A DNA stretch of 64,000 nt from Methylobacterium aquaticum (GTDB lineage: Bacteria > Pseudomonadota > Alphaproteobacteria > Rhizobiales > Beijerinckiaceae). Both the position numbers and the translations under genes were made by a program. A model generated the notes under the pieces. That model did not search any database. It had not been told where the DNA came from and worked only from the letters and a program-made list of their open reading frames with translations. The DNA is taken from contig NZ_CP043627.1 of the NCBI RefSeq assembly GCF_016804325.1, forward strand, positions 3,237,001 through 3,301,000. Reading direction: 5' to 3'. This document shows, piece by piece, positions 1 to 64,000 of the stretch (position 1 is the stretch's first letter; each line of letters starts with the position of its first letter).

Positions 1-1506
1 CAGCGGCGGCAGGGCCTTGGCCTTCTCGAGGTCGATGCCGGCGCCTTCGGCGACGCGGCGGCCGTAATCCTCGTCGGCGTGCCAGAAGTGCCAGACCATC
101 CGGAGCTGGATCGCCTCGGGGCACTCCTTCATGTCGGCGACCAAGTTGGCGATCAGGTCCTCACGCTCCCAATCCTCGAAGGAGCGGTAGCGTACGCCGG
201 CCTGGGTGTAGTCGTCCTCGGTGCGGCTGGCCTGGTAGCGGCCGAGCTTGCCCTCGACCGGCTGGTGGTACTCCTTCGCGGGCTTGGGCGCCTCGCGCAG
301 GCCTTGGGCCAGGGTGCTCGGCTCGTAGTTGATGTGCTTGTTCTCGCCGACGCCGTCAACGTAGAACGTCATCTGGCCGTCTCGCTGGTTGGTGGCTGTC
401 TTCACGCCCGGAGCCGGCGCGTTGATCGGCAGCTGCAGGTAGTTCGGGCCGACGCGGTAGCGCTGGGTGTCCGAGTAGGACAGGGTGCGCCCCTGGAGCA
501 TCTTGTCGTCCGAGAAGTCGATCCCGTCGACCAGCACGCCGGTGCCGAAGGCCGACTGCTCTACATCGGCGAAGAAGTTGTCCGGCACCCGGTCGAGCAC
601 CATGCGGCCGCAGGGCAGCAGCGGGAACTGGTCCACCGGCCACAGCTTGGTGTCGTCGAGCGGATCGAACGACAGGTGATCGTTCGGGCCGTCCGGCATG
701 ATCTGCACGGCGAATTCCCACTCGGGGAAGTTGCCGGCGGCGATGTTGTCGTACAGGTCCTTGGTCGCGTGGCCGACGTCGCGGCCCTGGATCTCGGCGG
801 CCTGGGCCGAGGTCAGGTTGCGCACGCCCTGCTTCGGGATCCAGTGGAACTTGCAGAGATGGGCCACGCCCTGGTCGTTGACCAGCTTGTAGGTGTTGAC
901 GCCCGAGCCTTCCATCTCACGATAATTGGCCGGGATGCCCCAGGGCGACTTCAGGTGGGTCACCATGTGGATCGACTCGGGGTGAGCCGCCACGAAGTCG
1001 AAGAAGCGCCAGGCCTCCTGGCGGTTGGTCACCGGGTCGGGCTTGAAGGCGTGGATCATGTCCGGGAACTTGATCGCGTCCCGGATGAAGAAGACCTTCA
1101 GGTTGTTGCCGACGAGGTCCCAGTTGCCGTCGACGGTCTTGAACTTCACCGCGAAGCCGCGCGGGTCGCGGGCGGTCTCCGGGCTCTCCTTGGCGCCGGC
1201 GACGGTCGAGAAGCGCACGAACATCGGCGTCTTCACGCCGGTCTCGTTGAGGACGCGGGCGCGGGTGTACTTCGAGGCCGGCTCGTCGCCGATCGTGCCG
1301 TAGGCCTCGAAATAGCCGTGGGCGCCGGCGCCGCGGGCATGCACCACGCGCTCGGGGATCCGCTCGCGGTCGAAATGGGTGATCTTCTCGATGAACTGGT
1401 AGTTCTCGAGGGTCGCCGGGCCACGCTCGCCGACCGTGCGCATGCTCTGATTGTCGCGGACCGGATGGCCCTGGCGGGTCGTCAGGATCGGGCGTTGGTC
1501 GCTCAT
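1..1506 (-). CDS. katA: Monofunctional haem catalase, 3' end cut by window edge
   Basis: Decomposes hydrogen peroxide to water and oxygen. The 502 codons present carry the clade-typical motifs. The distal active-site segment [17 protein letters not shown] has the catalytic His at residue 56. The DLVGNN segment near residue 134 has the active-site Asn. The haem-ligand region reads SYSDTQRYR, whereas most relatives have RHR. The ATG at 1504-1506 follows a good Shine-Dalgarno (GAGGAG, about 6 bases upstream). The frame is open through base 1, so the C-terminus lies outside the window. The gene is divergent from oxyR across 181 bp, the usual arrangement for OxyR-controlled catalase. The symbol is by family; the exact paralogue (KatA or KatE type) cannot be fixed without the C-terminus. 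Confidence 0.95.
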
Positions 1507-1674
1507 GGAAACTCCTCTGGCGTGCAGGCGAAGGGTGCCGTGCGAAGCGGGACCCCGCGCGAGGGACCGCTCACATGGGGTGTCGGACAGCCGGCCAACA
1601 CCCTGGAACTGGTCTGGCTCCAGCGTATGAAGCCTGCGTGACCCGAAAACAAATGCATCGTTGCGAAGTTTCTG

Positions 1675-1689
1675 ATAGGCGCAGCCTAT
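1675..1689. promoter_or_regulatory. OxyR-type half-site ATAG-N7-CTAT
   Basis: The sequence reads ATAG, seven bases, CTAT, exactly the spacing of one OxyR dimer half-site. A second half-site upstream (about 1653-1667) is degenerate (ATGC-N7-CGAA). The last two bases overlap the oxyR start codon at 1688, so bound OxyR would cover the oxyR translation start. Position and match are seen; regulation of oxyR and of the divergent catalase is inferred from the known OxyR consensus. Confidence 0.6.
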
Positions 1690-2644
1690 GAACGTCGCCG
1701 GCCTGTCCCTGCGGGACCTCGAATACGTCGTGGCGGTCGCGGAGGAGGGCCATTTCGGCCGCGCCGCCGAGCGCTGCGCCGTGAGCCAGCCGACCCTGAG
1801 CGTCCAGGTGCGCAAGCTGGAGGAGGCCCTGGGCCTCGTCCTGTTCGAGCGCTCGAACCGCCGGGTGCTGCTCACCCCGAGCGGCCAGGCGGTGGTGCGC
1901 CAGGCCCGCGCCGTGCTGGCGGAGGCCAGAGCGCTGCTGCTGCTCGCGCGGGAAGGCGCCGGTACGGCGCTGCACGGCCGCCTGGTCCTGGCGGCGATCC
2001 AGACGCTCGGGCCCTACCTGTTTCCGCGCGTGCTGCGCGGCCTGCGCCAGGCCTTCCCGCACCTTGCCTTCGGCTTGAGCGAGGGGCGCACGGCGGAGAT
2101 CCTCGACGGCTTGCGCGAGGGCCGGATCGACGCGGCGCTGATCTCCCTGCCGATTCCCGATGCGGGGCTGACCGTGATGCCGCTCTTCGAGGAGCCGTTC
2201 CTGCTCGCCTGTCCCGCCGAGCACGCCTTCGCGGATGGGCCGGCGCCGCTTCCCGGCGATCTCGCGGGGCCCGACCTCCTGCTCCTCGACGAGGGCAATT
2301 GCCTGCGCGACCAGGCGGTGGCGGCCTGCGGGGCCGGGCCGGCGAGCGGGCGGCACGCCACCAGCCTCGAGACCCTGCGCTCGATGGTGGCGGCCGGCGC
2401 GGGCTACACCCTGCTGCCGGCGCTCGCCGCCCCGCCCGGGCCCGATCCGACCGGGCTCACGATCTGCCGCCGCTTCGGGCCGGAGGGCCCGAGCCGCACC
2501 GTCGCGCTCGCCTGGCGCGCCAGCGACCCGCGGGCGGAAGGGTTGGGGGAACTCGCCGCCTTCTTCCGCCAGCATGCGCCGCACGCAACGCTGCCCTTCG
2601 GGCACCCGGGCACCGGTCGCGACAGGGAGGCGATTTCCGTATAG
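1688..2644 (+). CDS. oxyR: OxyR, peroxide-sensing LysR-type regulator
   Basis: 318 aa. The N-terminal winged helix-turn-helix (about residues 8-65, with [14 protein letters not shown]) is followed by a LysR substrate domain. Two cysteines lie in the segment [11 protein letters not shown], Cys205 and Cys214. They match the spacing of the redox pair Cys199/Cys208 of E. coli OxyR, so the protein should form the peroxide-induced disulphide. This identifies OxyR rather than a generic LysR protein. The ATG at 1688 lacks a clear Shine-Dalgarno and overlaps a putative OxyR site, so a leaderless or weakly translated message is possible. It is divergent from the catalase gene, its likely target. Confidence 0.93.
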
Positions 2645-2679
2645 CGACCGGGCGAGATTCCCCAACGCCATAGGACGCC

Positions 2680-3765
2680 ATGCTCCCCGCCCCGCCGGAT
2701 TCGCGCCGCTCAGCTTCCTGCGCGGCCCTCCTGTGGACGGGCCTCGTCGCGGCCTCCGCGGCGTTGTCGGGTCTGTTCTACCTCGCGGGCTTCCCGGCCG
2801 CCCTGCTGCTCGGGCCAATGCTGGCCGGCATCGCCTTCGGGGTGCGCGGCGCGCCGATCCGGGTGCCGAAGGCCGGCTTCCAGGCGGCGCAGGCGCTGAT
2901 CGGCTGCCTTGTGGCCCATGCCGTCAACGCCTCGATCGCCGCGACGCTCCTGGAGGACGGGTTCCTGATCCTCGCGGTCGTCGGCGTCACCGTCGTGGCG
3001 GCGGCGCTGACCGGCTGGGTGCTCACCCGTATCCGCCTCCTGCCCGGCACCACCGCCGCCTGGGGTTCGTCGCCCGGCGGCGCCTCCGCCATGGTGGCGA
3101 TGGCGGAGGAATTCGGCGCCGATCCGCGCCTCGTCGCCTTCATGCAATATGTCCGGGTCGCCTGCGTGGCCCTCACCGCCTCGCTGGTCGCCCGCTTCCT
3201 CGCCGGGGGCAGCGGCGCGGCTCCCGGAGCGGACATGAACCCGGCGCCGCTCGCGGTCCTCGCCACGCTCGCGGTCGCGGGCATCGGTGCCTGGGTGGGC
3301 TTGCGCCTGCGCATCCCGGCCGGTGCGATGATCGGGCCCCTCGTTCTCGGCGCCACGCTCCACGCGACCGGGCTCGCCGACATGGCCCTGCCGTCCTGGC
3401 TGCTCGCGCTCGCCTATGCGGGAATCGGCTGGACGGTGGGCCTGCGCTTCACCCCCGCCACCGTGCGGGCGACGCTGTTCGCCCTGCCCGGCGTGCTGGT
3501 GGCGACCTTCGGGCTGATCGGGCTCTGCGGCCTCTGGGCCTTCGGGCTCACCTTCCTGCTCCCGATCGACCTCCTCACCGCCTACCTGGCGACGAGCCCC
3601 GGCGGGCTCGATTCGGTGGCGATCATCGCGATCGGCACCCATTCGGACGTGTCCTTCGTCCTGGCGGTGCAGACCCTGCGGCTCCTCGTCGTCATCGTCA
3701 CCGGTCCGATGGTGGCGAAGTGGATCTCTCGGAGTGCCGGAGAGGTCCGCCGAGAGCCTGTCTGA
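2680..3765 (+). CDS. AbrB-type integral membrane protein (PF05145)
   Basis: 361 aa, almost entirely hydrophobic, with around ten predicted membrane helices in two similar halves. Motifs such as LLLGPMLAGI and GAMIGPLVLG recur, as expected for the duplicated AbrB/YjiY-like family sometimes misnamed ammonia monooxygenase or AbrB regulator. It is not the DNA-binding AbrB of Bacillus. Members are probable transporters, but no substrate is established. It starts 35 bp after oxyR on the same strand and could be co-transcribed with it. The C-terminus is hydrophilic. Confidence 0.8.
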   Translation: MLPAPPDSRRSASCAALLWTGLVAASAALSGLFYLAGFPAALLLGPMLAGIAFGVRGAPIRVPKAGFQAAQALIGCLVAHAVNASIAATLLEDGFLILAVVGVTVVAAALTGWVLTRIRLLPGTTAAWGSSPGGASAMVAMAEEFGADPRLVAFMQYVRVACVALTASLVARFLAGGSGAAPGADMNPAPLAVLATLAVAGIGAWVGLRLRIPAGAMIGPLVLGATLHATGLADMALPSWLLALAYAGIGWTVGLRFTPATVRATLFALPGVLVATFGLIGLCGLWAFGLTFLLPIDLLTAYLATSPGGLDSVAIIAIGTHSDVSFVLAVQTLRLLVVIVTGPMVAKWISRSAGEVRREPV

Positions 3766-3803
3766 TTCGTCAGGCCTGTGGTCCGGCACGGACGCTGCCA
3801 TCT

Positions 3804-3875
3804 CTCCGCGTCATCCTGAAAGGTCGGCGGTTATGGATCCCGGGTTCCGCTTCGCGGCCCCAGGATGACGCGGAG
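3804..3875. repeat. Palindromic intergenic repeat, family 1, copy a
   Basis: Perfect 15-base arms CTCCGCGTCATCCTG and CAGGATGACGCGGAG enclose about 42 bases that include CGGGTTCCGCTTCGCGGCC. Related elements sit at 43492-43543, 47499-47640 and 50706-50759. It lies 3' of the AbrB-type gene. It could act as a transcription terminator, an mRNA stabiliser or a REP-like mobile relic; nothing here decides. Confidence 0.75.
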
Positions 3876-4013
3876 GGTGTCACCGCGGTCGGCTCGCTCG
3901 AACAGGTTCAGAGGCCGATCTGCACCTGTCAAGCTCGCATCCCGCAACGAAAACCGCTATTCACCCGCCTCCGAGGCGGCTCTCGCCGCCCGTTCCGGAC
4001 ATGACGTAAAGCC

Positions 4014-5590
<1,577 letters not shown>

Positions 5591-5639
5591 GGGGGCGAGG
5601 GCAATTTCCCTCTTCCGCGGGCGGGGGAATGGCGCGCCT

Positions 5640-5786
5640 CCCCTCTCCAGTGTGGGAGAGGGGCCGGGGTGAGGGTGCTACGGTTGTTAGTCAAGCACTG
5701 AACGTCGAGCTGGCAGCGGAACAGTCCAGTCTTATTGCGGCACCGTAGCACCCTCACCCCTACCCCTCTCCCACACGGGAGAGGGG
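5640..5786. repeat. Long inverted repeat, family 3, copy a
   Basis: About 147 bp. Each end is itself a hairpin (CCCCTCTCC ... GGGAGAGGGG), and the two ends are mutual inverted copies (GTGAGGGTG ... CACCCTCAC). The centre contains GAACG...GCTGGCAGC. A second copy at 37029-37176 shares the ends and parts of the centre. It lies 50 bp downstream of ilvA in a stretch (5591-5982) with no gene; the remaining bases up to lgt show nothing recognisable. Confidence 0.8.
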
Positions 5787-5982
5787 ATCCCGCGCTCGAT
5801 TTTGAAAGCGGTTTTTCCTGGACAGGTCTGTCCAGCCGCCAAGGGGTCAACAGCCCTCTCTCGGTTTCCGACCAGACCGAATCAGCCCCACACCCGCAAC
5901 ACGGGCGCCGCACGCTCGACACGCTGTCGCGGCATGAGAGGCGCCTTGACGCCGCCTCGCCACAGGTCCACCCCTCCGCCCG

Positions 5983-6888
5983 ATGCCTCCGCTTCTCGCC
6001 CTGCCCTTCCCCGCCATCGACCCCGTCGCGGTTGCGATCGGGCCGTTGCAGATCAAATGGTACGCCCTCGCCTACATCGTGGGCCTCGTGGGCGGCTGGT
6101 ATTATGCCAAGCGCCTGGTCTCGGCCCCGTCGCTGTGGGGCGCGGTGCGCCGGCCGACCGCCCTCGACATCGACGACCTGATCGTCTGGGTGGCGCTCGG
6201 CGTCGTGCTCGGCGGGCGCATCGGCTACGTGCTGTTCTACAACCTCGCCGCCTATCTGGCGCATCCGGCCGAGATCCTGGCGATCTGGCGCGGCGGCATG
6301 TCGTTCCATGGCGGGTTCCTCGGGGCGGTGCTGGCCCTGGTGCTGTTCTCCCGCCGCCGCGGCCTCAACACCTACGCGATGCTCGACCTCGCCTCGGTGG
6401 TGGTGCCGATCGGGCTGTTTTTCGGCCGCATCGCCAATTTCGTGAACGGCGAGTTGTGGGGCCGGCCGGCGCCGGACTTCGCTTACGCCATCGTGTTCCC
6501 GAATGGCGGGCCGCTGCCGCGCCATCCGAGCCAGCTCTACGAGGCCTTCGCCGAGGGGCTGGTGCTGTTCGTCCTGATGGCGATCGCGGTGCGGCGCTTC
6601 GGCTTCCGCCGGCCCGGCCTGCTCGGCGGCCTGTTCGTCGTCGGCTACGCCATCGCCCGCACCACCTGCGAGTTCTTCCGCGAGCCCGATCCGCAGCTCG
6701 GCTTCCTGTTCGGCACCCAGGTCGGGGCGCTCGACGGCGGCATCACCATGGGGATGCTGCTCTGCGTGCCGATGCTGCTGGCCGGCGCGATCTTCATCGT
6801 GCGGGCCCTGCGCGGCGACACGCGGCCCCGGCCGCGGCTGGACGAGGGCGCGGCCGATTCCGACACCTCGGAAGCGACATCCGCGTGA
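5983..6888 (+). CDS. lgt: Prolipoprotein diacylglyceryl transferase
   Basis: 301 aa inner-membrane enzyme that transfers diacylglycerol from phosphatidylglycerol to the lipobox cysteine of prolipoproteins. The Lgt signature GRIANFVNGELWGR is at about residues 148-161, and the catalytic region SFHGG has a His at 109. About seven membrane helices are visible. The start at 5983 fits the family N-terminus (PFPAIDPVAVAIGPLQIKWY). The stop codon overlaps the GTG start of the next gene (GTGA), so translation is coupled. The order lgt, MidA-like methyltransferase, pgeF is a known alphaproteobacterial arrangement. Confidence 0.97.
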   Translation: MPPLLALPFPAIDPVAVAIGPLQIKWYALAYIVGLVGGWYYAKRLVSAPSLWGAVRRPTALDIDDLIVWVALGVVLGGRIGYVLFYNLAAYLAHPAEILAIWRGGMSFHGGFLGAVLALVLFSRRRGLNTYAMLDLASVVVPIGLFFGRIANFVNGELWGRPAPDFAYAIVFPNGGPLPRHPSQLYEAFAEGLVLFVLMAIAVRRFGFRRPGLLGGLFVVGYAIARTTCEFFREPDPQLGFLFGTQVGALDGGITMGMLLCVPMLLAGAIFIVRALRGDTRPRPRLDEGAADSDTSEATSA

Positions 6889-7970
6889 GCGCGACGCCGC
6901 TCCTCGGCGAATTGCGCCGCCTGATCGCCGTCGAGGGACCGATCACCATCGAGCGCTACATGGCGCTCTGCCTCGGCCACCCGGTCCACGGCTATTACCG
7001 CACCCGCGATCCCCTGGGCGCGGCCGGCGACTTCACCACCGCGCCGGAGATCAGCCAGATCTTCGGCGAGCTGCTCGGCCTGTGGACGGCGGAGGTCTGG
7101 TACGGCCTCGGCCGGCCGGGTGCGTTTCGCCTGGTCGAGCTCGGCCCCGGCCGCGGCACGCTGATGGCCGATGCGTTGCGCGCCCTCAAGGCGGCGGCGC
7201 CGGACTGCCTGGCGGCCGCCGACCTGCACCTCGTCGAGACCAGCCCCACCTTGCGGGCGGCGCAAGGCCGGGCGCTCCCGAACGCGGCCCCGACCTGGCA
7301 CGATGCCCTCGACACGCTGCCGGGCGGCCCGGCGATCCTGCTGGCGAACGAATTCTTCGACGCGCTGCCGGTGCGCCAGTACCAGCGCACCGAGCGCGGC
7401 TGGTGCGAGCGCCGGGTGGGGCTCGACGAAAGCGGCCCGGACGGCGGCGGCCTCGCCTTCGGCCTGAGCCCCGATCCGACGCCGGAGATCGCCGCCGAGG
7501 GGGCGCCCGGTGCGATCCTGACCCTGCCGGCGGTCGCCCTCGATCTCACCCGCCGGATCGCCGGCCGCCTCGTCCGCGAGGGCGGCGCGCTGCTCGCCAT
7601 CGATTACGGCGACCTCTACGGCGGCACCGCCGACACGCTCCAGGCGGTGGCGCGCCATCGCTTCGCCGATCCCCTGGAGGCTCCCGGCGAGACCGACCTG
7701 ACCGCCCAGGTGGACTTCGCGGCTTTGGCCCGCGCCGCCGCGGGAGCGGGCGCTACGGTGCATGGGCCGGTGACGCAGGCCGATTTCCTCCTAGGCCTGG
7801 GCCTCGCCCAGCGGGCCGAGCGGCTGGCGGCCCGGGCGAACCCGGTCCAGGCCGCGGCGGTGAAGGCCGGCGCCGACCGCCTGATCGACCGCAGCACCCG
7901 CGGCATGGGCAACCTGTTCAAGGTCATGGGTCTCGCGGGGCCGAACCAGCCGGGCCTGCCGGGCCTGTAG
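6885..7970 (+). CDS. Class I SAM-dependent methyltransferase, MidA/NDUFAF7 family
   Basis: 361 aa of the PF02636 family, whose mitochondrial member NDUFAF7 (MidA) methylates an arginine of a complex I subunit. Visible motifs are the substrate segment GAAGDFTTAPEISQIFGE near the N-terminus, the SAM-binding loop LVELGPGRGTLM, and ANEFFDALPVRQ. The GTG at 6885 overlaps the lgt stop; it is the first start compatible with the family N-terminus and needs no extra leader. A role in respiratory complex I maturation is inferred from the family only; the bacterial substrate is unproven. Confidence 0.88.
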   Translation: MSATPLLGELRRLIAVEGPITIERYMALCLGHPVHGYYRTRDPLGAAGDFTTAPEISQIFGELLGLWTAEVWYGLGRPGAFRLVELGPGRGTLMADALRALKAAAPDCLAAADLHLVETSPTLRAAQGRALPNAAPTWHDALDTLPGGPAILLANEFFDALPVRQYQRTERGWCERRVGLDESGPDGGGLAFGLSPDPTPEIAAEGAPGAILTLPAVALDLTRRIAGRLVREGGALLAIDYGDLYGGTADTLQAVARHRFADPLEAPGETDLTAQVDFAALARAAAGAGATVHGPVTQADFLLGLGLAQRAERLAARANPVQAAAVKAGADRLIDRSTRGMGNLFKVMGLAGPNQPGLPGL

Positions 7971-8096
7971 AAAAAGATTCCCGGTTTCGACACGATTGTC
8001 CGGCGATCCTGCGGGGCCGCCTGCCATCACCCTGTGTCGTGCCCCCTCTGCCCCGACCCCTCTGCCCGGCCCCCTCTCCCCCAGGACCCTCCCGCG

Positions 8097-8864
8097 ATGT
8101 TCATCGAAGCGCCCGAGCTGAGCTCCCATTCGACGATCCGCCACGCCTTCTTCACCCGGCAGGGCGGGGTGTCGGAGGGGCTCTACACCTCCCTCAACGG
8201 CGGCCTCGGCTCGGGCGACGACCCGGAGCGGGTGCGGGAGAACCGCCGCCGGATGACGGCGCAGCTCTCCCTGCCTCCCGAGAACCTGGTCAGCCTCTAC
8301 CAGATCCATTCGGCCGAGGCCCTGGTGGTCGAGGCGCCCTTCAAGGAGCGCCCCCGCGCCGACGCGATGGCGACCCGGGTGCCGGGCCTCGCGCTCGGCA
8401 TCCTCACCGCCGATTGCGGGCCGATCCTGTTCGCCGATCCGGTCAACCGGGTGGTGGGCGCGGCCCATGCCGGCTGGAAGGGCGCGCTCACCGGCGTGAT
8501 CGAGGCGACGCTCTCCGCCATGGAGGGGTTGGGCGCCGAGCGCAGCGGCATCGTCGCGGTGCTCGGGCCGACGATCGGGGCCGAGGCCTACGAGGTCGGC
8601 CCGGAATTCCGCGAGCGGTTCGAGGCGGCGGACCCGGACAATGCCCGCTACTTCGCGGCGAGCCCGGAGCGTGCCTCCCACAGCCTGTTCGACCTGCCGG
8701 CCTACATCGTCGCGCGGCTCGAGCGGGCCGGCATCGGCGAGGTGGCGAATCTGGGTCTCTGCACCTACGCCGACCCGGACCGCTTCTTCAGCTACCGCCG
8801 CACCACCCACCGGGCGGAGGCCGATTACGGCCGGCTGGTCTCGGCGATCGCCGTGACCCCTTGA
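8097..8864 (+). CDS. pgeF: PgeF/YfiH family multicopper-type purine nucleoside enzyme
   Basis: 255 aa. The zinc-binding residues are His71 (QIHSAE), Cys107 (ADCGP) and His124 (AAHAGWKG), at the same numbers as in E. coli YfiH. The family has purine nucleoside phosphorylase/adenosine deaminase activity, and in E. coli PgeF (peptidoglycan editing factor) keeps peptidoglycan peptides correct. The ATG at 8097 is preferred over GTG 8034 because an AGGA precedes it and the family N-terminus begins there. It follows the methyltransferase by 126 bp on the same strand. Confidence 0.92.
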   Translation: MFIEAPELSSHSTIRHAFFTRQGGVSEGLYTSLNGGLGSGDDPERVRENRRRMTAQLSLPPENLVSLYQIHSAEALVVEAPFKERPRADAMATRVPGLALGILTADCGPILFADPVNRVVGAAHAGWKGALTGVIEATLSAMEGLGAERSGIVAVLGPTIGAEAYEVGPEFRERFEAADPDNARYFAASPERASHSLFDLPAYIVARLERAGIGEVANLGLCTYADPDRFFSYRRTTHRAEADYGRLVSAIAVTP

Positions 8865-9183
8865 AGCGGGCTTAATCCTCCGTCAGGGCCCGCAATGTAA
8901 GGCTGTTAGGGTGCCGAGGGCCTATCGGCAGGTTCGGCGCGGCAAGCGTAGCAAAAAATATCTGTGCGCCCGTGAACCTTGGCCATACACGCGCGTTAGG
9001 GGGTAAGGAGCCAAGGGAATGCTCGCGATGAACAGCCGTTAAGGCCGCGGTGAAACCCACCAGCGTTGTCGCGAGGACACAGCTTTCCCGGAGCTCCCGG
9101 GGTATGTCGGGGACACTGCTTCGGACGGACGCCGACCCGCAAACGGGCGCGATCGCCGCGGCATAGTAGGAAGGACCAGTACC
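8865..9183 (+). other. Leader region of the porin gene, no gene seen
   Basis: 319 bp between pgeF and the porin gene without a credible ORF. A strong Shine-Dalgarno (AGGAAGGA at about 9168-9175) precedes the porin ATG. The length suggests a long 5' untranslated region, common for major outer-membrane protein genes, but I recognise no specific promoter or riboswitch. Confidence 0.5.
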
Positions 9184-10101
9184 ATGAAGTCGCTTCTCAA
9201 GAGCGCTACCGCCCTCGCTGGCATCGTCGTCGCCGGCTCGGCCTTCGCCGCCGATCTGCCGCGCCGCGTCGCTCCGCCGCCGGTCTTCACGCCGGTTCCG
9301 GTCTTCACCTGGACCGGCTTCTACGCCGGTTTCAACGCCGGTTACGGCTTCAACACCGCTGACACCCGCGCCCCGACCGTCGTCGGCGTGCCGGCCGGCA
9401 CCACCGCCGCCAACAGCGTGTTCATCAACCAGTTCGGCGCTCCGACCACCGGCGTGCTCGCCTTCGGCAACCGCAACAGCAACGACGGCTTCGTCGGCGG
9501 CGGCCAGGTCGGCTACAACTACCAGTTCACCCCGGGCTCGGGCGTGGTCGTGGGTATCGAGGCCGACGCCCAGTACGTCGACTTCGGCCGCAGCCGCAAC
9601 CGCTTCGCCTTCGCGACCGCTCCGGGCGGCGGCGTGGCCCCGGGCACCCTGGTGTTCAACCCGAACGGCATCTCGGGCCTGGACTTCTTCGGCACCGTGC
9701 GCGGCCGTCTCGGCTACGCCTGGGACCGCACCCTCGTGTACGCCACCGGCGGTTTCGCCTACGGCTCGGGCGGTGGTCGCGACTTCGGTCTGACCAACAG
9801 CTCGCGCGACGACTTCCAGACCGGCTGGACCGTCGGCGGCGGCGTCGAGTACGCTCTGCCCACCGACTCGTTCTTCAACTTCTTCCGTTCGTCGGCCGTG
9901 ACCCTCAAGGTCGAAGGCCTGTACGTGAAGCTCGACCAGGGCAACCGCAACAACGGCGTGTTCGCTCAGACCGCCAACGGCACGCAGTACTCGGTGTTCT
10001 CGCCGGGCGTCGTGTCGGTCGGCCCGGCCAACCTGTACCGTCGCGAGACCGAGTTCGCGGTCGTCCGCGCCGGCCTGAACTACAAGTTCAACGGCTTCTA
10101 G
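9184..10101 (+). CDS. Outer-membrane beta-barrel protein, Omp25/31 (RopB-like) family
   Basis: 305 aa. The cleavable signal peptide ends at about residue 22 (AGSAFA|ADLP). A short Pro-rich linker with repeated PVF is followed by an eight-stranded-barrel sequence (WTGFYAGFNAGYGF ... GGGQVGYNYQF ... VRGRLGYAW ... VRAGLNYKFNGF) ending in the aromatic Phe typical of BAM substrates. Codon use is strongly biased towards C-ending codons, the RBS is strong, and a good terminator follows, all consistent with a highly expressed surface protein. Confidence 0.9.
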   Translation: MKSLLKSATALAGIVVAGSAFAADLPRRVAPPPVFTPVPVFTWTGFYAGFNAGYGFNTADTRAPTVVGVPAGTTAANSVFINQFGAPTTGVLAFGNRNSNDGFVGGGQVGYNYQFTPGSGVVVGIEADAQYVDFGRSRNRFAFATAPGGGVAPGTLVFNPNGISGLDFFGTVRGRLGYAWDRTLVYATGGFAYGSGGGRDFGLTNSSRDDFQTGWTVGGGVEYALPTDSFFNFFRSSAVTLKVEGLYVKLDQGNRNNGVFAQTANGTQYSVFSPGVVSVGPANLYRRETEFAVVRAGLNYKFNGF

Positions 10102-10130
10102 TCGTCACACTCCGTCACCCGACGGAAAGG

Positions 10131-10163
10131 GAGCCCGGCCGCAAGGCCGGGCTCTTCTTTTTT
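10131..10163 (+). terminator. Rho-independent terminator of the porin gene
   Basis: Perfect 10-bp stem GAGCCCGGCC/GGCCGGGCTC with a GCAA tetraloop, followed by TTCTTTTTT. It begins 29 bp after the porin stop codon. Confidence 0.95.
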
Positions 10164-10277
10164 GTCCCCTCCCCGGGCGCCCGGCCCACCCTGCGTCGGC
10201 GGACCGGATTGCGGCCGCGGAGCGCCTCGCGTAGGCGGGAGGTCATCCGTCCGCCACCGCATCAGGTTTTTTCCACC

Positions 10278-10493
10278 ATGCGCCGCCGCACCCGCTCGCT
10301 CGTCGGGACGATCGTGATGATCGCCTTCGTGCTGATCTATGCGCCCCTCGCCATGGCGCTCGCCGACAGCCGCATCGCCCAGACGCCGCCGCTGGTGCAG
10401 TCGGTGCTCTATGCGATCCTCGGGCTCGCCTGGATCATCCCGCTGATGCCGCTGATCCGCTGGATGGAACGGCCCGACCGCGATCCGGCGTGA
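10278..10493 (+). CDS. Small membrane protein, DUF2842 family
   Basis: 71 aa. Two membrane helices (about residues 8-28 and 42-62) are separated by a short polar loop and end in the conserved PLIRWME. This matches the DUF2842 family of alphaproteobacteria, of unknown function. ATG 10278 is chosen because the family begins with a short basic N-terminus (MRRRTRSLVG); the longer frame from 10209 adds a non-conserved tail. Confidence 0.8.
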   Translation: MRRRTRSLVGTIVMIAFVLIYAPLAMALADSRIAQTPPLVQSVLYAILGLAWIIPLMPLIRWMERPDRDPA

Positions 10494-10640
10494 CGCGGTT
10501 CGACGAAACGACCCAATGAACCGGCTGGTGCAAAAGGCCGGGTTTTCGCCAAAAAGGGCTGCCAGACCCGGGCCCGCCGCCCTCGCCGCGCCCGCCCGCT
10601 TCGGCATTTCCCTCGACATCCGCAAGGCAGCCCCAGGCCC

Positions 10641-10988
10641 ATGCGCCACGTGCTCGCGCTCTTCCTCCTCCTCGGTCCCCTTGCCGGTGCCGCCCTGGCG
10701 CAGGGCGCGCCGCGCTCCGTCGGCGATTGCGAGCGGATCAAGGGCGACCTCGCCTACAACCAGTGCCTGTCGCTGTTCGGCCCCGCCGCGAAGGGCGTCG
10801 CGGCCGCCGCCGCCGCGGTCTCGGCGGCGATCCCGCGCCTGCCCCAGGCCATCGCCGAGGCGGTGCAGCCGGAACCCCGCGGCCGCCGCGGCTGGAACCG
10901 GCGCCTGCGCGGCGGGCGCCAGAGCGCGAGCTTCGCGGTGATCAGCGGCGGCGGGAGCCGCCATTACCGCCGCCGGCGCCACCGCTGA
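10641..10988 (+). CDS. Small secreted basic protein of unknown function
   Basis: 115 aa. The signal peptide is MRHVLALFLLLGPLAGAALA|QG. A short domain with two cysteines follows (GDCERIKGDLAYNQCLSLFGPAA), then an Ala-rich helix and a very basic tail (GRRGWNRRLRGG ... HYRRRRHR). The Cys pair is 13 residues apart and could form a disulphide in the periplasm. The tail could bind acidic polymers or membrane. I do not recognise a named family, so no function is claimed. Confidence 0.65.
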   Translation: MRHVLALFLLLGPLAGAALAQGAPRSVGDCERIKGDLAYNQCLSLFGPAAKGVAAAAAAVSAAIPRLPQAIAEAVQPEPRGRRGWNRRLRGGRQSASFAVISGGGSRHYRRRRHR

Positions 10989-11092
10989 GCCTGGAGCATC
11001 CTCCGACGACGCGCAGACCGATTCGTCGAGGACGATGCAGCAAGATCGAAGACAGGGAGCGCGTCGCGATGGCAGCGCGTTCGTGATGGGCC

Positions 11093-12148
11093 CTACCCGA
11101 CATTGAGCCGCCGGCCCCGGTTCCAGGCCAGGAACGGCACGCCCGAGAGAAGGGCCCGCAGGGCCGCGTCGGTCTGGAAGCAGCCATTGACCGAGACCCG
11201 CGGCAGGGCGTGCAGGTGGGCGGCATGCCGGGGGAAGAGGTGGCCGGGCCTCGTGGTGACGGCGGTGCGGTAGCCCGCCTCGCGGGCGAGCGCGAAATCC
11301 CGCGGCCCCGCCGAGCCGGGATCGCCGACCGGATAGGAAAAGTGCTCCGGCACCCGGCCGAGCAGGTCGCCGAGGCGCGCCCTGCCCTCCACGATCTCGC
11401 GGCGGGCGGTGGCGGCATCGTGCTTGGCGAGCATCGGGTGGGACAGGGTGTGGGCGGCGAGCGTCACCGCCTCGTCCCGGGCGAGATCGCGCAACTCGCC
11501 GCCCGACAGGCACAATTCGCGGGCGATCGTCGTCGCGTCGATCCCGGCCTCCTCGCACAGGCGCAAGGTCGCGGCGCGCAAGGCATCCTCCGGCCCGGCC
11601 CGCAAGGCGCGGTAGCTCGCCGCGAAGGCCACGGATTTCTGCGCCTCGCCGACCGCCGGGCAATCGAGCCCCACCTCCGGCAGCCGCACCCGGTCGAGGA
11701 CCCGGATCGCCCGTTCGAGCTCGATCCACCACAGCCGGCCGGTCCCGGTGGCGTAGTCGTGGGTGACGAACAGCGTCCAGGGCGCGCCGTGGCGGCGCAA
11801 GGTCGGGGCGGCGTGTTCCAGGTTGTCGCGATAGCCGTCGTCGAAGGTCAGCACCGCGAAGGGCTCGCCCGCCTCCGTCAGACGGCGCGGCAGCTCCGAC
11901 AGGGGAACGATCGAGAACCCCCGTGCCCGCAGGGCCGTGAGCGTGCGGTCGAGGAAAGCCGGGGTGATGGCGAGCAGGCGGTTCGGCGCGTAGGCGCCCG
12001 GCGGCGCCTCCTCCGGCCGGACGTGGTGAAAGGTCAGGATCACGCCGCGGCCGCGGGCGACCGGCGCGAGCCAGCGGTCGGCCCCGGTCGCCGCGATGGT
12101 GGAGAAGCCGGCCTGGAACAGGCGATGACGGGCGGATGCTGGGAGCAT
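11093..12148 (-). CDS. Polysaccharide deacetylase family protein (NodB-like)
   Basis: 351 aa. The NodB fold carries the metal/catalytic motif TFDDGYRDN (Asp103-Asp104) and the downstream HTLSHP motif. Together with the early FHHV this matches carbohydrate esterase family 4, which removes N-acetyl groups from polysaccharides. No signal peptide is obvious. The start at 12148 is used because the longer frame runs into the divergent gene. It is divergent from a CelD-type acetyltransferase with only 100 bp between, suggesting a shared surface-polysaccharide function (inference). Confidence 0.88.
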   Translation of the reverse strand: MLPASARHRLFQAGFSTIAATGADRWLAPVARGRGVILTFHHVRPEEAPPGAYAPNRLLAITPAFLDRTLTALRARGFSIVPLSELPRRLTEAGEPFAVLTFDDGYRDNLEHAAPTLRRHGAPWTLFVTHDYATGTGRLWWIELERAIRVLDRVRLPEVGLDCPAVGEAQKSVAFAASYRALRAGPEDALRAATLRLCEEAGIDATTIARELCLSGGELRDLARDEAVTLAAHTLSHPMLAKHDAATARREIVEGRARLGDLLGRVPEHFSYPVGDPGSAGPRDFALAREAGYRTAVTTRPGHLFPRHAAHLHALPRVSVNGCFQTDAALRALLSGVPFLAWNRGRRLNVG

Positions 12149-12248
12149 GACCGGAGGATGAGGCCGATCGGCCAAAGCTTCGTTACGCCGTTTGCGGATT
12201 CTGCACGCTTGCCCGCTACCCCATCGATCAGACGGGAGAGGTGGGGCG

Positions 12249-13430
12249 ATGAGCGGCACGATGCAACTCGCGGTGGAGGGCGTGGCGGCCGGCCCGGCGC
12301 GGCCGGTCGCCCTCACCCCCGAGATCTTTTCCAGCCTCGCGGCGGCCGAGGCGCCCTGGCGCGCCCTCGAGGCCGCGCCCGGCACGGTGATGACGCCCTA
12401 TCAGCGCTTCGACTGGGTGGCGGCCTGCGCCGGCATCCTGCCGGCGGGTGCCCGCCCCTGCCCGGTGCTGCTGCGCGATCCCGCCGGCCGGCCGGTGGCG
12501 CTGCTGCCACTCTTCGTCGACCGCGAGGCCGGCATCCGGGTCGGCCGGGTGATCGGCGGCCGGCACGCCAACTTCCACATGCCGCTCTTCGCCGGCCCGG
12601 AGGCGATGGCCCTGCCGGCGGATTCCTACACCGGAGCCCTGCGCCGCGCCGGCGCCCGGGCCGGGATCGACGTGATCCACCTGCCCGACCAGCCACGCCT
12701 ATGGAACGGGCTGGCGAATCCGCTGGCGCAGGGCACCGCCTCGCCAAGCGATGCCTACGGCCTGGCGCTCGAGGCCGATCCCGAGGCGGTGCTCAAGCGC
12801 GTCATGAGCGGCGACGCCCGGCGCAAGCTGCGCCAGAAGGAAAAATGGCTGGTCGCCGCCCATGGCCCGGTCGCGCACCGCGTCGCGGCGGATGCCCAGG
12901 AGGGCGAGGCGATCCTGTCGGCCTATCTGGCCCAGAAGGCGGTGCGCTTCGCGCAAACCGGGATCGCCGACCCCTTCGCCGACCCGGCGGCGCAGACCTT
13001 CCTCGCCGAGGCGCACCGGGCCGGCGCCCTGGAGCTGCACGCCCTGCGGACGGAGGAGGGCCGCATCCTCGCCACCTTCGTCGGCGCCGTCGACGCGACG
13101 CGCTTCAGCGGCATGCTGACCTCGTTCGACCCCGACCCCGCGCTCGCCCGTTTCAGCCCCGGCGACCTGCTGCTCCAGATGCTGATCCGCGACCAGGCTT
13201 CGCGCGGCCGCACGTCCCTCGATCTCGGCGTCGGCGAGGCGCGCTACAAGGCCAGCGTCTGCGACGAGACCATCGCTCTCGTCGATGCGGTGATCCCGGT
13301 GAGCCTGCGCGGCCGGGCCTACGGCGCCGCGGCGGAAGCGGGCGCGCGGCTGAAGCGGCGGATCAAGCGCGATCCACGGCTCTGGGCGCTGGTCGGGCGG
13401 GTGCGCAAGGCGATGGCGCGGTCGGCGTGA
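12249..13430 (+). CDS. GNAT acetyltransferase, CelD/BcsL family
   Basis: 393 aa. The C-terminal half carries the double-GNAT fold of PF13480 (region around RKLRQKEKWL to LDLGVGEARYKASVCDE). Family members act in cellulose or exopolysaccharide synthesis and decoration. The ATG at 12249 follows GGGAGAGG with good spacing; the upstream in-frame ATG at 12192 has none. It is divergent from the polysaccharide deacetylase. The substrate is unknown. Confidence 0.82.
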   Translation: MSGTMQLAVEGVAAGPARPVALTPEIFSSLAAAEAPWRALEAAPGTVMTPYQRFDWVAACAGILPAGARPCPVLLRDPAGRPVALLPLFVDREAGIRVGRVIGGRHANFHMPLFAGPEAMALPADSYTGALRRAGARAGIDVIHLPDQPRLWNGLANPLAQGTASPSDAYGLALEADPEAVLKRVMSGDARRKLRQKEKWLVAAHGPVAHRVAADAQEGEAILSAYLAQKAVRFAQTGIADPFADPAAQTFLAEAHRAGALELHALRTEEGRILATFVGAVDATRFSGMLTSFDPDPALARFSPGDLLLQMLIRDQASRGRTSLDLGVGEARYKASVCDETIALVDAVIPVSLRGRAYGAAAEAGARLKRRIKRDPRLWALVGRVRKAMARSA

Positions 13431-13769
13431 TGGGGATGGCAAAGGCATCCTCCGCTTCAGCCGCGAGGTACATGACAGCTGCGTGACGCCAACGAACCAT
13501 GGGCTTTCCCACCCACGACCTCATCCTGAGGTGCGACCGGAGGGAGCCTCGAAGGAGGGCTCCAGAAGTCTCGGTGGTTCCTGGAGCCCCCCTTCGAGGT
13601 CAGTCCATCTTCGATGGACTGACACCTCAGGATGAGGTTGCGGATGGGATTGAGAGCCTGGAGCAAGCAAAAAGCTCCCAGCCCCCGCATCACTTCCGGA
13701 GCCGCAGAAGCAGCACCGGGGATGACACGAACGGTGTCAGTCACGTCGTGGAAATCGTCTCCCGGACTC
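13431..13769. other. Intergenic stretch with one long palindromic repeat
   Basis: No gene seen. The stretch is dominated by the family 2 element at 13519-13637. It separates two converging genes (acetyltransferase and cobT), where bidirectional termination would be useful. Confidence 0.6.
13519..13637. repeat. Palindromic intergenic repeat, family 2, copy a
   Basis: 119 bp with outer arms CCTCATCCTGAGGTG/CACCTCAGGATGAGG and inner arms around CTCGAAGGAGGGCTCCAG/CTGGAGCC-CCTTCGAG. A further hairpin is AGTCCATC-TTC-GATGGACT. Copies occur at 23791-23925 and 43648-43766. Confidence 0.85.
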
Positions 13770-14798
13770 TCAGACCGGCCCCGACACCCCCGCCTGATCG
13801 AAGGTCGCCATCTCGCGGTGGCAGGCCACCGCCGCCTTGACGAGGCCGAGCGCCAGCGCGGCGCCGCTGCCCTCGCCGAGGCGAAGCCCGAGGTCGAGGA
13901 GCGGGCGCAACCCCAGGCGCTCGAGCACCGCGGCGTGGTCGCCCTCCGCCGAGACGTGGCCGGCGAGGCAATGGTCGAGGGCCCGGGGATCGACGGCGTG
14001 GAGGAGCGCCGCCGCGGCGGTCGAGACGTAGCCGTCGATCACCACCGGCACCCGTTGCAGCCGCGCGGCCAGGATCGCCCCGGCCATGGCGGCGATCTCG
14101 CGGCCGCCGAGGCGGGCCATCACCGCGAGGGGATCGTCGAGATGGCCCTGGTGGCACGTCAGCGCCTTTTCCACCGCCGCGACCTTGCGGGAGAAGCCGG
14201 CCTCGTCGACGCCGGTGCCGCGGCCGACCCAGGCTGCCGGCTCGCCGCCGAAGAGCGTGGCGTAGATCGCGGCGGCCACCGTGGTGTTGCCGATGCCCAT
14301 CTCGCCGACGGCGAGACCGTCGGTCCCCGCCGCCACCGCCTCCATGCCGAACGCCATGGTGGCGACGCAGGCCTTCTCGGTCATCGCCGGCTCGGCGGTG
14401 ATGTCGCCGGTCGGCATGTCGATGGCGAGGTCGAACACCTTGAAGCCGAGGCCGTAGGCGGCGCAGATCTGGTTGATCGCAGCGCCCCCGGCGGCGAAGT
14501 TGTCGAGCATCTGCCGGTTGACGGTCGCGGGATAGGCCGAGACGCCCCGTGCCGCCACGCCGTGGCTGCCGGCAAAGACGCAGACCAGCGGCCGGTCGAG
14601 GCTCGGCGGCGCCTTGCCCTGCCACGCGGCCATCCAGGCGGCGAGGAATTCGAGCCGGCCGAGGCTGCCGGCGGGCTTGGTCAGGAGCGAATCGCGGGCC
14701 GACACCTCGGCGGCGGCGGATTCGTCCGGCCCCGGCATGGTGGCGATCAGGCGGCGGATGTCGTCGAACGGGGCGGCGTCGGTGGGCGTATCGGCCAT
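13770..14798 (-). CDS. cobT: Nicotinate-nucleotide-dimethylbenzimidazole phosphoribosyltransferase
   Basis: 342 aa. Makes alpha-ribazole phosphate, the activated lower ligand of cobalamin. Family motifs include LTKPAGSLGRLE, FAGSHGVAARGVSAYP, GEMGIGNTT, GRGTGVD and the C-terminal LGEGSGAALAL with the catalytic Glu. ATG 14798 is chosen over 14861 because AGGACA precedes it and the extra 21 residues are not family-like. It is divergent from cobS, 118 bp away. The two products act in consecutive steps of nucleotide-loop assembly. Confidence 0.95.
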   Translation of the reverse strand: MADTPTDAAPFDDIRRLIATMPGPDESAAAEVSARDSLLTKPAGSLGRLEFLAAWMAAWQGKAPPSLDRPLVCVFAGSHGVAARGVSAYPATVNRQMLDNFAAGGAAINQICAAYGLGFKVFDLAIDMPTGDITAEPAMTEKACVATMAFGMEAVAAGTDGLAVGEMGIGNTTVAAAIYATLFGGEPAAWVGRGTGVDEAGFSRKVAAVEKALTCHQGHLDDPLAVMARLGGREIAAMAGAILAARLQRVPVVIDGYVSTAAAALLHAVDPRALDHCLAGHVSAEGDHAAVLERLGLRPLLDLGLRLGEGSGAALALGLVKAAVACHREMATFDQAGVSGPV

Positions 14799-14916
14799 GG
14801 TCGGTGTCCTGCGGGGGCAACCCGGAAGGTGGGGCTTTCGTGAGGGGTGCAGATACAGCAAAATGCGGGGCGGGTGCGACTCCGCACGGGTCGATGGCGT
14901 CGGGATGCGGTGAGTG

Positions 14917-15801
14917 ATGGCGACGGAGAGGGGCGCCGGGCCCGGCCGGGCGGATGATCCGGCCGCGGGCGCAAACGTCGACGACGCGTTCGAGCCGCCT
15001 CCCCCCGCCGGCCCGTGGCCGCCGCTCCGCGACCTCGCGATCTGCCTGCGCTTCTACAGCCGCTTGCCCGTCCCGGCCCTGCCGGGCGAGACCGATCGTC
15101 ACGCCGCACCCGACTTCCGCACCGTGCCCCGGATGCTGCCGATCGCCGGCCTGGTGATCGGCGCGGCCGGCGCCGTCGCGCTCGCGGCCTCGCTCGCCCT
15201 CGGGCTCGGGCCGTTCCTCGCCGCCACCCTGGCGCTCGCCTTCTCCACCCTGGTCACCGGGGCGCTGCACGAGGACGGCCTCGCCGACGTGGCGGACGGG
15301 TTCGGCGGCGGGACCAATGTGGCCCGGCGGCTCGAGATCATGCGCGACAGCCGCATCGGCGCCTACGGGGCCGCCGCCCTGGTGCTGTCCTACGCCCTGC
15401 GCATCGGGGCGCTCGCGACTTTGGCCGACCGGATCGGCTGGCGCGTCGCCCTGGCCTTCCTGGCGGCGGCCGCGCTCTCGCGCACCGCCGCCCTGTGGCC
15501 GCTCTGCCGCCTGCCCCCCGCCCGGCCGGACGGGGCCGCCCACGCGGTCGGCCGGCCGACCGGCGCCACCCATGCCACGGCCTGGGCGCTCTGCCTCGCC
15601 GTGCTGGCGGCCGGATTCCTTCTCGGCCTGCCCTGGCTCGGCCTCGGCCTCGCCGCACTCCTGGCGTTCCTCGCCGCCTGGACCCTGGCCCGGATGGCCG
15701 CCCGCCTCGTCGGCGGCCAGACCGGCGACGTCATCGGGGCGAGCCAGCAACTGGCCGAGATCGCCGCCCTCCTCGCCCTCGTGATCGCGATTCCCGCCTG
15801 A
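14917..15801 (+). CDS. cobS: Adenosylcobinamide-GDP ribazoletransferase (cobalamin synthase)
   Basis: 294 aa polytopic membrane enzyme that joins alpha-ribazole to adenosylcobinamide-GDP. The signature HEDGLADVADGFGGG and the following RLEIMRDSRIGAYG are diagnostic. A longer than usual acidic, Pro-rich N-terminus (about 35 residues) precedes the first conserved segment LRFYSRLPVP. GTG 14914 is an equally possible start. The stop overlaps the ATG of the DUF1289 gene (TGATG). Confidence 0.93.
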   Translation: MATERGAGPGRADDPAAGANVDDAFEPPPPAGPWPPLRDLAICLRFYSRLPVPALPGETDRHAAPDFRTVPRMLPIAGLVIGAAGAVALAASLALGLGPFLAATLALAFSTLVTGALHEDGLADVADGFGGGTNVARRLEIMRDSRIGAYGAAALVLSYALRIGALATLADRIGWRVALAFLAAAALSRTAALWPLCRLPPARPDGAAHAVGRPTGATHATAWALCLAVLAAGFLLGLPWLGLGLAALLAFLAAWTLARMAARLVGGQTGDVIGASQQLAEIAALLALVIAIPA

Positions 15802-16010
15802 TGCCCGCCTCCTCCCCCTGCATCCGCCTCTGCGTCCTCGATCCGATCACCGGCCTGTGCGAGGGCTGCGGCCGCACCGGCGCCGAGATCGGCGCCTGGG
15901 GCGCCCTGTCCGAGGCCGAGCGCCTGCGCATCATGGCCGGGCTGCCGGCACGGCTCGCCGCCGCCTATCCCGAACCGGAGCCCGAGCCGGTCCCGGCGGT
16001 GACCGCCTGA
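15801..16010 (+). CDS. DUF1289 small cysteine-rich protein
   Basis: 69 aa. The N-terminal cysteine motif SPCIRLCVLDPITGLCEGCGRT has four cysteines, and W33 (GAWGALSEAERLRIM) is conserved, both characteristic of DUF1289. The cysteines suggest Zn or Fe-S binding; the function is unknown. The Pro/Glu-rich tail (EPEPEPVP) is not conserved. It overlaps cobS by one base and lies 4 bp upstream of the protease gene, so the three are probably one transcript. Confidence 0.85.
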   Translation: MPASSPCIRLCVLDPITGLCEGCGRTGAEIGAWGALSEAERLRIMAGLPARLAAAYPEPEPEPVPAVTA

Positions 16011-16014
16011 TCCG

Positions 16015-16728
16015 ATGCCGGGCGCCGTCGGCATCGGCCTCCTGCTGCTGGCCTGCGCCTATGCGCTGAACCTCGTCGGGGCGCGCGATGTCGCGGGCTT
16101 GCGCCCCGACGAGGCGGCCGGGTTCGCGGCGGCCGGCGGCGCCGCCCTGATGGTGCTCAACGGCGTCGGCAACCGGCTCCGGTCCGGGCTCGGCGAGGGC
16201 CTCGTCGCGCTCCTGCTCTGGTGCGGGATCGGCGCCGGGGCGGCCTGGCTCTACGCCCATCGCGACCAGGCCCGGGACCTGGCCTTCCGGGCGCTCGGCG
16301 AGATGAGCCCCGGCGAGCCGGTGCCCGGGCGCGGCGACGAGGTGGTGATCGCCCGCCGGGTCGATGGCGGCTTTACCGTGCAGGCCAAGGTCAACGGCCG
16401 GATGCAGTCCTTCGCCTTCGACACAGGCGCGAGCGCGGTGGTGCTCACCGCCGAGAGTGCGGCCAAACTCGGCCTCCATCCGGGGCCGGGCGCCTTCCGG
16501 GTCCAGGTCCAGACCGCCAACGGCCGCACCGCCGCCGCCCCGGTGGTGCTCGACACGGTGACGGTCGGCCCGATCACCGAGACCCGCGTCGCCGCCCTGG
16601 TGACCCGGCCGGGCGCGCTCAGCGTGAACCTGCTCGGGATGAGTTTTCTGGAGCGGCTGAACTCCTACGAGGTGCGGGGCAGCCGGTTGTTCCTCCGCGG
16701 TGCGTGGCGGACCGGATCCGCGTCATAG
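16015..16728 (+). CDS. Membrane-anchored retropepsin-like aspartic protease (TIGR02281 family)
   Basis: 237 aa. Two N-terminal membrane segments (about 2-20 and 62-80) are followed by a clan AA domain with the active-site motif FDTGAS (Asp136) and the conserved LLGMSFLERL. Such single-domain proteases act as dimers; substrates are unknown, though the family is widespread in Hyphomicrobiales. The stop overlaps the converging MarR-GNAT gene by six bases (16723-16728). Confidence 0.87.
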   Translation: MPGAVGIGLLLLACAYALNLVGARDVAGLRPDEAAGFAAAGGAALMVLNGVGNRLRSGLGEGLVALLLWCGIGAGAAWLYAHRDQARDLAFRALGEMSPGEPVPGRGDEVVIARRVDGGFTVQAKVNGRMQSFAFDTGASAVVLTAESAAKLGLHPGPGAFRVQVQTANGRTAAAPVVLDTVTVGPITETRVAALVTRPGALSVNLLGMSFLERLNSYEVRGSRLFLRGAWRTGSAS

Positions 16729-17598
16729 ACGCTTCTCGAAGAAATGATCCGGGTACGGATCGTCGTTGAAGCGGTCGATCTCGACCCAGCCGGTGCGGCG
16801 GTAGAGCTGAAGCGCCTCGGTGAGGGCGCTGTTCGAATCGAGGCGCAGGACCCCGATCGACAGGTCCCGCGCGGCCGTCTCCGCCGCCTCCATCAGCCGG
16901 CGGGCGAGGCCGAGGCCGCGGGCGGAGGGACAGACCCAGAGCCGCTTGATCTCCGCCACCTCCCCGCCTTTGCCCTTGAGGCCGACGCAGCCGATCGGCA
17001 GCCCGTCCGACACGGCGACCAGGAAGGCGCCCCGCGGCCGCATCATGTCGGCGGCCTCAGGGTCACGGGAGAGGGAGACGTCGAAGCCGGTGGCGAGCCG
17101 CCGCCCCAACTCGCCGTAGTATTCCGGCAGGCAATGCAGCGCCGCCTCGGAGCGCGGGTCGGTCTCCTCGATCGCGATCCGATCGCGGCCGAGTGCCGTG
17201 GCGACGAGGTCCATGGCGCGCAGGAGTTCGTCCCCCTTGGGAAAGCGAGCCAGCAATCCTGCCGCCCGGTCGTTCGACAGGGCCTCGTAGGCGGCGAATT
17301 CCCGCCGTCCCGCCTCGGTCAGGGACGCGACCCGGCGGCGGGCATCGTCCGGGTGGGGCAGCGTGACGACGAGCCCCTCCTCCTCCAGGCTGCGCAGCAG
17401 GCGGCTCAGAAGGCCGGAATCGAGCCCGAGATAGTCGCGGATCGCCCCCACCTCCCCGCGTCCGTGCCCGATGGCGTTGAGCACCCGGGCAGTGCCGAGA
17501 GGCCGGCCGCGGCCGAGGAACGAGGTGTCGAGGGCCCCGACCTCAGCGGTGACGGCCCGGTTGAAGCGGCGGATACGGCGGACGGCATCGATCGACAT
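16723..17598 (-). CDS. MarR-family regulator fused to GNAT acetyltransferase
   Basis: 291 aa. The N-terminal winged helix (about 1-140, wing DDARRRVASLTEAGR) is of MarR type. The C-terminal GNAT domain has the acetyl-CoA loop WVCPSARGLGLARRLM and the closing LYRRTGWVEIDRF. Such fusions exist in many bacteria; most have no known ligand. A perfect 14-bp palindrome lies 5 bp upstream of the ATG and would overlap the ribosome-binding site, pointing to autoregulation. No Shine-Dalgarno is visible. Confidence 0.88.
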   Translation of the reverse strand: MSIDAVRRIRRFNRAVTAEVGALDTSFLGRGRPLGTARVLNAIGHGRGEVGAIRDYLGLDSGLLSRLLRSLEEEGLVVTLPHPDDARRRVASLTEAGRREFAAYEALSNDRAAGLLARFPKGDELLRAMDLVATALGRDRIAIEETDPRSEAALHCLPEYYGELGRRLATGFDVSLSRDPEAADMMRPRGAFLVAVSDGLPIGCVGLKGKGGEVAEIKRLWVCPSARGLGLARRLMEAAETAARDLSIGVLRLDSNSALTEALQLYRRTGWVEIDRFNDDPYPDHFFEKRL

Positions 17599-17602
17599 TT
17601 CG

Positions 17603-17616
17603 CTGACTTAAGTCAG
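17603..17616. promoter_or_regulatory. Perfect palindrome CTGACTTAAGTCAG, likely MarR-type operator
   Basis: 14-bp perfect palindrome ending 5 bp before the MarR-GNAT start codon. MarR dimers typically bind such palindromes at their own promoters. Operator function is inferred from position and symmetry. Confidence 0.6.
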
Positions 17617-17659
17617 GGATATGGCGCCGTCAATCGGGGGCTCGGGGATCACGGCTACG

Positions 17660-17689
17660 AAAAAAGCCCCGGCGGCGAGCCGGGGCTTT
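17660..17689 (-). terminator. Rho-independent terminator of the Bax inhibitor-1 gene
   Basis: Read on the minus strand, a stem AGCCCCGGC/GCCGGGGCT is followed by TTTTTTC. It lies 42 bp after the stop codon of the Bax inhibitor-1 gene and separates it from the MarR-GNAT gene. Confidence 0.92.
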
Positions 17690-17731
17690 CGATCGGTCGA
17701 GTGTGGGGCGGCGGACCGCCCCGAACGTCGC

Positions 17732-18535
17732 TCAGTTGTTCCGGTTGCCCATCAGCGAGAGCAGGAACTGGAACATGTTGATGAAGTCCAGGTACAGCGT
17801 CAGGGCGCCGAACACCGACACCTTGGCGGCGGCCTCGCCGTCGAAGTTGCCGTAGAGATACATCTCCTTGAGCTTCTGCGTGTCGTACGCGGTCAGGCCG
17901 GCGAAGATCAGCACGCCGATGACCGAGATGGCGAATTGCAGGGCGCTCGAGGCCAGGAAGATGTTGACGAGGCTCGCGATGACGAGACCGATCAGGCCCA
18001 TCACCAGGAACGACCCGATGCCCGACAGGCTGCGGGTCGTGGTGTAGCCGTAGAGGCTCAGGCCACCGAACGCCGCGGCTGTCACGAAGAACACCTGGAC
18101 CACGCTCGCGCCGGTGTAGCGGATCAGCAGCGTGGACAGCGACGCACCCATCACCGCCGCGAAGGCGAAGAAGGTGGTGCGGGCCGTGGCGGCCGACATC
18201 CGGTCCATCCGGAACGAGAACAGGAAGATGAAGGCGAGCGGCGCGAGCGCGATCACCCACATCAGCGGCGTGGCATAGAGCGTGCGGCCGAAGCTCGTCA
18301 GCGGGATCGAGCCGATCCGCGCCACCGCATCCGCCTGCGAGGTCGCCACCGCGAGCTTGTTGATGCCGAGTGCCACCACCCCGGAGATGCCGAGGCCGAT
18401 GATCATGTTGTTGTAAACGCCGAGCATGAACGCGCGCAGGCCCTGGTCGACCTGGACCTGGCTCGGGGCGTAGCCCATCGGGCCCCCGTAGCCGTTCGCG
18501 TTGCCCTGCCGGAACGGGCTGTTCTCGAATGCCAT
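17732..18535 (-). CDS. Bax inhibitor-1/YccA family membrane protein
   Basis: 267 aa. The polar, Gly/Asn-rich N-terminus (about 30 residues) is followed by seven membrane helices. The family C-terminal motifs GLTAYDTQKLKEMY and ALTLYLDFINMFQFLLSL are present. Bacterial members are related to YccA, which modulates FtsH, and to the pH-gated calcium leak protein BsYetJ; the role here is not known. It is monocistronic, bounded by a terminator. Confidence 0.92.
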   Translation of the reverse strand: MAFENSPFRQGNANGYGGPMGYAPSQVQVDQGLRAFMLGVYNNMIIGLGISGVVALGINKLAVATSQADAVARIGSIPLTSFGRTLYATPLMWVIALAPLAFIFLFSFRMDRMSAATARTTFFAFAAVMGASLSTLLIRYTGASVVQVFFVTAAAFGGLSLYGYTTTRSLSGIGSFLVMGLIGLVIASLVNIFLASSALQFAISVIGVLIFAGLTAYDTQKLKEMYLYGNFDGEAAAKVSVFGALTLYLDFINMFQFLLSLMGNRNN

Positions 18536-18770
18536 GGGAGATTCCTTCGGAAACTCTCTAGCGTGGATGTTCCTGGTGCGAGGTTCCTACGCGACCCTCG
18601 GACGCTTCACGCGTCGGATCGGCGGCCTCGCCCTTACGAGCCCGTCCGCCTTGACCGCAATATGTGGGCGCGAGCGGGCGCGCACAAGGGCGTGAGCGGA
18701 TCCGGCTTGCCCCGGACCGCGCCAAAACCAAAGGTCAATCCGCCGCAGGGAATACGAAGGATTAACATCC

Positions 18771-21353
18771 CTAAAGATTTCGTAGGTACTGCGCCGGCTT
18801 CTGGCTCAGGATGCGCCAGGTCCCGGCCAGTCCCAGCCCGACCGCCACGACGACCGCCAGCAGGGCCGCGAGCAGGGCCCCCGACAGGTCGAGGGTGAAG
18901 TCGAGGCGCATCACCTTGGTGAGGATGACCCAGCCGGCGAGCGTCCCGGCGAGGAGGCCGAAGACGGCCGTGGCCAGCCCGAGCGCGCCGTACTCCATCG
19001 TGTAGGCGGCGAGCAGCCGCGTCCGCGTCGCGCCCAGCGTCTTGAGCACCACCGCGTCGTAGAGCCGGGCCCGGTGGCCGGCGGCGAGCGCGCCGGCGAG
19101 CACGAACAGGCTGGTCACCACCGCCACCGCGCTGGCGCCGCGGATCGCGAAGACGAGCTTGGTCACGAGGTCGTTGACCGCATCGAGCGCGTCCTTCACC
19201 CGCACGCTGCTCACCGAGGGGAAGTCCCTGGCCGCATCGCGCAGGATCCGGGCCTCGAGGGCGGGGTCCGGCCCCTCCGGCAGGGTGAGCGTCGCGAGGT
19301 CGCTGTGCGGCGCGCCCCGGAAGGTGCCGGGCGAGAACACCATCACGAAGTTGATGCCGAGGTTGCGCCACTCGACGTGGCGCAGGTTGGCGATCGTGAC
19401 GGTGAGGCTGCGCCCGAGCACGTTGACGGTGACCGTATCGCCGACCTTGAGCTTCAGGCTGCGGGCGAGCTGATCGTCGAAGGAGACCAGCGGCTTGTTC
19501 GCCTCCTCGCCCTTCCACCACCGGCCGGATTTCACCGTCGAGCCGTCCGGCAGGTCCTCGGCGTAGGTGATACCGCGGTCGCCGTCGAGCACCCAGGCGG
19601 CGTCCTCGCCGGCCTTGATCTGGCCCGCCGGCACGCCGTTCAACGCGGTGATCCGCCCGCGCATCATCGGCACCCGCTCGATCTTGCCCCGCGGCGCGGC
19701 GCGGCCGAGGAACTGGTCGAAGGCGTCCGAGTCGCGGCTCGGGATGTCGAGGAAGAACAGGCTCGGCGCCTTGGCGGGCAGCGAGCGGGTGAGCGTCCGG
19801 GTGATGTTGGCGTCGATCAGGCTCAAGGCCACCAGGAGCGTGATGCCGAGCCCGAGCGACAGCACGATCGAGGGGGTCAGCGCGCCCGGCCTGTGGAGGT
19901 TGGCCAGCGCCAGCCGCGGCGCGGCCCGGGTCGGGCGCGGCAGGCGGCGCGCCAGCGCCATCAGCCCGGCGGCGACGAGGCGCAACAGCCCGAAGGCGAG
20001 GCCCGCCGCCGCGATGAAGATCAGCGCCACGACGCGATCGTAGGCGGTGGCGAGCGCCAGGCCGACGAGGCCGGCGAGCGCGAGGCCGAGGATCGCGAGG
20101 TAGAACGGCCGCGGCCAGCGCCGGTCGGGGTCGACCGTATCGCGAAACAGCCCCGACACCGCGACGTCGTGGGCGCGGCCGAGCGGCCCGATCGCGAAGG
20201 CGAGCGCCGTCAGCACGCCGTAGAGGGCCGCGACCACGAGCTCGCCCGGCGCCAGCGTCGGGTTGAGCGGCAAGGGCAGCAGCGATCCGAAGGCGGCATC
20301 GAGCGCGAAGGGCAGCACGGCGCCGACGACGAGCCCGGCCGCGATGCCGATCCCGGCGATCAGCATGACCTGGGTGAGGTAGATGCCGACCACCTGGCGC
20401 CCCGGGGCGCCGAGGCTCTTGAGGGTCGCGATCGAGGCGCGCTTGCGCTCGACGAAGGCCCGCACCGCATTGGCGACGCCGACCCCGCCGACGAGGAGCG
20501 CGGTCAGGCCGACGAGGGTGAGAAATTGCGTGAAGCGCTCGATGCTGCGGGCGAAGCGCGGATCGGCGTTGAGCCGCGAGCGGATCTCCCAGCCGGCCTC
20601 CGGCAGGGCGGTCTTGGCCTCGGCCATGGTCTTCTCGACCGCCGCGTCGTCGCCTTCGGGCAGCATCACCCGGTAGACGAAGCGGTTGAGGCTGCCGGGC
20701 TGGACCAGGCCCGAGGCCCGGAGCGCATCGAGCGACACCATCAGGCGGGGCCCGAAGCCGATGCCGCCGGCGATCTTGTCCGGTTCGCCTACCAGCACGG
20801 TGCGCAGCTGGATCTCGGCCCCGCCGACCGTGAGGCGGTCGCCGAGCCTGAGGTCGAGGCGGGCCAGCAGCGCCGGATCGGCGGCGGCCCCGTAGACGCC
20901 GTCGCGCGCGGAAAAGATGTCGGCGGGCGCCATCGGGGGCTCGGTCGTCAGCGCGCCGACCGCCGGGTAATCCGGCCCGACCGCCTTCAGCTCGACCAGG
21001 GCCGCGCCCTTGTCCCCGGCCGAGGCCATGGCACGGGTGAAGCCCGCGACCGAGACCCGGCCGCGCCCTTCCAGAAAGGCCCTCTCCTGCGGGCTCGCCT
21101 CGCGATGGATCAGCCCGAAGGTGACGTCGCCGCCGAGGATCTTGCGGCCCTCGCGGGCGAGCCCGTCGGAGAGCGAGCGCGACAGGGAGGCGACGCCCGC
21201 GATGGTGGCGACCCCGATGGCGATGCAGGCGAGCAGCACCGTGAAGCCGCGCAGGCCCCCGCGCAGCTCGCGGAACGCGAGGCGCAGGGTCAGCGGCAGG
21301 CGCGAGGGACGGCCGGGCGTTCCGCCGGGGAGCGTGGGGAGATTGCCGTGCAT
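18771..21353 (-). CDS. ybbP: YbbP-type ABC transporter permease (FtsX superfamily)
   Basis: 860 aa. A first helix at about 35-57 precedes a periplasmic domain. A first FtsX helix bundle follows (about 270-400, LVGLTALLVGGVGVANAVRAFVERK), then a central bundle, a second periplasmic domain and a final FtsX bundle (about 735-850). The duplicated MacB-like layout without its own ATPase matches E. coli YbbP. With YbbA it forms a mechanotransmitting rather than classical import complex. The ATG is 17 bp after the ybbA stop, and divergent tesA completes the conserved tesA/ybbA/ybbP locus. Confidence 0.92.
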   Translation of the reverse strand: MHGNLPTLPGGTPGRPSRLPLTLRLAFRELRGGLRGFTVLLACIAIGVATIAGVASLSRSLSDGLAREGRKILGGDVTFGLIHREASPQERAFLEGRGRVSVAGFTRAMASAGDKGAALVELKAVGPDYPAVGALTTEPPMAPADIFSARDGVYGAAADPALLARLDLRLGDRLTVGGAEIQLRTVLVGEPDKIAGGIGFGPRLMVSLDALRASGLVQPGSLNRFVYRVMLPEGDDAAVEKTMAEAKTALPEAGWEIRSRLNADPRFARSIERFTQFLTLVGLTALLVGGVGVANAVRAFVERKRASIATLKSLGAPGRQVVGIYLTQVMLIAGIGIAAGLVVGAVLPFALDAAFGSLLPLPLNPTLAPGELVVAALYGVLTALAFAIGPLGRAHDVAVSGLFRDTVDPDRRWPRPFYLAILGLALAGLVGLALATAYDRVVALIFIAAAGLAFGLLRLVAAGLMALARRLPRPTRAAPRLALANLHRPGALTPSIVLSLGLGITLLVALSLIDANITRTLTRSLPAKAPSLFFLDIPSRDSDAFDQFLGRAAPRGKIERVPMMRGRITALNGVPAGQIKAGEDAAWVLDGDRGITYAEDLPDGSTVKSGRWWKGEEANKPLVSFDDQLARSLKLKVGDTVTVNVLGRSLTVTIANLRHVEWRNLGINFVMVFSPGTFRGAPHSDLATLTLPEGPDPALEARILRDAARDFPSVSSVRVKDALDAVNDLVTKLVFAIRGASAVAVVTSLFVLAGALAAGHRARLYDAVVLKTLGATRTRLLAAYTMEYGALGLATAVFGLLAGTLAGWVILTKVMRLDFTLDLSGALLAALLAVVVAVGLGLAGTWRILSQKPAQYLRNL

Positions 21354-21373
21354 GGGTCAGGCGCTCATTGGGG

Positions 21374-22069
21374 TCAGGCGCTCACGGCGGTATCGATCAG
21401 GCCGGAGCGCAGCCGCACCGTGCGGTCGCACAGGCGGGCGAGGCCGGGATCGTGGGTGACCAGCACCAGGGTGGCGCCGCGGTCGCGCTTGAGGGCGAAG
21501 AGCAGGTCGACGATCTGGGCGCCGGTCGCCTCGTCGAGGTTGCCGGTCGGCTCGTCGGCGACGAGGATCGCCGGTTCCGGCGCCACCGCCCGGGCGATGG
21601 CGACGCGCTGCTGCTCGCCGCCGGAGAGCTGGGCCGGATAGTGGTGCAGGCGGTGCCCCAGCCCGACCGCCTCCAGCTCCCGGGCAGCCCGTACATGGGC
21701 GTCGGCTGCATCGGCGAGTTCGAGCGGCAGCGCCACGTTCTCCAGCGCCGTCATGGTCGGCACGAGGTGGAAGGACTGGAACACGATGCCGATGCGCCGG
21801 CCGCGGAACCGCGCCAGCGCGTCCTCGTCGAGGCCGGCAAGGTCGGTGCCCTCGACCACGACCCGGCCCGAATCCGGCCGCTCCAGCCCCGCCATGGTCA
21901 TCAGCAGGGTCGACTTGCCCGAGCCCGACGGACCGACGAGGCCCACCGCCTCGCCCGAGGCCACGCCGAGCGAGATGCCCTTGAGGATGTGGACCCGGGC
22001 AGCGCCGCGGCCGAGGCTGAGATCGACGCCGTCGAGCGCGATCGCCGGTCCGGTGGCCTTGTCGGTCAT
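21374..22069 (-). CDS. ybbA: YbbA-type ABC transporter ATP-binding protein
   Basis: 231 aa. Walker A GPSGSGKST (about residues 47-55), Q-loop FQSFHLVPTMTALENV, signature LSGGEQQRVAIARA, Walker B ILVADEPTGNLDE and H-loop VLVTHD are all intact. This is the LolD/MacB subfamily that partners YbbP. It lies directly upstream of ybbP and divergent from the esterase gene. Confidence 0.94.
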   Translation of the reverse strand: MTDKATGPAIALDGVDLSLGRGAARVHILKGISLGVASGEAVGLVGPSGSGKSTLLMTMAGLERPDSGRVVVEGTDLAGLDEDALARFRGRRIGIVFQSFHLVPTMTALENVALPLELADAADAHVRAARELEAVGLGHRLHHYPAQLSGGEQQRVAIARAVAPEPAILVADEPTGNLDEATGAQIVDLLFALKRDRGATLVLVTHDPGLARLCDRTVRLRSGLIDTAVSA

Positions 22070-22186
22070 GGGGGAAAAGCCGATCTGTAGCGCGGCGACC
22101 GCTCATGGATCGCCGCCGGAGGTGACGTGTTGGGACGAACCTACGCAGGACAGGCGGCCCGCCGGCCCGATATGGGCCGCGCATCG

Positions 22187-22861
22187 ATGCTTCGCCATGA
22201 TGGCCGCCGCGCGGCACTCGCATTTCTGATCGTTTCGCTGCTGATGACCCTCGTGACGCCGCTCCATGCGCAGGATGCCGGCGCGGCCAAGGCCCGCGCC
22301 TTGAACCTCGTCGCGCTCGGCGACAGCCTGACGGCGGGCTACGGCCTGCCGGCGGCCGCCGCCTTCCCGGTCCAGCTCGAAGCGGCGTTGAAGGCGCGCG
22401 GCCACGCGGTCACGGTCGCCAATGCCGGCGTCTCCGGCGACACCGCGACCGGCGGGCTCGACCGGGTCGAGTGGTCGGTGCCGGACGGGACCGACGGGGT
22501 GATCCTCGAACTCGGCGCCAACGACATGCTGCGCGGCACCGACCCGGCCGTGACCGAGAAGGCGCTCGACGCGATCATCGCGAAGCTGAAGGCCCGCGGC
22601 ATCCCGGTGATGCTCGCCGGCATGCGGGCGGCGCCGAATCTCGGGCCCGATTACGGCAGGCGCTTCGACGCGATCTATCCCCGGCTCGCCGAGCGTGACG
22701 GCCTCGTCCTCTACCCGTTCTTCCTCGACGGCGTCGCGGGCGATCGCAGCCTGGCGCTCCCGGACGGCCTGCATCCGACCAAGGAGGGCGTCGCGAAGAT
22801 CGTCGCCGGCATCCTGCCGCGCGTCGAGGAGTTCCTGGCCCGCCTGCGCAAGGGAGCCTGA
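22187..22861 (+). CDS. tesA: Periplasmic SGNH esterase/thioesterase, TesA type
   Basis: 224 aa from the chosen start. A signal peptide (about 1-28, ending TPLHA|QD) precedes the SGNH blocks: GDSLTAGYG with nucleophile Ser47, the Gly block, GANDMLRG and the catalytic DGLHPT. It hydrolyses acyl esters and thioesters in the periplasm. The frame is open to GTG 22127 and ATG 22172; ATG 22187 gives the best signal peptide, but none has a clear Shine-Dalgarno. Divergence from ybbA-ybbP mirrors E. coli. Confidence 0.9.
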   Translation: MLRHDGRRAALAFLIVSLLMTLVTPLHAQDAGAAKARALNLVALGDSLTAGYGLPAAAAFPVQLEAALKARGHAVTVANAGVSGDTATGGLDRVEWSVPDGTDGVILELGANDMLRGTDPAVTEKALDAIIAKLKARGIPVMLAGMRAAPNLGPDYGRRFDAIYPRLAERDGLVLYPFFLDGVAGDRSLALPDGLHPTKEGVAKIVAGILPRVEEFLARLRKGA

Positions 22862-22865
22862 ATCC

Positions 22866-23420
22866 ATGCCGCGCCTGTTCACCGGGATCGAGGTCCCGCC
22901 CGAGACCGGGCTGGCGCTCACCGCCTTCCGCGGCGGCCTGCCCGGGGCCCGCTGGGTCGAGCCCGCCGATTACCACGTCACCCTCCGGTTCATCGGCGAC
23001 GTCGAGGGCGGGCTCGCCGAGGAGATCACCGAGGCCCTGGCCGACATCCGGCCGCGCCCGCCCCTGACCCTCGTCCTCGACGCGCTGGCGGTGTTCGGCG
23101 GCGAGAAGCCGCACGCGCTGTTTGCCCGCGTCGTGCCCGATCCCGCGCTCGCCGAGTTGCAGGCGGAGCACGAGCGCATCCTGCGCCAGCTCGGCGTCGC
23201 GCCCGACACGCGGCGCTTCACACCCCACGTGACGCTCGCCCGGCTCAAGCGCGGCGCCGGCCCGGACGGGGTGGCGCAGTACCTGGCGATGCAGCCGGTG
23301 TTTTCGCGGTTGTCGTTCACGGCGGAGCGGGTGGCGCTGTACTCGGCGCGCGACTCCGTCGGCGGTGGGCCCTACATGGTGGAGGCGGCCTATCCGCTGG
23401 GCGAGGACGACGAGATGTGA
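22866..23420 (+). CDS. thpR: RNA 2',3'-cyclic phosphodiesterase
   Basis: 184 aa of the 2H phosphoesterase family, with the two HxT motifs HVTL at His37 and His121 on a duplicated fold. Members open 2',3'-cyclic phosphates and in vitro join tRNA halves through 2'-5' linkages. It starts 4 bp after tesA and is probably co-transcribed. Confidence 0.93.
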   Translation: MPRLFTGIEVPPETGLALTAFRGGLPGARWVEPADYHVTLRFIGDVEGGLAEEITEALADIRPRPPLTLVLDALAVFGGEKPHALFARVVPDPALAELQAEHERILRQLGVAPDTRRFTPHVTLARLKRGAGPDGVAQYLAMQPVFSRLSFTAERVALYSARDSVGGGPYMVEAAYPLGEDDEM

Positions 23421-24167
23421 GCCCCCGAAAGGGGGATGGTGGTACAATCGAACTGGTATAGGGTGGTGCGACTGTCCTCCCTAAGAGGCGCGCGCCCACG
23501 CCGTTCACCTCCACCTCCACCTTCGACCTTGGCGTGGGCGCTTCCTTATCTGGCGATCGGCTTGAGCGGGTTCGGCTCGCCGGCGGTGGGCCTGACGGAA
23601 AATTACTCTAAAACCGAATCGACAACGCTATTCCCGAGTAATTTCGGATATTTCCCGACATCATTGCAAGATTTGGGAAGGGAAAGATTCGCGCATTGTC
23701 TGGCTCGATGCAGATCCAGCTATCAGGGCCTGTTTGAGCAGAGTAATTTGACAAAAATCGAGAAGAATTAGGAGATATCCTACCCTTCCACCTCATCCTG
23801 AGGTGTTGGCGATCAGAGATCGCACGCGATCGCAGATCGACTGACCTCGAAGGAGGGCTCCAGAAGCCTCGGCGATCCCTGGAGCCCTCCTTCGAGGCTC
23901 ACTTCGTTCGCACCTCAGGATGAGGTTAGAGGGTAGGATGATCCCGCCGGCCTCAAATCTTGGGTGGAAGTCCTGCTCAAACAGGCTCTCAGCATGAGAT
24001 TAGAGGCTGAGATGAACATAACATCATCCAGATGATTTGTAGAAAATACTGTTCAAGCAGGCTCGCAGAGCGTGCCTTGATTGGTCTGCGTCCCGGATCG
24101 ATCGGCGCAACCGCGCATTGAGGCTCTCAATTTCGGGACGGCGCGGCCAATCCTGCCGCACCGCCCC
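23421..24167. other. 747-bp gene-free, locally AT-rich intergenic region with repeats
   Basis: No credible gene. An open frame at 23436-23771 starts in a Pro-rich shadow and ends in AT-rich DNA without family resemblance. GC falls clearly at about 23590-24070 compared with all neighbours. The stretch holds the family 2 element at 23791-23925 and its 75-bp flank (23926-24002), which recurs twice at 43767-43918. An imperfect inverted repeat GCGCCCACGCC ... GGCGTGGGCGC lies at about 23489-23543. Confidence 0.6.
23791..23925. repeat. Palindromic intergenic repeat, family 2, copy b
   Basis: 135 bp with outer arms CCTCATCCTGAGGTG/CACCTCAGGATGAGG and the same inner ACCTCGAAGGAGGGCTCCAG segment as the other copies. 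Its loop is about 16 bp longer than in the 119-bp copies, through the segment GATCGCACGCGATCGCAGATC. Confidence 0.85.
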
Positions 24168-25205
24168 CTACAACCGCCGCAACGCCACGCTCTCGATGCG
24201 GTGGCTCGCGCCCTTGGCGAGGATCAGGCTGGCGCGCTGGCGCGTCGGCACGATGTTGTCGCGCAGGTTCAGCAGGTTGATGCGGTTCCACAACCCGTCG
24301 GCGATGGTCAGCGCCTCCTCCTCGCTGACCTCGGCATATTTGCGGAAGTAGGAGAGCGGATCGCGGAAGGCGGTGTGGCGCAGGCGCAGGAAGCGGTTGA
24401 CGTACCAGCGGTGCAGGTCTTCCTCGTGGGCGTCGAGATAGACCGAGAAGTCGAAGAAATCCGACACGAAGGGAATCGCGGTGCCGTCCCGCGGCAGGCG
24501 GGCGGGCTGGAGCACGTTCAGCCCCTCGACGATCAGGATGTCGGGCCGGTCGACCACCGTGGTCTCCCCCGGCACCACGTCGTAGACGAGGTGGGAGTAG
24601 AGCGGTGCCGCGACGTGGCGCTTACCGGCCTTGATGTCGGCGAGGAAGCGCAGCAGCATCGCGCTGTCGTAGCTCTCGGGGAATCCCTTGCGCTCCATCA
24701 GGCCGAGGCGGTTCAGCTCGGCGTTCGGGAACAGGAACCCGTCGGTGGTGACGAGGTCGACCTTCGGGGTGTTGGGCCAGCGGGCGAGCAGCGCCTTCAG
24801 CACCCGGGCGGTGGTCGACTTGCCGACTGCCACCGAGCCGGCGACCCCGATGATGTAGGGCACCTTCACCTCGCGCTCGGCGAGGAGGAAGCGCTGGGTC
24901 GCCTTGAACAGGCCTTGCGTCGCCGCGACGTAGAGCGAGAGCAGCCGCGACAGCGGCAGGTAGATCGCGATGACCTCTTCCAGCGAGATCGGATCGTTGA
25001 GGGATTGCAGCCGCATCACGTCGTCGGCCGTGAGGGTGAGCGGCGTGTCGGCGCGCAGGTGCGCCCATTCCTCGCGGGCGAAGACCCGGTAGGGCGAGAG
25101 GTGGTCGGTCGCCTCGTCGAGGCTTGCCGCCAGCTGCGCCGCGCCGAGGGTCGGGGCCGGACCGCCACCGGTCATGCTGGCATCGGTCATGCTGGCGTTG
25201 GTCAT
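24168..25205 (-). CDS. coaA: Type I pantothenate kinase
   Basis: 345 aa. Catalyses the first step of coenzyme A synthesis, ATP-dependent phosphorylation of pantothenate. Walker [13 protein letters not shown] at about 120-131, [25 protein letters not shown] and the C-terminal [19 protein letters not shown] are typical. The ATG overlaps the hisE stop (ATGA). The first codons form a small repeat with three ATG codons ([15 protein letters not shown]), so the start is uncertain by up to 10 residues. Its position at the end of the his cluster is common in Hyphomicrobiales. Confidence 0.95.
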
Positions 25206-25525
25206 GCCGGCCTCCTCGCCGCCTTCTCGGCGATGCCGCTCTGGGCCGTGCGCCGCTCCAGTTCCGCCATCACCGCGTCCAGCGGCACCTCCGCGGCCCT
25301 GAGGACGACCAGCAGGTGGTAGAGCACATCCGCCGCCTCCGCCGTCAGCCCGTCGCGGTCGCCCTGCACCGCGGCGATGGCCGCCTCGACCGCCTCCTCG
25401 CCGAGCTTCTTGGCCGGCCGGGCCGGCCCGCCCGCGACGAGCTTGGCGGTGTAGGATTCCTCCGGCGAGGCCGCGGCGCGCTCGCGGACGATGCGGTCGA
25501 GGTCGGCGAGGGTGAAGGCGGTCAT
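25202..25525 (-). CDS. hisE: Phosphoribosyl-ATP pyrophosphohydrolase
   Basis: 107 aa. All-alpha MazG-like fold that hydrolyses PR-ATP to PR-AMP, the second step of histidine synthesis. Characteristic motifs are [24 protein letters not shown] and [13 protein letters not shown] with the metal-binding acids. It is a separate gene, not fused to hisI. It is 97 bp downstream of hisF and overlaps coaA by four bases. Confidence 0.95.
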
Positions 25526-25621
25526 GCGGCTGCCAAATGATGTGTCCGGGTCAACCCTGGGGCCGGCCGTGCAGGGTGGTCAAGCGGTTCCCTTGCCAGG
25601 TCCCGCAATGATTGCCGACGA

Positions 25622-26404
25622 TCAGGGCGTGGGATCGAGCCGCATCGCCAGGCCCGCCGCCGCCATGTGGGCCTTGGCCTCCGCCACGGTGTGCTGACCG
25701 AAATGGAAGATCGAGGCGGCGAGGACCGCGCTCGCCCCGCCGTCGCGCACCCCCGCCACGAGGTCGTCGAGACCGCCGACGCCGCCCGACGCAATCACCG
25801 GGACGTTGACCGCGTCGCTGATCGCCCGGGTGAGCCCGATGTCGTAGCCCGAGCGCATCCCGTCGCGGTCCATCGAGGTGACCAGCAATTCGCCCGCCCC
25901 CTTCCCGGCCACGAGGCGGGCGAAGTCGATCGCGTCGATCCCGGTGGGCTTGCGGCCGCCATGGGTGAAGATCTCCCAGCGGGCCGGCTCGCCCTCGCCG
26001 GAGACGCGCTTGGCGTCGATCGCCACGACGATGCATTGCGCGCCGAACTTTTCCGCCGCCCGCGCCACCAGGTCCGGGTCGTTCACCGCCGCGGTGTTGA
26101 TCGAGACCTTGTCGGCCCCGGCGAGCAGCAGGGTGCGGATGTCCTCGACCTTGCGCACCCCGCCGCCGACGGTGAGCGGCATGAAGCAGGCCTCCGCCGT
26201 GCGGCTGACCGCGTCGAGCAGGATGCCGCGCGCCTCGTGGCTCGCCGTGATGTCGAGGAAGCAGAGCTCGTCGGCCCCGGCGCGGTCATAGGCCTTGGCG
26301 GCCTCGACGGGATCGCCGGCGTCGCGCAGTTCGAGGAACTGCACGCCCTTGACGACGCGGCCGTCCTTGACGTCGAGGCAGGGGATGATGCGGGTCTTGA
26401 GCAC
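25622..26404 (-). CDS. hisF: Imidazole glycerol phosphate synthase cyclase subunit
   Basis: 260 aa TIM barrel that, with HisH, converts PRFAR and ammonia to IGP and AICAR. The catalytic Asp11 (PCLDV) and Asp130 (VVAIDAKR) are present. The start is GTG at 26404, fixed by the family N-terminus [10 protein letters not shown]; the longer open frame to 26521 runs into the DUF29 gene. A near-identical copy of its first 50 bp lies at 27030-27079. Confidence 0.96.
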
Positions 26405-26971
26405 GGGCGCCGTTTCAGGAGTTCGAGTCGATGGGGAAGTCGCGCGTGAGCATGTCGTCGCGCGTGTAAGGGCATGTCTCGGGAAAGGTCCGCAGCGGGA
26501 GACCGGTCTCCCGCGCGGCATCGACCCGGGCGCCGCGATAAGCGCGGGCCATCGCGTCGTCGAGCCGGCTTTTCAGGCCGGGGCTGTCGGCGAGAATGTC
26601 GGCCGCCTCGTCGCGCTGGTCACGGATCGACAGTGCCCAGCTCCTCGTCTGCCGCGCTGGCTGGTGGTCGAATTTCAGCATATGCAGCAATACGACCCGC
26701 CAGGCGCTGACGAGGCTCCTCAGTTCGGAGCGCCCCAAGCTCTCGATCTCCTCCGCCAGATGCTCGCGGTCGAGGGCGGAGAGGTCACCGGCGCGCAAGG
26801 CCGCGGCCTGCTCCATCGCCCAGCCGTACATGTCGTCGGCATAAGCCGTTGCCGGGCACAAGGCCGATCGCGCCGGCTCCGGCTTGGATTTACGGGTCAC
26901 GGCTGTCACGTTGTCACACGCCTTTCGGAAAGCCGTCGCCATCCTATCACGCGGCAAACTCGTCCGCCTCA
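26358..26971. repeat. Tandem duplication, unit A (hisF head, DUF29-A, hisA-tail-like leader)
   Basis: The unit runs from the first 50 bp of hisF through DUF29-A to a segment resembling the end of hisA (CTATCACG ... CCGCCTCA). Unit B at 27030-27638 has the same parts in the same order. The hisF portions match at 49 of 50 positions; the DUF29 portions are far more diverged. Confidence 0.75.
26415..26909 (-). CDS. DUF29 family protein, copy A
   Basis: 164 aa. DUF29 proteins are small all-helical proteins of unknown function, common in cyanobacteria and alphaproteobacteria and often in multiple copies. The conserved core is [35 protein letters not shown] followed by HMLKF-HQP and the ending [11 protein letters not shown]. 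The GTG start at 26909 is chosen by alignment with copy B (both begin V-T-A-x-TRKSKP); ATG 26942 is an alternative. It sits between hisF and copy B. Confidence 0.8.
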
Positions 26972-27076
26972 ACCTGCCCGGGCGCATGCCGTCCGCGCGA
27001 TGGCGATCGGCGCCTGCATCGAGTCGATCCGGCCGTCCTTGACGTCGAGGCAGGGGATGATGCGGGTCTTGCGCAC
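26969..27076 (-). pseudogene. hisF 5' remnant
   Basis: GTG 27076 opens a 35-codon frame whose first 16 residues, [16 protein letters not shown], repeat the HisF N-terminus with one change (L2 to R). It then continues into unrelated sequence and stops at a TGA aligned with the hisA stop region of unit B. The 50 bp at 27030-27079 match 26358-26407 except at one base. This is the head of hisF carried along in the tandem duplication. Confidence 0.8.
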
Positions 27077-27638
27077 GGGATGCTGGCTCTACTCGTAGAG
27101 GAAGGGGATTGACATCGCCTCGTCGCGCGTGAAGGGACAGTCGATCGGAAATATTGCCGGAGCGAGGCCGGTCTCGCTGATCGCATCGTGCCGCGCCTGC
27201 AGATAGGCGCGCTCGAATGCTTCGTCGAGACGCGACTTCAAGCTCGGGTTGTCGGCGATCGTCAAGCTCACATGCTTGCGATGTGTCGAGATCGAGACGG
27301 CCCAACTCGCGCAGCGATGGCTCGGCTGATGCTGCCACTTGAGCATGTGAAGCTGGACCAGGGCGTAGAAGCTGACGAGGCGATTGAACTCCGACCGGCC
27401 CAAGCTCTCGATCTCCTCGGCCAGGTTCTCACGATCGAGCACCGACAGATTGCCGGCGCGCAGAGCGGCAGCCTGCTCCATCGCCCAGCCGTAGATGTCT
27501 TCGGCATAGGCGGTCATCGGCAGCGGGGGAGCCGGCCGAGCAGGAGCCGGCTTGGATTTACGGGTCGCGGCGGTCACGTCGTCTCACGCCTCCGGATAGC
27601 CGCCTCGATCCTATCACGAGGCGGGCTCCTCCGCCTCA
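27030..27638. repeat. Tandem duplication, unit B
   Basis: hisF-head fragment, DUF29-B, and the intergenic end up to the hisA stop codon. It is separated from unit A by 58 bp of unshared sequence (26972-27029). Confidence 0.75.
27089..27577 (-). CDS. DUF29 family protein, copy B
   Basis: 162 aa, a paralogue of the neighbouring copy A (roughly 55-60% identical by eye). It shares [41 protein letters not shown] and CPFTRDE. GTG 27577 is preceded by GGAGG at about 12 bases. Divergence is concentrated in the middle (residues about 85-125) and the C-terminus. Function unknown. Confidence 0.8.
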   Translation of the reverse strand: MTAATRKSKPAPARPAPPLPMTAYAEDIYGWAMEQAAALRAGNLSVLDRENLAEEIESLGRSEFNRLVSFYALVQLHMLKWQHQPSHRCASWAVSISTHRKHVSLTIADNPSLKSRLDEAFERAYLQARHDAISETGLAPAIFPIDCPFTRDEAMSIPFLYE

Positions 27639-28400
27639 CTCCGGCGCCTGGGCACCCTTGCCCTGCGCCGCTTTCACCCGCGCGATGGCCGCCAGTGCCT
27701 CCTTCGGGTCGATGCGGCCGTCATAGAGGGCGCGACCGGTGATGGCGCCGGCGAGGCTCGCGCAGTCGGGCTCCAGGATGCGGTGCACGTCCTCGATCGA
27801 GGCGAGCCCCCCCGAGGCGATGACCGGGATCTTCACCGCCTGGGCGAGGCCCAGGGTCATCGGGATGTTGAGGCCCTTGAGGATGCCGTCGCGGGCGATG
27901 TCGGTGTAGATGATCGCGGCGACGCCGGCATCCTCGAAGCGGCGGCCCAGCTCCTCCGCCGTGACCGTCGAGGTCTTGGCCCAGCCCTCGACCGCGACAC
28001 GCCCGTCCTTGGCGTCGATGCCGACGGCGATCTTGCCGGGGAAGCGGCGGGCGGCCTCGCGCACGAAGGTCGGGTCCTTGACTGCGGCGGTGCCGATGAT
28101 GACCCGGCTGACGCCCTTGGCGAGCCAGCCCTCGACGGTGCGCATCTCACGGATGCCGCCGCCGAGCTGCACCGGGATCGTCACCGCGGCGAGGATCGCG
28201 TCGACCGCCGCGGCGTTCATCGGCGCGCCCGCGAAGGCGCCGTCGAGATCGACCACGTGGAGCCAGGGAAAACCCTGCTCCTGGAACGTCCCGGCTTGCG
28301 CCGCCGGATCGTCGCTGAAGACGATGGCCTGCGCCATGTCGCCCTGCACGAGGCGGACGCAGCGCCCTTCCTTGAGATCGATGGCCGGAAACAGGATCAC
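27636..28400 (-). CDS. hisA: Phosphoribosylformimino-5-aminoimidazole carboxamide ribotide isomerase
   Basis: 254 aa TIM barrel that isomerises ProFAR to PRFAR, the substrate of HisFH. The catalytic acid Asp8 (PAIDLKEGR) and the second-half Asp129 (GIDAKDG) are present, with phosphate loops LGGGIR and SGGL. It begins with GTG. Gene order hisH-hisA-hisF is kept, but two DUF29 genes separate hisA from hisF. Confidence 0.96.
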
Positions 28401-28443
28401 GCGTCGTCACCGCAAGGCTTGAGGATGGGGGAGCCCGGCGCCG

Positions 28444-29103
28444 TCAGGGGCGCCAGCGCAGGAAGTTGCCGATCAGCCGCAGCCCGAGGGTCTGGCTCTT
28501 CTCGGGGTGGAACTGGGTGCCGGCGATGGTGCCGCGGGCGACCATGGCGGTGACCGCGCCGCCGTAATCGGCGGTGGCGACCACGTCGCCGGGCTCGGCG
28601 GGCGCGAGCGCGTAGCTGTGGACGAAATAGGCGTGCAGCCCGTCCCCGCCGGTCGCGATGCCGTCGAGGAGCGGGTGGGCGCGGTTCGCCGCGAGGGTGT
28701 TCCAGCCCATATGGGGCACCTTCAGCCCGGGATCGGACGGCCGGATCGGCGCCACATCGCCCGGAATCCAGCCGAGGCCGGGCGTGACCTCGTATTCGAG
28801 GCCGCGGCTCGCCAAGAGCTGCATGCCGACGCAGATGCCGAGGAACGGCCGGCCGCGGCCATGGGCCGCCTCGGTCATCGCCTCGACCATGCCGGAGACC
28901 GCGTCCAGGCCCCGCCGGCAATCGGCATAGGCGCCGACGCCGGGGAGCACGACCCGGTCCGCCGCCGCGACGATCTCCGGATCGGAAGTGACGACGATGC
29001 GGGCATCGGTCCCGGTTTCGCGGGCGGCGCGCTCGAAGGCCTTGGCGGCCGAGTGCAGGTTGCCCGAGCCGTAATCGATGATGGCGACTTTGTCCGCGCT
29101 CAA
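28444..29103 (-). CDS. hisH: Imidazole glycerol phosphate synthase glutaminase subunit
   Basis: 219 aa class I glutamine amidotransferase supplying ammonia to HisF. The catalytic triad is Cys91 (GICVGMQ), His199 and Glu201 (FHPEK). The start is a TTG at 29103 preceded by GGGAGGACC, inferred from the family N-terminus ([14 protein letters not shown]). No ATG or GTG lies between that point and the conserved domain. Confidence 0.95.
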
Positions 29104-29146
29104 CGGAGGTCCTCCCGGGTCGCGGTGGTCGATGTGGAGAGTTCGC

Positions 29147-29638
29147 TCACCGGGGGCTCTGCGCCTCCGGGAACAGGCCCAGAGCCGGGCTCGCGGCGCG
29201 GCCATTCGCCGGGGTCGCCGGCCGGGGCGCCTCGGATCCGAGGCGCGCGCCCTCGGCGCGCAGCCAGCGGGCGACCACCTTCACCTCCGCCTCGCGCACG
29301 TCCGAGGCCGTCACCGCGTCGCGGATCGGGCGGCCGGTGCGGGCATAGGTCCAGCGCCGCAGCGACGAGGCCTCGAGCCCGATGAGCCAGGACAGGAGCA
29401 CCGCGATCACGAAGCCCACCGCAGGGTGCAACCCGAGCGTGAGACCGACGGCCCAGACGACGATCTCGGCGGCCAGCACCAGGAGGCCGGCGAGCCAGAG
29501 GCGGTGCCAGAAGAACCACAGGGCCGAGAACCAGAAGGCCGGCCACACGAAGGCATCCGGCACCAGCTTGGCGCGGTCCAGGGCCTCCGGCTCGCCGGGA
29601 TCGACCTCGTCGGGAACGTGCAGGGTGTAGGTGGTCAT
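29147..29638 (-). CDS. DUF2628 membrane protein
   Basis: 163 aa. A hydrophilic N-terminus is followed by [19 protein letters not shown] and two or three membrane helices (about 32-92), then a cytoplasmic tail ending in an Ala/Pro-rich segment. This matches DUF2628, of unknown function. It is regularly found between hisB and hisH in Hyphomicrobiales, as here (43 bp before hisH, 41 bp after hisB), so it is likely co-transcribed with the his genes. Confidence 0.85.
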
Positions 29639-29679
29639 CCGGCTCCCCCCGGGTTTCCGTCGTTGCGGCGTCTGCGGCC

Positions 29680-30282
29680 CTAGAGCGAGCCCTTGGTCGA
29701 AGGCACCCGGCCCCCTTCGCGGGGATCGACCTCGACCGCGTGCCGCAAGGCACGTGCCAGACCCTTGTAGCAGCTCTCGGCGATGTGGTGCTGGTTGTCG
29801 CCGTACAGCGTCTCGACGTGCAGCGTGATCCCGGCATTCATCGCGAAGGCCTGGAACCACTCGCGCACTAGCTCGGTGTCGAAGACGCCGATCTTCTCGC
29901 GGGCGAACGTGGTGCGGAACACCAGGAACGGCCGGCCGGAGATGTCGACCGCGACCCGGGTCAGTGCCTCGTCCATGGGCAGGTGCAGGTCGGCGTAGCG
30001 GCGGATGCCGCGCTTGTCGCCGAGCGCCTGGGCGAAGGCCTGGCCCAGCGCGATGCCGCAATCCTCGGTGGTGTGGTGCTGGTCGACATGGAGGTCGCCG
30101 GTCACCTTGACGTCGAGGTCGAACAGGGCGTGCCGGGCCAGCAGCTCCAGCATGTGGTCGAGGAAGCCGACGCCCGTCGCGATGCTGGCCTTGCCGGTGC
30201 CGTCGAGGGTGAGCGCGACGCTGACGTCGGTCTCGGCGGTGCGCCGGTCGACGCGGCCGGCGCGGGGGGAAGAGTCGGTCAT
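29680..30282 (-). CDS. hisB: Imidazoleglycerol-phosphate dehydratase
   Basis: 200 aa monofunctional form (no phosphatase domain). It dehydrates IGP to imidazole acetol phosphate. The manganese-binding motifs [16 protein letters not shown] and [18 protein letters not shown] are present. It is the first gene of the minus-strand cluster hisB / DUF2628 / hisH / hisA / DUF29 x2 / hisF / hisE / coaA. Confidence 0.97.
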
Positions 30283-30307
30283 CGCGGGTGTCTGTCGCCA
30301 ACGGAAA

Positions 30308-30334
30308 CGGGCTGCCTTGTTAAAAGGCAGCCCG
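30308..30334. terminator. Hairpin between RND pump gene and hisB, possible terminator
   Basis: Perfect 11-bp stem CGGGCTGCCTT/AAGGCAGCCCG with a five-base loop. Read on the minus strand it is followed by TTTCCGTT, a weak U-tract. It could end the efflux operon or act upstream of hisB. No histidine-rich leader peptide is seen, so attenuation is not supported. Confidence 0.5.
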
Positions 30335-30491
30335 CGGAAACGCCAGGGGGGTTCTCGGCCGGGTCCCCGTCTCTTGTCCCCGGCCCCCCAAGGCTGTTCG
30401 AGAAAAAGAAGTGGTGCGGGTCATTCCCTCCCCCTCTGCGGGGAGGGAGTACCCGCGCCATGTCTGTCCCGGCAGCGAAGGCGAAAAAGCC

Positions 30492-33400
30492 TTACCGAGC
30501 CGGCTCGGGCTCCCCGTGGTGGTCGTCCACCCCGCGCCAGCGGTTGATCCGGATCGAGATGTTGCGGATCACCACGTAGAAGACCGGGGTGAGGAACAGG
30601 CCGAAGATCGTGGCGCCGAGCATGCCGAACAGAACCGCCGTGCCCAGCGCCTGGCGCATCTCGGCGCCGGGACCGGTGGCGAAGGCGAGCGGCACCACGC
30701 CGAGGATGAACGCGAAGGCGGTCATCAGGATCGGCCGCAGGCGAAGCCGGCAGGCCTCGACGGCGGCGGCGACGGGGCCGCGGCGCTCGCTCTCCTCGAT
30801 CTGATTGGCGAACTCGACGATCAGGATCGCGTTCTTGGCCGCGAGGCCGATGAGCACGATGAGGCCGATCTGGGTCAGGATGTTGTTGTCCTGCGCCCGG
30901 AACTGCACGCCGGCTAAGGCCGCGAGCACGCCGGTCGGCACGACCAGCAGGATCGAGAGCGGCAGCGCCCAGGATTCGTACTGGGCGGCGAGCACCAGGA
31001 AGACCAGGAGCACGCCGAGCGCGAAGACGTAGATCGCCGTGTTGCCGACCGCCTTCTCCTGGAACGCGATGTCGGTCCACTCGAAGCTCATGCCGTCGGG
31101 CAGTGTCTGGCGGGCGAGCTTCTCCATCGCGTCGAGGGACTGGCCCGAGGAGATGCCCGGCTTCGCGTCGCCCTGCACCGGGATCGAGTAGAACAGGTTG
31201 AAGCGCTGGACGATCTGGGGCCCCGAGATGTCGCGGATGCTGGCGAGCGTCCCCATCGGCACGAGCGCGCCGGTCGAGGAGCGGACCTTCAGCCGCTCGA
31301 TGTCCGACTTCTCCATCCGGTACTTGGCGTCGGCCTGGGCCCGGACCTGGTAGACGCGGCCGAAGGTGTTGAAGTCGTTGACGTAGGCGCCGCCGAGATT
31401 GACCTGGAGCGTCGAGAACACGTTGGCGAGCGGCACGTTCAGCATCCGCGCCACGGTGCGGTCGATGTCGAGGTAGATCTGCGGCGTGTCGTTGCCGAAG
31501 GTGGTGAAGACGCGGGTGAGCGCCGGGTCGCGGTTGGCCGCGCCGATGAGGTCGCCCGAGACCTGGAGCAGACGGGCGATGTCGGAGCCCTCGCGGCTCT
31601 GGACCTGCATCTTGAAGCCGCCGGCATTGCCGAGGCCCCGGACCGGCGGCGGCGGGATCGCGATGATCCGCGCTTCCTGCATCGGCGCGGTCTTGGCGAG
31701 CACGGCCTGGAGGATCTTGCCGGCGGTCAGGCCCTTCTCCAGCCGCTCCTTGAAGGGTTTGAGCGGCAGGAACATCACCGCGCCGTTGGTGGTGTTGGTG
31801 AAGGTCGCGCCGTCGAAGCCGGCGATGACGACGGTGTTGCCAACGCCGTCGATGTCGAGGGAGCGGCGCGACACCTCCTGCACCACCGCGGTGGTGCGCT
31901 CCAGCGACGAGCCCGGCGGCAGCTGCACCACCACCAGCAGGTAGCCCTGGTCCTGGAGCGGGATGAAGCCGGTCGGGGTGGTGCGCACGAGGTGGAGCAC
32001 GCCGTAGATGACGCCGGCATAGAGCAGCAGCATGGCGAGCAGCGGTACCAGCCGCCCGGTCAGGAAGCGGATCGCCGCCGCATAGGCATTCGCCGTGGCG
32101 TCGAAGGCGCGGTTGAAGGTGCCGGCCGCCCAGGCGCCGAACCGGGCCAGGAAGAAGCGCGGCCGGTGGTGCTCGGAATGGGGCTTGAGGAGCAGCTTGC
32201 AGAGCGCCGGCGACAGCGTCAGCGAGTTGAACATCGAGATGATGGTCGAGGCCGCGATGGTCAGCGCGAACTGCCGGTAGAACTGGCCCGAGATGCCCGG
32301 GATGAAGGCGGTCGGGATGAACACCGCCGACAGCACCAGCGCGATGGCGACGACCGCGCCGCCGACCTCGTCCATGGTCTTGTGGGCCGCCTCGCCGGGG
32401 GACAGCCCCTCGGCCATGTTGCGCTCGACGTTCTCCACCACCACGATCGCGTCGTCGACCACGATGCCGATGGCGAGCACGAGGCCGAACAGCGTCAGGT
32501 TGTTGAGCGAGAAGCCGAGCAGCGCCATCACCGCGAAGGTGCCGATGAGCGAGACCGGGATCGCGATGATCGGGATGAGCGCGGTGCGCCAGCTCTGGAG
32601 GAAGACCAGGATCACCACGACGACGAGGACGACCGCCTCGCCCAGCGTCTTGTAGACCTCGTGCACCGATTCCGCGATGAACTCGGTCGGGTTGTAGGCG
32701 ATCTTGAACTCGAGGCCGGGGGGGAAGTCCTTGGCCAGGGTCTTCATCAGCGCCTGGACCTGCTCGGCCGCCTCGAGCGCGTTGGTGCCGGGCCGCTGGA
32801 ACACGCCGATGCCGATCGCCGGCTGGCCGTTGAGGAACGACTTCGTCGTGTAGTCCTTCTGGCCGAGCTCGACCCGGGCGATGTCGGAGACCCGGACCAG
32901 GCGCCCGTCGGAGGCCTTGACGATGACCTTGCGGAACTCGCTCGGATCCTGGAACCGCCCCTGCGTCTGCACGGTGAGCTGGAACGCCTGGCTCGCGGGG
33001 CCGGCGGCGCGCCGAGCGCGCCTGAGGCCACCTGGACGTTCTGCTCCTGCAGCGCGTTGATCACGTCGGTGGTCGAGAGCTGATAGGAGGCGAGCTTGTT
33101 CGGGTCGAGCCACAGCCGCAGCGCGTATTCCGAGCCGCCGAACACCGTGATGTCGCCGACGCCGTTGAGGCGCAGCAGCGGATCGCGCAGGCGGAGATAG
33201 ATGTAGTTCGCCAGATAGTTCTGGTCGAAGGTGCCGTCGGGCGACAGCACGTGGACGACCATCATCAGGTCGGGCGAGGACTTGCGGACCGTGACGCCGA
33301 GGTTGCGCACGTCGCCGGGCAGGCGCGGCTGGGCGACCGAGAGCCGGTTCTGGACCAGCACGTTGGCGATGTCGAGGTTGGTGCCGAGCGCGAAGGTGAC

Positions 33401-33679
33401 GGTCAGCTGCATGTTGCCGTCGTTGGTCGACAGCGACGACATGTACAGCATGTTGTCGACGCCGTTGATCTCCTGCTCGATCGGCGTCGCGATGGTCGCC
33501 GCCACCGTCTCGGCATTGGCGCCCGGATAGGAGGCGCGCACCACCACGGTCGGCGGCACGATCTCGGGATATTGCGAGACGGGCAGCGAGATGTACGAGA
33601 CGTAGCCGATGATCAGGATGACGATCGAGGTCACCGAGGCGAAGATCGGCCGGTCGACGAAGAAATGGGCAAAACGCAT
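30492..33679 (-). pseudogene. RND multidrug efflux pump (HAE1/AcrB type), one frameshift
   Basis: Proton-driven inner-membrane pump of a tripartite exporter. Codons from ATG 33679 (MRFAHFFVDRPIFASV) to about 33001 are in one frame; the rest, from about QAFQLTVQTQGRF to the stop, is in another. Expected APPAPASQAF is split within the G/C run at 32995-33000. Adding one base restores about 1062 aa, the normal length. The proton-relay segment GIVVDDAIVVVENVER and the C-terminal bundle are intact. Probably a sequencing error in a working gene, otherwise a recent inactivation. It lies downstream of its adaptor. Confidence 0.88.
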
Positions 33680-33777
33680 CGGTGGGCCTCTCGCGCCCTC
33701 ACGCGGGCGGGGCGCCCCTCGCGGGGCACTGGCGTCCTGACGGGAGCGCCGCCCGGTCGGGGCGGCGCGTCTTGGGA

Positions 33778-34911
33778 TTACTCGCGGACCGGCGGCAATT
33801 CCTTGACCTCGGGCGTCACCTTGGCGCCCGGACGCACCCGGGTGAGGCCGACGATCACGATGGTCTCGTCGCCTTTCAGCCCGTCGCGTACCACCCGGTA
33901 GCCGTCGATCTTGGGGCCGGGGCGGATGTTGCGCGGCTGGACGACGTTGTCGGGCCCGACCACGTAGACGAGGCGCTTGTCCTGGTTCGCCGCGATCGCG
34001 TCGTCGGGGATCAGGACGCCGCGATAGGGCTTGGAGGCCGGCATGCTGACGATGCCGAACAGGCCCGGCTTGATGAACCGGTCCGGGTTCTCGACGGTGG
34101 CGCGCAGGAGCACCGTGCCGGTCGCCTCGTCGATCCGGTTGTCGACGAAGTCGAGCATGCCCTTGCGGGTCGGCTTGGCCTCCCCGGTCAGCGCCACCAG
34201 GATCGGCGCGGTGTGCTCCTTCTGGGTCGCGCCCATGCCGATCTTGAGCGTGTTCTGGTAGGCCAGGAACGAGCGCTCGTCGACCGTGTACGAGAAGTAG
34301 ATCGGGTCGAGCGAGACGATGGTGGTCAGCATCGTCTGGTCGGTGATGACGATGTTGCCCTCGGTCACCAGGCGCTGCGAGATCCGCCCGTCGATCGGGG
34401 ATCGCACCTCGGTGAAGTCGTAGTTGAGCTGGGCCTGGCGCAACGCCGCGGTCGCGCTGTCGACGTCGGCCTGGGCGGTGAGCGAGTTCTGCCGGCGCTG
34501 GTCGGTGACCTGCTCGGAGATGTTGCCCGACCGGCTGAGCGTCTGGGCGCGCTCGAGATCGGTCTGGGTGAAGTTCAGCCGGGCCTGGGCCGAGGCCAGG
34601 GCCGCCGTCGCCTGGTCGAGGGCCGCCTTGTAGGGCCGCCGGTCGATGGTGAAGAGCAGCTCGCCCTTCTTCACCACGGCGCCGTCCTGGAAGTGGATCT
34701 TTTGCAGGTAGCCGGTGACCCGGGCCCGCACCTCGACGTATTCGATCGCGTTGAAGCGGCCGGTGAAGTCGTCGTGCTCCACCACCTCCTTGACCACGGG
34801 CTTGGCGACCGTGACCGTCGGGGGCGGACCGCCGGGGGCCTGGGCCCGCGCCGGGATCCCGGCCATCAGCAGGAGCGCCGGGATCACCGCCGCCAGCCTC
34901 AGCCTGCGCAT
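33778..34911 (-). CDS. RND efflux periplasmic adaptor (MexA/AcrA type)
   Basis: 377 aa. A signal peptide (MRRLRLAAVIPALLLMAGIPARA) precedes the barrel-sandwich half VRARVTGYLQKIHFQDGAVVKKGELLFTID, an alpha-helical hairpin at about 100-170, and the C-terminal beta-barrel and membrane-proximal domains. ATG 34911 follows GGGAG at good spacing and opens directly on the signal peptide; ATG 34938 is less likely. It is 98 bp upstream of the pump gene. No outer-membrane TolC-type gene or regulator lies beside them. Confidence 0.92.
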   Translation of the reverse strand: MRRLRLAAVIPALLLMAGIPARAQAPGGPPPTVTVAKPVVKEVVEHDDFTGRFNAIEYVEVRARVTGYLQKIHFQDGAVVKKGELLFTIDRRPYKAALDQATAALASAQARLNFTQTDLERAQTLSRSGNISEQVTDQRRQNSLTAQADVDSATAALRQAQLNYDFTEVRSPIDGRISQRLVTEGNIVITDQTMLTTIVSLDPIYFSYTVDERSFLAYQNTLKIGMGATQKEHTAPILVALTGEAKPTRKGMLDFVDNRIDEATGTVLLRATVENPDRFIKPGLFGIVSMPASKPYRGVLIPDDAIAANQDKRLVYVVGPDNVVQPRNIRPGPKIDGYRVVRDGLKGDETIVIVGLTRVRPGAKVTPEVKELPPVRE

Positions 34912-35083
34912 ACTCGTTCTCCCGTTCATCTCGTGCATGCCGCCCGCCGGACGCGCGAGACGATGGGCCGGGGCGCATCCGCGTCGAGGGGCTTGGCCGT
35001 CACGGGAACCGCGCCGGCTCCGGCGCGGCCCTCCCGGGGCCGTGAAGGTGTCCGCCGCCCCTTCGGGCGGGATGATGCGTCAG

Positions 35084-35404
35084 TTATTCCACGGGCTCGC
35101 CGGCATTGGCCCAGTCCTTGAACCCGCCGACGTAATGCTCGCTCAGGGGGATGCCCTGGCTCTGGAGGTATTGCAGCGCCCGGGCCGAGCGCATGCCGGC
35201 GGCGCAGGACAGGACCGGCCGGCGGCCGTCCTCGGCGATCAGTGCCTGCAGCCGCTCGACGTCGAAGGCCGAGAGCGGAAAGGACACGGAGCCCGGGATG
35301 TGGCCGGATTCGAATTCGTTGGGCTCGCGCACGTCGATCAGCAGGACGGAGCCGTCCGACAAGCCGCGCTTCACCGCATCCCGATCCAGATCGACGATCG
35401 CCAT
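35084..35404 (-). CDS. Single-domain rhodanese-like protein
   Basis: 106 aa. The rhodanese fold has the catalytic Cys67 in the loop SCAAGMRS and the conserved N-terminal LIDVREPNEFESGHIPGS. It likely carries persulphide sulphur; the physiological acceptor is unknown. ATG 35404 matches the family start; the frame is open further upstream without conservation. Divergent from the glycosyltransferase gene. Confidence 0.9.
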   Translation of the reverse strand: MAIVDLDRDAVKRGLSDGSVLLIDVREPNEFESGHIPGSVSFPLSAFDVERLQALIAEDGRRPVLSCAAGMRSARALQYLQSQGIPLSEHYVGGFKDWANAGEPVE

Positions 35405-35647
35405 TGTGTCACCCGAACGTCGGCCCCGCGCCGACCCATGATCATAGTCGGTGCGCCCGACACTTGTCACCGCGACGCGACGGAGCGGTGACGAATGCGA
35501 TAAATCATCATCGCTCAGCGTTGCAAGAGCGACCATCCACAGGCCGGCCCTCGTCTTGTGCGCTGCCGCACAGGGCGGATTCGGCCTGGAGCGCCCGGCT
35601 GTGTAGGAACGGGGCGACCGTGTCCCGGACTTCAGGCTCAAGGCTCC

Positions 35648-36928
35648 ATGCGCCCCCATCCCGTCGCCCTCGACCTCACCCGCCTCGTCACCCGCCTGAG
35701 CCATGCGAGCCCGACCGGGATCGACCGGGTCGACCTGGCTTACGCCCGGCACCTCCTGGGGCAGCCCGGCCCGCGCTTCGGCCTCGTCTCGACGCCGCTC
35801 GGCCCGAAGGTGCTCGACCGGGGGCAGATGGCGGGCCTCGTCGAGGCGGCGGTCGCGGCCTGGACCGAGGAGGTCGCGGCCGGCGACGATCCGGTCTACC
35901 GCGACCTCTCGGGGAGGCTCGGCCTGCCGGTGCCGGCTCCCGGCACCTCATCCGGGAAGCCGGAGGGTGCGCGCGAACGCCGCCGGCGCCAGCTCGAGGC
36001 CTGGCTCACGGTGCTGCGGGCGCCGGGCACGGACAGCGTGCCGATGAACGCGCTCTACCTCCACACCTCGCATCTGCGCCTCGACAAGCCGGCGCGGTTC
36101 GACTGGCTCTACGACCGGCCCGACATCCGCCCGGTCTTCTTCATCCACGACCTGATCCCGATCGAGTATCCCGAATACGGCCGCGACGGCGAGGCCGAGC
36201 GGCACCGGGTGCGGATGGAGACGGTCGCCCGCCACGCGCAGGCCATCGTGGTGAACTCGGCCGATGTGGGGGAGCGCTTCGCGGCCCATCTCGCCGGCCT
36301 CGGGCGCCGGGTGCCGCCGATCACCGTCGGGCCGCTCGGGATCGAGGCGGCCTTCCACGGTGCGCCGTCCGCCGCTCCGGCCCGGCCGTTCTTCCTGGCC
36401 TGCGGCACGATCGAGCCGCGGAAGAACCTCATCAGCCTCCTCACCGCCTGGCGCGAACTCGCGGCCCGTCACGGGGAGGCGACGCCGCGTCTCGTCGTCG
36501 TCGGTCGCCGGGGCTGGGAGAGCGAGAACGTCGTCGACCTGCTGGAGCGCTGCCCGGCCGTGCGCGCCCGCGTCATCGAGGCCTCGGGCCTGTCGACCGC
36601 CGGACTGGTGCGCCTGATGGGGAGCGCCACCGCCCTCCTGATGCCCTCCTTCGCCGAGGGCTACGGCCTGCCGGTGCTGGAGGCCGCCGCCTCCGGCCTG
36701 CCGGTCGTCGCCTCCGACATCCCGGTCCATCGCGAGATCGCCGGCGCCTTCGCGGAGTTCCTGCACCCGCTCGACGGGTTGGGCTGGATGCGGGTGGTGG
36801 AGGACCTGGCGGCGCCGGGCTCTCCTTTGCGCGCCGAGATGGCGGGGCGCCTCGCGGGCTACCGGGCCCCGACCTGGGCCGACCATTTCGCCCGGGTTGA
36901 TCCGACGCTGGCGGCCCTGGCGGGGTGA
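35648..36928 (+). CDS. Glycosyltransferase family 4-like protein
   Basis: 426 aa GT-B enzyme. The N-terminal domain includes YLHTSHLRL and FFIHDLIPIEYPEY; the C-terminal donor-binding domain has ACGTIEPRKN, VVVGRRGWE and the E-x7-E motif in EGYGLPVLEAAASGLPVV. The layout is like rhizobial mannosyltransferases of LPS or exopolysaccharide assembly. ATG 35648 is favoured by family start and AAGG upstream. It is monocistronic and followed by a family 3 repeat. Confidence 0.87.
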   Translation: MRPHPVALDLTRLVTRLSHASPTGIDRVDLAYARHLLGQPGPRFGLVSTPLGPKVLDRGQMAGLVEAAVAAWTEEVAAGDDPVYRDLSGRLGLPVPAPGTSSGKPEGARERRRRQLEAWLTVLRAPGTDSVPMNALYLHTSHLRLDKPARFDWLYDRPDIRPVFFIHDLIPIEYPEYGRDGEAERHRVRMETVARHAQAIVVNSADVGERFAAHLAGLGRRVPPITVGPLGIEAAFHGAPSAAPARPFFLACGTIEPRKNLISLLTAWRELAARHGEATPRLVVVGRRGWESENVVDLLERCPAVRARVIEASGLSTAGLVRLMGSATALLMPSFAEGYGLPVLEAAASGLPVVASDIPVHREIAGAFAEFLHPLDGLGWMRVVEDLAAPGSPLRAEMAGRLAGYRAPTWADHFARVDPTLAALAG

Positions 36929-37233
36929 GGGTCGGGGGCGGTTTTGCGTGTCGGCTGCCGCAAGGCTAAGGTTGGGGCACGATTTCTACGCGGCCCTCAT
37001 TGCCCTGCCGCGGACGAGAGCGCGATCCCCCCTCTCCCGTGTGGGAGAGGGGCCAGGGGTGAGGGTGACACGCTTCAGCAGAGAACGCTGAATGTGGTGC
37101 TGGCAGCAGGACGGTCCGAGCCTGACACAGGACCGTAGCACCCTCACCCCTACCCCTCTCCCACACGGGAGAGGGGATCCCGCGCGAACTCGTCCAGGGT
37201 AGCGCGGTCACGGCTCATCCTGGACCCACCCCC
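36929..37233. other. Intergenic stretch with family 3 repeat
   Basis: No gene seen. About half of the stretch is the inverted repeat at 37029-37176; the last 57 bp lead into the PuuE gene. Confidence 0.6.
37029..37176. repeat. Long inverted repeat, family 3, copy b
   Basis: 148 bp. The ends are nearly identical to copy a at 5640-5786 (CCCCTCTCCC-hairpin, GGTGAGGGTG ... CACCCTCACCCCTACCCC). The interiors share GAACG-TGAA-GT-G-GCTGGCAGC and ACCGTAGCACCC. In both places the element lies downstream of a plus-strand gene and is followed by GATCCCGCGC. Confidence 0.8.
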
Positions 37234-38676
37234 ATGACCGACTCCCCCTACCCCCGCGATCTCGTCGGCTACGGCCGCACCCCGCCCCACGCGCAATGGC
37301 CGGACGGCGCCCGCATCGCGGTGCAGTTCGTCATCAACTACGAGGAGGGCGGCGAGAACTGCCTGCTGCACGGCGACCGGGCCTCGGAGGCGTTCCTGTC
37401 GGAGATCGTCGGCGCGCAGGCCTGGCCGGGCCAGCGCCACATGAGCATGGAATCGATCTACGAGTACGGCTCGCGGGTCGGGTTCTGGCGCCTGCACAAG
37501 CTGTTCACCGGGCGCAACCTGCCGGTGACGGTCTACGGCGTCGCCACCGCCCTCCAGCGCAACCCGGACGCGGTCGCGGCGATGCGCGAGGCCGGCTGGG
37601 AGATCGCCTGCCACGGCCTCAAGTGGATCGACTACCGCGACTTCTCCTACGAGGAGGAGAAGGCCCATATGAGCGAGGCGATCCGGATCCACACTGAGGT
37701 GACCGGCGAGCGCCCCCTCGGCTGGTATACCGGCCGGACCTCGGAGAACACGCTGAAGTTGGTGATGGAGGAAGGCGGCTTCCTCTACTCGGCGGATTCC
37801 TATGCCGACGACCTGCCGTACTGGGTCGAGGGACCCCGCGCGCCGCAACTGGTGGTGCCCTACACCCTCGATTCGAACGACATGCGCTTCGCGACGCCGC
37901 AGGGCTTCAACGCCGGCGACCAGTTCTTCGCCTACCTGCGCGATTCCTTCGACGTGCTCTACGACGAGGGCGCCGAGACGCCCCGGATGCTGTCGATCGG
38001 CCTGCATTGCCGCCTCGTCGGCCGGCCGGGCCGGATCGCGGCGCTCGCCCGCTTCCTCGACCACGTCGCCGCCCACGACGACGTGTGGGTGACCCGCCGC
38101 ATCGACATCGCCCGCCACTGGGCCAGGACCCACGCGCCGGCCGGCCTGACCCCGAGCCGGATGGGCCGCGCCCTGTTCGTGGAAAGCTTCGGCGACGTGT
38201 TCGAGCACTCGCCCTGGGTGGCGGAGGGCGCCCACGCCACCGGGCTGTCGGGGATGCAGGATTCGGCCGACGGGCTTCACGCCGCGATGGTCGAGGTGAT
38301 GCGGGCGGCCGAGCCGGAGCGGCAGCTCGCCCTCATCCGCGCCCATCCCGACCTCGCCGGCCGGGTGGCGGCCGCCGACCTCGCGCCGGAATCCCGCGCC
38401 GAGCAGGCCTCGGCCGGGCTCGACGCCCTCGATGCCGAGGGCCGCGCCCGCTTCCTCGAACTCAACGAGCGCTACCGCAACCTCCACGGCTTCCCGTTCG
38501 TGATGGCGGTGCGGGGCAAGGGGCCGGAGGAGATTCTCGCCCAACTCGGCGAGCGTCTGGACAATCCGCCGGAGGCCGAGCGGGCGCGGGCACTTTCCGA
38601 GATCGAGACCATCGCGCTGCTGCGGTTGCGGCAGCGGCTGCCGTCGCTGCCGGACGTGTTCTCGGCGACGGCGTGA
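37234..38676 (+). CDS. puuE: Bifunctional allantoinase PuuE / OHCU decarboxylase
   Basis: 480 aa. Residues about 1-308 are the metal-independent NodB-fold allantoinase PuuE (YGRTPPHAQWPDGARIAVQFVINYEEGGE; IACHGLKWIDY; YTGRTSENT). Residues about 312-475 are 2-oxo-4-hydroxy-4-carboxy-5-ureidoimidazoline decarboxylase (IRAHPDLAGR, ELNERYRNLHGFPFVMAV). The fusion joins the last step to (S)-allantoin with allantoin ring opening in urate degradation. The fused form is known from other proteobacteria. No other urate-pathway gene lies in the window. Confidence 0.93.
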   Translation: MTDSPYPRDLVGYGRTPPHAQWPDGARIAVQFVINYEEGGENCLLHGDRASEAFLSEIVGAQAWPGQRHMSMESIYEYGSRVGFWRLHKLFTGRNLPVTVYGVATALQRNPDAVAAMREAGWEIACHGLKWIDYRDFSYEEEKAHMSEAIRIHTEVTGERPLGWYTGRTSENTLKLVMEEGGFLYSADSYADDLPYWVEGPRAPQLVVPYTLDSNDMRFATPQGFNAGDQFFAYLRDSFDVLYDEGAETPRMLSIGLHCRLVGRPGRIAALARFLDHVAAHDDVWVTRRIDIARHWARTHAPAGLTPSRMGRALFVESFGDVFEHSPWVAEGAHATGLSGMQDSADGLHAAMVEVMRAAEPERQLALIRAHPDLAGRVAAADLAPESRAEQASAGLDALDAEGRARFLELNERYRNLHGFPFVMAVRGKGPEEILAQLGERLDNPPEAERARALSEIETIALLRLRQRLPSLPDVFSATA

Positions 38677-39080
38677 TCTTTCGGTGCAGGCACGACGGTC
38701 GCCACGGATCAACCCTACCCCCTTTGCGGGCGAGCGTGTTCGCGCAAAGGGGTCGGCAAGGCGCCTGTCATCTGTTTCGCCGGAGGCTGATCCCTGATCG
38801 GAGGAGTCCGGTACGGGATCTCAGCCCCGGTGGGTTTGGCGGTCCTTGGCTCGCTGAAGGGGGCCTTCCTTCTATCACGCTTGGTCGCGGAGGGCCCTCG
38901 CCGGTTGCCTGTGAGGCGCCTTGGCGGGGATCGGGCGGGGGGGCCGCGCTTCAGGATGGGGTGGACCCGTTCTGACGGGCGCCATACCTGGCATCGTCCC
39001 GCCGCCTCTCCTTCGGCCTGTTCCGTCAGCCACCCTTCCCCACAGAGGGGGAAGGGGTCACGCGCAACAGCCGGCGGCGC
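38677..39080. other. 404-bp intergenic stretch, no gene recognised
   Basis: It lies between converging genes. It contains a hairpin with arms CCCCTTTGCG/CGCAAAGGGG (about 38720-38752) and a G-rich tract near 38938-38943. Open frames here (e.g. 38830-39219) run into the antisense of the L,D-transpeptidase and look like shadows. Confidence 0.5.
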
Positions 39081-40169
39081 CTACTTTCCGAAATCCACCT
39101 TCGCGCCCCGCTCGACGTGTTTCGCCAAGTCGCGCGCGTCCCAGTTGGTCAGCCGGACGCAGCCATGCGATTCGGTCTTGCCGACCTTCTCGGGCTCCGG
39201 CGTGCCGTGGATGCCGTAGCCGTCGTTCCCCGAGAGGTCGATCCAGACCACGCCGACCGGGTTGTTCGGGCCGGGCTTGATGGTGAACTTGCGCTTCGCC
39301 TCGACGCCCTGGAATGCGTATTTCGGGTTGTAGGTATAGGTGGGATCGAATGCGACGCCCTCGACCTTCAGGACGCCGCTCGGCGCCGGCTTCTCCTCGC
39401 TGCCGATCGAGGCCGGGTAGAGGTGGACCAGCGCCCCGTCCTCGCCGTAGGCCCGGACCTGGAGCGCGTCCTTGTCGACCTCGATGCGGGTGACCTTCGG
39501 GGTCTCGGGCAGTTCCTTGGCGGGAATGCGCCCGGTCTCGAGCGGCGGGACCGCCGCGACCGTGATCACCGTCCCGGCCTTGGTCAGCGGCTTGTCGCGG
39601 TTGAGGGCCTCGAGGAAGTCCTTGCTCATGTGGAAGCGCTCGGCCAGCATCTCGGCCGGCGAGGCGTAGGACAAGGCCTTCAGGTCGGCCTGCTCCTCCA
39701 TCTTCGGCGGGATCTTGTCCTCGTACGGACCGGCGACATCCTGCTCGGTCAGCGTGTACTCGGTCACCGCCGGATCCTGGCTGGTGCCCGACAGGGTCCG
39801 CCACAGGTTCTCGTCGAGGCGTCCGGAGAAGGACTGGCCCTTGGCCTTGGCGAAGCCGGCGAGCGCCCCGCGCAGGTTGTCGCCGTCGCGCCCGTCGATG
39901 GCGCCGGGCGAGAAGCCGGCCCGGTCGAGGAGCACCTGTACCCGCACGGTCAGCGGGTCGGCGCGGGTCTCGGCGGCCTTCGCGGACTTGGTGTCCTTCC
40001 CGGATTCCGCCTTGCCGGATTCCTTCGCGCCTTTGGCCTGGTCGTCCTTGCCGGCGTCGAACTGCGCCTGGTTGATCGCCTCCAGCGTCAGGGGCGCCTC
40101 CGCGGCGCCGGCCGCGCCGGACAGCCCTATCACCAGCAGAGCCGCCCCGAGCCTCGCCGTCCTCCGCAT
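39081..40169 (-). CDS. L,D-transpeptidase (YkuD) with peptidoglycan-binding domain
   Basis: 362 aa. A signal peptide (ending GAAGA|AE) is followed by a Lys/Glu-rich linker, a PG_binding_1-like segment (VQVLLDRAGFSPGAIDGRDGDNLRGAL), a LysM-like middle and the YkuD domain. That domain has GYGIHG (His321) and SHGCVRLTNWDARDL (Cys337, catalytic). It makes 3-3 crosslinks or attaches proteins to peptidoglycan. ATG 40169 follows GGAGAGG and starts the signal peptide; ATG 40193 is upstream of that site. A family 4 element lies 75 bp upstream. Confidence 0.92.
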   Translation of the reverse strand: MRRTARLGAALLVIGLSGAAGAAEAPLTLEAINQAQFDAGKDDQAKGAKESGKAESGKDTKSAKAAETRADPLTVRVQVLLDRAGFSPGAIDGRDGDNLRGALAGFAKAKGQSFSGRLDENLWRTLSGTSQDPAVTEYTLTEQDVAGPYEDKIPPKMEEQADLKALSYASPAEMLAERFHMSKDFLEALNRDKPLTKAGTVITVAAVPPLETGRIPAKELPETPKVTRIEVDKDALQVRAYGEDGALVHLYPASIGSEEKPAPSGVLKVEGVAFDPTYTYNPKYAFQGVEAKRKFTIKPGPNNPVGVVWIDLSGNDGYGIHGTPEPEKVGKTESHGCVRLTNWDARDLAKHVERGAKVDFGK

Positions 40170-40243
40170 CCGACCCTCTCCTGCACTGGACATCAGCCAG
40201 GCCTAAAAGCGCCGGACGCCGCCTCCCGTTCCGGATTTTTCGC

Positions 40244-40353
40244 TGTCATACGCTTTCCGATTGATCGCTTCGCGATGCGGAAAGCGGCTTCGCTCAAGCG
40301 CCGCGCGGGCTGGTGATACGGCATCCGAAAGTGATCTTCCGGATGCCGTATCA
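40244..40353 (-). repeat. Stop-codon-linked structured repeat, family 4, copy a
   Basis: 110 bp read on the minus strand, starting with the TGA stop of the extensin-like gene. Hairpin 1 has 14-bp perfect arms TGATACGGCATCCG/CGGATGCCGTATCA (40314-40353). A nearly invariant core follows (CACCAGCCCGCGCGGCG), then hairpin 2 with arms CGCTTTCCG/CGGAAAGCG enclosing ATCGC-GAA-GCGAT. Copy b is at 58769-58877 in the same relation to another gene. Confidence 0.85.
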
Positions 40354-41226
40354 CTGGCACAGGCGGTGGCCGGCATTGCGCTCGCGCTCGTCGAGGTGGA
40401 GGTGGTTGGCATGCGCCGCGTCCGAGCCGGGACCGAGCACGGTGCGGAAGAAGCCGCAGGCCCGGGTCCTGACGGCGGCTTCGAACGCCGCCTCGGGCGT
40501 GCCCTCCCGCGCCGCACCGACCGTCACCGGCGCCCGGCCCTCGAAGGTGAAACCCATCACGTCGACGCCGTTGGCATAGGCGTGCTCGCTGAGCTTGGCG
40601 CTCGGGTCGTGGTTCTGGCCGCGGCACTCGTAGGAGCCGCCGATCTGGATCGTCTTCGGCACGCTCGAGAGCGTGCGCTCGGCGATCACCCGGACCTCGG
40701 TGCTCCAGCGGCCGAGCGCTTCCGCGGCGACGCAGGTGAGGGTGGCGGCGGGACTGAGCGGGACGCCGTCGGGAAGCGCCGTCACCCGCAGGGGCTTGGC
40801 CGCCCCGCACAGCCCATCGGCGAGGGGCGCCACCGGCTCGGCCTTGACGCCGAGGCGGTCGAGCCGGCGCAGGCAGGCGGTGTCGTCGGGAACGACCGTG
40901 GCGGGGGTGGGGGCCGGAGCGGCGGGCAGGTCGGCGGGCCGTTCGGGCGGCAGCGGCGCCGGTTCGGGGACGGGCGAGGCGGGCGCGTCCTTGGGGGTGT
41001 CCTTGGAAGTGTCCTTGGGCGTGTCCTTGGCGGCCTCCTTGGGGGCCGGATCCTTCGCAGCGGGCTCCTTGGCCTCCTCGGGCCGCGGCGGCGGCAGCGG
41101 CACCTGATCGGCCGGGACCCGGCTCAGCGGAGACGGAGCGGCCGGTGCCTGCGCGGCAGCCGGACCGGCCAGAATGGCACTCCCCACCAGCCCGGCGAGG
41201 ATCCGCCCCATCATCGTCCCCGGCAT
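40351..41226 (-). CDS. Extensin-like family protein (secreted)
   Basis: 291 aa. A signal peptide (ending AGPAAAQA) is followed by a long Pro/Lys/Asp linker with short repeats (KDTPKDTSKDTPKDAP) and a C-terminal extensin-like domain (PF06904) from about residue 115. That domain has CLRRLDRLGV, SPAATLTCVAAEAL, GSYECRGQNHDPSAKLSEHAYANGVDV and HANHLHLD. Histidines in SEHA and HLHLD suggest a metallopeptidase-like site. A cell-wall role is inferred. The ATG follows GGGAGGGGG. The stop codon is the first codon of the family 4 repeat. Confidence 0.88.
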   Translation of the reverse strand: MPGTMMGRILAGLVGSAILAGPAAAQAPAAPSPLSRVPADQVPLPPPRPEEAKEPAAKDPAPKEAAKDTPKDTSKDTPKDAPASPVPEPAPLPPERPADLPAAPAPTPATVVPDDTACLRRLDRLGVKAEPVAPLADGLCGAAKPLRVTALPDGVPLSPAATLTCVAAEALGRWSTEVRVIAERTLSSVPKTIQIGGSYECRGQNHDPSAKLSEHAYANGVDVMGFTFEGRAPVTVGAAREGTPEAAFEAAVRTRACGFFRTVLGPGSDAAHANHLHLDERERNAGHRLCQ

Positions 41227-41358
41227 CGCCCCCTCCCCCAGTCGCGCTTCACAACGGACGAGCAAGCGTAGCCGTTCCCCCACCTCGCGCGCCCTGCCGC
41301 GCTTGCGCCCCACGCTCCACGGTCTATCGTCGCCCGCGCCATCAGCGAGAGGATCAGC

Positions 41359-43419
41359 ATGCGCGGCGTCACGGCGGAGCACGAGCCCAACCCCTTCTCC
41401 GAGCCGGCCTGGACCACGCCCCACGGGCTGCCGCCCTTCGAGCGCATCGTCCCCGCGCATTACGAGCCGGCCTTCGAGCGGGCGCTGGCCCAGCACGTCG
41501 CCGAGATCGAGGCGATCGCCGGCAATCCCGAGCCGGCGACCTTCGCCAACACGATCGAGGCGATGGAACGCTCCGGCCAGGCCCTGCGCCGGGTCTCCTC
41601 GACCTTCTTCAACCTCACCGGCAGCCACACCAATCCCGAGCTGCAGGCGGTCGAGCGGTCGGTGTCGCCGCGGCTCGCCCGCCATGGCAGCGCGATCTAC
41701 CTCAACCCGGACCTGTGGGCGCGGGTCTCGAGCGTCGGCGAGGACGGCCTGTCCGACGAGCAGAAGCGGGTGCGCGAGCGCTACCGCCTGCGCTTCCGCC
41801 GCGCCGGGGCCGAGCTCGACGCCGAATCGAAGGAGCGGATGGCCGCCATCGCCTCGCGGCTCGCCGAGCTCGGCACCCAGTTCAGCCAGAACCTGCTCGC
41901 CGACGAGGGCGCCTTCACGCTGGAATTGACCGGTGAGGACGATCTCGCCGGCCTGCCGCCCTTCCTGCGCGCTGCCGCCAGCCGGGCGGCCGAGGAGCGC
42001 GGGCTGAAGAACAGCCACGTCGTCACCCTGTCGCGCTCGCTGATCGACCCGTTCCTGGTCTTCTCGACCCGGCGCGACTTGCGCGAGCGCGCCTACGCCG
42101 CCTGGATCCGCCGGGGCGAGAACGGGGGCGAGACCGACAACCGGGCGATCATCACCGAGACCCTGCGCCTGCGCGCCGAGCGGGCCCGCCTGCTCGGCTA
42201 TTCGAGCTACGCCGCCTACCGCCTCGACGACACGATGGCCGGCAGCGCGGACGCCGCCGTCGGCCTCCTGGAAGAGGTCTGGGCGCCGGCCCGCCGCCGG
42301 GCCGTGGCCGAGCGCGACCGCCTCCAGGCACTGGCCCGCGAGGACGGCCAGAGCTTCGATCTCGCGCCGCATGACTGGCGCCACTATGCCGAGCGCCTGC
42401 GCCGCCGCGAGCACGACCTCGACGAGGGCGAGATCAAGCCGTACTTAGCCCTCGAGGGCATGATCCAGGCCGCCTTCGATACGGCGCATCGCCTGTTCGG
42501 TCTCTCCTTCACCGAACTCCCGGACGTGCCGCGCTACCACCCGGAGGTGCGGGCCTGGGAGGTCGCCGACCGGGACGGCCGGGTGATCGGCCTGTTCCTC
42601 GGCGATTACTTCGCGCGGGCCAGCAAGCGCTCGGGCGCCTGGATGAGCGGCTTCCGCTCGCAGGAGCGCCTGACCGGCGCGGTCACGCCGATCATCGTCA
42701 ACGTGATGAACTTCGCCAAGGGGGCGGAGGGCGAGCCGTCCCTGCTCTCCTTCGACGATGCCCGCACGCTGTTCCATGAATTCGGCCACGCCCTGCACGG
42801 GCTTTTGTCGAACGTGACCTACCCGATGCTCGCCGGCACCGCGGTAGCGGGCGATTTCGTCGAATTGCCGTCCCAGCTCTACGAGCACTGGCTGGAGCAG
42901 CCGGAGGTGCTGCGGGCGCATGCCCGCCACTACCGCACCGGCGAGCCGATGCCCGAGGACCTGCTGGCCCGGCTGCTCGCCGCCCGCACCTTCAACCAGG
43001 GCTTCGCCACGGTGGAATACACGGCGTCCGCGATCGTCGATCTCGACCTGCACCTGTCGCCGGAGGCCGAAGGCGGCATCGATCCGCTCGCCTTCGAGGC
43101 CGAGTCGCTGCGCCGGATCGGCATGCCGGCCGAGATCGCGATGCGCCACCGCTCGCCGCACTTCCAGCACATCTTTGCCGGGGAAGGCTACGCGGCGGGC
43201 TATTACAGCTACCTCTGGTCCGAGGTGCTGGACGCCGACGCCTTCGACGCCTTCCGGGAGGCCGGCGACATCTTCGATCCGGCCACCGCCGAGCGGCTGC
43301 GGACCTACGTCTACGGCGCCGGCAACCTGCGCGACGCGCGGAGCGCCTACACGGCGTTTCGCGGCCGGCTGCCGAGCACCGGGCCGCTGTTGCGCAAGCG
43401 GGGGCTGGCGGCGGCGTAG
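41359..43419 (+). CDS. M3 family zinc metallopeptidase (oligopeptidase A / Dcp type)
   Basis: 686 aa cytoplasmic oligopeptidase. The zinc site HEFGH has His473 and His477, with the downstream Glu in the FVELPSQLYEHW region. The substrate-side motif HFQHIFAGEGYAAGYYSYLW is typical. Length and the N-terminus NPFSEPAWTTPHGLPPFERI fit the PrlC/Dcp subfamily, which degrades peptides, including signal peptide fragments. It is divergent from the extensin-like gene with 132 bp between. Whether it is a dipeptidyl carboxypeptidase or an endopeptidase cannot be told. Confidence 0.93.
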   Translation: MRGVTAEHEPNPFSEPAWTTPHGLPPFERIVPAHYEPAFERALAQHVAEIEAIAGNPEPATFANTIEAMERSGQALRRVSSTFFNLTGSHTNPELQAVERSVSPRLARHGSAIYLNPDLWARVSSVGEDGLSDEQKRVRERYRLRFRRAGAELDAESKERMAAIASRLAELGTQFSQNLLADEGAFTLELTGEDDLAGLPPFLRAAASRAAEERGLKNSHVVTLSRSLIDPFLVFSTRRDLRERAYAAWIRRGENGGETDNRAIITETLRLRAERARLLGYSSYAAYRLDDTMAGSADAAVGLLEEVWAPARRRAVAERDRLQALAREDGQSFDLAPHDWRHYAERLRRREHDLDEGEIKPYLALEGMIQAAFDTAHRLFGLSFTELPDVPRYHPEVRAWEVADRDGRVIGLFLGDYFARASKRSGAWMSGFRSQERLTGAVTPIIVNVMNFAKGAEGEPSLLSFDDARTLFHEFGHALHGLLSNVTYPMLAGTAVAGDFVELPSQLYEHWLEQPEVLRAHARHYRTGEPMPEDLLARLLAARTFNQGFATVEYTASAIVDLDLHLSPEAEGGIDPLAFEAESLRRIGMPAEIAMRHRSPHFQHIFAGEGYAAGYYSYLWSEVLDADAFDAFREAGDIFDPATAERLRTYVYGAGNLRDARSAYTAFRGRLPSTGPLLRKRGLAAA

Positions 43420-43491
43420 CAGCGACGATTTCGCATCTCGGAACCTGTTTCAGCAGGTGCGCGGATCGCCCTGACACACAAGCCGACACCT

Positions 43492-43543
43492 CTCACTGTC
43501 ATCCCGGGGCTCTTCGAAGACGAAGACCCGGGATGACAGTGAG
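43492..43543. repeat. Palindromic repeat, family 1, copy b
   Basis: Perfect 17-bp arms CTCACTGTCATCCCGGG/CCCGGGATGACAGTGAG around an 18-base loop containing CTTCGAAGACGAAG. It shares the GTCATCC core with the other family 1 elements. Confidence 0.75.
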
Positions 43544-43647
43544 GGTTTTAATTCTTTAGGCCATCTCAAGCCACATCTCGAGGCTGGCTGAGATCTGGTT
43601 TGCGTCTTGATATCAGTATATCGATCAAATTTGCTTCTGATTCGCGA

Positions 43648-43766
43648 CCTCGTCCTGAGGTGTTAGTCGATCGAAGATCGACTGACCTCGAAGGAGGGCT
43701 CCAGAAGCCTCGGCGATCCCTGGAGCCCTCCTTCGAGGCTCACTTCGTTCGCACCTCAGGATGAGG
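43648..43766. repeat. Palindromic intergenic repeat, family 2, copy c
   Basis: 119 bp. Outer arms are as in the other copies with one change (CCTCGTCCTGAGGTG). From GACTGACCTCGAAGG to the end it matches copy b at 23791-23925 almost base for base. Confidence 0.85.
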
Positions 43767-43918
43767 TTAGAGGGTAGGACGATCCCGCCCGCCTCAAGTC
43801 TTGAGTATAAGTTCTGCTCAAACAGGCTCTCAGGATGAGGTGAGTCGATAGGATAATCCCAATCGTCTTAAGTCTTGAGGAAAAAATCCCGCTCAAACGG
43901 TCTCTCAGGATGAGGTCA
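43767..43918. repeat. Two tandem copies of a 75-bp unit
   Basis: Units at about 43767-43841 and 43842-43916 share AGGA-GATCCC / AGGATAATCCC, CTCAAGTCTTGAG / CTTAAGTCTTGAG and GCTCAAAC-GG-TCTCTCAGGATGAGG. A third, single copy flanks the family 2 element at 23926-24002. The internal CTCAAGTCTTGAG is itself palindromic. Confidence 0.7.
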
Positions 43919-43980
43919 CGCGTGGGATTGCCTGCCTGAATCGGATAAGTAGGCTCTGAAACAGATCAGGCCCACTGGTA

Positions 43981-44727
43981 TCATCTCGACCGTCGCAGCA
44001 GCCGGCTCACGCCCGCCGCCGCAGTAAGCCAGGCCGCATCGGCCAGGAAGGCCAAAGCCGCCGCGGCCGCCGCCCCCTGGACCAGCGCCAGAGTGTTCTG
44101 CGTCTGCAACCCGACCACGATCGGGGTGCCCAGCGTCTGGGCCCCGGCGAGCGCCCCGATCGCCGCGGTGGCGACCGCGAGCACCAGCACCACCCGCAAG
44201 GATTCGAGGATCGGCCCGGCGGCGAGCGGCAGCTCGACCCGGACGAGAACTTGCGCCGGCGTGAGCCCCATCCCGAGTGCCGCCCGGCGCACCTCCTCCG
44301 GCACGGTGGCGAGCGCCCCGGCCGTGCCGCGCATCACCGGCATCAGCCCGTAGGCAGCGAGCGCCAGCAGGATCGGCGGCGCGCCGAAGCCGAGCACCGG
44401 GAGGGCGAGCGCCACCACCACCACCGGCGGCGCGGCCTGGGCGGCGGCGGCGAGGGTGTCAAGGGTGGCGCGCAACGAGGCACCGGCGGCGCGGGTCGCC
44501 AGGATGCCGAGGCCGAGCCCGGCCCCGCCCGCGAGGAGGAAGCCCGCCAGCGCCAAGGCCAGGTGCTGGCGGGCCAGCCAGGCGAGGCGCCCGGCCGGCA
44601 CCGGCGTGCCGGCCTGGAGGCCGAGGCCCCGGACCACGAAGCCGGCGACCTCCGGCAGGCTGAGCAGCGCGAAGCACACGGCCACCAGCAGGGCCCCGAG
44701 CGCGCGGGTGACGCGGGGACGGCTCAT
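43981..44727 (-). CDS. ABC importer permease, YehW/OpuCB type
   Basis: 248 aa, about six membrane helices, with the binding-protein-dependent permease EAA loop (VPEEVRRAALGMGLTPAQVLVRVELPLA). It resembles permeases of glycine-betaine/choline-type importers, especially E. coli YehW. Its start overlaps the stop of the longer permease (ATGA). Codons are very Ala/Leu/Gly-rich. Confidence 0.87.
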   Translation of the reverse strand: MSRPRVTRALGALLVAVCFALLSLPEVAGFVVRGLGLQAGTPVPAGRLAWLARQHLALALAGFLLAGGAGLGLGILATRAAGASLRATLDTLAAAAQAAPPVVVVALALPVLGFGAPPILLALAAYGLMPVMRGTAGALATVPEEVRRAALGMGLTPAQVLVRVELPLAAGPILESLRVVLVLAVATAAIGALAGAQTLGTPIVVGLQTQNTLALVQGAAAAAALAFLADAAWLTAAAGVSRLLRRSR

Positions 44728-45896
44728 GCCGGCACCTCCCGGGTGCCGCCGAGGAGCGCGAGCCCGGCATCGATCGCCAGCGCGAGGCCGATCACCGGGA
44801 GCGCCCCGAGCAGGATCAGGTCCTGGGCGAACTGCGCCATGCCCTCGAAGACCAGCGCCCCGAGCCCGCCGGCCCCGACGAGGCCGCCGAGGGTGGCGAG
44901 CCCGACGCTCTGCACCGCCGCGACCCGGACGGCGCCGATCAGCACCGGGGCACCGAGAGGCACGCGCACCCGCAGCAGCACCTCGCGGGGGTTGAGGCCG
45001 ATCGCCCGGGCGGCGGCGAGCACGTCCGCATCCGCCGCGGCGAGGCCGGCGGCGAGCCCGCTCGCCAGCGGCAGGCAGAGATAGGCGGCGGTGCCGATCA
45101 CCGCCGGCACCGGGCCGATGGCGGAGAGGCCGAGACCCCGCAGGGACGGCACCAGGGCGAGCAGGCCCGACAGGCCCGCCACCAGGGCCGCGAAGAGCGC
45201 GAGCGCCGGCACCACCTGGATCCCGCTCACAACGCCGTCGACGAGGCGCGCGCCCGGCCCGTCGCGCAGGCGCAGGAGCGCCAGGGGCATGGAGACGAGG
45301 AGCGCCAGGCCGAGCGACGCCCCGGCGAGCCCGAGATGCTGGAGCACCGCCGCGGTCACGGCCCCGGCCCGCGCCCGGTACTCCACCGCGAGCGACAGCG
45401 AATCGAGAGCACCCGCCCCCGCGACGACGGCCGCGAGGCCGAGGAGCAGGAGAACGGCGAGAAGACCGCCGCGGCGTGGCAGGACCGCCCTGCCCGTCTC
45501 CGCGGCCAGGCCCGCCAGCGCCAGCAGGGCGAGCCACCCGCCCGAGCCGAGGGCGGCACGGGCGGCGGGCTTCTGGCCCGCGAGGAGTCCGGCCGCCTCG
45601 TGGCCGAGGCCGACCAGCAGCACACCCCAGGCGAACAGTGCCGCCGCGAGGGCGGTCCAAGCGCGCCACGGCCGCGCCGCCTCCGCGGGCAGCAGAGCCG
45701 CCCCGACCGCGAGCGCGCTCGCCACCATCCCGGCGGCGCCGCTTCCGACCGGGCTGCCGGGCACGAGGCGGTTCGGCGCCAGGGTGAGGAACGGCAGGCC
45801 GGCGAGCGCTGCGGCGGCAAGGCCGGCGGCGACGAGCGGGAGCCAGGCAGCGGGCCATGTCGGCGACGCCTTGGTGCGAGTGACGGCGCGAATCAT
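44724..45896 (-). CDS. ABC importer permease with N-terminal extension, YehY type
   Basis: 390 aa. The first ~170 residues form four or five extra helices; the C-terminal 210 residues are a standard permease with the EAA loop AARAIGLNPREVLLRVRVPLGAPVL. This long-short permease pairing matches YehY-YehW (385 and 243 aa in E. coli). It overlaps the binding-protein gene (ATGA) and the second permease. Confidence 0.87.
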   Translation of the reverse strand: MIRAVTRTKASPTWPAAWLPLVAAGLAAAALAGLPFLTLAPNRLVPGSPVGSGAAGMVASALAVGAALLPAEAARPWRAWTALAAALFAWGVLLVGLGHEAAGLLAGQKPAARAALGSGGWLALLALAGLAAETGRAVLPRRGGLLAVLLLLGLAAVVAGAGALDSLSLAVEYRARAGAVTAAVLQHLGLAGASLGLALLVSMPLALLRLRDGPGARLVDGVVSGIQVVPALALFAALVAGLSGLLALVPSLRGLGLSAIGPVPAVIGTAAYLCLPLASGLAAGLAAADADVLAAARAIGLNPREVLLRVRVPLGAPVLIGAVRVAAVQSVGLATLGGLVGAGGLGALVFEGMAQFAQDLILLGALPVIGLALAIDAGLALLGGTREVPA

Positions 45897-46818
45897 GGCG
45901 CGAGGGTTCCGAGGTAGCGGCGGGCGACCGCCTCCGGGGTGTCGCCCTCCACCGCCACCTCGGCGTTCAGCCGCCGCAGGGTCGGGAGGTCGAGGCCGGA
46001 AAAGAGGCGATCGAGGGCGGGAGCGATCTCCGGGTGACGGTCGAGGACGGGCGTGCGGATCACCGGTGCGGGCTCGTAGACGATCTGCGCGCCGGCCGGA
46101 TCGCTCATCACCGTGACGTCGAGGGCCGCGATCGCCCCGTCGGTGCCGTAGACCATGCCGGCATTGACCCCGCTGATGCCCTGCGCCGCCGCCCGCAACG
46201 TGACGGCGGTATCGCCGCCCGGCAGCATCACGATCCGCTCCCGCGGCATCACGAAATCGTAAGCGCGCTCGAAGGACGGCAGGGCCGCCGGGCTCTCCAC
46301 GAACTCCGCCGAGGCGCAGAGCTCGATCAGGCCGCGCCGGACGGCGCCGGCGAAATCCGCCATCGTGGCGAGGCGCTCGGCCCGGGCGAGGCTGCCCTGC
46401 ACGGCGATCTGCCAGGTGTTGTTGGCGGGCGCCGCCTTGAGCCAGGTGAGGCCGTTCTTCGCATCGAAGGCCTTCGCCGCCGCGTAGGCGCTCTCGGCCC
46501 GGCGCCAGACCGGATCGGCATCGGTGCCGGAGAAGAAGGCGGCATTGCCGGTATATTCCGGGTAGAGGTCGATCTCGCCGGCGGTCAGCGCGGTGCGGAC
46601 GATGCGGGTCGGCCCGAGCTGGAGCCGCGCCGTCACCGGGACGCCGAGCCGCCGCAGCACCATCGCGATCAGGTGGCCGAGCAGGGCGCCCTCGCCGTCG
46701 ACCTTCGAGGCCACGGAAACCGGCCGGTCGGCCCGCGCCGTCGTGGACGCGAGGGCGAGCCCCCTGCGATCAGGGCTCGCCGATTCAAGGGGTGGGGAGT
46801 ATCGTGGTGCCGCTGCAT
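45893..46818 (-). pseudogene. OsmF/YehZ-like osmoprotectant-binding protein, frameshifted in the signal peptide
   Basis: The mature domain (from about 46774 down) is a full periplasmic binding protein of the glycine-betaine/choline family: VASKVDGEGALLGHLIAMVLRRLG, LTAGEIDLYPEYTGNA, ANNTWQIAV, INAGMVYGTDGAI-like segment. The signal peptide is split: NRRALIAGG lies in the frame of ATG 46818 and LALASTTARADRPV in the mature frame. One missing base in the C-run at 46760-46764 (G-run on the coding strand) explains it. Otherwise translation would start at GTG 46714 without a signal sequence, which makes no sense for a binding protein. Confidence 0.8.
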
Positions 46819-47009
46819 CGCGTCCCAGGGTCGTGCGCTTGACATGTCTGGCGTTCCGGGCGACGGCTCACCGGCGCAGGTCCTGGCGACCGGCGCGGAC
46901 TCGCATGGGTTGCGGGCGGATGAAACCCCTGACGGTCGAGCGGATGCCGCCACGGCAGGAACAGGTCGGTCGGGCCTCGATACGGGGCGTTGAGGGAAAG
47001 AACTCCGGC

Positions 47010-47396
47010 GTGGGCACGGAAACAAGCGAAGACCTCCTGAACGGTGCCCGCGTCCTCGTGGTGGAGGACGAAGCGGCGATCTCGATGCTGCTGGAGGACA
47101 TGCTGCTCGATTTCGGGTGCGAAGTCGTGGGTCCGGCGGCCCGGCTGAGCAAGGCGCTCGAGATGGCCGAGAGCGAGAGCTTCGTGGTCGCGATCCTCGA
47201 CGTCAACGTCGCCGGCGAGCCGATCTATCCCGTCGCCGAGGCGATCGTGCGCCGCGGCCTGCCGCTGGTCTTCTCGACCGGCTATGGCGGCGCCGGCATC
47301 CGCGAGCCGTTCCGCGATCGTCCGGTGGTGCAGAAGCCGTTCAGCCAGCAGGATCTCAAGCGCACCCTGATCGCCGCGATCGCGGCGGCGCGCTGA
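47010..47396 (+). CDS. Single-domain response regulator (receiver only)
   Basis: 128 aa. A complete receiver domain has acidic pocket Glu19-Asp20, phospho-acceptor Asp64 (AILDVNVAG), switch Thr90 (FSTGYG) and Lys109 (QKPF), and no output domain. GTG 47010 follows GAGGGAAAG; the open frame continues upstream but without conservation. No kinase gene is adjacent, so it is an orphan phospho-relay or adaptor protein. Confidence 0.88.
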   Translation: MGTETSEDLLNGARVLVVEDEAAISMLLEDMLLDFGCEVVGPAARLSKALEMAESESFVVAILDVNVAGEPIYPVAEAIVRRGLPLVFSTGYGGAGIREPFRDRPVVQKPFSQQDLKRTLIAAIAAAR

Positions 47397-47498
47397 GGCA
47401 CGAGCTTCCTCTTTTCCGATCCCGCAGAACCCCGGGCAGTAATTTGCACCTCGTGCGAATTCTGCTCTGTCGGACCCAACGGCGGAATCGATACCCTT

Positions 47499-47640
47499 GC
47501 TGTCATTCCGGGGCCGCGCAGCGGAGCCCGGAATCCAGACGCGCGGAGGGATGAGAGTGAAGCGGGCCGCTACCCGCCTCGTTCTTGACCATCCGCGGTT
47601 CTGGATTCCGGGCTCCGCTACGCGGCCCCGGAATGACAGC
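47499..47640. repeat. Long inverted repeat, family 1, copy c
   Basis: 142 bp. The arms GCTGTCATTCCGGGGCCGCG and their inverse at 47621-47640 are followed inward by AGCGGAGCCCGGAATCCAGA / TCTGGATTCCGGGCTCCGCT. Two divergent half-elements are thus joined by about 55 bp. No gene lies in 47397-47661. Confidence 0.8.
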
Positions 47641-47661
47641 GGGAGTTGGATCCGCCGGCCT

Positions 47662-47877
47662 TCAGCCCGCCACCCGCAGCACCGCCGCACCGGCCGGCCG
47701 CTCGGCCGGCTTGCGCGCGTCGGCCGCCTCCTGCGCCTCGACGCGGCGCTTGAACGCGCCCCAGGCCATCAGCGTGCAGCCGCAGCGGTCGCACTGGATC
47801 ATGGCCTCGTCGGTCAGGTCGGCCGGCAGGCGTACCCCCGGCGAGCCGCAGGACTCGCATCCGAAACCGCTGCGCAT
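47662..47877 (-). CDS. Small zinc-ribbon-like protein
   Basis: 71 aa. Two CxxC pairs (CESC at 8-11, CDRC at about 29-32) are spaced as in a zinc ribbon. An amphipathic helix (WGAFKRRVEAQEAADARK) and a disordered tail follow. ATG 47877 is preceded by GAGGGGGG. No named family recognised; possibly nucleic-acid or protein binding. It lies downstream of yraN on the same strand, with 91 bp between. Confidence 0.7.
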   Translation of the reverse strand: MRSGFGCESCGSPGVRLPADLTDEAMIQCDRCGCTLMAWGAFKRRVEAQEAADARKPAERPAGAAVLRVAG

Positions 47878-47968
47878 CGTGTGACCCCCCTCATCTCCGG
47901 CACCATCGCGATTGCAAGCGTAAGCATGCTGCGCTGCACGCAAGATGAACGCAATCGCAAAATCCGAA

Positions 47969-48355
47969 TCAGGGGTCCATCGTCAGGTCGAAGGCCGAGA
48001 CGACGTGGCGGGGCCAGCGCCGCGGCGCCACGAACACCGCGTCGGCCCGCAGGGTGAGGGCGGCGCTCCACGGCTCCCGGGCGATCCAGGCCCGGACGGC
48101 GCGGGAGAACAGGCGGCGCTTGCGGGCGTCGATCGACACGGAGGCCTGTTCCAGGGTCGGGCGCGCCTTGACCTCCACGAAGGCGACGACGGAACCGCGG
48201 CGCACGATCAGGTCGATCTCGCCGCCGCCGATCGAGACCCGCCAGGCCAGCGGCCGGTAGCCCTTGAGCAGGAGGGCGAAGGCCGCCAGCCACTCGGCCC
48301 GCCGGCCGCGGGCGAGATGGAGGCGGCGGCGGGTCGCATCACGCGTCGCCGGCAT
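47969..48355 (-). CDS. yraN: YraN family (UPF0102) endonuclease-like protein
   Basis: 128 aa. The PD-(D/E)XK-like core [24 protein letters not shown] carries conserved acids and Lys. Related to Holliday-junction-resolvase folds; biochemical role unproven. It overlaps the end of rsmI by 17 bp and keeps the conserved rsmI-yraN neighbourhood. Confidence 0.92.
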
Positions 48356-49304
48356 CGTCGGCGCGGCGGGCGAGCACCAGGGCGCGGGCATAGACATCGC
48401 GCCGCCTCACACCGGTCTCGTCGGCGACGAGGCTGGCGGCGTCCTTGATCGAGTGGCGGGCGAGCGCGGCTTCGATCCGGGCATCGAGGTCGGCATCGTG
48501 CTCCGGGCCCGGCGCGTCCTCGGGCGCGGTGCCGATCACCACCACCACCTCGCCCTTCGGCGGGCCGGAGGCGGCGTAGTCGGCGGCGAGCCCCGCGAGG
48601 TCGCCCCGCCGCACGGTCTCGAACAGCTTGGTCAGTTCGCGCGCCACCGCGGCGGGGCGGGTGCCGCCCAGCACGTCCGCGGCGTCGGCCAGCATCTCCG
48701 GCAGGCGGTGGGGCGCCTCGAACAGCACCAGGGTGCCGGGGATGCCGGCGAGCACGCCTAAGCGGTTGCGCCGCGCCCCGCTCTTCTGCGGCAGGAAGCC
48801 CTCGAAGAAGAAACGGTCGGTCGGCAGGCCCGCGGCGACGAGCGCGGTGATCGCCGCCGAGGGGCCGGGGATCGGGGTGACGGACAAGCCCGCCTCGATC
48901 GCCGCCTGAACCAGCTTGAAGCCGGGATCCGAGACCAGCGGCGTGCCGGCATCCGAGACCAGGGCCAGGGCCTCGCCGTCCCTGATGCGGGCGATCATCC
49001 GCTCGCGCACCCCCTCCCCCGAATGCTCGTGATAGGCGACGAGCGGCGTGGTGATGCCGTAATGGGCCAGCAGCGTGCGGGTGACCCGGGTGTCCTCCGC
49101 CAGCACCGCGTCGGCGGCGGCGAGCGTCGAGAGCGCCCGGAAGGTCACGTCCTTCAGGTTGCCGATCGGCGTCGCCACGACGTGCAGGCCGGGGGACAGG
49201 GGCTCGGCCTCGGCGGCGAGGCCGAAGGCGGTGTAGACGGCCGGGCCCCGGCCGGACGCGCGGTCCGGGGAACGGCGGCGGGTATCGTCGCTGCGCTGGG
49301 TCAT
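48339..49304 (-). CDS. rsmI: 16S rRNA (cytidine1402-2'-O)-methyltransferase
   Basis: 321 aa. SAM-dependent tetrapyrrole-methylase fold: [50 protein letters not shown] and [15 protein letters not shown]. It modifies C1402 in the decoding centre. ATG 49304 adds about 38 residues before the conserved core; an internal start is possible. Divergent from the LpoA-like gene, as in E. coli (rsmI / lpoA-yraN), although yraN is here on the rsmI side. Confidence 0.95.
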
Positions 49305-49464
49305 CGCCGCCACTTTGCCACGTCTCGGCCCCGGGGCGCCATGGCGCGGCGAACGGGAGCGGTCGTTTACTTTTCGCCGGCAGACTTTATGCACCGGGCA
49401 CGGATGTTGCTGCCGGGTTGCCGTCGCCGCGTCGCGCTGCGGGGCCGGATCGGGGGATTGGGCG

Positions 49465-50670
49465 ATGGGGGGCATCGGCCTTCGGACTCTGAGACGTTTC
49501 GGGCGGGGCGCCATCGTGCTCGCCGGCCTGTCGGGGCTCGCCGCCTGCGGCGGGGTCGACAGCCCGGTCGTCGCCACCCGCACCGCACCGGTGGAGGCGC
49601 CGGCCCCGGCGGGCGACGGGACGGTGCTCGGCACCGGCAGCGTCAAGGTGGCGCTGATCCTGCCGCTCTCGGGGCCCGGCGCGGCGGTCGGCGCGAGCCT
49701 GCGCAACGCCGCCGACATGGCGCTCCAGGAATCGCAGAGCCCCGACCTGACGCTGCTGGTGAAGGACGACCGCGGCACGCCGGACGGCGCCCGGGAGGCC
49801 GCGGCCGCGGCCATCGCCGAGGGGGCGGAACTGGTCATCGGTCCGCTCTTCGCCGCCACGGTGCAATCGGCCGCCGCCACGGTGCGGCCCACCGGCAAGC
49901 CGGTCATCGCCTTCTCGACCGATGCCAGCGTGGCGGCGCGCGGCGTCTACCTGCTGAGCTTCCTGCCGCAGACCGAGGTCGACCGGATCATCGACCAGAC
50001 CACCGCGGCGGGGCGGCGCTCCTTCGCGGCCCTGATTCCCGAGACGGTCTACGGCAACGTCGTCGAGGCGCAGTTCCGCGAGGCGGTGGCCCGCCGCGGC
50101 GGCCGCGTGGTGGCGATCGAGCGCTATGCCGCCGGGAACCCCGCCACCGCGATCGGGCGCCTCGCCCCGCTGATCGCCGGGCCTGCGCCCCAGGCCGATG
50201 CCCTCTTCCTGCCCGACACGCCGGAGGGCTTGAGCGCGGCCGGCGCGGCGCTCGCCCGCGCCGGCTTCAACCCGGCCCGGGTCAAGCCGGTCGGCACCTC
50301 GGTCTGGAACGACGCCCGCGTGTTCGCGCTGCCGGCCTTCCAGGGCGGCTGGTTCGCCGCCAGCGATCCGGCGGGCTTCGCCGGATTCAGCCAGCGCTAC
50401 CGGGCGCGGTTCGGGTCGGACCCGGTGCGGGTCGCCACCCTGTCCTTCGATGCGGTCTCCCTCGCCGCGGCCTTGAACCGGCAATACGGCTCGCAGCGCT
50501 TCGCCGACGCGACGCTCACCAATCCGTCGGGCTTCGCGGGGGTCGACGGCACCTTCCGGTTCCGCCCCGAGGGCATCAGCGACCGGACGCTCGCGGTGTT
50601 CGAGATCCGCACCGGGGGCACGACGATCGTCAGCCCGGCGCCGCGGGCGCTCGGGCCGTCGGGGACGTGA
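49465..50670 (+). CDS. LpoA-like penicillin-binding protein activator (lipoprotein)
   Basis: 401 aa. The lipoprotein signal peptide has lipobox LSGLAAC (Cys28). A Pro/Ala linker follows, then a type 1 periplasmic-binding fold (KVALILPLSGPGAAVGASLRNAADMAL; GAELVIGPLFAATV; GGWFAASDPAGFAGFSQRYRARFG). Only the LpoA C-terminal-domain equivalent is present; the TPR-like N-terminal domain of E. coli LpoA is absent, as is usual outside gammaproteobacteria. ATG 49465 is placed directly before the signal peptide. Activation of a class A PBP is inferred. Confidence 0.85.
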   Translation: MGGIGLRTLRRFGRGAIVLAGLSGLAACGGVDSPVVATRTAPVEAPAPAGDGTVLGTGSVKVALILPLSGPGAAVGASLRNAADMALQESQSPDLTLLVKDDRGTPDGAREAAAAAIAEGAELVIGPLFAATVQSAAATVRPTGKPVIAFSTDASVAARGVYLLSFLPQTEVDRIIDQTTAAGRRSFAALIPETVYGNVVEAQFREAVARRGGRVVAIERYAAGNPATAIGRLAPLIAGPAPQADALFLPDTPEGLSAAGAALARAGFNPARVKPVGTSVWNDARVFALPAFQGGWFAASDPAGFAGFSQRYRARFGSDPVRVATLSFDAVSLAAALNRQYGSQRFADATLTNPSGFAGVDGTFRFRPEGISDRTLAVFEIRTGGTTIVSPAPRALGPSGT

Positions 50671-50705
50671 GCGGGGGCGGTTCGATCCGCCTCTACAAAT
50701 ATAAA

Positions 50706-50759
50706 ACCCTCCGCGTCATTCCGGGCCGCGAAAGCGGAGCCCGGAATGACGCGGAGGGT
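50706..50759. repeat. Palindromic repeat, family 1, copy d
   Basis: 54 bp with perfect 20-base arms ACCCTCCGCGTCATTCCGGG and the inverse. The loop is CCGCGAAAGCGGAG. The flank GGGTGTCA is shared with copy a at 3804-3875. It lies between the converging LpoA-like and PPOX genes. Confidence 0.85.
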
Positions 50760-50868
50760 GTCAGGACTGTCGATCAGGTCAGACAGGCTCTGATGGACAA
50801 TCAGTCTCGAACCGCCTCGCAGGATACGACCAGGACGGGACGATCCGCCGACGCCCCCGACCTGATCC

Positions 50869-51480
50869 TCAATACAGGCGCGTCCGATACGACTCGTCCA
50901 TCAGCCGCTCGGCCTCGGGCACGCCGATCGCCCCGGTCTGCTCGGCGAGCACCCGGCCGAGGCTCGGGAAGCTGTCGCGCGGCACCTGGGCCGCGGGGTC
51001 CCAGAGCTTGGCCCGCATCACCGCCTTCCCGCAATGGAAGAACACCTCCCGCACCGCGACGACGAGCCCGGTGGTCGGCACCTTGCCCTGCGCGGCGAGG
51101 GGCGCCAGCAGGGCGGGATCGGTGCTGAGGCGGGCGGTGCCGTTGACCCGCAGGGTCTCGGTGATGCCGGGCACGAGGAAGATCAGGCCGATGCCCGGCG
51201 CGGCGAGCAGGTTGCCGAAGCTGTCGGCACGGTTGTTGCCGCGCCGGTCCGGGATCAGCAGGGTGGCGTCGTCGAGCACCTGCACGAAGCCCGGCGCATC
51301 GCCGCGCGGGCTCGCATCGGCGCGGCCCTCGCCGTCGGCGGTGGCGACCACCAGGAACGGCGAGAGCGCGACGAAGGCGCGGGCATGCCGGTCGAGGCGG
51401 GCCTGGACCTTGCCCTCGGCCAGGCGGCTCACCGGGCCCATATGCTCGCGCAGGGCGTCCGCGTCGCGAATCTCGTCCAT
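50869..51480 (-). CDS. Pyridoxamine 5'-phosphate oxidase-family flavoprotein (MSMEG_1061 type)
   Basis: 203 aa. Split-barrel FMN/F420-binding fold with FVALSPFLVVATADGEGRADASPRGDAPGFVQV and LLIPDRRGNNRADSFGNLL. The C-terminal segment VFFHCGKAVMRAKLW is typical of the subfamily. Substrate unknown; probably a flavin-dependent reductase. It is not the PdxH of vitamin B6 synthesis. A short direct repeat (CATGAGAGTGCC, two copies at about 51522-51546) lies upstream. Confidence 0.87.
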   Translation of the reverse strand: MDEIRDADALREHMGPVSRLAEGKVQARLDRHARAFVALSPFLVVATADGEGRADASPRGDAPGFVQVLDDATLLIPDRRGNNRADSFGNLLAAPGIGLIFLVPGITETLRVNGTARLSTDPALLAPLAAQGKVPTTGLVVAVREVFFHCGKAVMRAKLWDPAAQVPRDSFPSLGRVLAEQTGAIGVPEAERLMDESYRTRLY

Positions 51481-51607
51481 TCTCGCCTCGTCTCACCGCT
51501 GCGGCGTCCGGCCGGCGGGCCCCATGAGAGTGCCCCATGAGAGTGCCGGGTGAACGGGACGCAGAGCCGCCCTATCTCCTCCCGAGGGTGAGGGGTCCGG
51601 GCGGTCG

Positions 51608-52402
51608 ATGCAAGCGATGAGAGCTCTCGGCGTTGCCGTCCTCCTGACCCTCCTCGGCCAGCCGGCCGCGGCCGGGCTGACGCAGAAGGACCTGTCGGGC
51701 GTCGGGCTGGCGCCGCCCCCCGGCGCGCGGGCGCCCCTCGATGCCGCCTTCACCGATACCGCCGACGGACGGGGCGTGACGCTCGGGCAGGCGCTGGCCG
51801 GGCGCCCGACCCTGCTGCTGCCCCTCGACTATGCCTGCCGCAACGTCTGCGACCCGATGCTCAGCCTCGCCGGCACGGCGCTCGCCGCCACCGGCCTCGC
51901 CCCGGGTGCGGATTACCGGCTGGTGACGCTGGGCTTCAATCCACGCGCCGATGCCGCCACCGCCCGCGCGATGGTGACCGGTCAGCTGGGCCAGGGGCCG
52001 CTCCTCGCCAGTGCCGCGGTGCTCAGCGGGACGCCGGGATCGGTCGCGGCGGTGACGCGGGCCCTCGGCTATGCCTACGCCTACGACCGGGACACCGACA
52101 CCTACGCCCATCCGGCCGGCGCCCTGGTGCTGGCCGGCGACGGCCGGGTCGCCCGCGTGCTGTCGCCGCTGGCGATGACCGGCCGCGACCTGCGCCTCGC
52201 CCTGGTCGAGGCCGGCGAGGGTCGGGTCGGCGCCCTCTCCGACCGCCTGATTCTGCTCTGCTACGGCTACGATCCGCAGACGGGGGTCTATACGCCGCTG
52301 ATCCGCCGCATCCTCGCGGCGTCCGGCGTCGTGACGATCCTGGGCATCGGTCTCCTGGTGCTGGGGCTGCACCGGCGCTCGCGTCGGGACCATCCGGCGT
52401 GA
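51608..52402 (+). CDS. SCO1/SenC-like thioredoxin-fold protein
   Basis: 264 aa. Signal peptide at about 1-22. Thioredoxin-like domain with the copper/redox motif CRNVC (Cys77, Cys81) and a later His in TYAHPAGALVL that can complete a copper site. One C-terminal membrane helix (about 233-255) is followed by an Arg-rich tail. SCO proteins deliver copper to or reduce cytochrome oxidase CuA. The C-terminal anchor is unusual, since most SCO proteins are N-terminally anchored. No oxidase gene is nearby. Confidence 0.82.
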   Translation: MQAMRALGVAVLLTLLGQPAAAGLTQKDLSGVGLAPPPGARAPLDAAFTDTADGRGVTLGQALAGRPTLLLPLDYACRNVCDPMLSLAGTALAATGLAPGADYRLVTLGFNPRADAATARAMVTGQLGQGPLLASAAVLSGTPGSVAAVTRALGYAYAYDRDTDTYAHPAGALVLAGDGRVARVLSPLAMTGRDLRLALVEAGEGRVGALSDRLILLCYGYDPQTGVYTPLIRRILAASGVVTILGIGLLVLGLHRRSRRDHPA

Positions 52403-52484
52403 CCACCACGAGACCGACCGGTGCGCCGGCCGTAAGAATGCCGCGTCGCCGAATCGGGACGGGCGCGGAGAAATCGAGAGACAG

Positions 52485-53318
52485 ATGGCCATCCCCCTCA
52501 CGCTCACCGTGGCGCCGAACGGCGCCCGCCGCACCAAGGCCGACCATCCCGCCCTGCCGATCGAGCCGCGGGAGATCGGCCTGGAGGCCGCCCGCTGCCG
52601 CGAGGCCGGCGCCGCGATGATCCATCTGCACGTGCGCGATGCGGAAGCGCGCCACACCCTCGACCTCGACCGCTACCGCGCGGCCCTGGCGGCGGTGCGC
52701 CGCGAGGCGGGGCCGGAGATGATCTGCCAGGTCACCACCGAGGCGGTCGGCCTCTACAGCCCGGCCGAGCAGATGGCGGCGATGCGGGCTTTGAAGCCCG
52801 AGGCGTTCTCGGTCGCCCTGCGCGAGCTCTTCGCCGAGCCGGAGGACGAGGGCGCCGCCGCCGCCTTCCTGGCCGAGCAGGCCCGGGCCGGGGTCATGGT
52901 GCAGCACATCCTGTACGATGCGGGCGACGTCACCCGCTTCCAGGGCCTGGCGGCGCGGGGGCTGATCCCGCTCGACCGGGCGAGCGTGCTGTTCGTGCTC
53001 GGCCGCTACGCCGTCGGCCAGCGCTCGGACCCCGCCGACCTGCTGCCCTTCCTCACCGCCTGGAATTCCGAGCACCACCTCGATTTACCCTGGGCGCTCT
53101 GCGCCTTCGGCCCGCGGGAGGCCGCCTGCCTGATCGCCGCGGCGGCGCTCGGCGGGCATGCGCGGGTCGGGTTCGAGAACAACCTGTGGCGGCCGGACGG
53201 GAGCCTGGCACCGGACAACGCCGCGCAGGTCGCGGGGCTTGCGGCCCTGGCCCGGACCATCGGGATCGCCGTCGCCACGCCGGAGCAGGCCCGGGCGCTG
53301 TTCGGCGGAGAGAATTAG
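52485..53318 (+). CDS. BKACE-family 3-keto acid cleavage enzyme
   Basis: 277 aa TIM-barrel enzyme of PF05853 (3-keto-5-aminohexanoate cleavage type). It condenses a beta-keto acid with acetyl-CoA to give a CoA ester and acetoacetate. Zinc ligands in MIHLHVRD, the substrate segment ICQVTTEAVG, and RVGFENNLW near the C-terminus are present. The family has many substrates (carnitine, lysine fermentation and others); no neighbour points to one. It starts 82 bp after the SCO-like gene. Confidence 0.88.
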   Translation: MAIPLTLTVAPNGARRTKADHPALPIEPREIGLEAARCREAGAAMIHLHVRDAEARHTLDLDRYRAALAAVRREAGPEMICQVTTEAVGLYSPAEQMAAMRALKPEAFSVALRELFAEPEDEGAAAAFLAEQARAGVMVQHILYDAGDVTRFQGLAARGLIPLDRASVLFVLGRYAVGQRSDPADLLPFLTAWNSEHHLDLPWALCAFGPREAACLIAAAALGGHARVGFENNLWRPDGSLAPDNAAQVAGLAALARTIGIAVATPEQARALFGGEN

Positions 53319-53336
53319 AAGGGCGCGATCCTCAAA

Positions 53337-53370
53337 GAAAAAGGCCGCGCCCCTCGCGGAGGCGCGGCCG
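53337..53370 (-). terminator. Rho-independent terminator of the phasin gene
   Basis: Minus-strand stem GGCCGCGCC/GGCGCGGCC with an inner CTCCGCGAG loop, then TTTTTCTTTG. It lies about 30 bp after the phasin stop and may also serve the converging BKACE gene. Confidence 0.9.
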
Positions 53371-53400
53371 AAGCCGTGCAGGGAAACGGCGCGGCGCGTC

Positions 53401-53922
53401 TTAGGACGTGGCGTCCTTGGCGGCGTTGGCGGCCTGGTCGGTGGCGCTGCGGGCGGCCTCGGTGCCCTTCTGCATCGCCTGGCGGGCGTGCTCGGCACCC
53501 TGCTGCATGGCGGTGCGGGCCTGCTCGGCGCTCTGCTGCATCGCCTGCTTGGCGTTCTCGGCGCTCTGCTGCATCGCGTTCTGGGCGAGGCCGCCGAACT
53601 CGCGGGCCTGGGTCTGCATGGCGGCGAACTGGCTGCGCACGAACTCGGCCTGGTGCTGCATCGCCTCCTGGACGTCCTTCGAGCGGACGAGCTTCTGGGC
53701 GAGGTCGAACGCGGCGTTCACGTTCTGCTCGGCGAAGGAGAAGCCGCGGGTCGAGGTTTCCTGGGCGTTGGTGCGGGCCATCTCGGCCGAACCCTGAAGC
53801 GTGTCGGCGGTCTTGCGCGCCGCACCGAGGAACGAATCGAACGCCTTGCGGGCCTGCTCGACGCTCTTCTCCGCGAAGTCCCGCATCTCGGTCGGGATCT
53901 CGTAGTTCGGGGTCTGGGTCAT
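53401..53922 (-). CDS. phaP: Phasin family protein (PHA granule-associated)
   Basis: 173 aa, almost wholly helical. The PF09361 core MRDFAEKSVEQARKAFDSFLGAARKTADTL is followed by a C-terminal array of four contiguous 11-residue repeats (AMQQSAENAKQ-type, residues 116-159), ending in a short Ala-rich tail. It coats polyhydroxyalkanoate granules or binds lipids. The ATG follows GAGGAGACG. A TGC/GCA palindrome 59 bp upstream suggests PhaR control. Bounded by a strong terminator. Confidence 0.92.
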   Translation of the reverse strand: MTQTPNYEIPTEMRDFAEKSVEQARKAFDSFLGAARKTADTLQGSAEMARTNAQETSTRGFSFAEQNVNAAFDLAQKLVRSKDVQEAMQHQAEFVRSQFAAMQTQAREFGGLAQNAMQQSAENAKQAMQQSAEQARTAMQQGAEHARQAMQKGTEAARSATDQAANAAKDATS

Positions 53923-53980
53923 GTTCGTCTCCTCGTGTTTGGCGCGACCCGCGGCGCGGTACGCTGCGGGCCCGGCACGT

Positions 53981-53997
53981 ATTGTGCATCGCACAAT
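53981..53997. promoter_or_regulatory. Palindrome ATTGTGC-ATC-GCACAAT upstream of phasin, possible PhaR operator
   Basis: 7-bp perfect arms around ATC, located 59-75 bp before the phasin start. PhaR repressors of alphaproteobacteria bind TGC...GCA palindromes at phasin promoters; assignment to PhaR is inferred from sequence type and position. Confidence 0.55.
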
Positions 53998-54183
53998 AGC
54001 ATGGCGCGAGCGGAATGCCACCTTTTCCGGCAGGCGTTAAGGTTGACGGCAGGATAACGCAGCGACTGCGCATTTCGTGCCGGTGCGGGAAGGTGTCAGT
54101 TGGTTTAAAGCAGGCCGGGTGGGTCGGGTTCTGACAAGAGCCGGGCAAGATTCGGCGGCGGCAGTGGCGCGCGGGGAGAGGCA

Positions 54184-57100
54184 GTGGGTCGGGACGTGCT
54201 CTTCGAGACGACGATCGAGGCCCTGCGGGCCGTTCCGACCTTCGGGCACCGGATCGCCGGCGACGATCGCGCGTTCCTGCTCCTCGACCGGACGGCGACG
54301 CGGCTGCTCCACGCCTCCCCGGCCGCCGTGCCCTTGCGCGAGACGCTCGCCGATGCGGAGGGGCGGATCGATTCGTCCCTGGGCCTTCCGGCGCAGCTGC
54401 GCGGCTCCCTGACCCTGCCGGTCGGGACGACGCAGCCGCGGCTCGAGCGCCTGCGCCTGGCCGGACGCCTCGCCCCGCCGCTCCTCTGCGCCTGCCTGCC
54501 CGCCGCCCTGCCGGATGGCGAGCCCGGCCTTGCCGTCGCGATCCTCGATCCCCTGCCCGCCCGCCGTGCCCGCCGCGCGCCGGCCGCGGCTCAGGCCGCC
54601 GCCCTTTCCACTGCCCCTGCCGCCCCTCCTGCCGTCGCCGCACCGGAGCCGGTTCCCGAATCCGCGCCCGAGCCGGTCCCCGCCCCGGCGGAACCCGCGC
54701 CCCGCACGGCTCCCGGGCCGACCTTGCGCTTCCTGTGGCGCAGCGACGCCCGCGGCGGCCTCGTCGAGGCGACCGGGGGATTGCCCGAGACCGTCGGCGC
54801 CTCTCCGGTCGGCCGGAGCTGGGACGACCTGCTCGCCGGCCCGGTCGAGGCGGAGCCGGCCCTGGCGGAGGCCCTGGCGCAGCGCCGGACCTTCCGGGCC
54901 CTGCCCGTGCGCTGGCGCATCGCCGGGACCCGGACGGCCGTGGCGGTCGATCTCTCGGGCGCGCCCCGCCTCGGCGCCGGCCGCGCCTTCGCGGGCTTCA
55001 GCGGCTTCGGGGTCATCCACCCGGAGCGGATCGTCCCGGCCGCCGACCGGCCGGAGGCAGCCGAACCGAAGCCGCCCCGCCCCTCGCTGCGCGAGCGCGC
55101 CGCCGCGGTGATCGCCGTCGGGCGCCCGCCCGCGCCGGATCCTGTTGCACTGCACCATCCCGCTTCGGTGTCCACCCCGCACCCCGGGCCGGTCTCCGCG
55201 TCCCCGCAACCGGCGCCCGATCCGGACACGCCGGACCTGGCCTCCCTCGCCGGGGCGACCATGGCGGAATTCGCCGGCCTGATGGCGGCGCCCTTCGCGC
55301 ATCTCGGGATGAGCTGGGGGTTCGGGACGCGGCCGTCTCCTGCGCCGCAAGGAACGTCCTCCGCGGAAGCCGGGATAGCGCAACCGGCTCCGCCGGAAGG
55401 TCCGCCGTCCCGGGAGCCGCACCCGGAACGATCCTCCTCCGACGGGCCGTCGCGCGGGCATGAGGCTGCCGCGGCCTCCCCGTCATCCTCGGCCGACCCG
55501 ACCGGTGCGCATCCCGCCATCCCTCCGACGAACGACGAATCGTCCGCCGCCGAGACCCCGGCGGAAGCGAAGCCGGGCCACCCCTCCCTCTCCCTCAACG
55601 AGCACGCGGCGTTCCGGGAGATCGCCCGGGCGCTCGGCGCACGCTTCGCCGGCGACCCGGAGAGCACCGACTCCGCGCCGCTCCCGGCCCCGGCGCCGCA
55701 CGTTGCGCCGGCCCGCGGCGCCGTGACGCCGTTCCGCGGGGCGCAGGCCCTCGCCCGGCTGCCGGAGCCCGGCGCGGACGTCGCGCTCGCCCGCCTCGTC
55801 GAGCGGCTGCCGGTCGGATTGCTGGTCCATCGCGGCGACGACGTGCTGCTCGCCAACCGCCATCTCCTGGTTCTGTCGGGCTACGACAGCCCCGAGGCCC
55901 TGGCCGCGGCCGGCGGACCGGGCGTGATCTTCCGCGGCCGCGATCCCTCCGCCTCGGCCGGGCCCGGCGAGGGGGCGCCGATCGCCCTCGCGACGAGGAG
56001 CGGCGGCAGCGTGCCGGTCGGCGTCACCGTCGGCGTCATCGAGTGGGACGGCGCGCCCGCGAGCCTGCTCACGATCCGGCGCCTGCCCGATGCCGACCCG
56101 GTCCAGTCGCTGGCGGCGGCCGAGGTCCATCTCGCCCACCGCGACGCCAACCTGCGCGAGACCACGGCGATCCTCGACGCGGTCACCGACGGGGTGGTGG
56201 TCCTCGACGACGAGGGCCGCATCCTCAGCATGAACCGCGGCGCGCAAGGCCTGCTCGGCGCCGATCCCCGCGAGGTCGCGGGCGAGTCCCTGATCGGCCT
56301 GTTCTCGCCCGAGAGCCGCCCGGCCGCCCAGGCCGCCCTGCTGCGGGCGGGCGCCGGGGCCACCGCGACGACCGGCGACGAGGTGATGGCGCGGGGACCG
56401 GACGGTCCGCTGCCCCTGATCCTCACCCTGGCGCCGGTGGCGAGCGGGCCGCCGCGCCGGGTCGCCGCGGTCCTGCGCGACGTCTCGGCCTCGCGGCGCA
56501 CCGAGGCCGAGCTGGTGCGGGCCCGCCGCGAGGCCGAGCGGGCGAGCGCCCAGAAATCGGATTTTCTCGCCACGATCAGCCACGAGGTCCGCACGCCGCT
56601 CAACGCGATCATCGGCTTTGCCGAGGTGATGCTGGAGGAGCAGTTCGGCCCCGTCGGCAGCGAGCGCTACCGCGACTACCTGCGCGACATCCGGGCCTCC
56701 GGCGAGCACGTGGTGAGCCTCGTCAACGACCTCCTGGACCTGGCCAAGATCGAGGCCGGCCATCTCGACCTCGCCTTCGCGGGCCTGCCCCTCAACGACC
56801 TCGTGGCGGCCTCGGTCTCCCTGATGCAGCCCCAGGCGGCGCGCCAGCGGGTGGTGATGCGCACGAGCTTCGCCGCCGGCCTGCCGGCGGTGCTGGCCGA
56901 CCAGCGCTCGTTGCGCCAGGCCACCCTCAACGTGATCTCGAACGCGATCAAGTTCACCGATGCCGGCGGGCAGGTGATCGTCTCGACGGCGGCGACCGAC
57001 CGGGGCGGCGTGGCGCTCCGGGTGCGCGACACCGGCATCGGCATGAGCCCGGAGGAGATCGAGACCGCGCTCCAGCCGTTCCGCCAGATCGCCACCGCCC

Positions 57101-57249
57101 AGCGCCGCGGCGGCGGCACGGGCCTCGGCCTGCCGCTGACCAAGGCGCTGGTCGAGGCGAACCGGGCGAGCTTGCGGATCACCAGCCGCAAGGGCGAAGG
57201 CACGCTGGTCGAGATGCTGTTCCCGGCCGCCCGGGTGCTCGAAACCTGA
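54184..57249 (+). CDS. Large PAS sensor histidine kinase, PdhS/PleC-like
   Basis: 1021 aa, no membrane helix seen. A short N-terminal domain (1-115) is followed by Pro/Ala-rich disordered linkers (about 125-175 and 290-480), a middle domain around 480-640 (LVERLPVGLLVHRGDDVLLANRHLL), a PAS domain (about 655-765) and HisKA with His800 (ISHEVRTPLN). The HATPase_c is complete (NVISNAIKFTD; DTGIGMS; GGGTGLGLPLTK). The dimerisation segment GFAEVMLEEQFGPVGSERYRDYLRDI closely resembles Brucella PdhS and relatives that act on DivK in cell-cycle control. The start is GTG after GGGGAGAGG. DivK control is inferred. Confidence 0.85.
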   Translation: MGRDVLFETTIEALRAVPTFGHRIAGDDRAFLLLDRTATRLLHASPAAVPLRETLADAEGRIDSSLGLPAQLRGSLTLPVGTTQPRLERLRLAGRLAPPLLCACLPAALPDGEPGLAVAILDPLPARRARRAPAAAQAAALSTAPAAPPAVAAPEPVPESAPEPVPAPAEPAPRTAPGPTLRFLWRSDARGGLVEATGGLPETVGASPVGRSWDDLLAGPVEAEPALAEALAQRRTFRALPVRWRIAGTRTAVAVDLSGAPRLGAGRAFAGFSGFGVIHPERIVPAADRPEAAEPKPPRPSLRERAAAVIAVGRPPAPDPVALHHPASVSTPHPGPVSASPQPAPDPDTPDLASLAGATMAEFAGLMAAPFAHLGMSWGFGTRPSPAPQGTSSAEAGIAQPAPPEGPPSREPHPERSSSDGPSRGHEAAAASPSSSADPTGAHPAIPPTNDESSAAETPAEAKPGHPSLSLNEHAAFREIARALGARFAGDPESTDSAPLPAPAPHVAPARGAVTPFRGAQALARLPEPGADVALARLVERLPVGLLVHRGDDVLLANRHLLVLSGYDSPEALAAAGGPGVIFRGRDPSASAGPGEGAPIALATRSGGSVPVGVTVGVIEWDGAPASLLTIRRLPDADPVQSLAAAEVHLAHRDANLRETTAILDAVTDGVVVLDDEGRILSMNRGAQGLLGADPREVAGESLIGLFSPESRPAAQAALLRAGAGATATTGDEVMARGPDGPLPLILTLAPVASGPPRRVAAVLRDVSASRRTEAELVRARREAERASAQKSDFLATISHEVRTPLNAIIGFAEVMLEEQFGPVGSERYRDYLRDIRASGEHVVSLVNDLLDLAKIEAGHLDLAFAGLPLNDLVAASVSLMQPQAARQRVVMRTSFAAGLPAVLADQRSLRQATLNVISNAIKFTDAGGQVIVSTAATDRGGVALRVRDTGIGMSPEEIETALQPFRQIATAQRRGGGTGLGLPLTKALVEANRASLRITSRKGEGTLVEMLFPAARVLET

Positions 57250-57430
57250 GATGGCGCCCGTCAACGTCGCGCGGCCACCGCGACGTGCTCCAGGTCCTTG
57301 ATGTCCCGGCATTTTCCTACGACGAAGCGGGATCCGCTCCGCCGGAAAGTGCTCTATCGCCCGGGCGCGCCCGGGCGTAGGCTCCGCCGACTCGCTGTTT
57401 TCCGCCCAGAAGCCCCGTCAGGACACGGCC

Positions 57431-58771
57431 ATGCCGCCCCGCTCCGCCGTCCTCGCAGTCCTCCTGAGCCTCGTCGCCGGCCCCGCCGGCGCGGCCGAGG
57501 GCCTCGCCCTGACCGTGCTCACCGAGCGCACCGGCCCGATGGCCGCCGCCGGCACGCCGCTGGCGAACGGGCTGTCCGATTACCTGACCATGCTCGGCCG
57601 GCGCGACGGCGGCGTCGGCGGGATCCCGCTGGCGGTCGAGGAATGCGAGACCGGGGGCGAGGCGGCGCGGGCGCTCTCCTGCTACGAGGGAGCCACGGCC
57701 CGCGGCAGCATCGCGCTCGTGCCCGGCAACGCCGACGCGGCGCTCGCGCTGCTGCCGCGGCTCGCCGGCGACCGGATGCCCCTCGTCGCCGCCGGCTACG
57801 GCCCGGCCGCGATGGCGCGGGGCGACGTGCTGCCCTGGGCCTTCGCGCCCCCGGCCACAGTGTGGGATTCCCTGAGCGCGGCGCTCGCCTATGTCGGGCA
57901 GGGCGGCAGCGAGGACAGCCCGCAGGGCCGCAGCCTCGCCTATGTCCACCGCGACAGCCCGGCCGGGCGCGAACCGGAGCCGGTGCTGCGGGCGCTCGCC
58001 GCCGAGGCCGGCCTCGCCTTCCGCGCCTATGCCCTGCCGGACGGGGCCTCCGCCGAGGAGAACACGGCGCCGTGGCGCGCCGTGCGGGCGGCGGATCCCG
58101 ATTACGTCATCCTCGATGCCACCGCCGGCCTCTCCGGCACGCCGCTCAGGGACGCCGCCGCGGCGGGCCTGCCGCTCAACCGCGTCGTCGTGGTCGGCTG
58201 GACCGGCGAGGACGACCTGCTGCAGCCGGGCGCCGGCGCCCGGGATCTCACCGCCAAGGGCCTGCGCACCGTGACCTGGCACGCGCCGGGCGACAGCTTC
58301 CCGGCCTTCGACCAGATCGACCTTCTGGTCATCGATGCCGGGCTGTCGCGCACCCCCAAGGCGGAGAATCCCGGCCCGCTCTACAACCGCGGCGTCTATG
58401 CCGGGGTGATCCTGGCCGAGGGCATCCGCAACGGCCAGCGCCTCGCCGGCAGGCGGGAGATCGACGGGCCCGAGATGCGCCGCGGGCTCGAGGCGATCAA
58501 CCTCGATCCGGTGCGCTGGAAGGAGCTCGGCCTCGTGGGCTTCGCCCGCCGCATCCGCCTCACCTGCGCCGACCATAGCGGCCGCCGACCGCTCACCCTC
58601 CAGGAATGGACCGGCGCCCGCTGGGTGCAGATCGGCGACGACATTCCGCCCCCGCGCGAGCGCCTGACCCCCCACCTCGATGCGGCGGTCGCGGCGTTGG
58701 CCGAGCGCGTCGCCACCGAGACCGGCACTGCCGGCGCGAAGCCGCGGGAGGCCTGCCCGGCATCCCCCTGA
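57431..58771 (+). CDS. Periplasmic binding protein of the branched-chain amino acid ABC type
   Basis: 446 aa. Signal peptide at about 1-21 (GPAGA|AE). Type 1 periplasmic-binding fold (Peripla_BP_6) with ALTVLTERTGPMAAAGTPLANGLSDYLTML, PDYVILDATAGLSG and YAGVILAEGIRNGQRLAGR. Relatives occur beside PQQ-linked alcohol dehydrogenase or urea-transport loci, but no permease or ATPase gene is adjacent here. AGGACA precedes the ATG. Its TGA stop is the first codon of the family 4 repeat. Confidence 0.85.
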   Translation: MPPRSAVLAVLLSLVAGPAGAAEGLALTVLTERTGPMAAAGTPLANGLSDYLTMLGRRDGGVGGIPLAVEECETGGEAARALSCYEGATARGSIALVPGNADAALALLPRLAGDRMPLVAAGYGPAAMARGDVLPWAFAPPATVWDSLSAALAYVGQGGSEDSPQGRSLAYVHRDSPAGREPEPVLRALAAEAGLAFRAYALPDGASAEENTAPWRAVRAADPDYVILDATAGLSGTPLRDAAAAGLPLNRVVVVGWTGEDDLLQPGAGARDLTAKGLRTVTWHAPGDSFPAFDQIDLLVIDAGLSRTPKAENPGPLYNRGVYAGVILAEGIRNGQRLAGRREIDGPEMRRGLEAINLDPVRWKELGLVGFARRIRLTCADHSGRRPLTLQEWTGARWVQIGDDIPPPRERLTPHLDAAVAALAERVATETGTAGAKPREACPASP

Positions 58772-58877
58772 TACGAAATCCGGACGACCTTTCCGGATTT
58801 CGTCTCACCAGCCCGCGCGGCGTCCGAGCGAAGCCGCTTTCCGCATCGCGAAGCGATCAATCGGAAAGCGCATGACA
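58769..58877 (+). repeat. Stop-codon-linked structured repeat, family 4, copy b
   Basis: 109 bp starting with the TGA stop of the binding-protein gene. Hairpin 1 has arms ACGAAATCCGG/CCGGATTTCGT (58773-58803), extended by TGA/TCA with one mismatch. The core CACCAGCCCGCGCGGCG and hairpin 2 match copy a (40244-40353) almost exactly. The arms of hairpin 1 differ from copy a at two neighbouring positions, compensated on the other side. Confidence 0.85.
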
Positions 58878-59155
58878 AGTCTTCGCGAGATTGCCGCGCT
58901 GCGACAGGATCTCCACCCCGGTCCGGTCAGGGTCCGCCCGACGACGGGGCTGCCGTTCGGGCTGCCGAATTCTTTGCTTGAAGACCTTGCGTCAGCTGCC
59001 TCTCCTTGGGACAACCGGTGCCGGACACATGAAATCGCGGGAATGGTGCGGTGCGGGGCTGTACCCCGGCCCGGCATTCTCCTAGTCCGTGCCCGGTGCG
59101 AGGCCGCAATGGCCCGCCGCCATCGCCGAACACCCGGGAGGAGACAGACCCCGCG
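58878..59155 (+). other. Upstream region of the MFS transporter gene
   Basis: With the repeat before it, 384 bp separate the two genes. Nothing else is recognised. GGGAGGAG at about 59136-59143 serves the transporter ATG with a rather long spacer. Confidence 0.45.
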
Positions 59156-60502
59156 ATGACCACGACCACCCAGACCCGGCCCGGGGCCGACGGCCTCTCC
59201 TCGCCGAACGCCGCGATCGCGGCCTACGACAACAAGGCCCGCATCAAGGCGATCATCGGCTCCTCGTCGGGCAACCTCGTCGAGTGGTACGATTTCTACG
59301 CCTATGCCTTCACGGCGATCTACTTCAAGGACGTGTTCTTCCCGGGCGCCGACCCGACGGTGCAGCTCATCAACACCGCGGCGGTGTTCGCCATCGGCTT
59401 CCTGATGCGGCCGATCGGCGGCTGGGTGTTCGGCCGCGTCGCCGACCGCTACGGCCGCAAGACCTCGATGCTGATCTCCGTGATGATGATGTGCGCCGGC
59501 TCGCTCGTCATCGCGATCCTGCCGACCTACGCGCAGATCGGCATCTTCGCGCCGATCCTGCTGCTCTTCGCCCGCATGGCGCAAGGGCTCTCGGTCGGCG
59601 GCGAGTACGGCACCTCGGCGACCTACATGAGCGAGGTGGCGCTGAAGGGGAAGCGCGGCTTCTACGGCTCGTTCCAGTACGTCACGCTGATCGGCGGCCA
59701 GCTCCTCGCCTCGCTCGTGGTGGTGCTGGTGACGCTCGGCCTCGACGACAAGGCGATGACCGCCTGGGGCTGGCGCATCCCGTTCTTCATCGGCGCGGCG
59801 GCCGCCGTGGTCGCGCTCTACCTGCGGCGCTCGCTGCACGAGACCTCGACCGCCGAGACCCGCACCTCGCGCGAGGCCGGCAGCATGGCGTCGATCTGGC
59901 GCAACCATCGCCGCGCCTTCCTCACCGTCCTCGGCTACACCGCCGGCGGCTCGCTGATCTTCTACACCTTCACCACGTACATGCAGAAGTACCTGGTGAA
60001 CACCGCGCACATGGACAAGAAGACCGCCAACCTGGTGATGACGGCGGTGCTGTTCACCTACATGGTGGCGCAGCCCTTCTTCGGCATGTTCGCCGACAAG
60101 TTCGGCCGCAAGACCTCGATGCTGCTGTTCGGCGGGCTCACCACCCTGCTGACCGTGCCGCTGATGCACGCGATCGGCGACGCGCAGAGCCCGGTGATGG
60201 CCTATGCCCTGATCACCGCGGCCCTCATGTGCGTCTCGTTCTACACCTCGATCAGCGGCTTGGTGAAGGCCGAGATGTTCCCGGCGGAGGTGCGGGCGCT
60301 CGGCGTCGGCCTGTCCTACGCCATCGCCAACGCGATCTTCGGCGGCTCGGCCGAGTTCGTGGCGCTGAAGTTCAAGGAATTCGGCTACGAGACCACCTTC
60401 TTCTGGTACGTGACGGTGATGTGCGCCATCGCGTTCCTGGTCTCGCTGCAGATGCCCGACAGCCGCAAGTCCGGTTACCTTCAGGGTGACGGGACGGCGT
60501 GA
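59156..60502 (+). CDS. MFS transporter, metabolite:H+ symporter (KgtP/ProP-like) family
   Basis: 448 aa, twelve membrane helices. MHS-family motifs: [13 protein letters not shown] in helix 1, [21 protein letters not shown] between helices 2 and 3, and [21 protein letters not shown] in helix 4. Closest in type to 2-oxoglutarate permease KgtP; the substrate could be another dicarboxylate or an osmolyte. ATG 59156 matches the usual start before a 30-residue cytoplasmic tail. Confidence 0.9.
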
Positions 60503-60509
60503 GGCGAAA

Positions 60510-60541
60510 CGGGCCGGCGCATCGGACGATGCGCCGGCCCG
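60510..60541. terminator. Bidirectional hairpin between converging genes
   Basis: Perfect 14-bp stem CGGGCCGGCGCATC/GATGCGCCGGCCCG with loop GGAC, in the 46-bp gap between the transporter and msrP stops. There is no U-tract on either side, so it is a transcript-end stabiliser or weak terminator. Confidence 0.7.
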
Positions 60542-60548
60542 CGTCATC

Positions 60549-61523
60549 TCACGCGAACAGGCGCTCCTTCTCGAGCCCCTTGTACAGGTCCGCCACCTGG
60601 GCGCCGTAGCCGTTGTAGATCAGCGTCGGCACCCGTTCGTCGGTGCCCAGCACCCGCTCGCTCGCCTGGCTCCAGCGCGGATGCGGCACCGCCGGGTTCA
60701 CGTTGGCCCAGAAACCGTATTCCGAGGCCTGCAAGCCCTCCCAGAAGGTCTTGGGCCGCTCCGCCGTGAAGGTGATGCGGTTGATCGACTTCACCGACTT
60801 GAACCCGTATTTCCACGGCACGGCCAGCCGCAGCGGCGCGCCGAACTGGTTGAGCAGCGGCTTGCCGTAGACGCCGGTCACCATGAAGGCGAGGTCGTTG
60901 TTGGCCTCGGCCATGGTCAGGCCTTCGGTATAGGGCCAAGGGTAGAAGAACGCCCGCTGGCCCGGCGCCATCGCCTTGTCCATGAAGGTCTGCATCTGGA
61001 TGTACTTGGCGTCGCCCTTCGGCTTGGCGAGCGCCAGCAGGGCCGAGAGCGGGAAGCCGGTCCACGGCACCGCCATCGACCACGCCTCGACGCAGCGGTG
61101 GCGGTAGAGCCGCTCCTCCAGGGCCATCTTGCGCACCAGATCCTCGAAGCCGATCTCGAACGGCTTCTCGACGAGACCGTCGACCTTGATCGTCCAGGGC
61201 TGGACCTTCAGGGCGTCGGAGCCCGGCGTGACGGTCTTGTTGGTGCCGTACTCGTAGAAGTTGTTGTAATCGGCGCTGTAGCGCTCCGCCGTCACCGCGC
61301 GGTCGAGGGTGTAGGCAGGGTTCTTCTTGGCCGGATAGAGGTCGGCGGTCTTCACCGCCCCGGTCCCCTCCCCCGGCACGGCGGCGAGGGCCGGGCCGCC
61401 GGCGAGCGAGGAGGCGGCGAGCCCGAGGCTGCCGCCGAGGAGCGCCCGGCGGTTGAGGAAGACCGATTCGGGCGTGGCGAGGCGCTCGGGCATCTCCCAG
61501 CCGCGCTTGACCTTGATGAGCAT
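60549..61523 (-). CDS. msrP: Protein-methionine-sulfoxide reductase catalytic subunit MsrP
   Basis: 324 aa periplasmic molybdopterin enzyme (YedY) repairing oxidised methionine. The twin-arginine signal NRRALLGGSLGLAASSLAG is followed by the molybdenum ligand Cys144 in YRHRCVEAWSMAVPWTG, FFYPWPYTEGL and the C-terminal WSQASERVLG. ATG 61523 is the family start (MLIKVKRGWEMPE). The membrane haem partner gene msrQ is not adjacent: the nearest upstream genes are a small unknown protein and a chemoreceptor, and the downstream one is a converging transporter. Confidence 0.95.
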   Translation of the reverse strand: MLIKVKRGWEMPERLATPESVFLNRRALLGGSLGLAASSLAGGPALAAVPGEGTGAVKTADLYPAKKNPAYTLDRAVTAERYSADYNNFYEYGTNKTVTPGSDALKVQPWTIKVDGLVEKPFEIGFEDLVRKMALEERLYRHRCVEAWSMAVPWTGFPLSALLALAKPKGDAKYIQMQTFMDKAMAPGQRAFFYPWPYTEGLTMAEANNDLAFMVTGVYGKPLLNQFGAPLRLAVPWKYGFKSVKSINRITFTAERPKTFWEGLQASEYGFWANVNPAVPHPRWSQASERVLGTDERVPTLIYNGYGAQVADLYKGLEKERLFA

Positions 61524-61743
61524 GGACCTGTCCCCCGGGAACGGCAGAACGCGAACGGCGAAACGTGCAGCGGAGATCGGGGCGAATCGCCGTCGGTGCA
61601 AGTCACGGTTCAGCGAGGCGCAGGAGTCGGGTCCGGCGAGGCCCGCGCCTCGGGCTTCAGCGGCGAGGAGGCGCGACGAGACGCCATGTGGCTAACCCCG
61701 GCCAGGGCGCAGACAGGGGCGCGACCCCGTGCGATAGAGCCCG

Positions 61744-61977
61744 ATGCCCGCGAAGAAGCCGAAACAGACCGCCTTCACCGTCGCCGTCTCGGCGGCCGAT
61801 GACGGGGCGAACGCTCCGGGATTGCGGGTCTACGTCGCGATGGCGAGCGATCCCCTCGCGGCGGTCGCCGCCGTGCAGGCGGTGATGCCGCAGGCGGCGG
61901 TGGAGCTGAGCGGCACCCTCTCGGACCGCCTCGCCGCACGGCTGAAACTGCGCCCCGGCGAGGTGCGGCCGATCTGA
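61744..61977 (+). CDS. Small hypothetical protein
   Basis: 77 aa with a Lys-rich start (MPAKKPKQTAFTVAVSAAD), a central segment LRVYVAMASDPLAAVAAVQAVMP and a C-terminal LSDRLAARLKLRPGEVRPI. Codon use has the normal third-position GC bias. It may be a soluble alpha/beta mini-domain. No family recognised; no Shine-Dalgarno is obvious. It converges on the chemoreceptor gene with 11 bp between stops. Confidence 0.55.
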   Translation: MPAKKPKQTAFTVAVSAADDGANAPGLRVYVAMASDPLAAVAAVQAVMPQAAVELSGTLSDRLAARLKLRPGEVRPI

Positions 61978-61988
61978 CGCGGTCGGGA

Positions 61989-64000
61989 TCACGCCGCCCG
62001 GATGGTGGCGAGGAAAAGCTTCACCTCCGCCGAGAGCTGCTCGGATTGCCGCGACAGCTCGGACGAGGCCGCGAGCACCTGCGTCGCCGCCGCGCCCGTC
62101 TCCTCGGCGGCGCCGGCCACGGCGGTGATGGTGTGCGTCACCTCGTTCGTGCCGGTGGCGGCTTCCGCGACGTTGCGGACGATTTCCTGCGTCGCCGCGC
62201 CCTGCTCCTCGACGGCGGCGGCGATCCCCACCGAGACGCGGCTGATCTCGGCGATCCGCCCGGTGATCGCCTCGATCGCCGAGACCGCGTCCCCGGTCTT
62301 GCCCTGGATGCGGCCGATCTGGCCGGTGATCTCCTCGGTGGCCTTCGCGGTCTGGCCGGCGAGTTCCTTCACTTCCGCCGCCACCACCGCGAAGCCCCGG
62401 CCCGCGGCCCCGGCGCGGGCGGCCTCGATGGTGGCGTTGAGCGCCAGGAGATTGGTCTGGCTGGCGATCGACGAGATCAGCCCGACCACGTCGCCGATGC
62501 GCGACACCGCCTCGCTCAGCTCGCGCATGTGCCCGGCGGTGCCGGCGGCCTCGACCTCGGCGGTCCGGGCGAGGACCGCCGAGCCCGAGACCTGGCGGCC
62601 GATCTCGGTCACCGAGGCGCCCAGCTCCTCGGCGGCAGCGGCGACGGTGCCGACATTCTCGGCGGTCTGGCCAGCGGCGGCGGCGACGGCCGTGGAGCGC
62701 CCGGCGGTCCGGGTGGCGCCATCGGTCATGACCGCGGCGGTCGCCTGGAGCTCGGTGGCGGAGGCCGCGACCTGGCCGACGATGCCGCCGACGGCGTGCT
62801 CGAAGGCGTCCGCCATCTGGCGCATGCCGGCCCGTCGCTGCGCCTCGGCCGAGGCGCGGGCGAGCGCCGTCTCCTCCTCCAGGGCCCGGGTGCGGATCAG
62901 GTTGTCGCGAAACACCTGCACGGTGGCGGCCATCGCGCCGATCTCGTCGCGCCGCCCCTGCGCCGGCACCGTCACGGCGGCGTCGCCCTCGGCGAGCGCC
63001 TGCATCGCGGCGGTCATCCGCCGGATCGGCAGGGCGATGCGGACATGCGCCACGGCGCAGCTCGCGGCGACGAGCAGCAGCGCCGCCGCGAACAGGGCCG
63101 CGTTGACGATCAGGTGGCGTTCCGCCGCCTCGGCCGCCGCATTCGCCGCGACGACGCCGACGGCGAGGGCCTCGTTGGCCACCGCCACGATGGTGTTGAG
63201 CTTCGGGGTGATGAATTTCTGCCACTCGGGCAGGGTCATGGCGGGCTCGGCGCCCGGCGAGAAGGCGCGCAGGTTGCGCTGGATCACCGCCGTCACCTCG
63301 GAGGTGAAATAGGCGGCCTGCGCCGTCGCGACCGCGGCGGCGATCGCGTTCGGCAGGTCGCCGGTCGCCGCCTCGGCGAGCTTCCACGTCGCCTCGTAGC
63401 GGCCGCGCAGGGTCTGTACCGCCTCGGCCTGCTCCAGGGTCAGCGGCGTCCGGCTCGACAGGACGGTGTTGACGACCACGGCGAGCGAGCCGGCGGTGGC
63501 CCGGGTCGCCCAGGCGTTGTTCTTGGCGCCGGTCAGGAGCCGGGTCTCGGGATCGAGGCGGGCCATCTGCCGCTCGAGCACGGTGGCGACCCGCTCGAGC
63601 CGGGCCAGCACCGCGTCGCCGGTCTTCAGCACGCGCGCGGCCAGGGCCTTGTCGCGGGTCTCGGCCTCGCGGGCATAGGCCTCGTCGGCGGCGCGGCGCA
63701 AGGAGAGCTGGTCGCCGTAGCCGGCTTCGAGGTCCTTCAGCGCCTCGCCGAGGCCCGGCACCGGAAGGTCGGCGGGCGCGGCGAGGAGGGCCCGGATCGC
63801 CCCGTCGACCCGGCCGCGATGGCCGTCGATGACCTTGCGCATCGCCGCGGCCTGCTCGCCCAACAGGCTCAAGGTGGCGGCGGTGTCGCCGCGCTCCGAG
63901 CGGAAGGCCTGCATCGCCTCGAGGATGCGCTGGTCGAGCTTCGCCGCGGTGGCGACGGTCCGGGCGTTGCGGTAGCCGGTCCAGGCCGTAACCACCCCGT
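61989..64000 (-). CDS. Methyl-accepting chemotaxis protein, 5' end cut by window edge
   Basis: At least 669 codons are visible; the frame is open to the window edge and the first membrane helix is probably outside. Visible order: a long periplasmic helical sensor domain (about 1-293), a membrane helix (about 296-318), HAMP ([24 protein letters not shown]) and the signalling domain with the hairpin tip [22 protein letters not shown]. It would signal to CheA through CheW; the ligand is unknown. No CheB/CheR pentapeptide at the C-terminus (ends LFLATIRAA). Confidence 0.92.

Follow-up and report, generated by a model that had tools for sequence, protein, structure and literature searches.

Stop-anchored paired hairpins in Methylobacterium aquaticum: probable insertions of a non-autonomous, MITE-like element that duplicates a TGA/TCA target

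RESULTS

Two related elements begin at the stop codons of two genes

The window analyzed here is a stretch of 64,000 nt from the genome of Methylobacterium aquaticum (G000 in our genome set). As the first-pass annotation of this DNA had claimed, two related elements within it each begin at an in-frame TGA stop codon: the stop of ORF 40351-42414 (minus strand) forms the first three bases of copy a (40353-40244, minus strand), and that of ORF 57431-58771 (plus strand) forms the first three bases of copy b (58769-58877, plus strand). Both gene calls are backed by Pfam matches, PF06904 (Extensin-like_C) for the former and PF13458 (Peripla_BP_6) for the latter. The ranges given for the two copies take in a few flanking bases, and a second TGA lies near the far end of each, at 40248-40246 in copy a and at 58873-58875 in copy b. 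The features of the two copies are listed below.

40351..40353, minus strand: copy a, left target-duplication copy, which is the TGA stop of the extensin-like gene (end of ORF 40351-42414; a single TGA in the relatives' empty site)
40249..40350, minus strand: copy a, element core of 102 nt, TACG...CGTA (copy alignment; missing at the orthologous site in G015)
40314..40353, minus strand: copy a, hairpin 1, with TGA and an inner TCA paired at its foot (fold; consensus fold with compensated pairs)
40251..40286, minus strand: copy a, right hairpin, CGCTTTCCG...CGGAAAGCG with inner ATCGC/GCGAT (consensus fold and single-copy fold)
40246..40248, minus strand: copy a, right target-duplication copy, TGA (the G015 match picks up again here)
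58769..58771, plus strand: copy b, left target-duplication copy, which is the TGA stop of the periplasmic-binding-protein gene (ORF 57431-58771; one TGA in G024 and G086)
58772..58872, plus strand: copy b, element core of 101 nt, TACG...CGCA (copy alignment; empty sites)
58769..58807, plus strand: copy b, hairpin 1, with one T.C mismatch near the foot (fold)
58835..58870, plus strand: copy b, right hairpin (fold)
58873..58875, plus strand: copy b, right target-duplication copy, TGA (TGACAAGTCTTCGC directly after the gene end in G024 and G086)

In a repeat search of the window, copies a and b appeared as inverted arms of 87 nt that are 91% complementary. Each copy forms two stable hairpins and folds better than all of its 200 dinucleotide shuffles (200/200; z for the whole copy, –6.62 for a and –3.94 for b). 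The arms of hairpin 1 read GGCA/TGCC in one copy and GAAA/TTTC in the other, and this change is compensated, as had been noted earlier, with one broken pair (T.C) near the foot in copy b. The window gave no match to curated Rfam families at the gathering score.

Several other repeats lie in the window. A different dispersed palindromic repeat (CCTCGAAGGAGGGCTCCAGAAG...) occupies 13547-13599, 23827-24003 and 43668-43844, its copies being 91-94% alike; sequence of this CCTCGAAGGAGGGCTCCAGAAG kind beside one further copy of the element (L031) matched dozens of places in relatives. Another dispersed repeat, at 5639-5795 and 37018-37185, is rich in CCCTCTCCC/GGGAGAGGG; this repeat occurs several times and in both orientations. 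A third type (TCATTCCGGGGCCGCGCAGCGGAGCCCGGAAT) is found at 47493-47640 and 50706-50747, and its arms 47499-47566 and 47573-47640 form a long inverted repeat. Direct repeats about 670 nt apart at 26339-27764 (repeat families D2, D4 and D12) suggest a tandem gene duplication.

The copies belong to a dispersed family detected only in the genus

A DNA search of the window's own genome returned 44 matches. We then used a covariance model built from 18 copies, which gave 83 matches at E values up to 1; 50 places were kept, the 33 dropped matches being opposite-strand shadows and weak matches. Counting one near-identical duplicate at the contig ends once, 49 places remain in the 7.28 Mb genome. These searches with DNA and with the covariance model exclude chance similarity of two copies as an explanation. 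The duplicate is the same element copy lying in two stretches, one close to either end of contig C1 (G000:C1:14209-18341 and 6985458-6988191), that share 99.7% identity over 2.7 kb, so that the contig ends probably overlap; both copies remain among the 141 rows of the end analysis described below.

Among other Methylobacterium genomes, 23 of 46 contained matches to the covariance model at E values up to 1e-5, compared with none of 32 genomes that represent other families in the order; the filters in this search were stricter, so that zero counts may hide weak copies. Copy number per genome ranged from none to at least 43 among the matches listed. Thus, among the genomes searched, the element is found only in the genus of the window. 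For the analyses below, we used 91 of 96 covariance-model matches in relatives, five shadows or edge matches having been dropped; the 91 copies come from 23 genomes, 62 of them from G024, G036 and G039, and most were drawn from the best-scoring matches.

The core is mostly 102 or 121 nt long (101-102 nt in the window); cores that contain a middle hairpin often have the greater length. Its ends are imperfect inverted repeats of about 10 bp, TACGnnnTCCG...CGGAnnnCGTA. From left to right, the family consensus consists of hairpin 1 (TGATACGnnnTCCGGA...TCCGGAnnnCGTATCA), a linker (CCAGCCCGCGCGG), the optional middle hairpin (TGAAGCCGTAGGCTTCA in many copies of G000), a second linker (GAGCGAAGCCG) and the right hairpin (CGnnnTCCG...CGGAnnnCG), after which the element ends in TATGA. 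The G+C content is 0.53-0.70 in the 96 relatives' matches; that is, the element is not A+T-rich, and the host DNA is G+C-rich.

Among 11 sampled 102-nt cores of G024, five are identical to at least one other and 10 are at least 97% like another, a similarity that would fit a recent burst. One locus in G011 (L092) carries tandem copies, in which the TGA at the end of one copy is also where the next begins. A plasmid search matched three Methylobacterium records, and in the two regions read neither matched stretch starts at a stop codon.

The element probably duplicates a TGA or TCA target

For 141 copies, a script set the right end where the sequence best resembled CGTA. The same trinucleotide, TGA or TCA, stands at both ends in 80 copies (TGA in 74, TCA in six). 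When both ends are either TGA or TCA, the left trinucleotide equals the right in 80 of 84 copies (Fisher test, 1.4e-6). In the other 57 copies, one end or both differ from TGA and TCA, and we took such ends to be decayed or misplaced. Within G036, TGA..TGA and TCA..TCA both occur on related cores; therefore, the trinucleotide goes with the site, as target duplication predicts.

Orthologous sites lacking the element decide the question for the two window copies. At the copy a locus, query 1-450 and query 552-851 meet in G015 with a 4-base overlap and no element between them; the match reaches the TGA and continues from the second one, with a single TGA at the site. The element was absent after the stop of this gene in all 29 relatives viewed (29 of 58 other matching genomes), of which 11 keep a TGA stop and 18 have TAG or TAA. 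By a pattern test, it was likewise absent in 34 of 34 loci, including those of M. tarhaniae and M. frigidaeris; these are the loci read among 40 Methylobacteriaceae loci, and some repeat genomes already viewed (L267 reads like G015). For copy b, both G024 and G086 read ...CCGTGACAAGTCTTCGC, which is the window's right flank behind a single TGA, and the other five loci viewed were too divergent for an exact junction. For a TCA-type copy, L043 (G000:C1:412927-413036), G015 and G086 both show an exact empty site, in which the TCA is part of the GTGA overlap of two genes. At L033, the element is absent in the relatives shown, with less exact flanks. L036 gives no clean test, since TAG is found in six of the seven relatives shown and TGA in the seventh, and the G000 copy has CGA on its right. 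Several empty sites differ in sequence after the stop and thus show absence rather than an exact junction. We conclude that the element duplicates a 3-bp TGA/TCA target on insertion.

Target choice accounts for most of the stop anchoring

The start at a stop codon recurs beyond the two window copies and is no coincidence. Of the 49 places in G000, 21 begin precisely at the TGA of a gene that reads into the element, as do 17 of the 30 best-scoring places, and in relatives 48 of 91 copies begin exactly at a gene's TGA. Five further copies in relatives, of the TCA..TCA type, have at their right end the stop of a gene that runs the opposite way. No left end is TAA, TTA, TAG or CTA. Genes in these analyses were called with a codon-usage script trained on the window rather than with a standard gene finder.

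We compared the number of copies at stops with that expected if all TGA/TCA trinucleotides in the same noncoding block, stop codons included (mean, 5.9 per block), were used evenly. This comparison used 75 of the 80 duplicated copies, leaving out four called coding and one at a locus end. At stop codons there were 49 copies against 35.0 expected, a number reached in none of 20,000 simulations; the other 26 lie elsewhere. Copies thus start at stop codons because insertion duplicates a TGA/TCA target, and the choice of this target together with avoidance of coding DNA explains most of the anchoring, leaving a 1.4-fold excess. Milder harm at gene ends than in promoter regions could be a source of that excess.

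According to the first-pass annotation, copies scattered at random distances from stop codons, or hairpin arms varying without compensation, would speak against a functional 3΄ element. A large class of copies in fact lies at distance zero and the arms are mostly compensated, yet the rest of the copies are scattered.

Stem covariation and the possibility of an mRNA 3΄ element

Of 135 distinct cores, 124 allowed placement of hairpin 1 and 116 that of the right hairpin; arms were accepted only if at least 8/12 or 6/9 positions were complementary, a rule that favors paired cells. All four Watson-Crick pairs occur at three positions of hairpin 1. The right hairpin has three variable positions, two of them with all four pair types and one with at least three. 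About 90% of the cells of hairpin 1 are Watson-Crick, a figure raised by the placement rule. The stems therefore covary across many copies. Among mismatches, G.T exceeded A.C by 69 to 47, a borderline difference (P = 0.051) that is weak evidence at best for selection on the sense RNA. In addition, at one site common to G012, G041 and G024, where the upstream 60-nt flanks are 97-98% identical, hairpin 1 differs on both arms, with one extra base per arm in G024 and the middle hairpin present or absent. Selection can account for these differences, as can template-switch repair, gene conversion or several insertions into the same site.

These observations bear on the reading originally proposed, in which the hairpins are a functional element of the mRNA 3΄ end (termination, 3΄-end protection or ribosome release) that selection maintains at stop codons. 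The stability of the hairpins, the three or four Watson-Crick pair types at variable stem positions, the excess at stops, the slight surplus of G.T and the concerted arm change would all be in keeping with it. However, the copies are insertions that are absent at the same stop in every relative viewed, about half of all copies do not start at a stop, including the 26 of 75 noted above, and both TGA..TGA and TCA..TCA orientations occur, the TCA-type copies facing the gene the opposite way. Moreover, scans of both regions for an intrinsic terminator (GC-rich stem followed by a T run) found none on the element, the single hit per scan lying outside it. Nor does covariation prove selection on RNA, since the same pattern can arise when a palindrome is mobile or is repaired by template switching. 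We accordingly consider it improbable that selection on these mRNAs keeps the element at stop codons; a separate RNA role is possible.

Mode of insertion

Taken together, these results make it very likely that both window copies are insertions of one non-autonomous element, similar to a miniature inverted-repeat transposable element (MITE), with TGA/TCA target duplication. Dispersed copies have empty orthologous sites, the target is duplicated with one trinucleotide in the clean empty sites, and the ends form terminal inverted repeats (TACGnnnTCCG on the left and its inverted form on the right). The patchy distribution, in 23 of 46 congeneric genomes and 0 of 32 outside the genus, also supports this assignment. 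The A+T-richness of many MITEs is lacking at a G+C content of 0.53-0.70, a feature that is not universal, as the account of YPAL in PMC2229807 illustrates.

We propose that a transposase acting in trans would make a 3-bp staggered cut, by which the target is duplicated; the TACG...CGTA ends and the 3-bp duplication point to an enzyme of the DDE type. On landing in a stop codon, the duplication would regenerate the stop, and the gene would lose nothing and gain a hairpin directly after it. Stop codons would make up a large share of harmless sites because coding insertions are presumably rarely tolerated and noncoding blocks hold few TGA/TCA sites. The stems may be kept complementary since the transposition machinery would need the hairpins, possibly aided by template-switch repair. 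A mild, secondary effect on mRNA 3΄ ends is possible. An end-pattern search of G000 and G024 found no autonomous partner or transposase with shared ends. Among its unassigned one-mismatch matches, six were read (four in G000 and two in G024); the reversed-pattern control gave 7 matches in G000 and 5 in G024. Two of the six start at a stop codon like ordinary copies, and no transposase was recognised among the genes at the six matches, as judged by reading the sequences.

The orientation bias of 74 TGA-left to six TCA-left copies is not what one would predict from a simple double-strand cut at a symmetric target; the covariance model derives mainly from TGA-left copies, and this may add to the bias. 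The bias and the hairpins near both ends would instead suit a single-strand HUH Y1 element of the REP/RAYT or IS200/IS605 kind, in which the left TGA is the cleavage target and the right TGA is the element's own. IS200/IS605 elements use guide pairing, and a resembling association was observed here: copies with TC. at the inner foot of hairpin 1 have TGA flanks in 65 cases and TCA flanks in none, whereas those with TG. have TGA in six and TCA in six (Fisher test, 3.9e-6; three copies with a foot of neither class left out). However, this association is confounded with lineage, which may explain it, as 10 of the 12 TG. copies come from G036, and the joint switch of both ends to TCA in that genome fits target duplication better. 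Furthermore, Y1_Tnp was present in two of 14 element-bearing genomes tested (14 of 24 carriers) and in one of eight genomes without element matches; the 12 carriers lacking it include G024, G036 and G039. A RAYT or IS200 enzyme was therefore set aside as the mobiliser. The one Y1_Tnp match in G000 looks like a separate IS200-type gene, with surroundings that, by eye, do not have the ends of the element. We thus regard an HUH Y1 mechanism as unlikely. The gene concerned (L078, G000:C1:1462155-1462511) encodes an IS200-like Y1 transposase, lies in an AT-rich stretch with hairpins of its own and is the sole Y1_Tnp match of the genome.

If lineage does not explain the association, the inner TCA of the hairpin 1 foot might pair with a TGA in DNA that is unwound or single-stranded. 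The stem would then be completed by the target, and this pairing would set both target and orientation, an idea we consider conceivable although doubtful. If it were true, elements whose inner foot changed to TG. would have gained TCA targets too, and homing to stop codons would be set by three bases, a simple and testable target rule.

DISCUSSION

Target duplication restores the codon that is hit, and the element can thus accumulate at gene ends at little cost, where it puts stable hairpins immediately behind stop codons. The end of the element (..ATGA) apparently also gives the neighboring gene its ATG in eight copies (coding score above 25); these are six of 89 right-TGA copies and two of eight TCA-left copies. 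The element at L043 sits in a 4-base stop/start overlap, where one end turns the GTG start into ATG and the other keeps the stop. More generally, covarying, stop-anchored hairpins can be mobile DNA, which calls for caution in covariance-based RNA discovery.

A literature search covering titles and the beginnings of abstracts, with few subscription journals, found no description of this family or of a TGA-duplicating stop-codon element. According to the description in PMC2229807, bacterial MITEs such as RUP, NEMIS/Correia and ERIC are short, non-coding and palindromic, with inverted ends that carry a terminal 5΄-TA and with target duplication, all of which the Methylobacterium element shares. 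However, it differs from them in that it duplicates TGA/TCA, is not A+T-rich, has no known partner transposon and consists of two separate terminal hairpins with a linker rather than one end-to-end stem. YPAL/RU-2 of Yersinia is similar in that it is not A+T-rich and has internal inverted repeats, target duplications and empty sites, but as described in the same source it is 168 bp long, occurs in another host, generates duplications of 3 to 26 bp and is without the terminal TA (PMC2229807).

CIR, the Caulobacter intergenic repeat, also reported from Brucella, is about 110 bp long, with two stem-loop arms and a linker, and belongs to alphaproteobacteria (PMC2229807). Its size, architecture and host class agree with the present family, which could on that account be a member; the comparison is by description, not by sequence. 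However, GANTC, the CIR methylation site, is mostly absent here (a raw count of 14 of 80 copies with the site anywhere in the copy), and target duplication, demonstrated here, is marked as unknown for CIR in the table of PMC2229807. Membership in CIR therefore appears highly unlikely. The genus harbors another MITE, MiniMdi3 of Methylobacterium extorquens, which its description in PMC2680597 sets apart, again by description and not by sequence, as about 400 bp long and related to ISMdi3.

REP/RAYT and IS200/IS605 systems resemble the element in their dispersed palindromes, orientation bias and hairpins; unlike what such systems would lead us to expect, 12 of 14 carriers tested have no Y1_Tnp and both flanks switch together. 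BOX elements are modular, with a repeatable middle part, as is the family described here. A further likeness is the position at a stop codon, as the pneumococcal BOX repeat is reported to encode the stop codon in 36 annotated CDSs (PMC3049150). BOX differs in host and sequence, and the empty sites show that at both window copies the stop codon already belonged to the gene and was duplicated.
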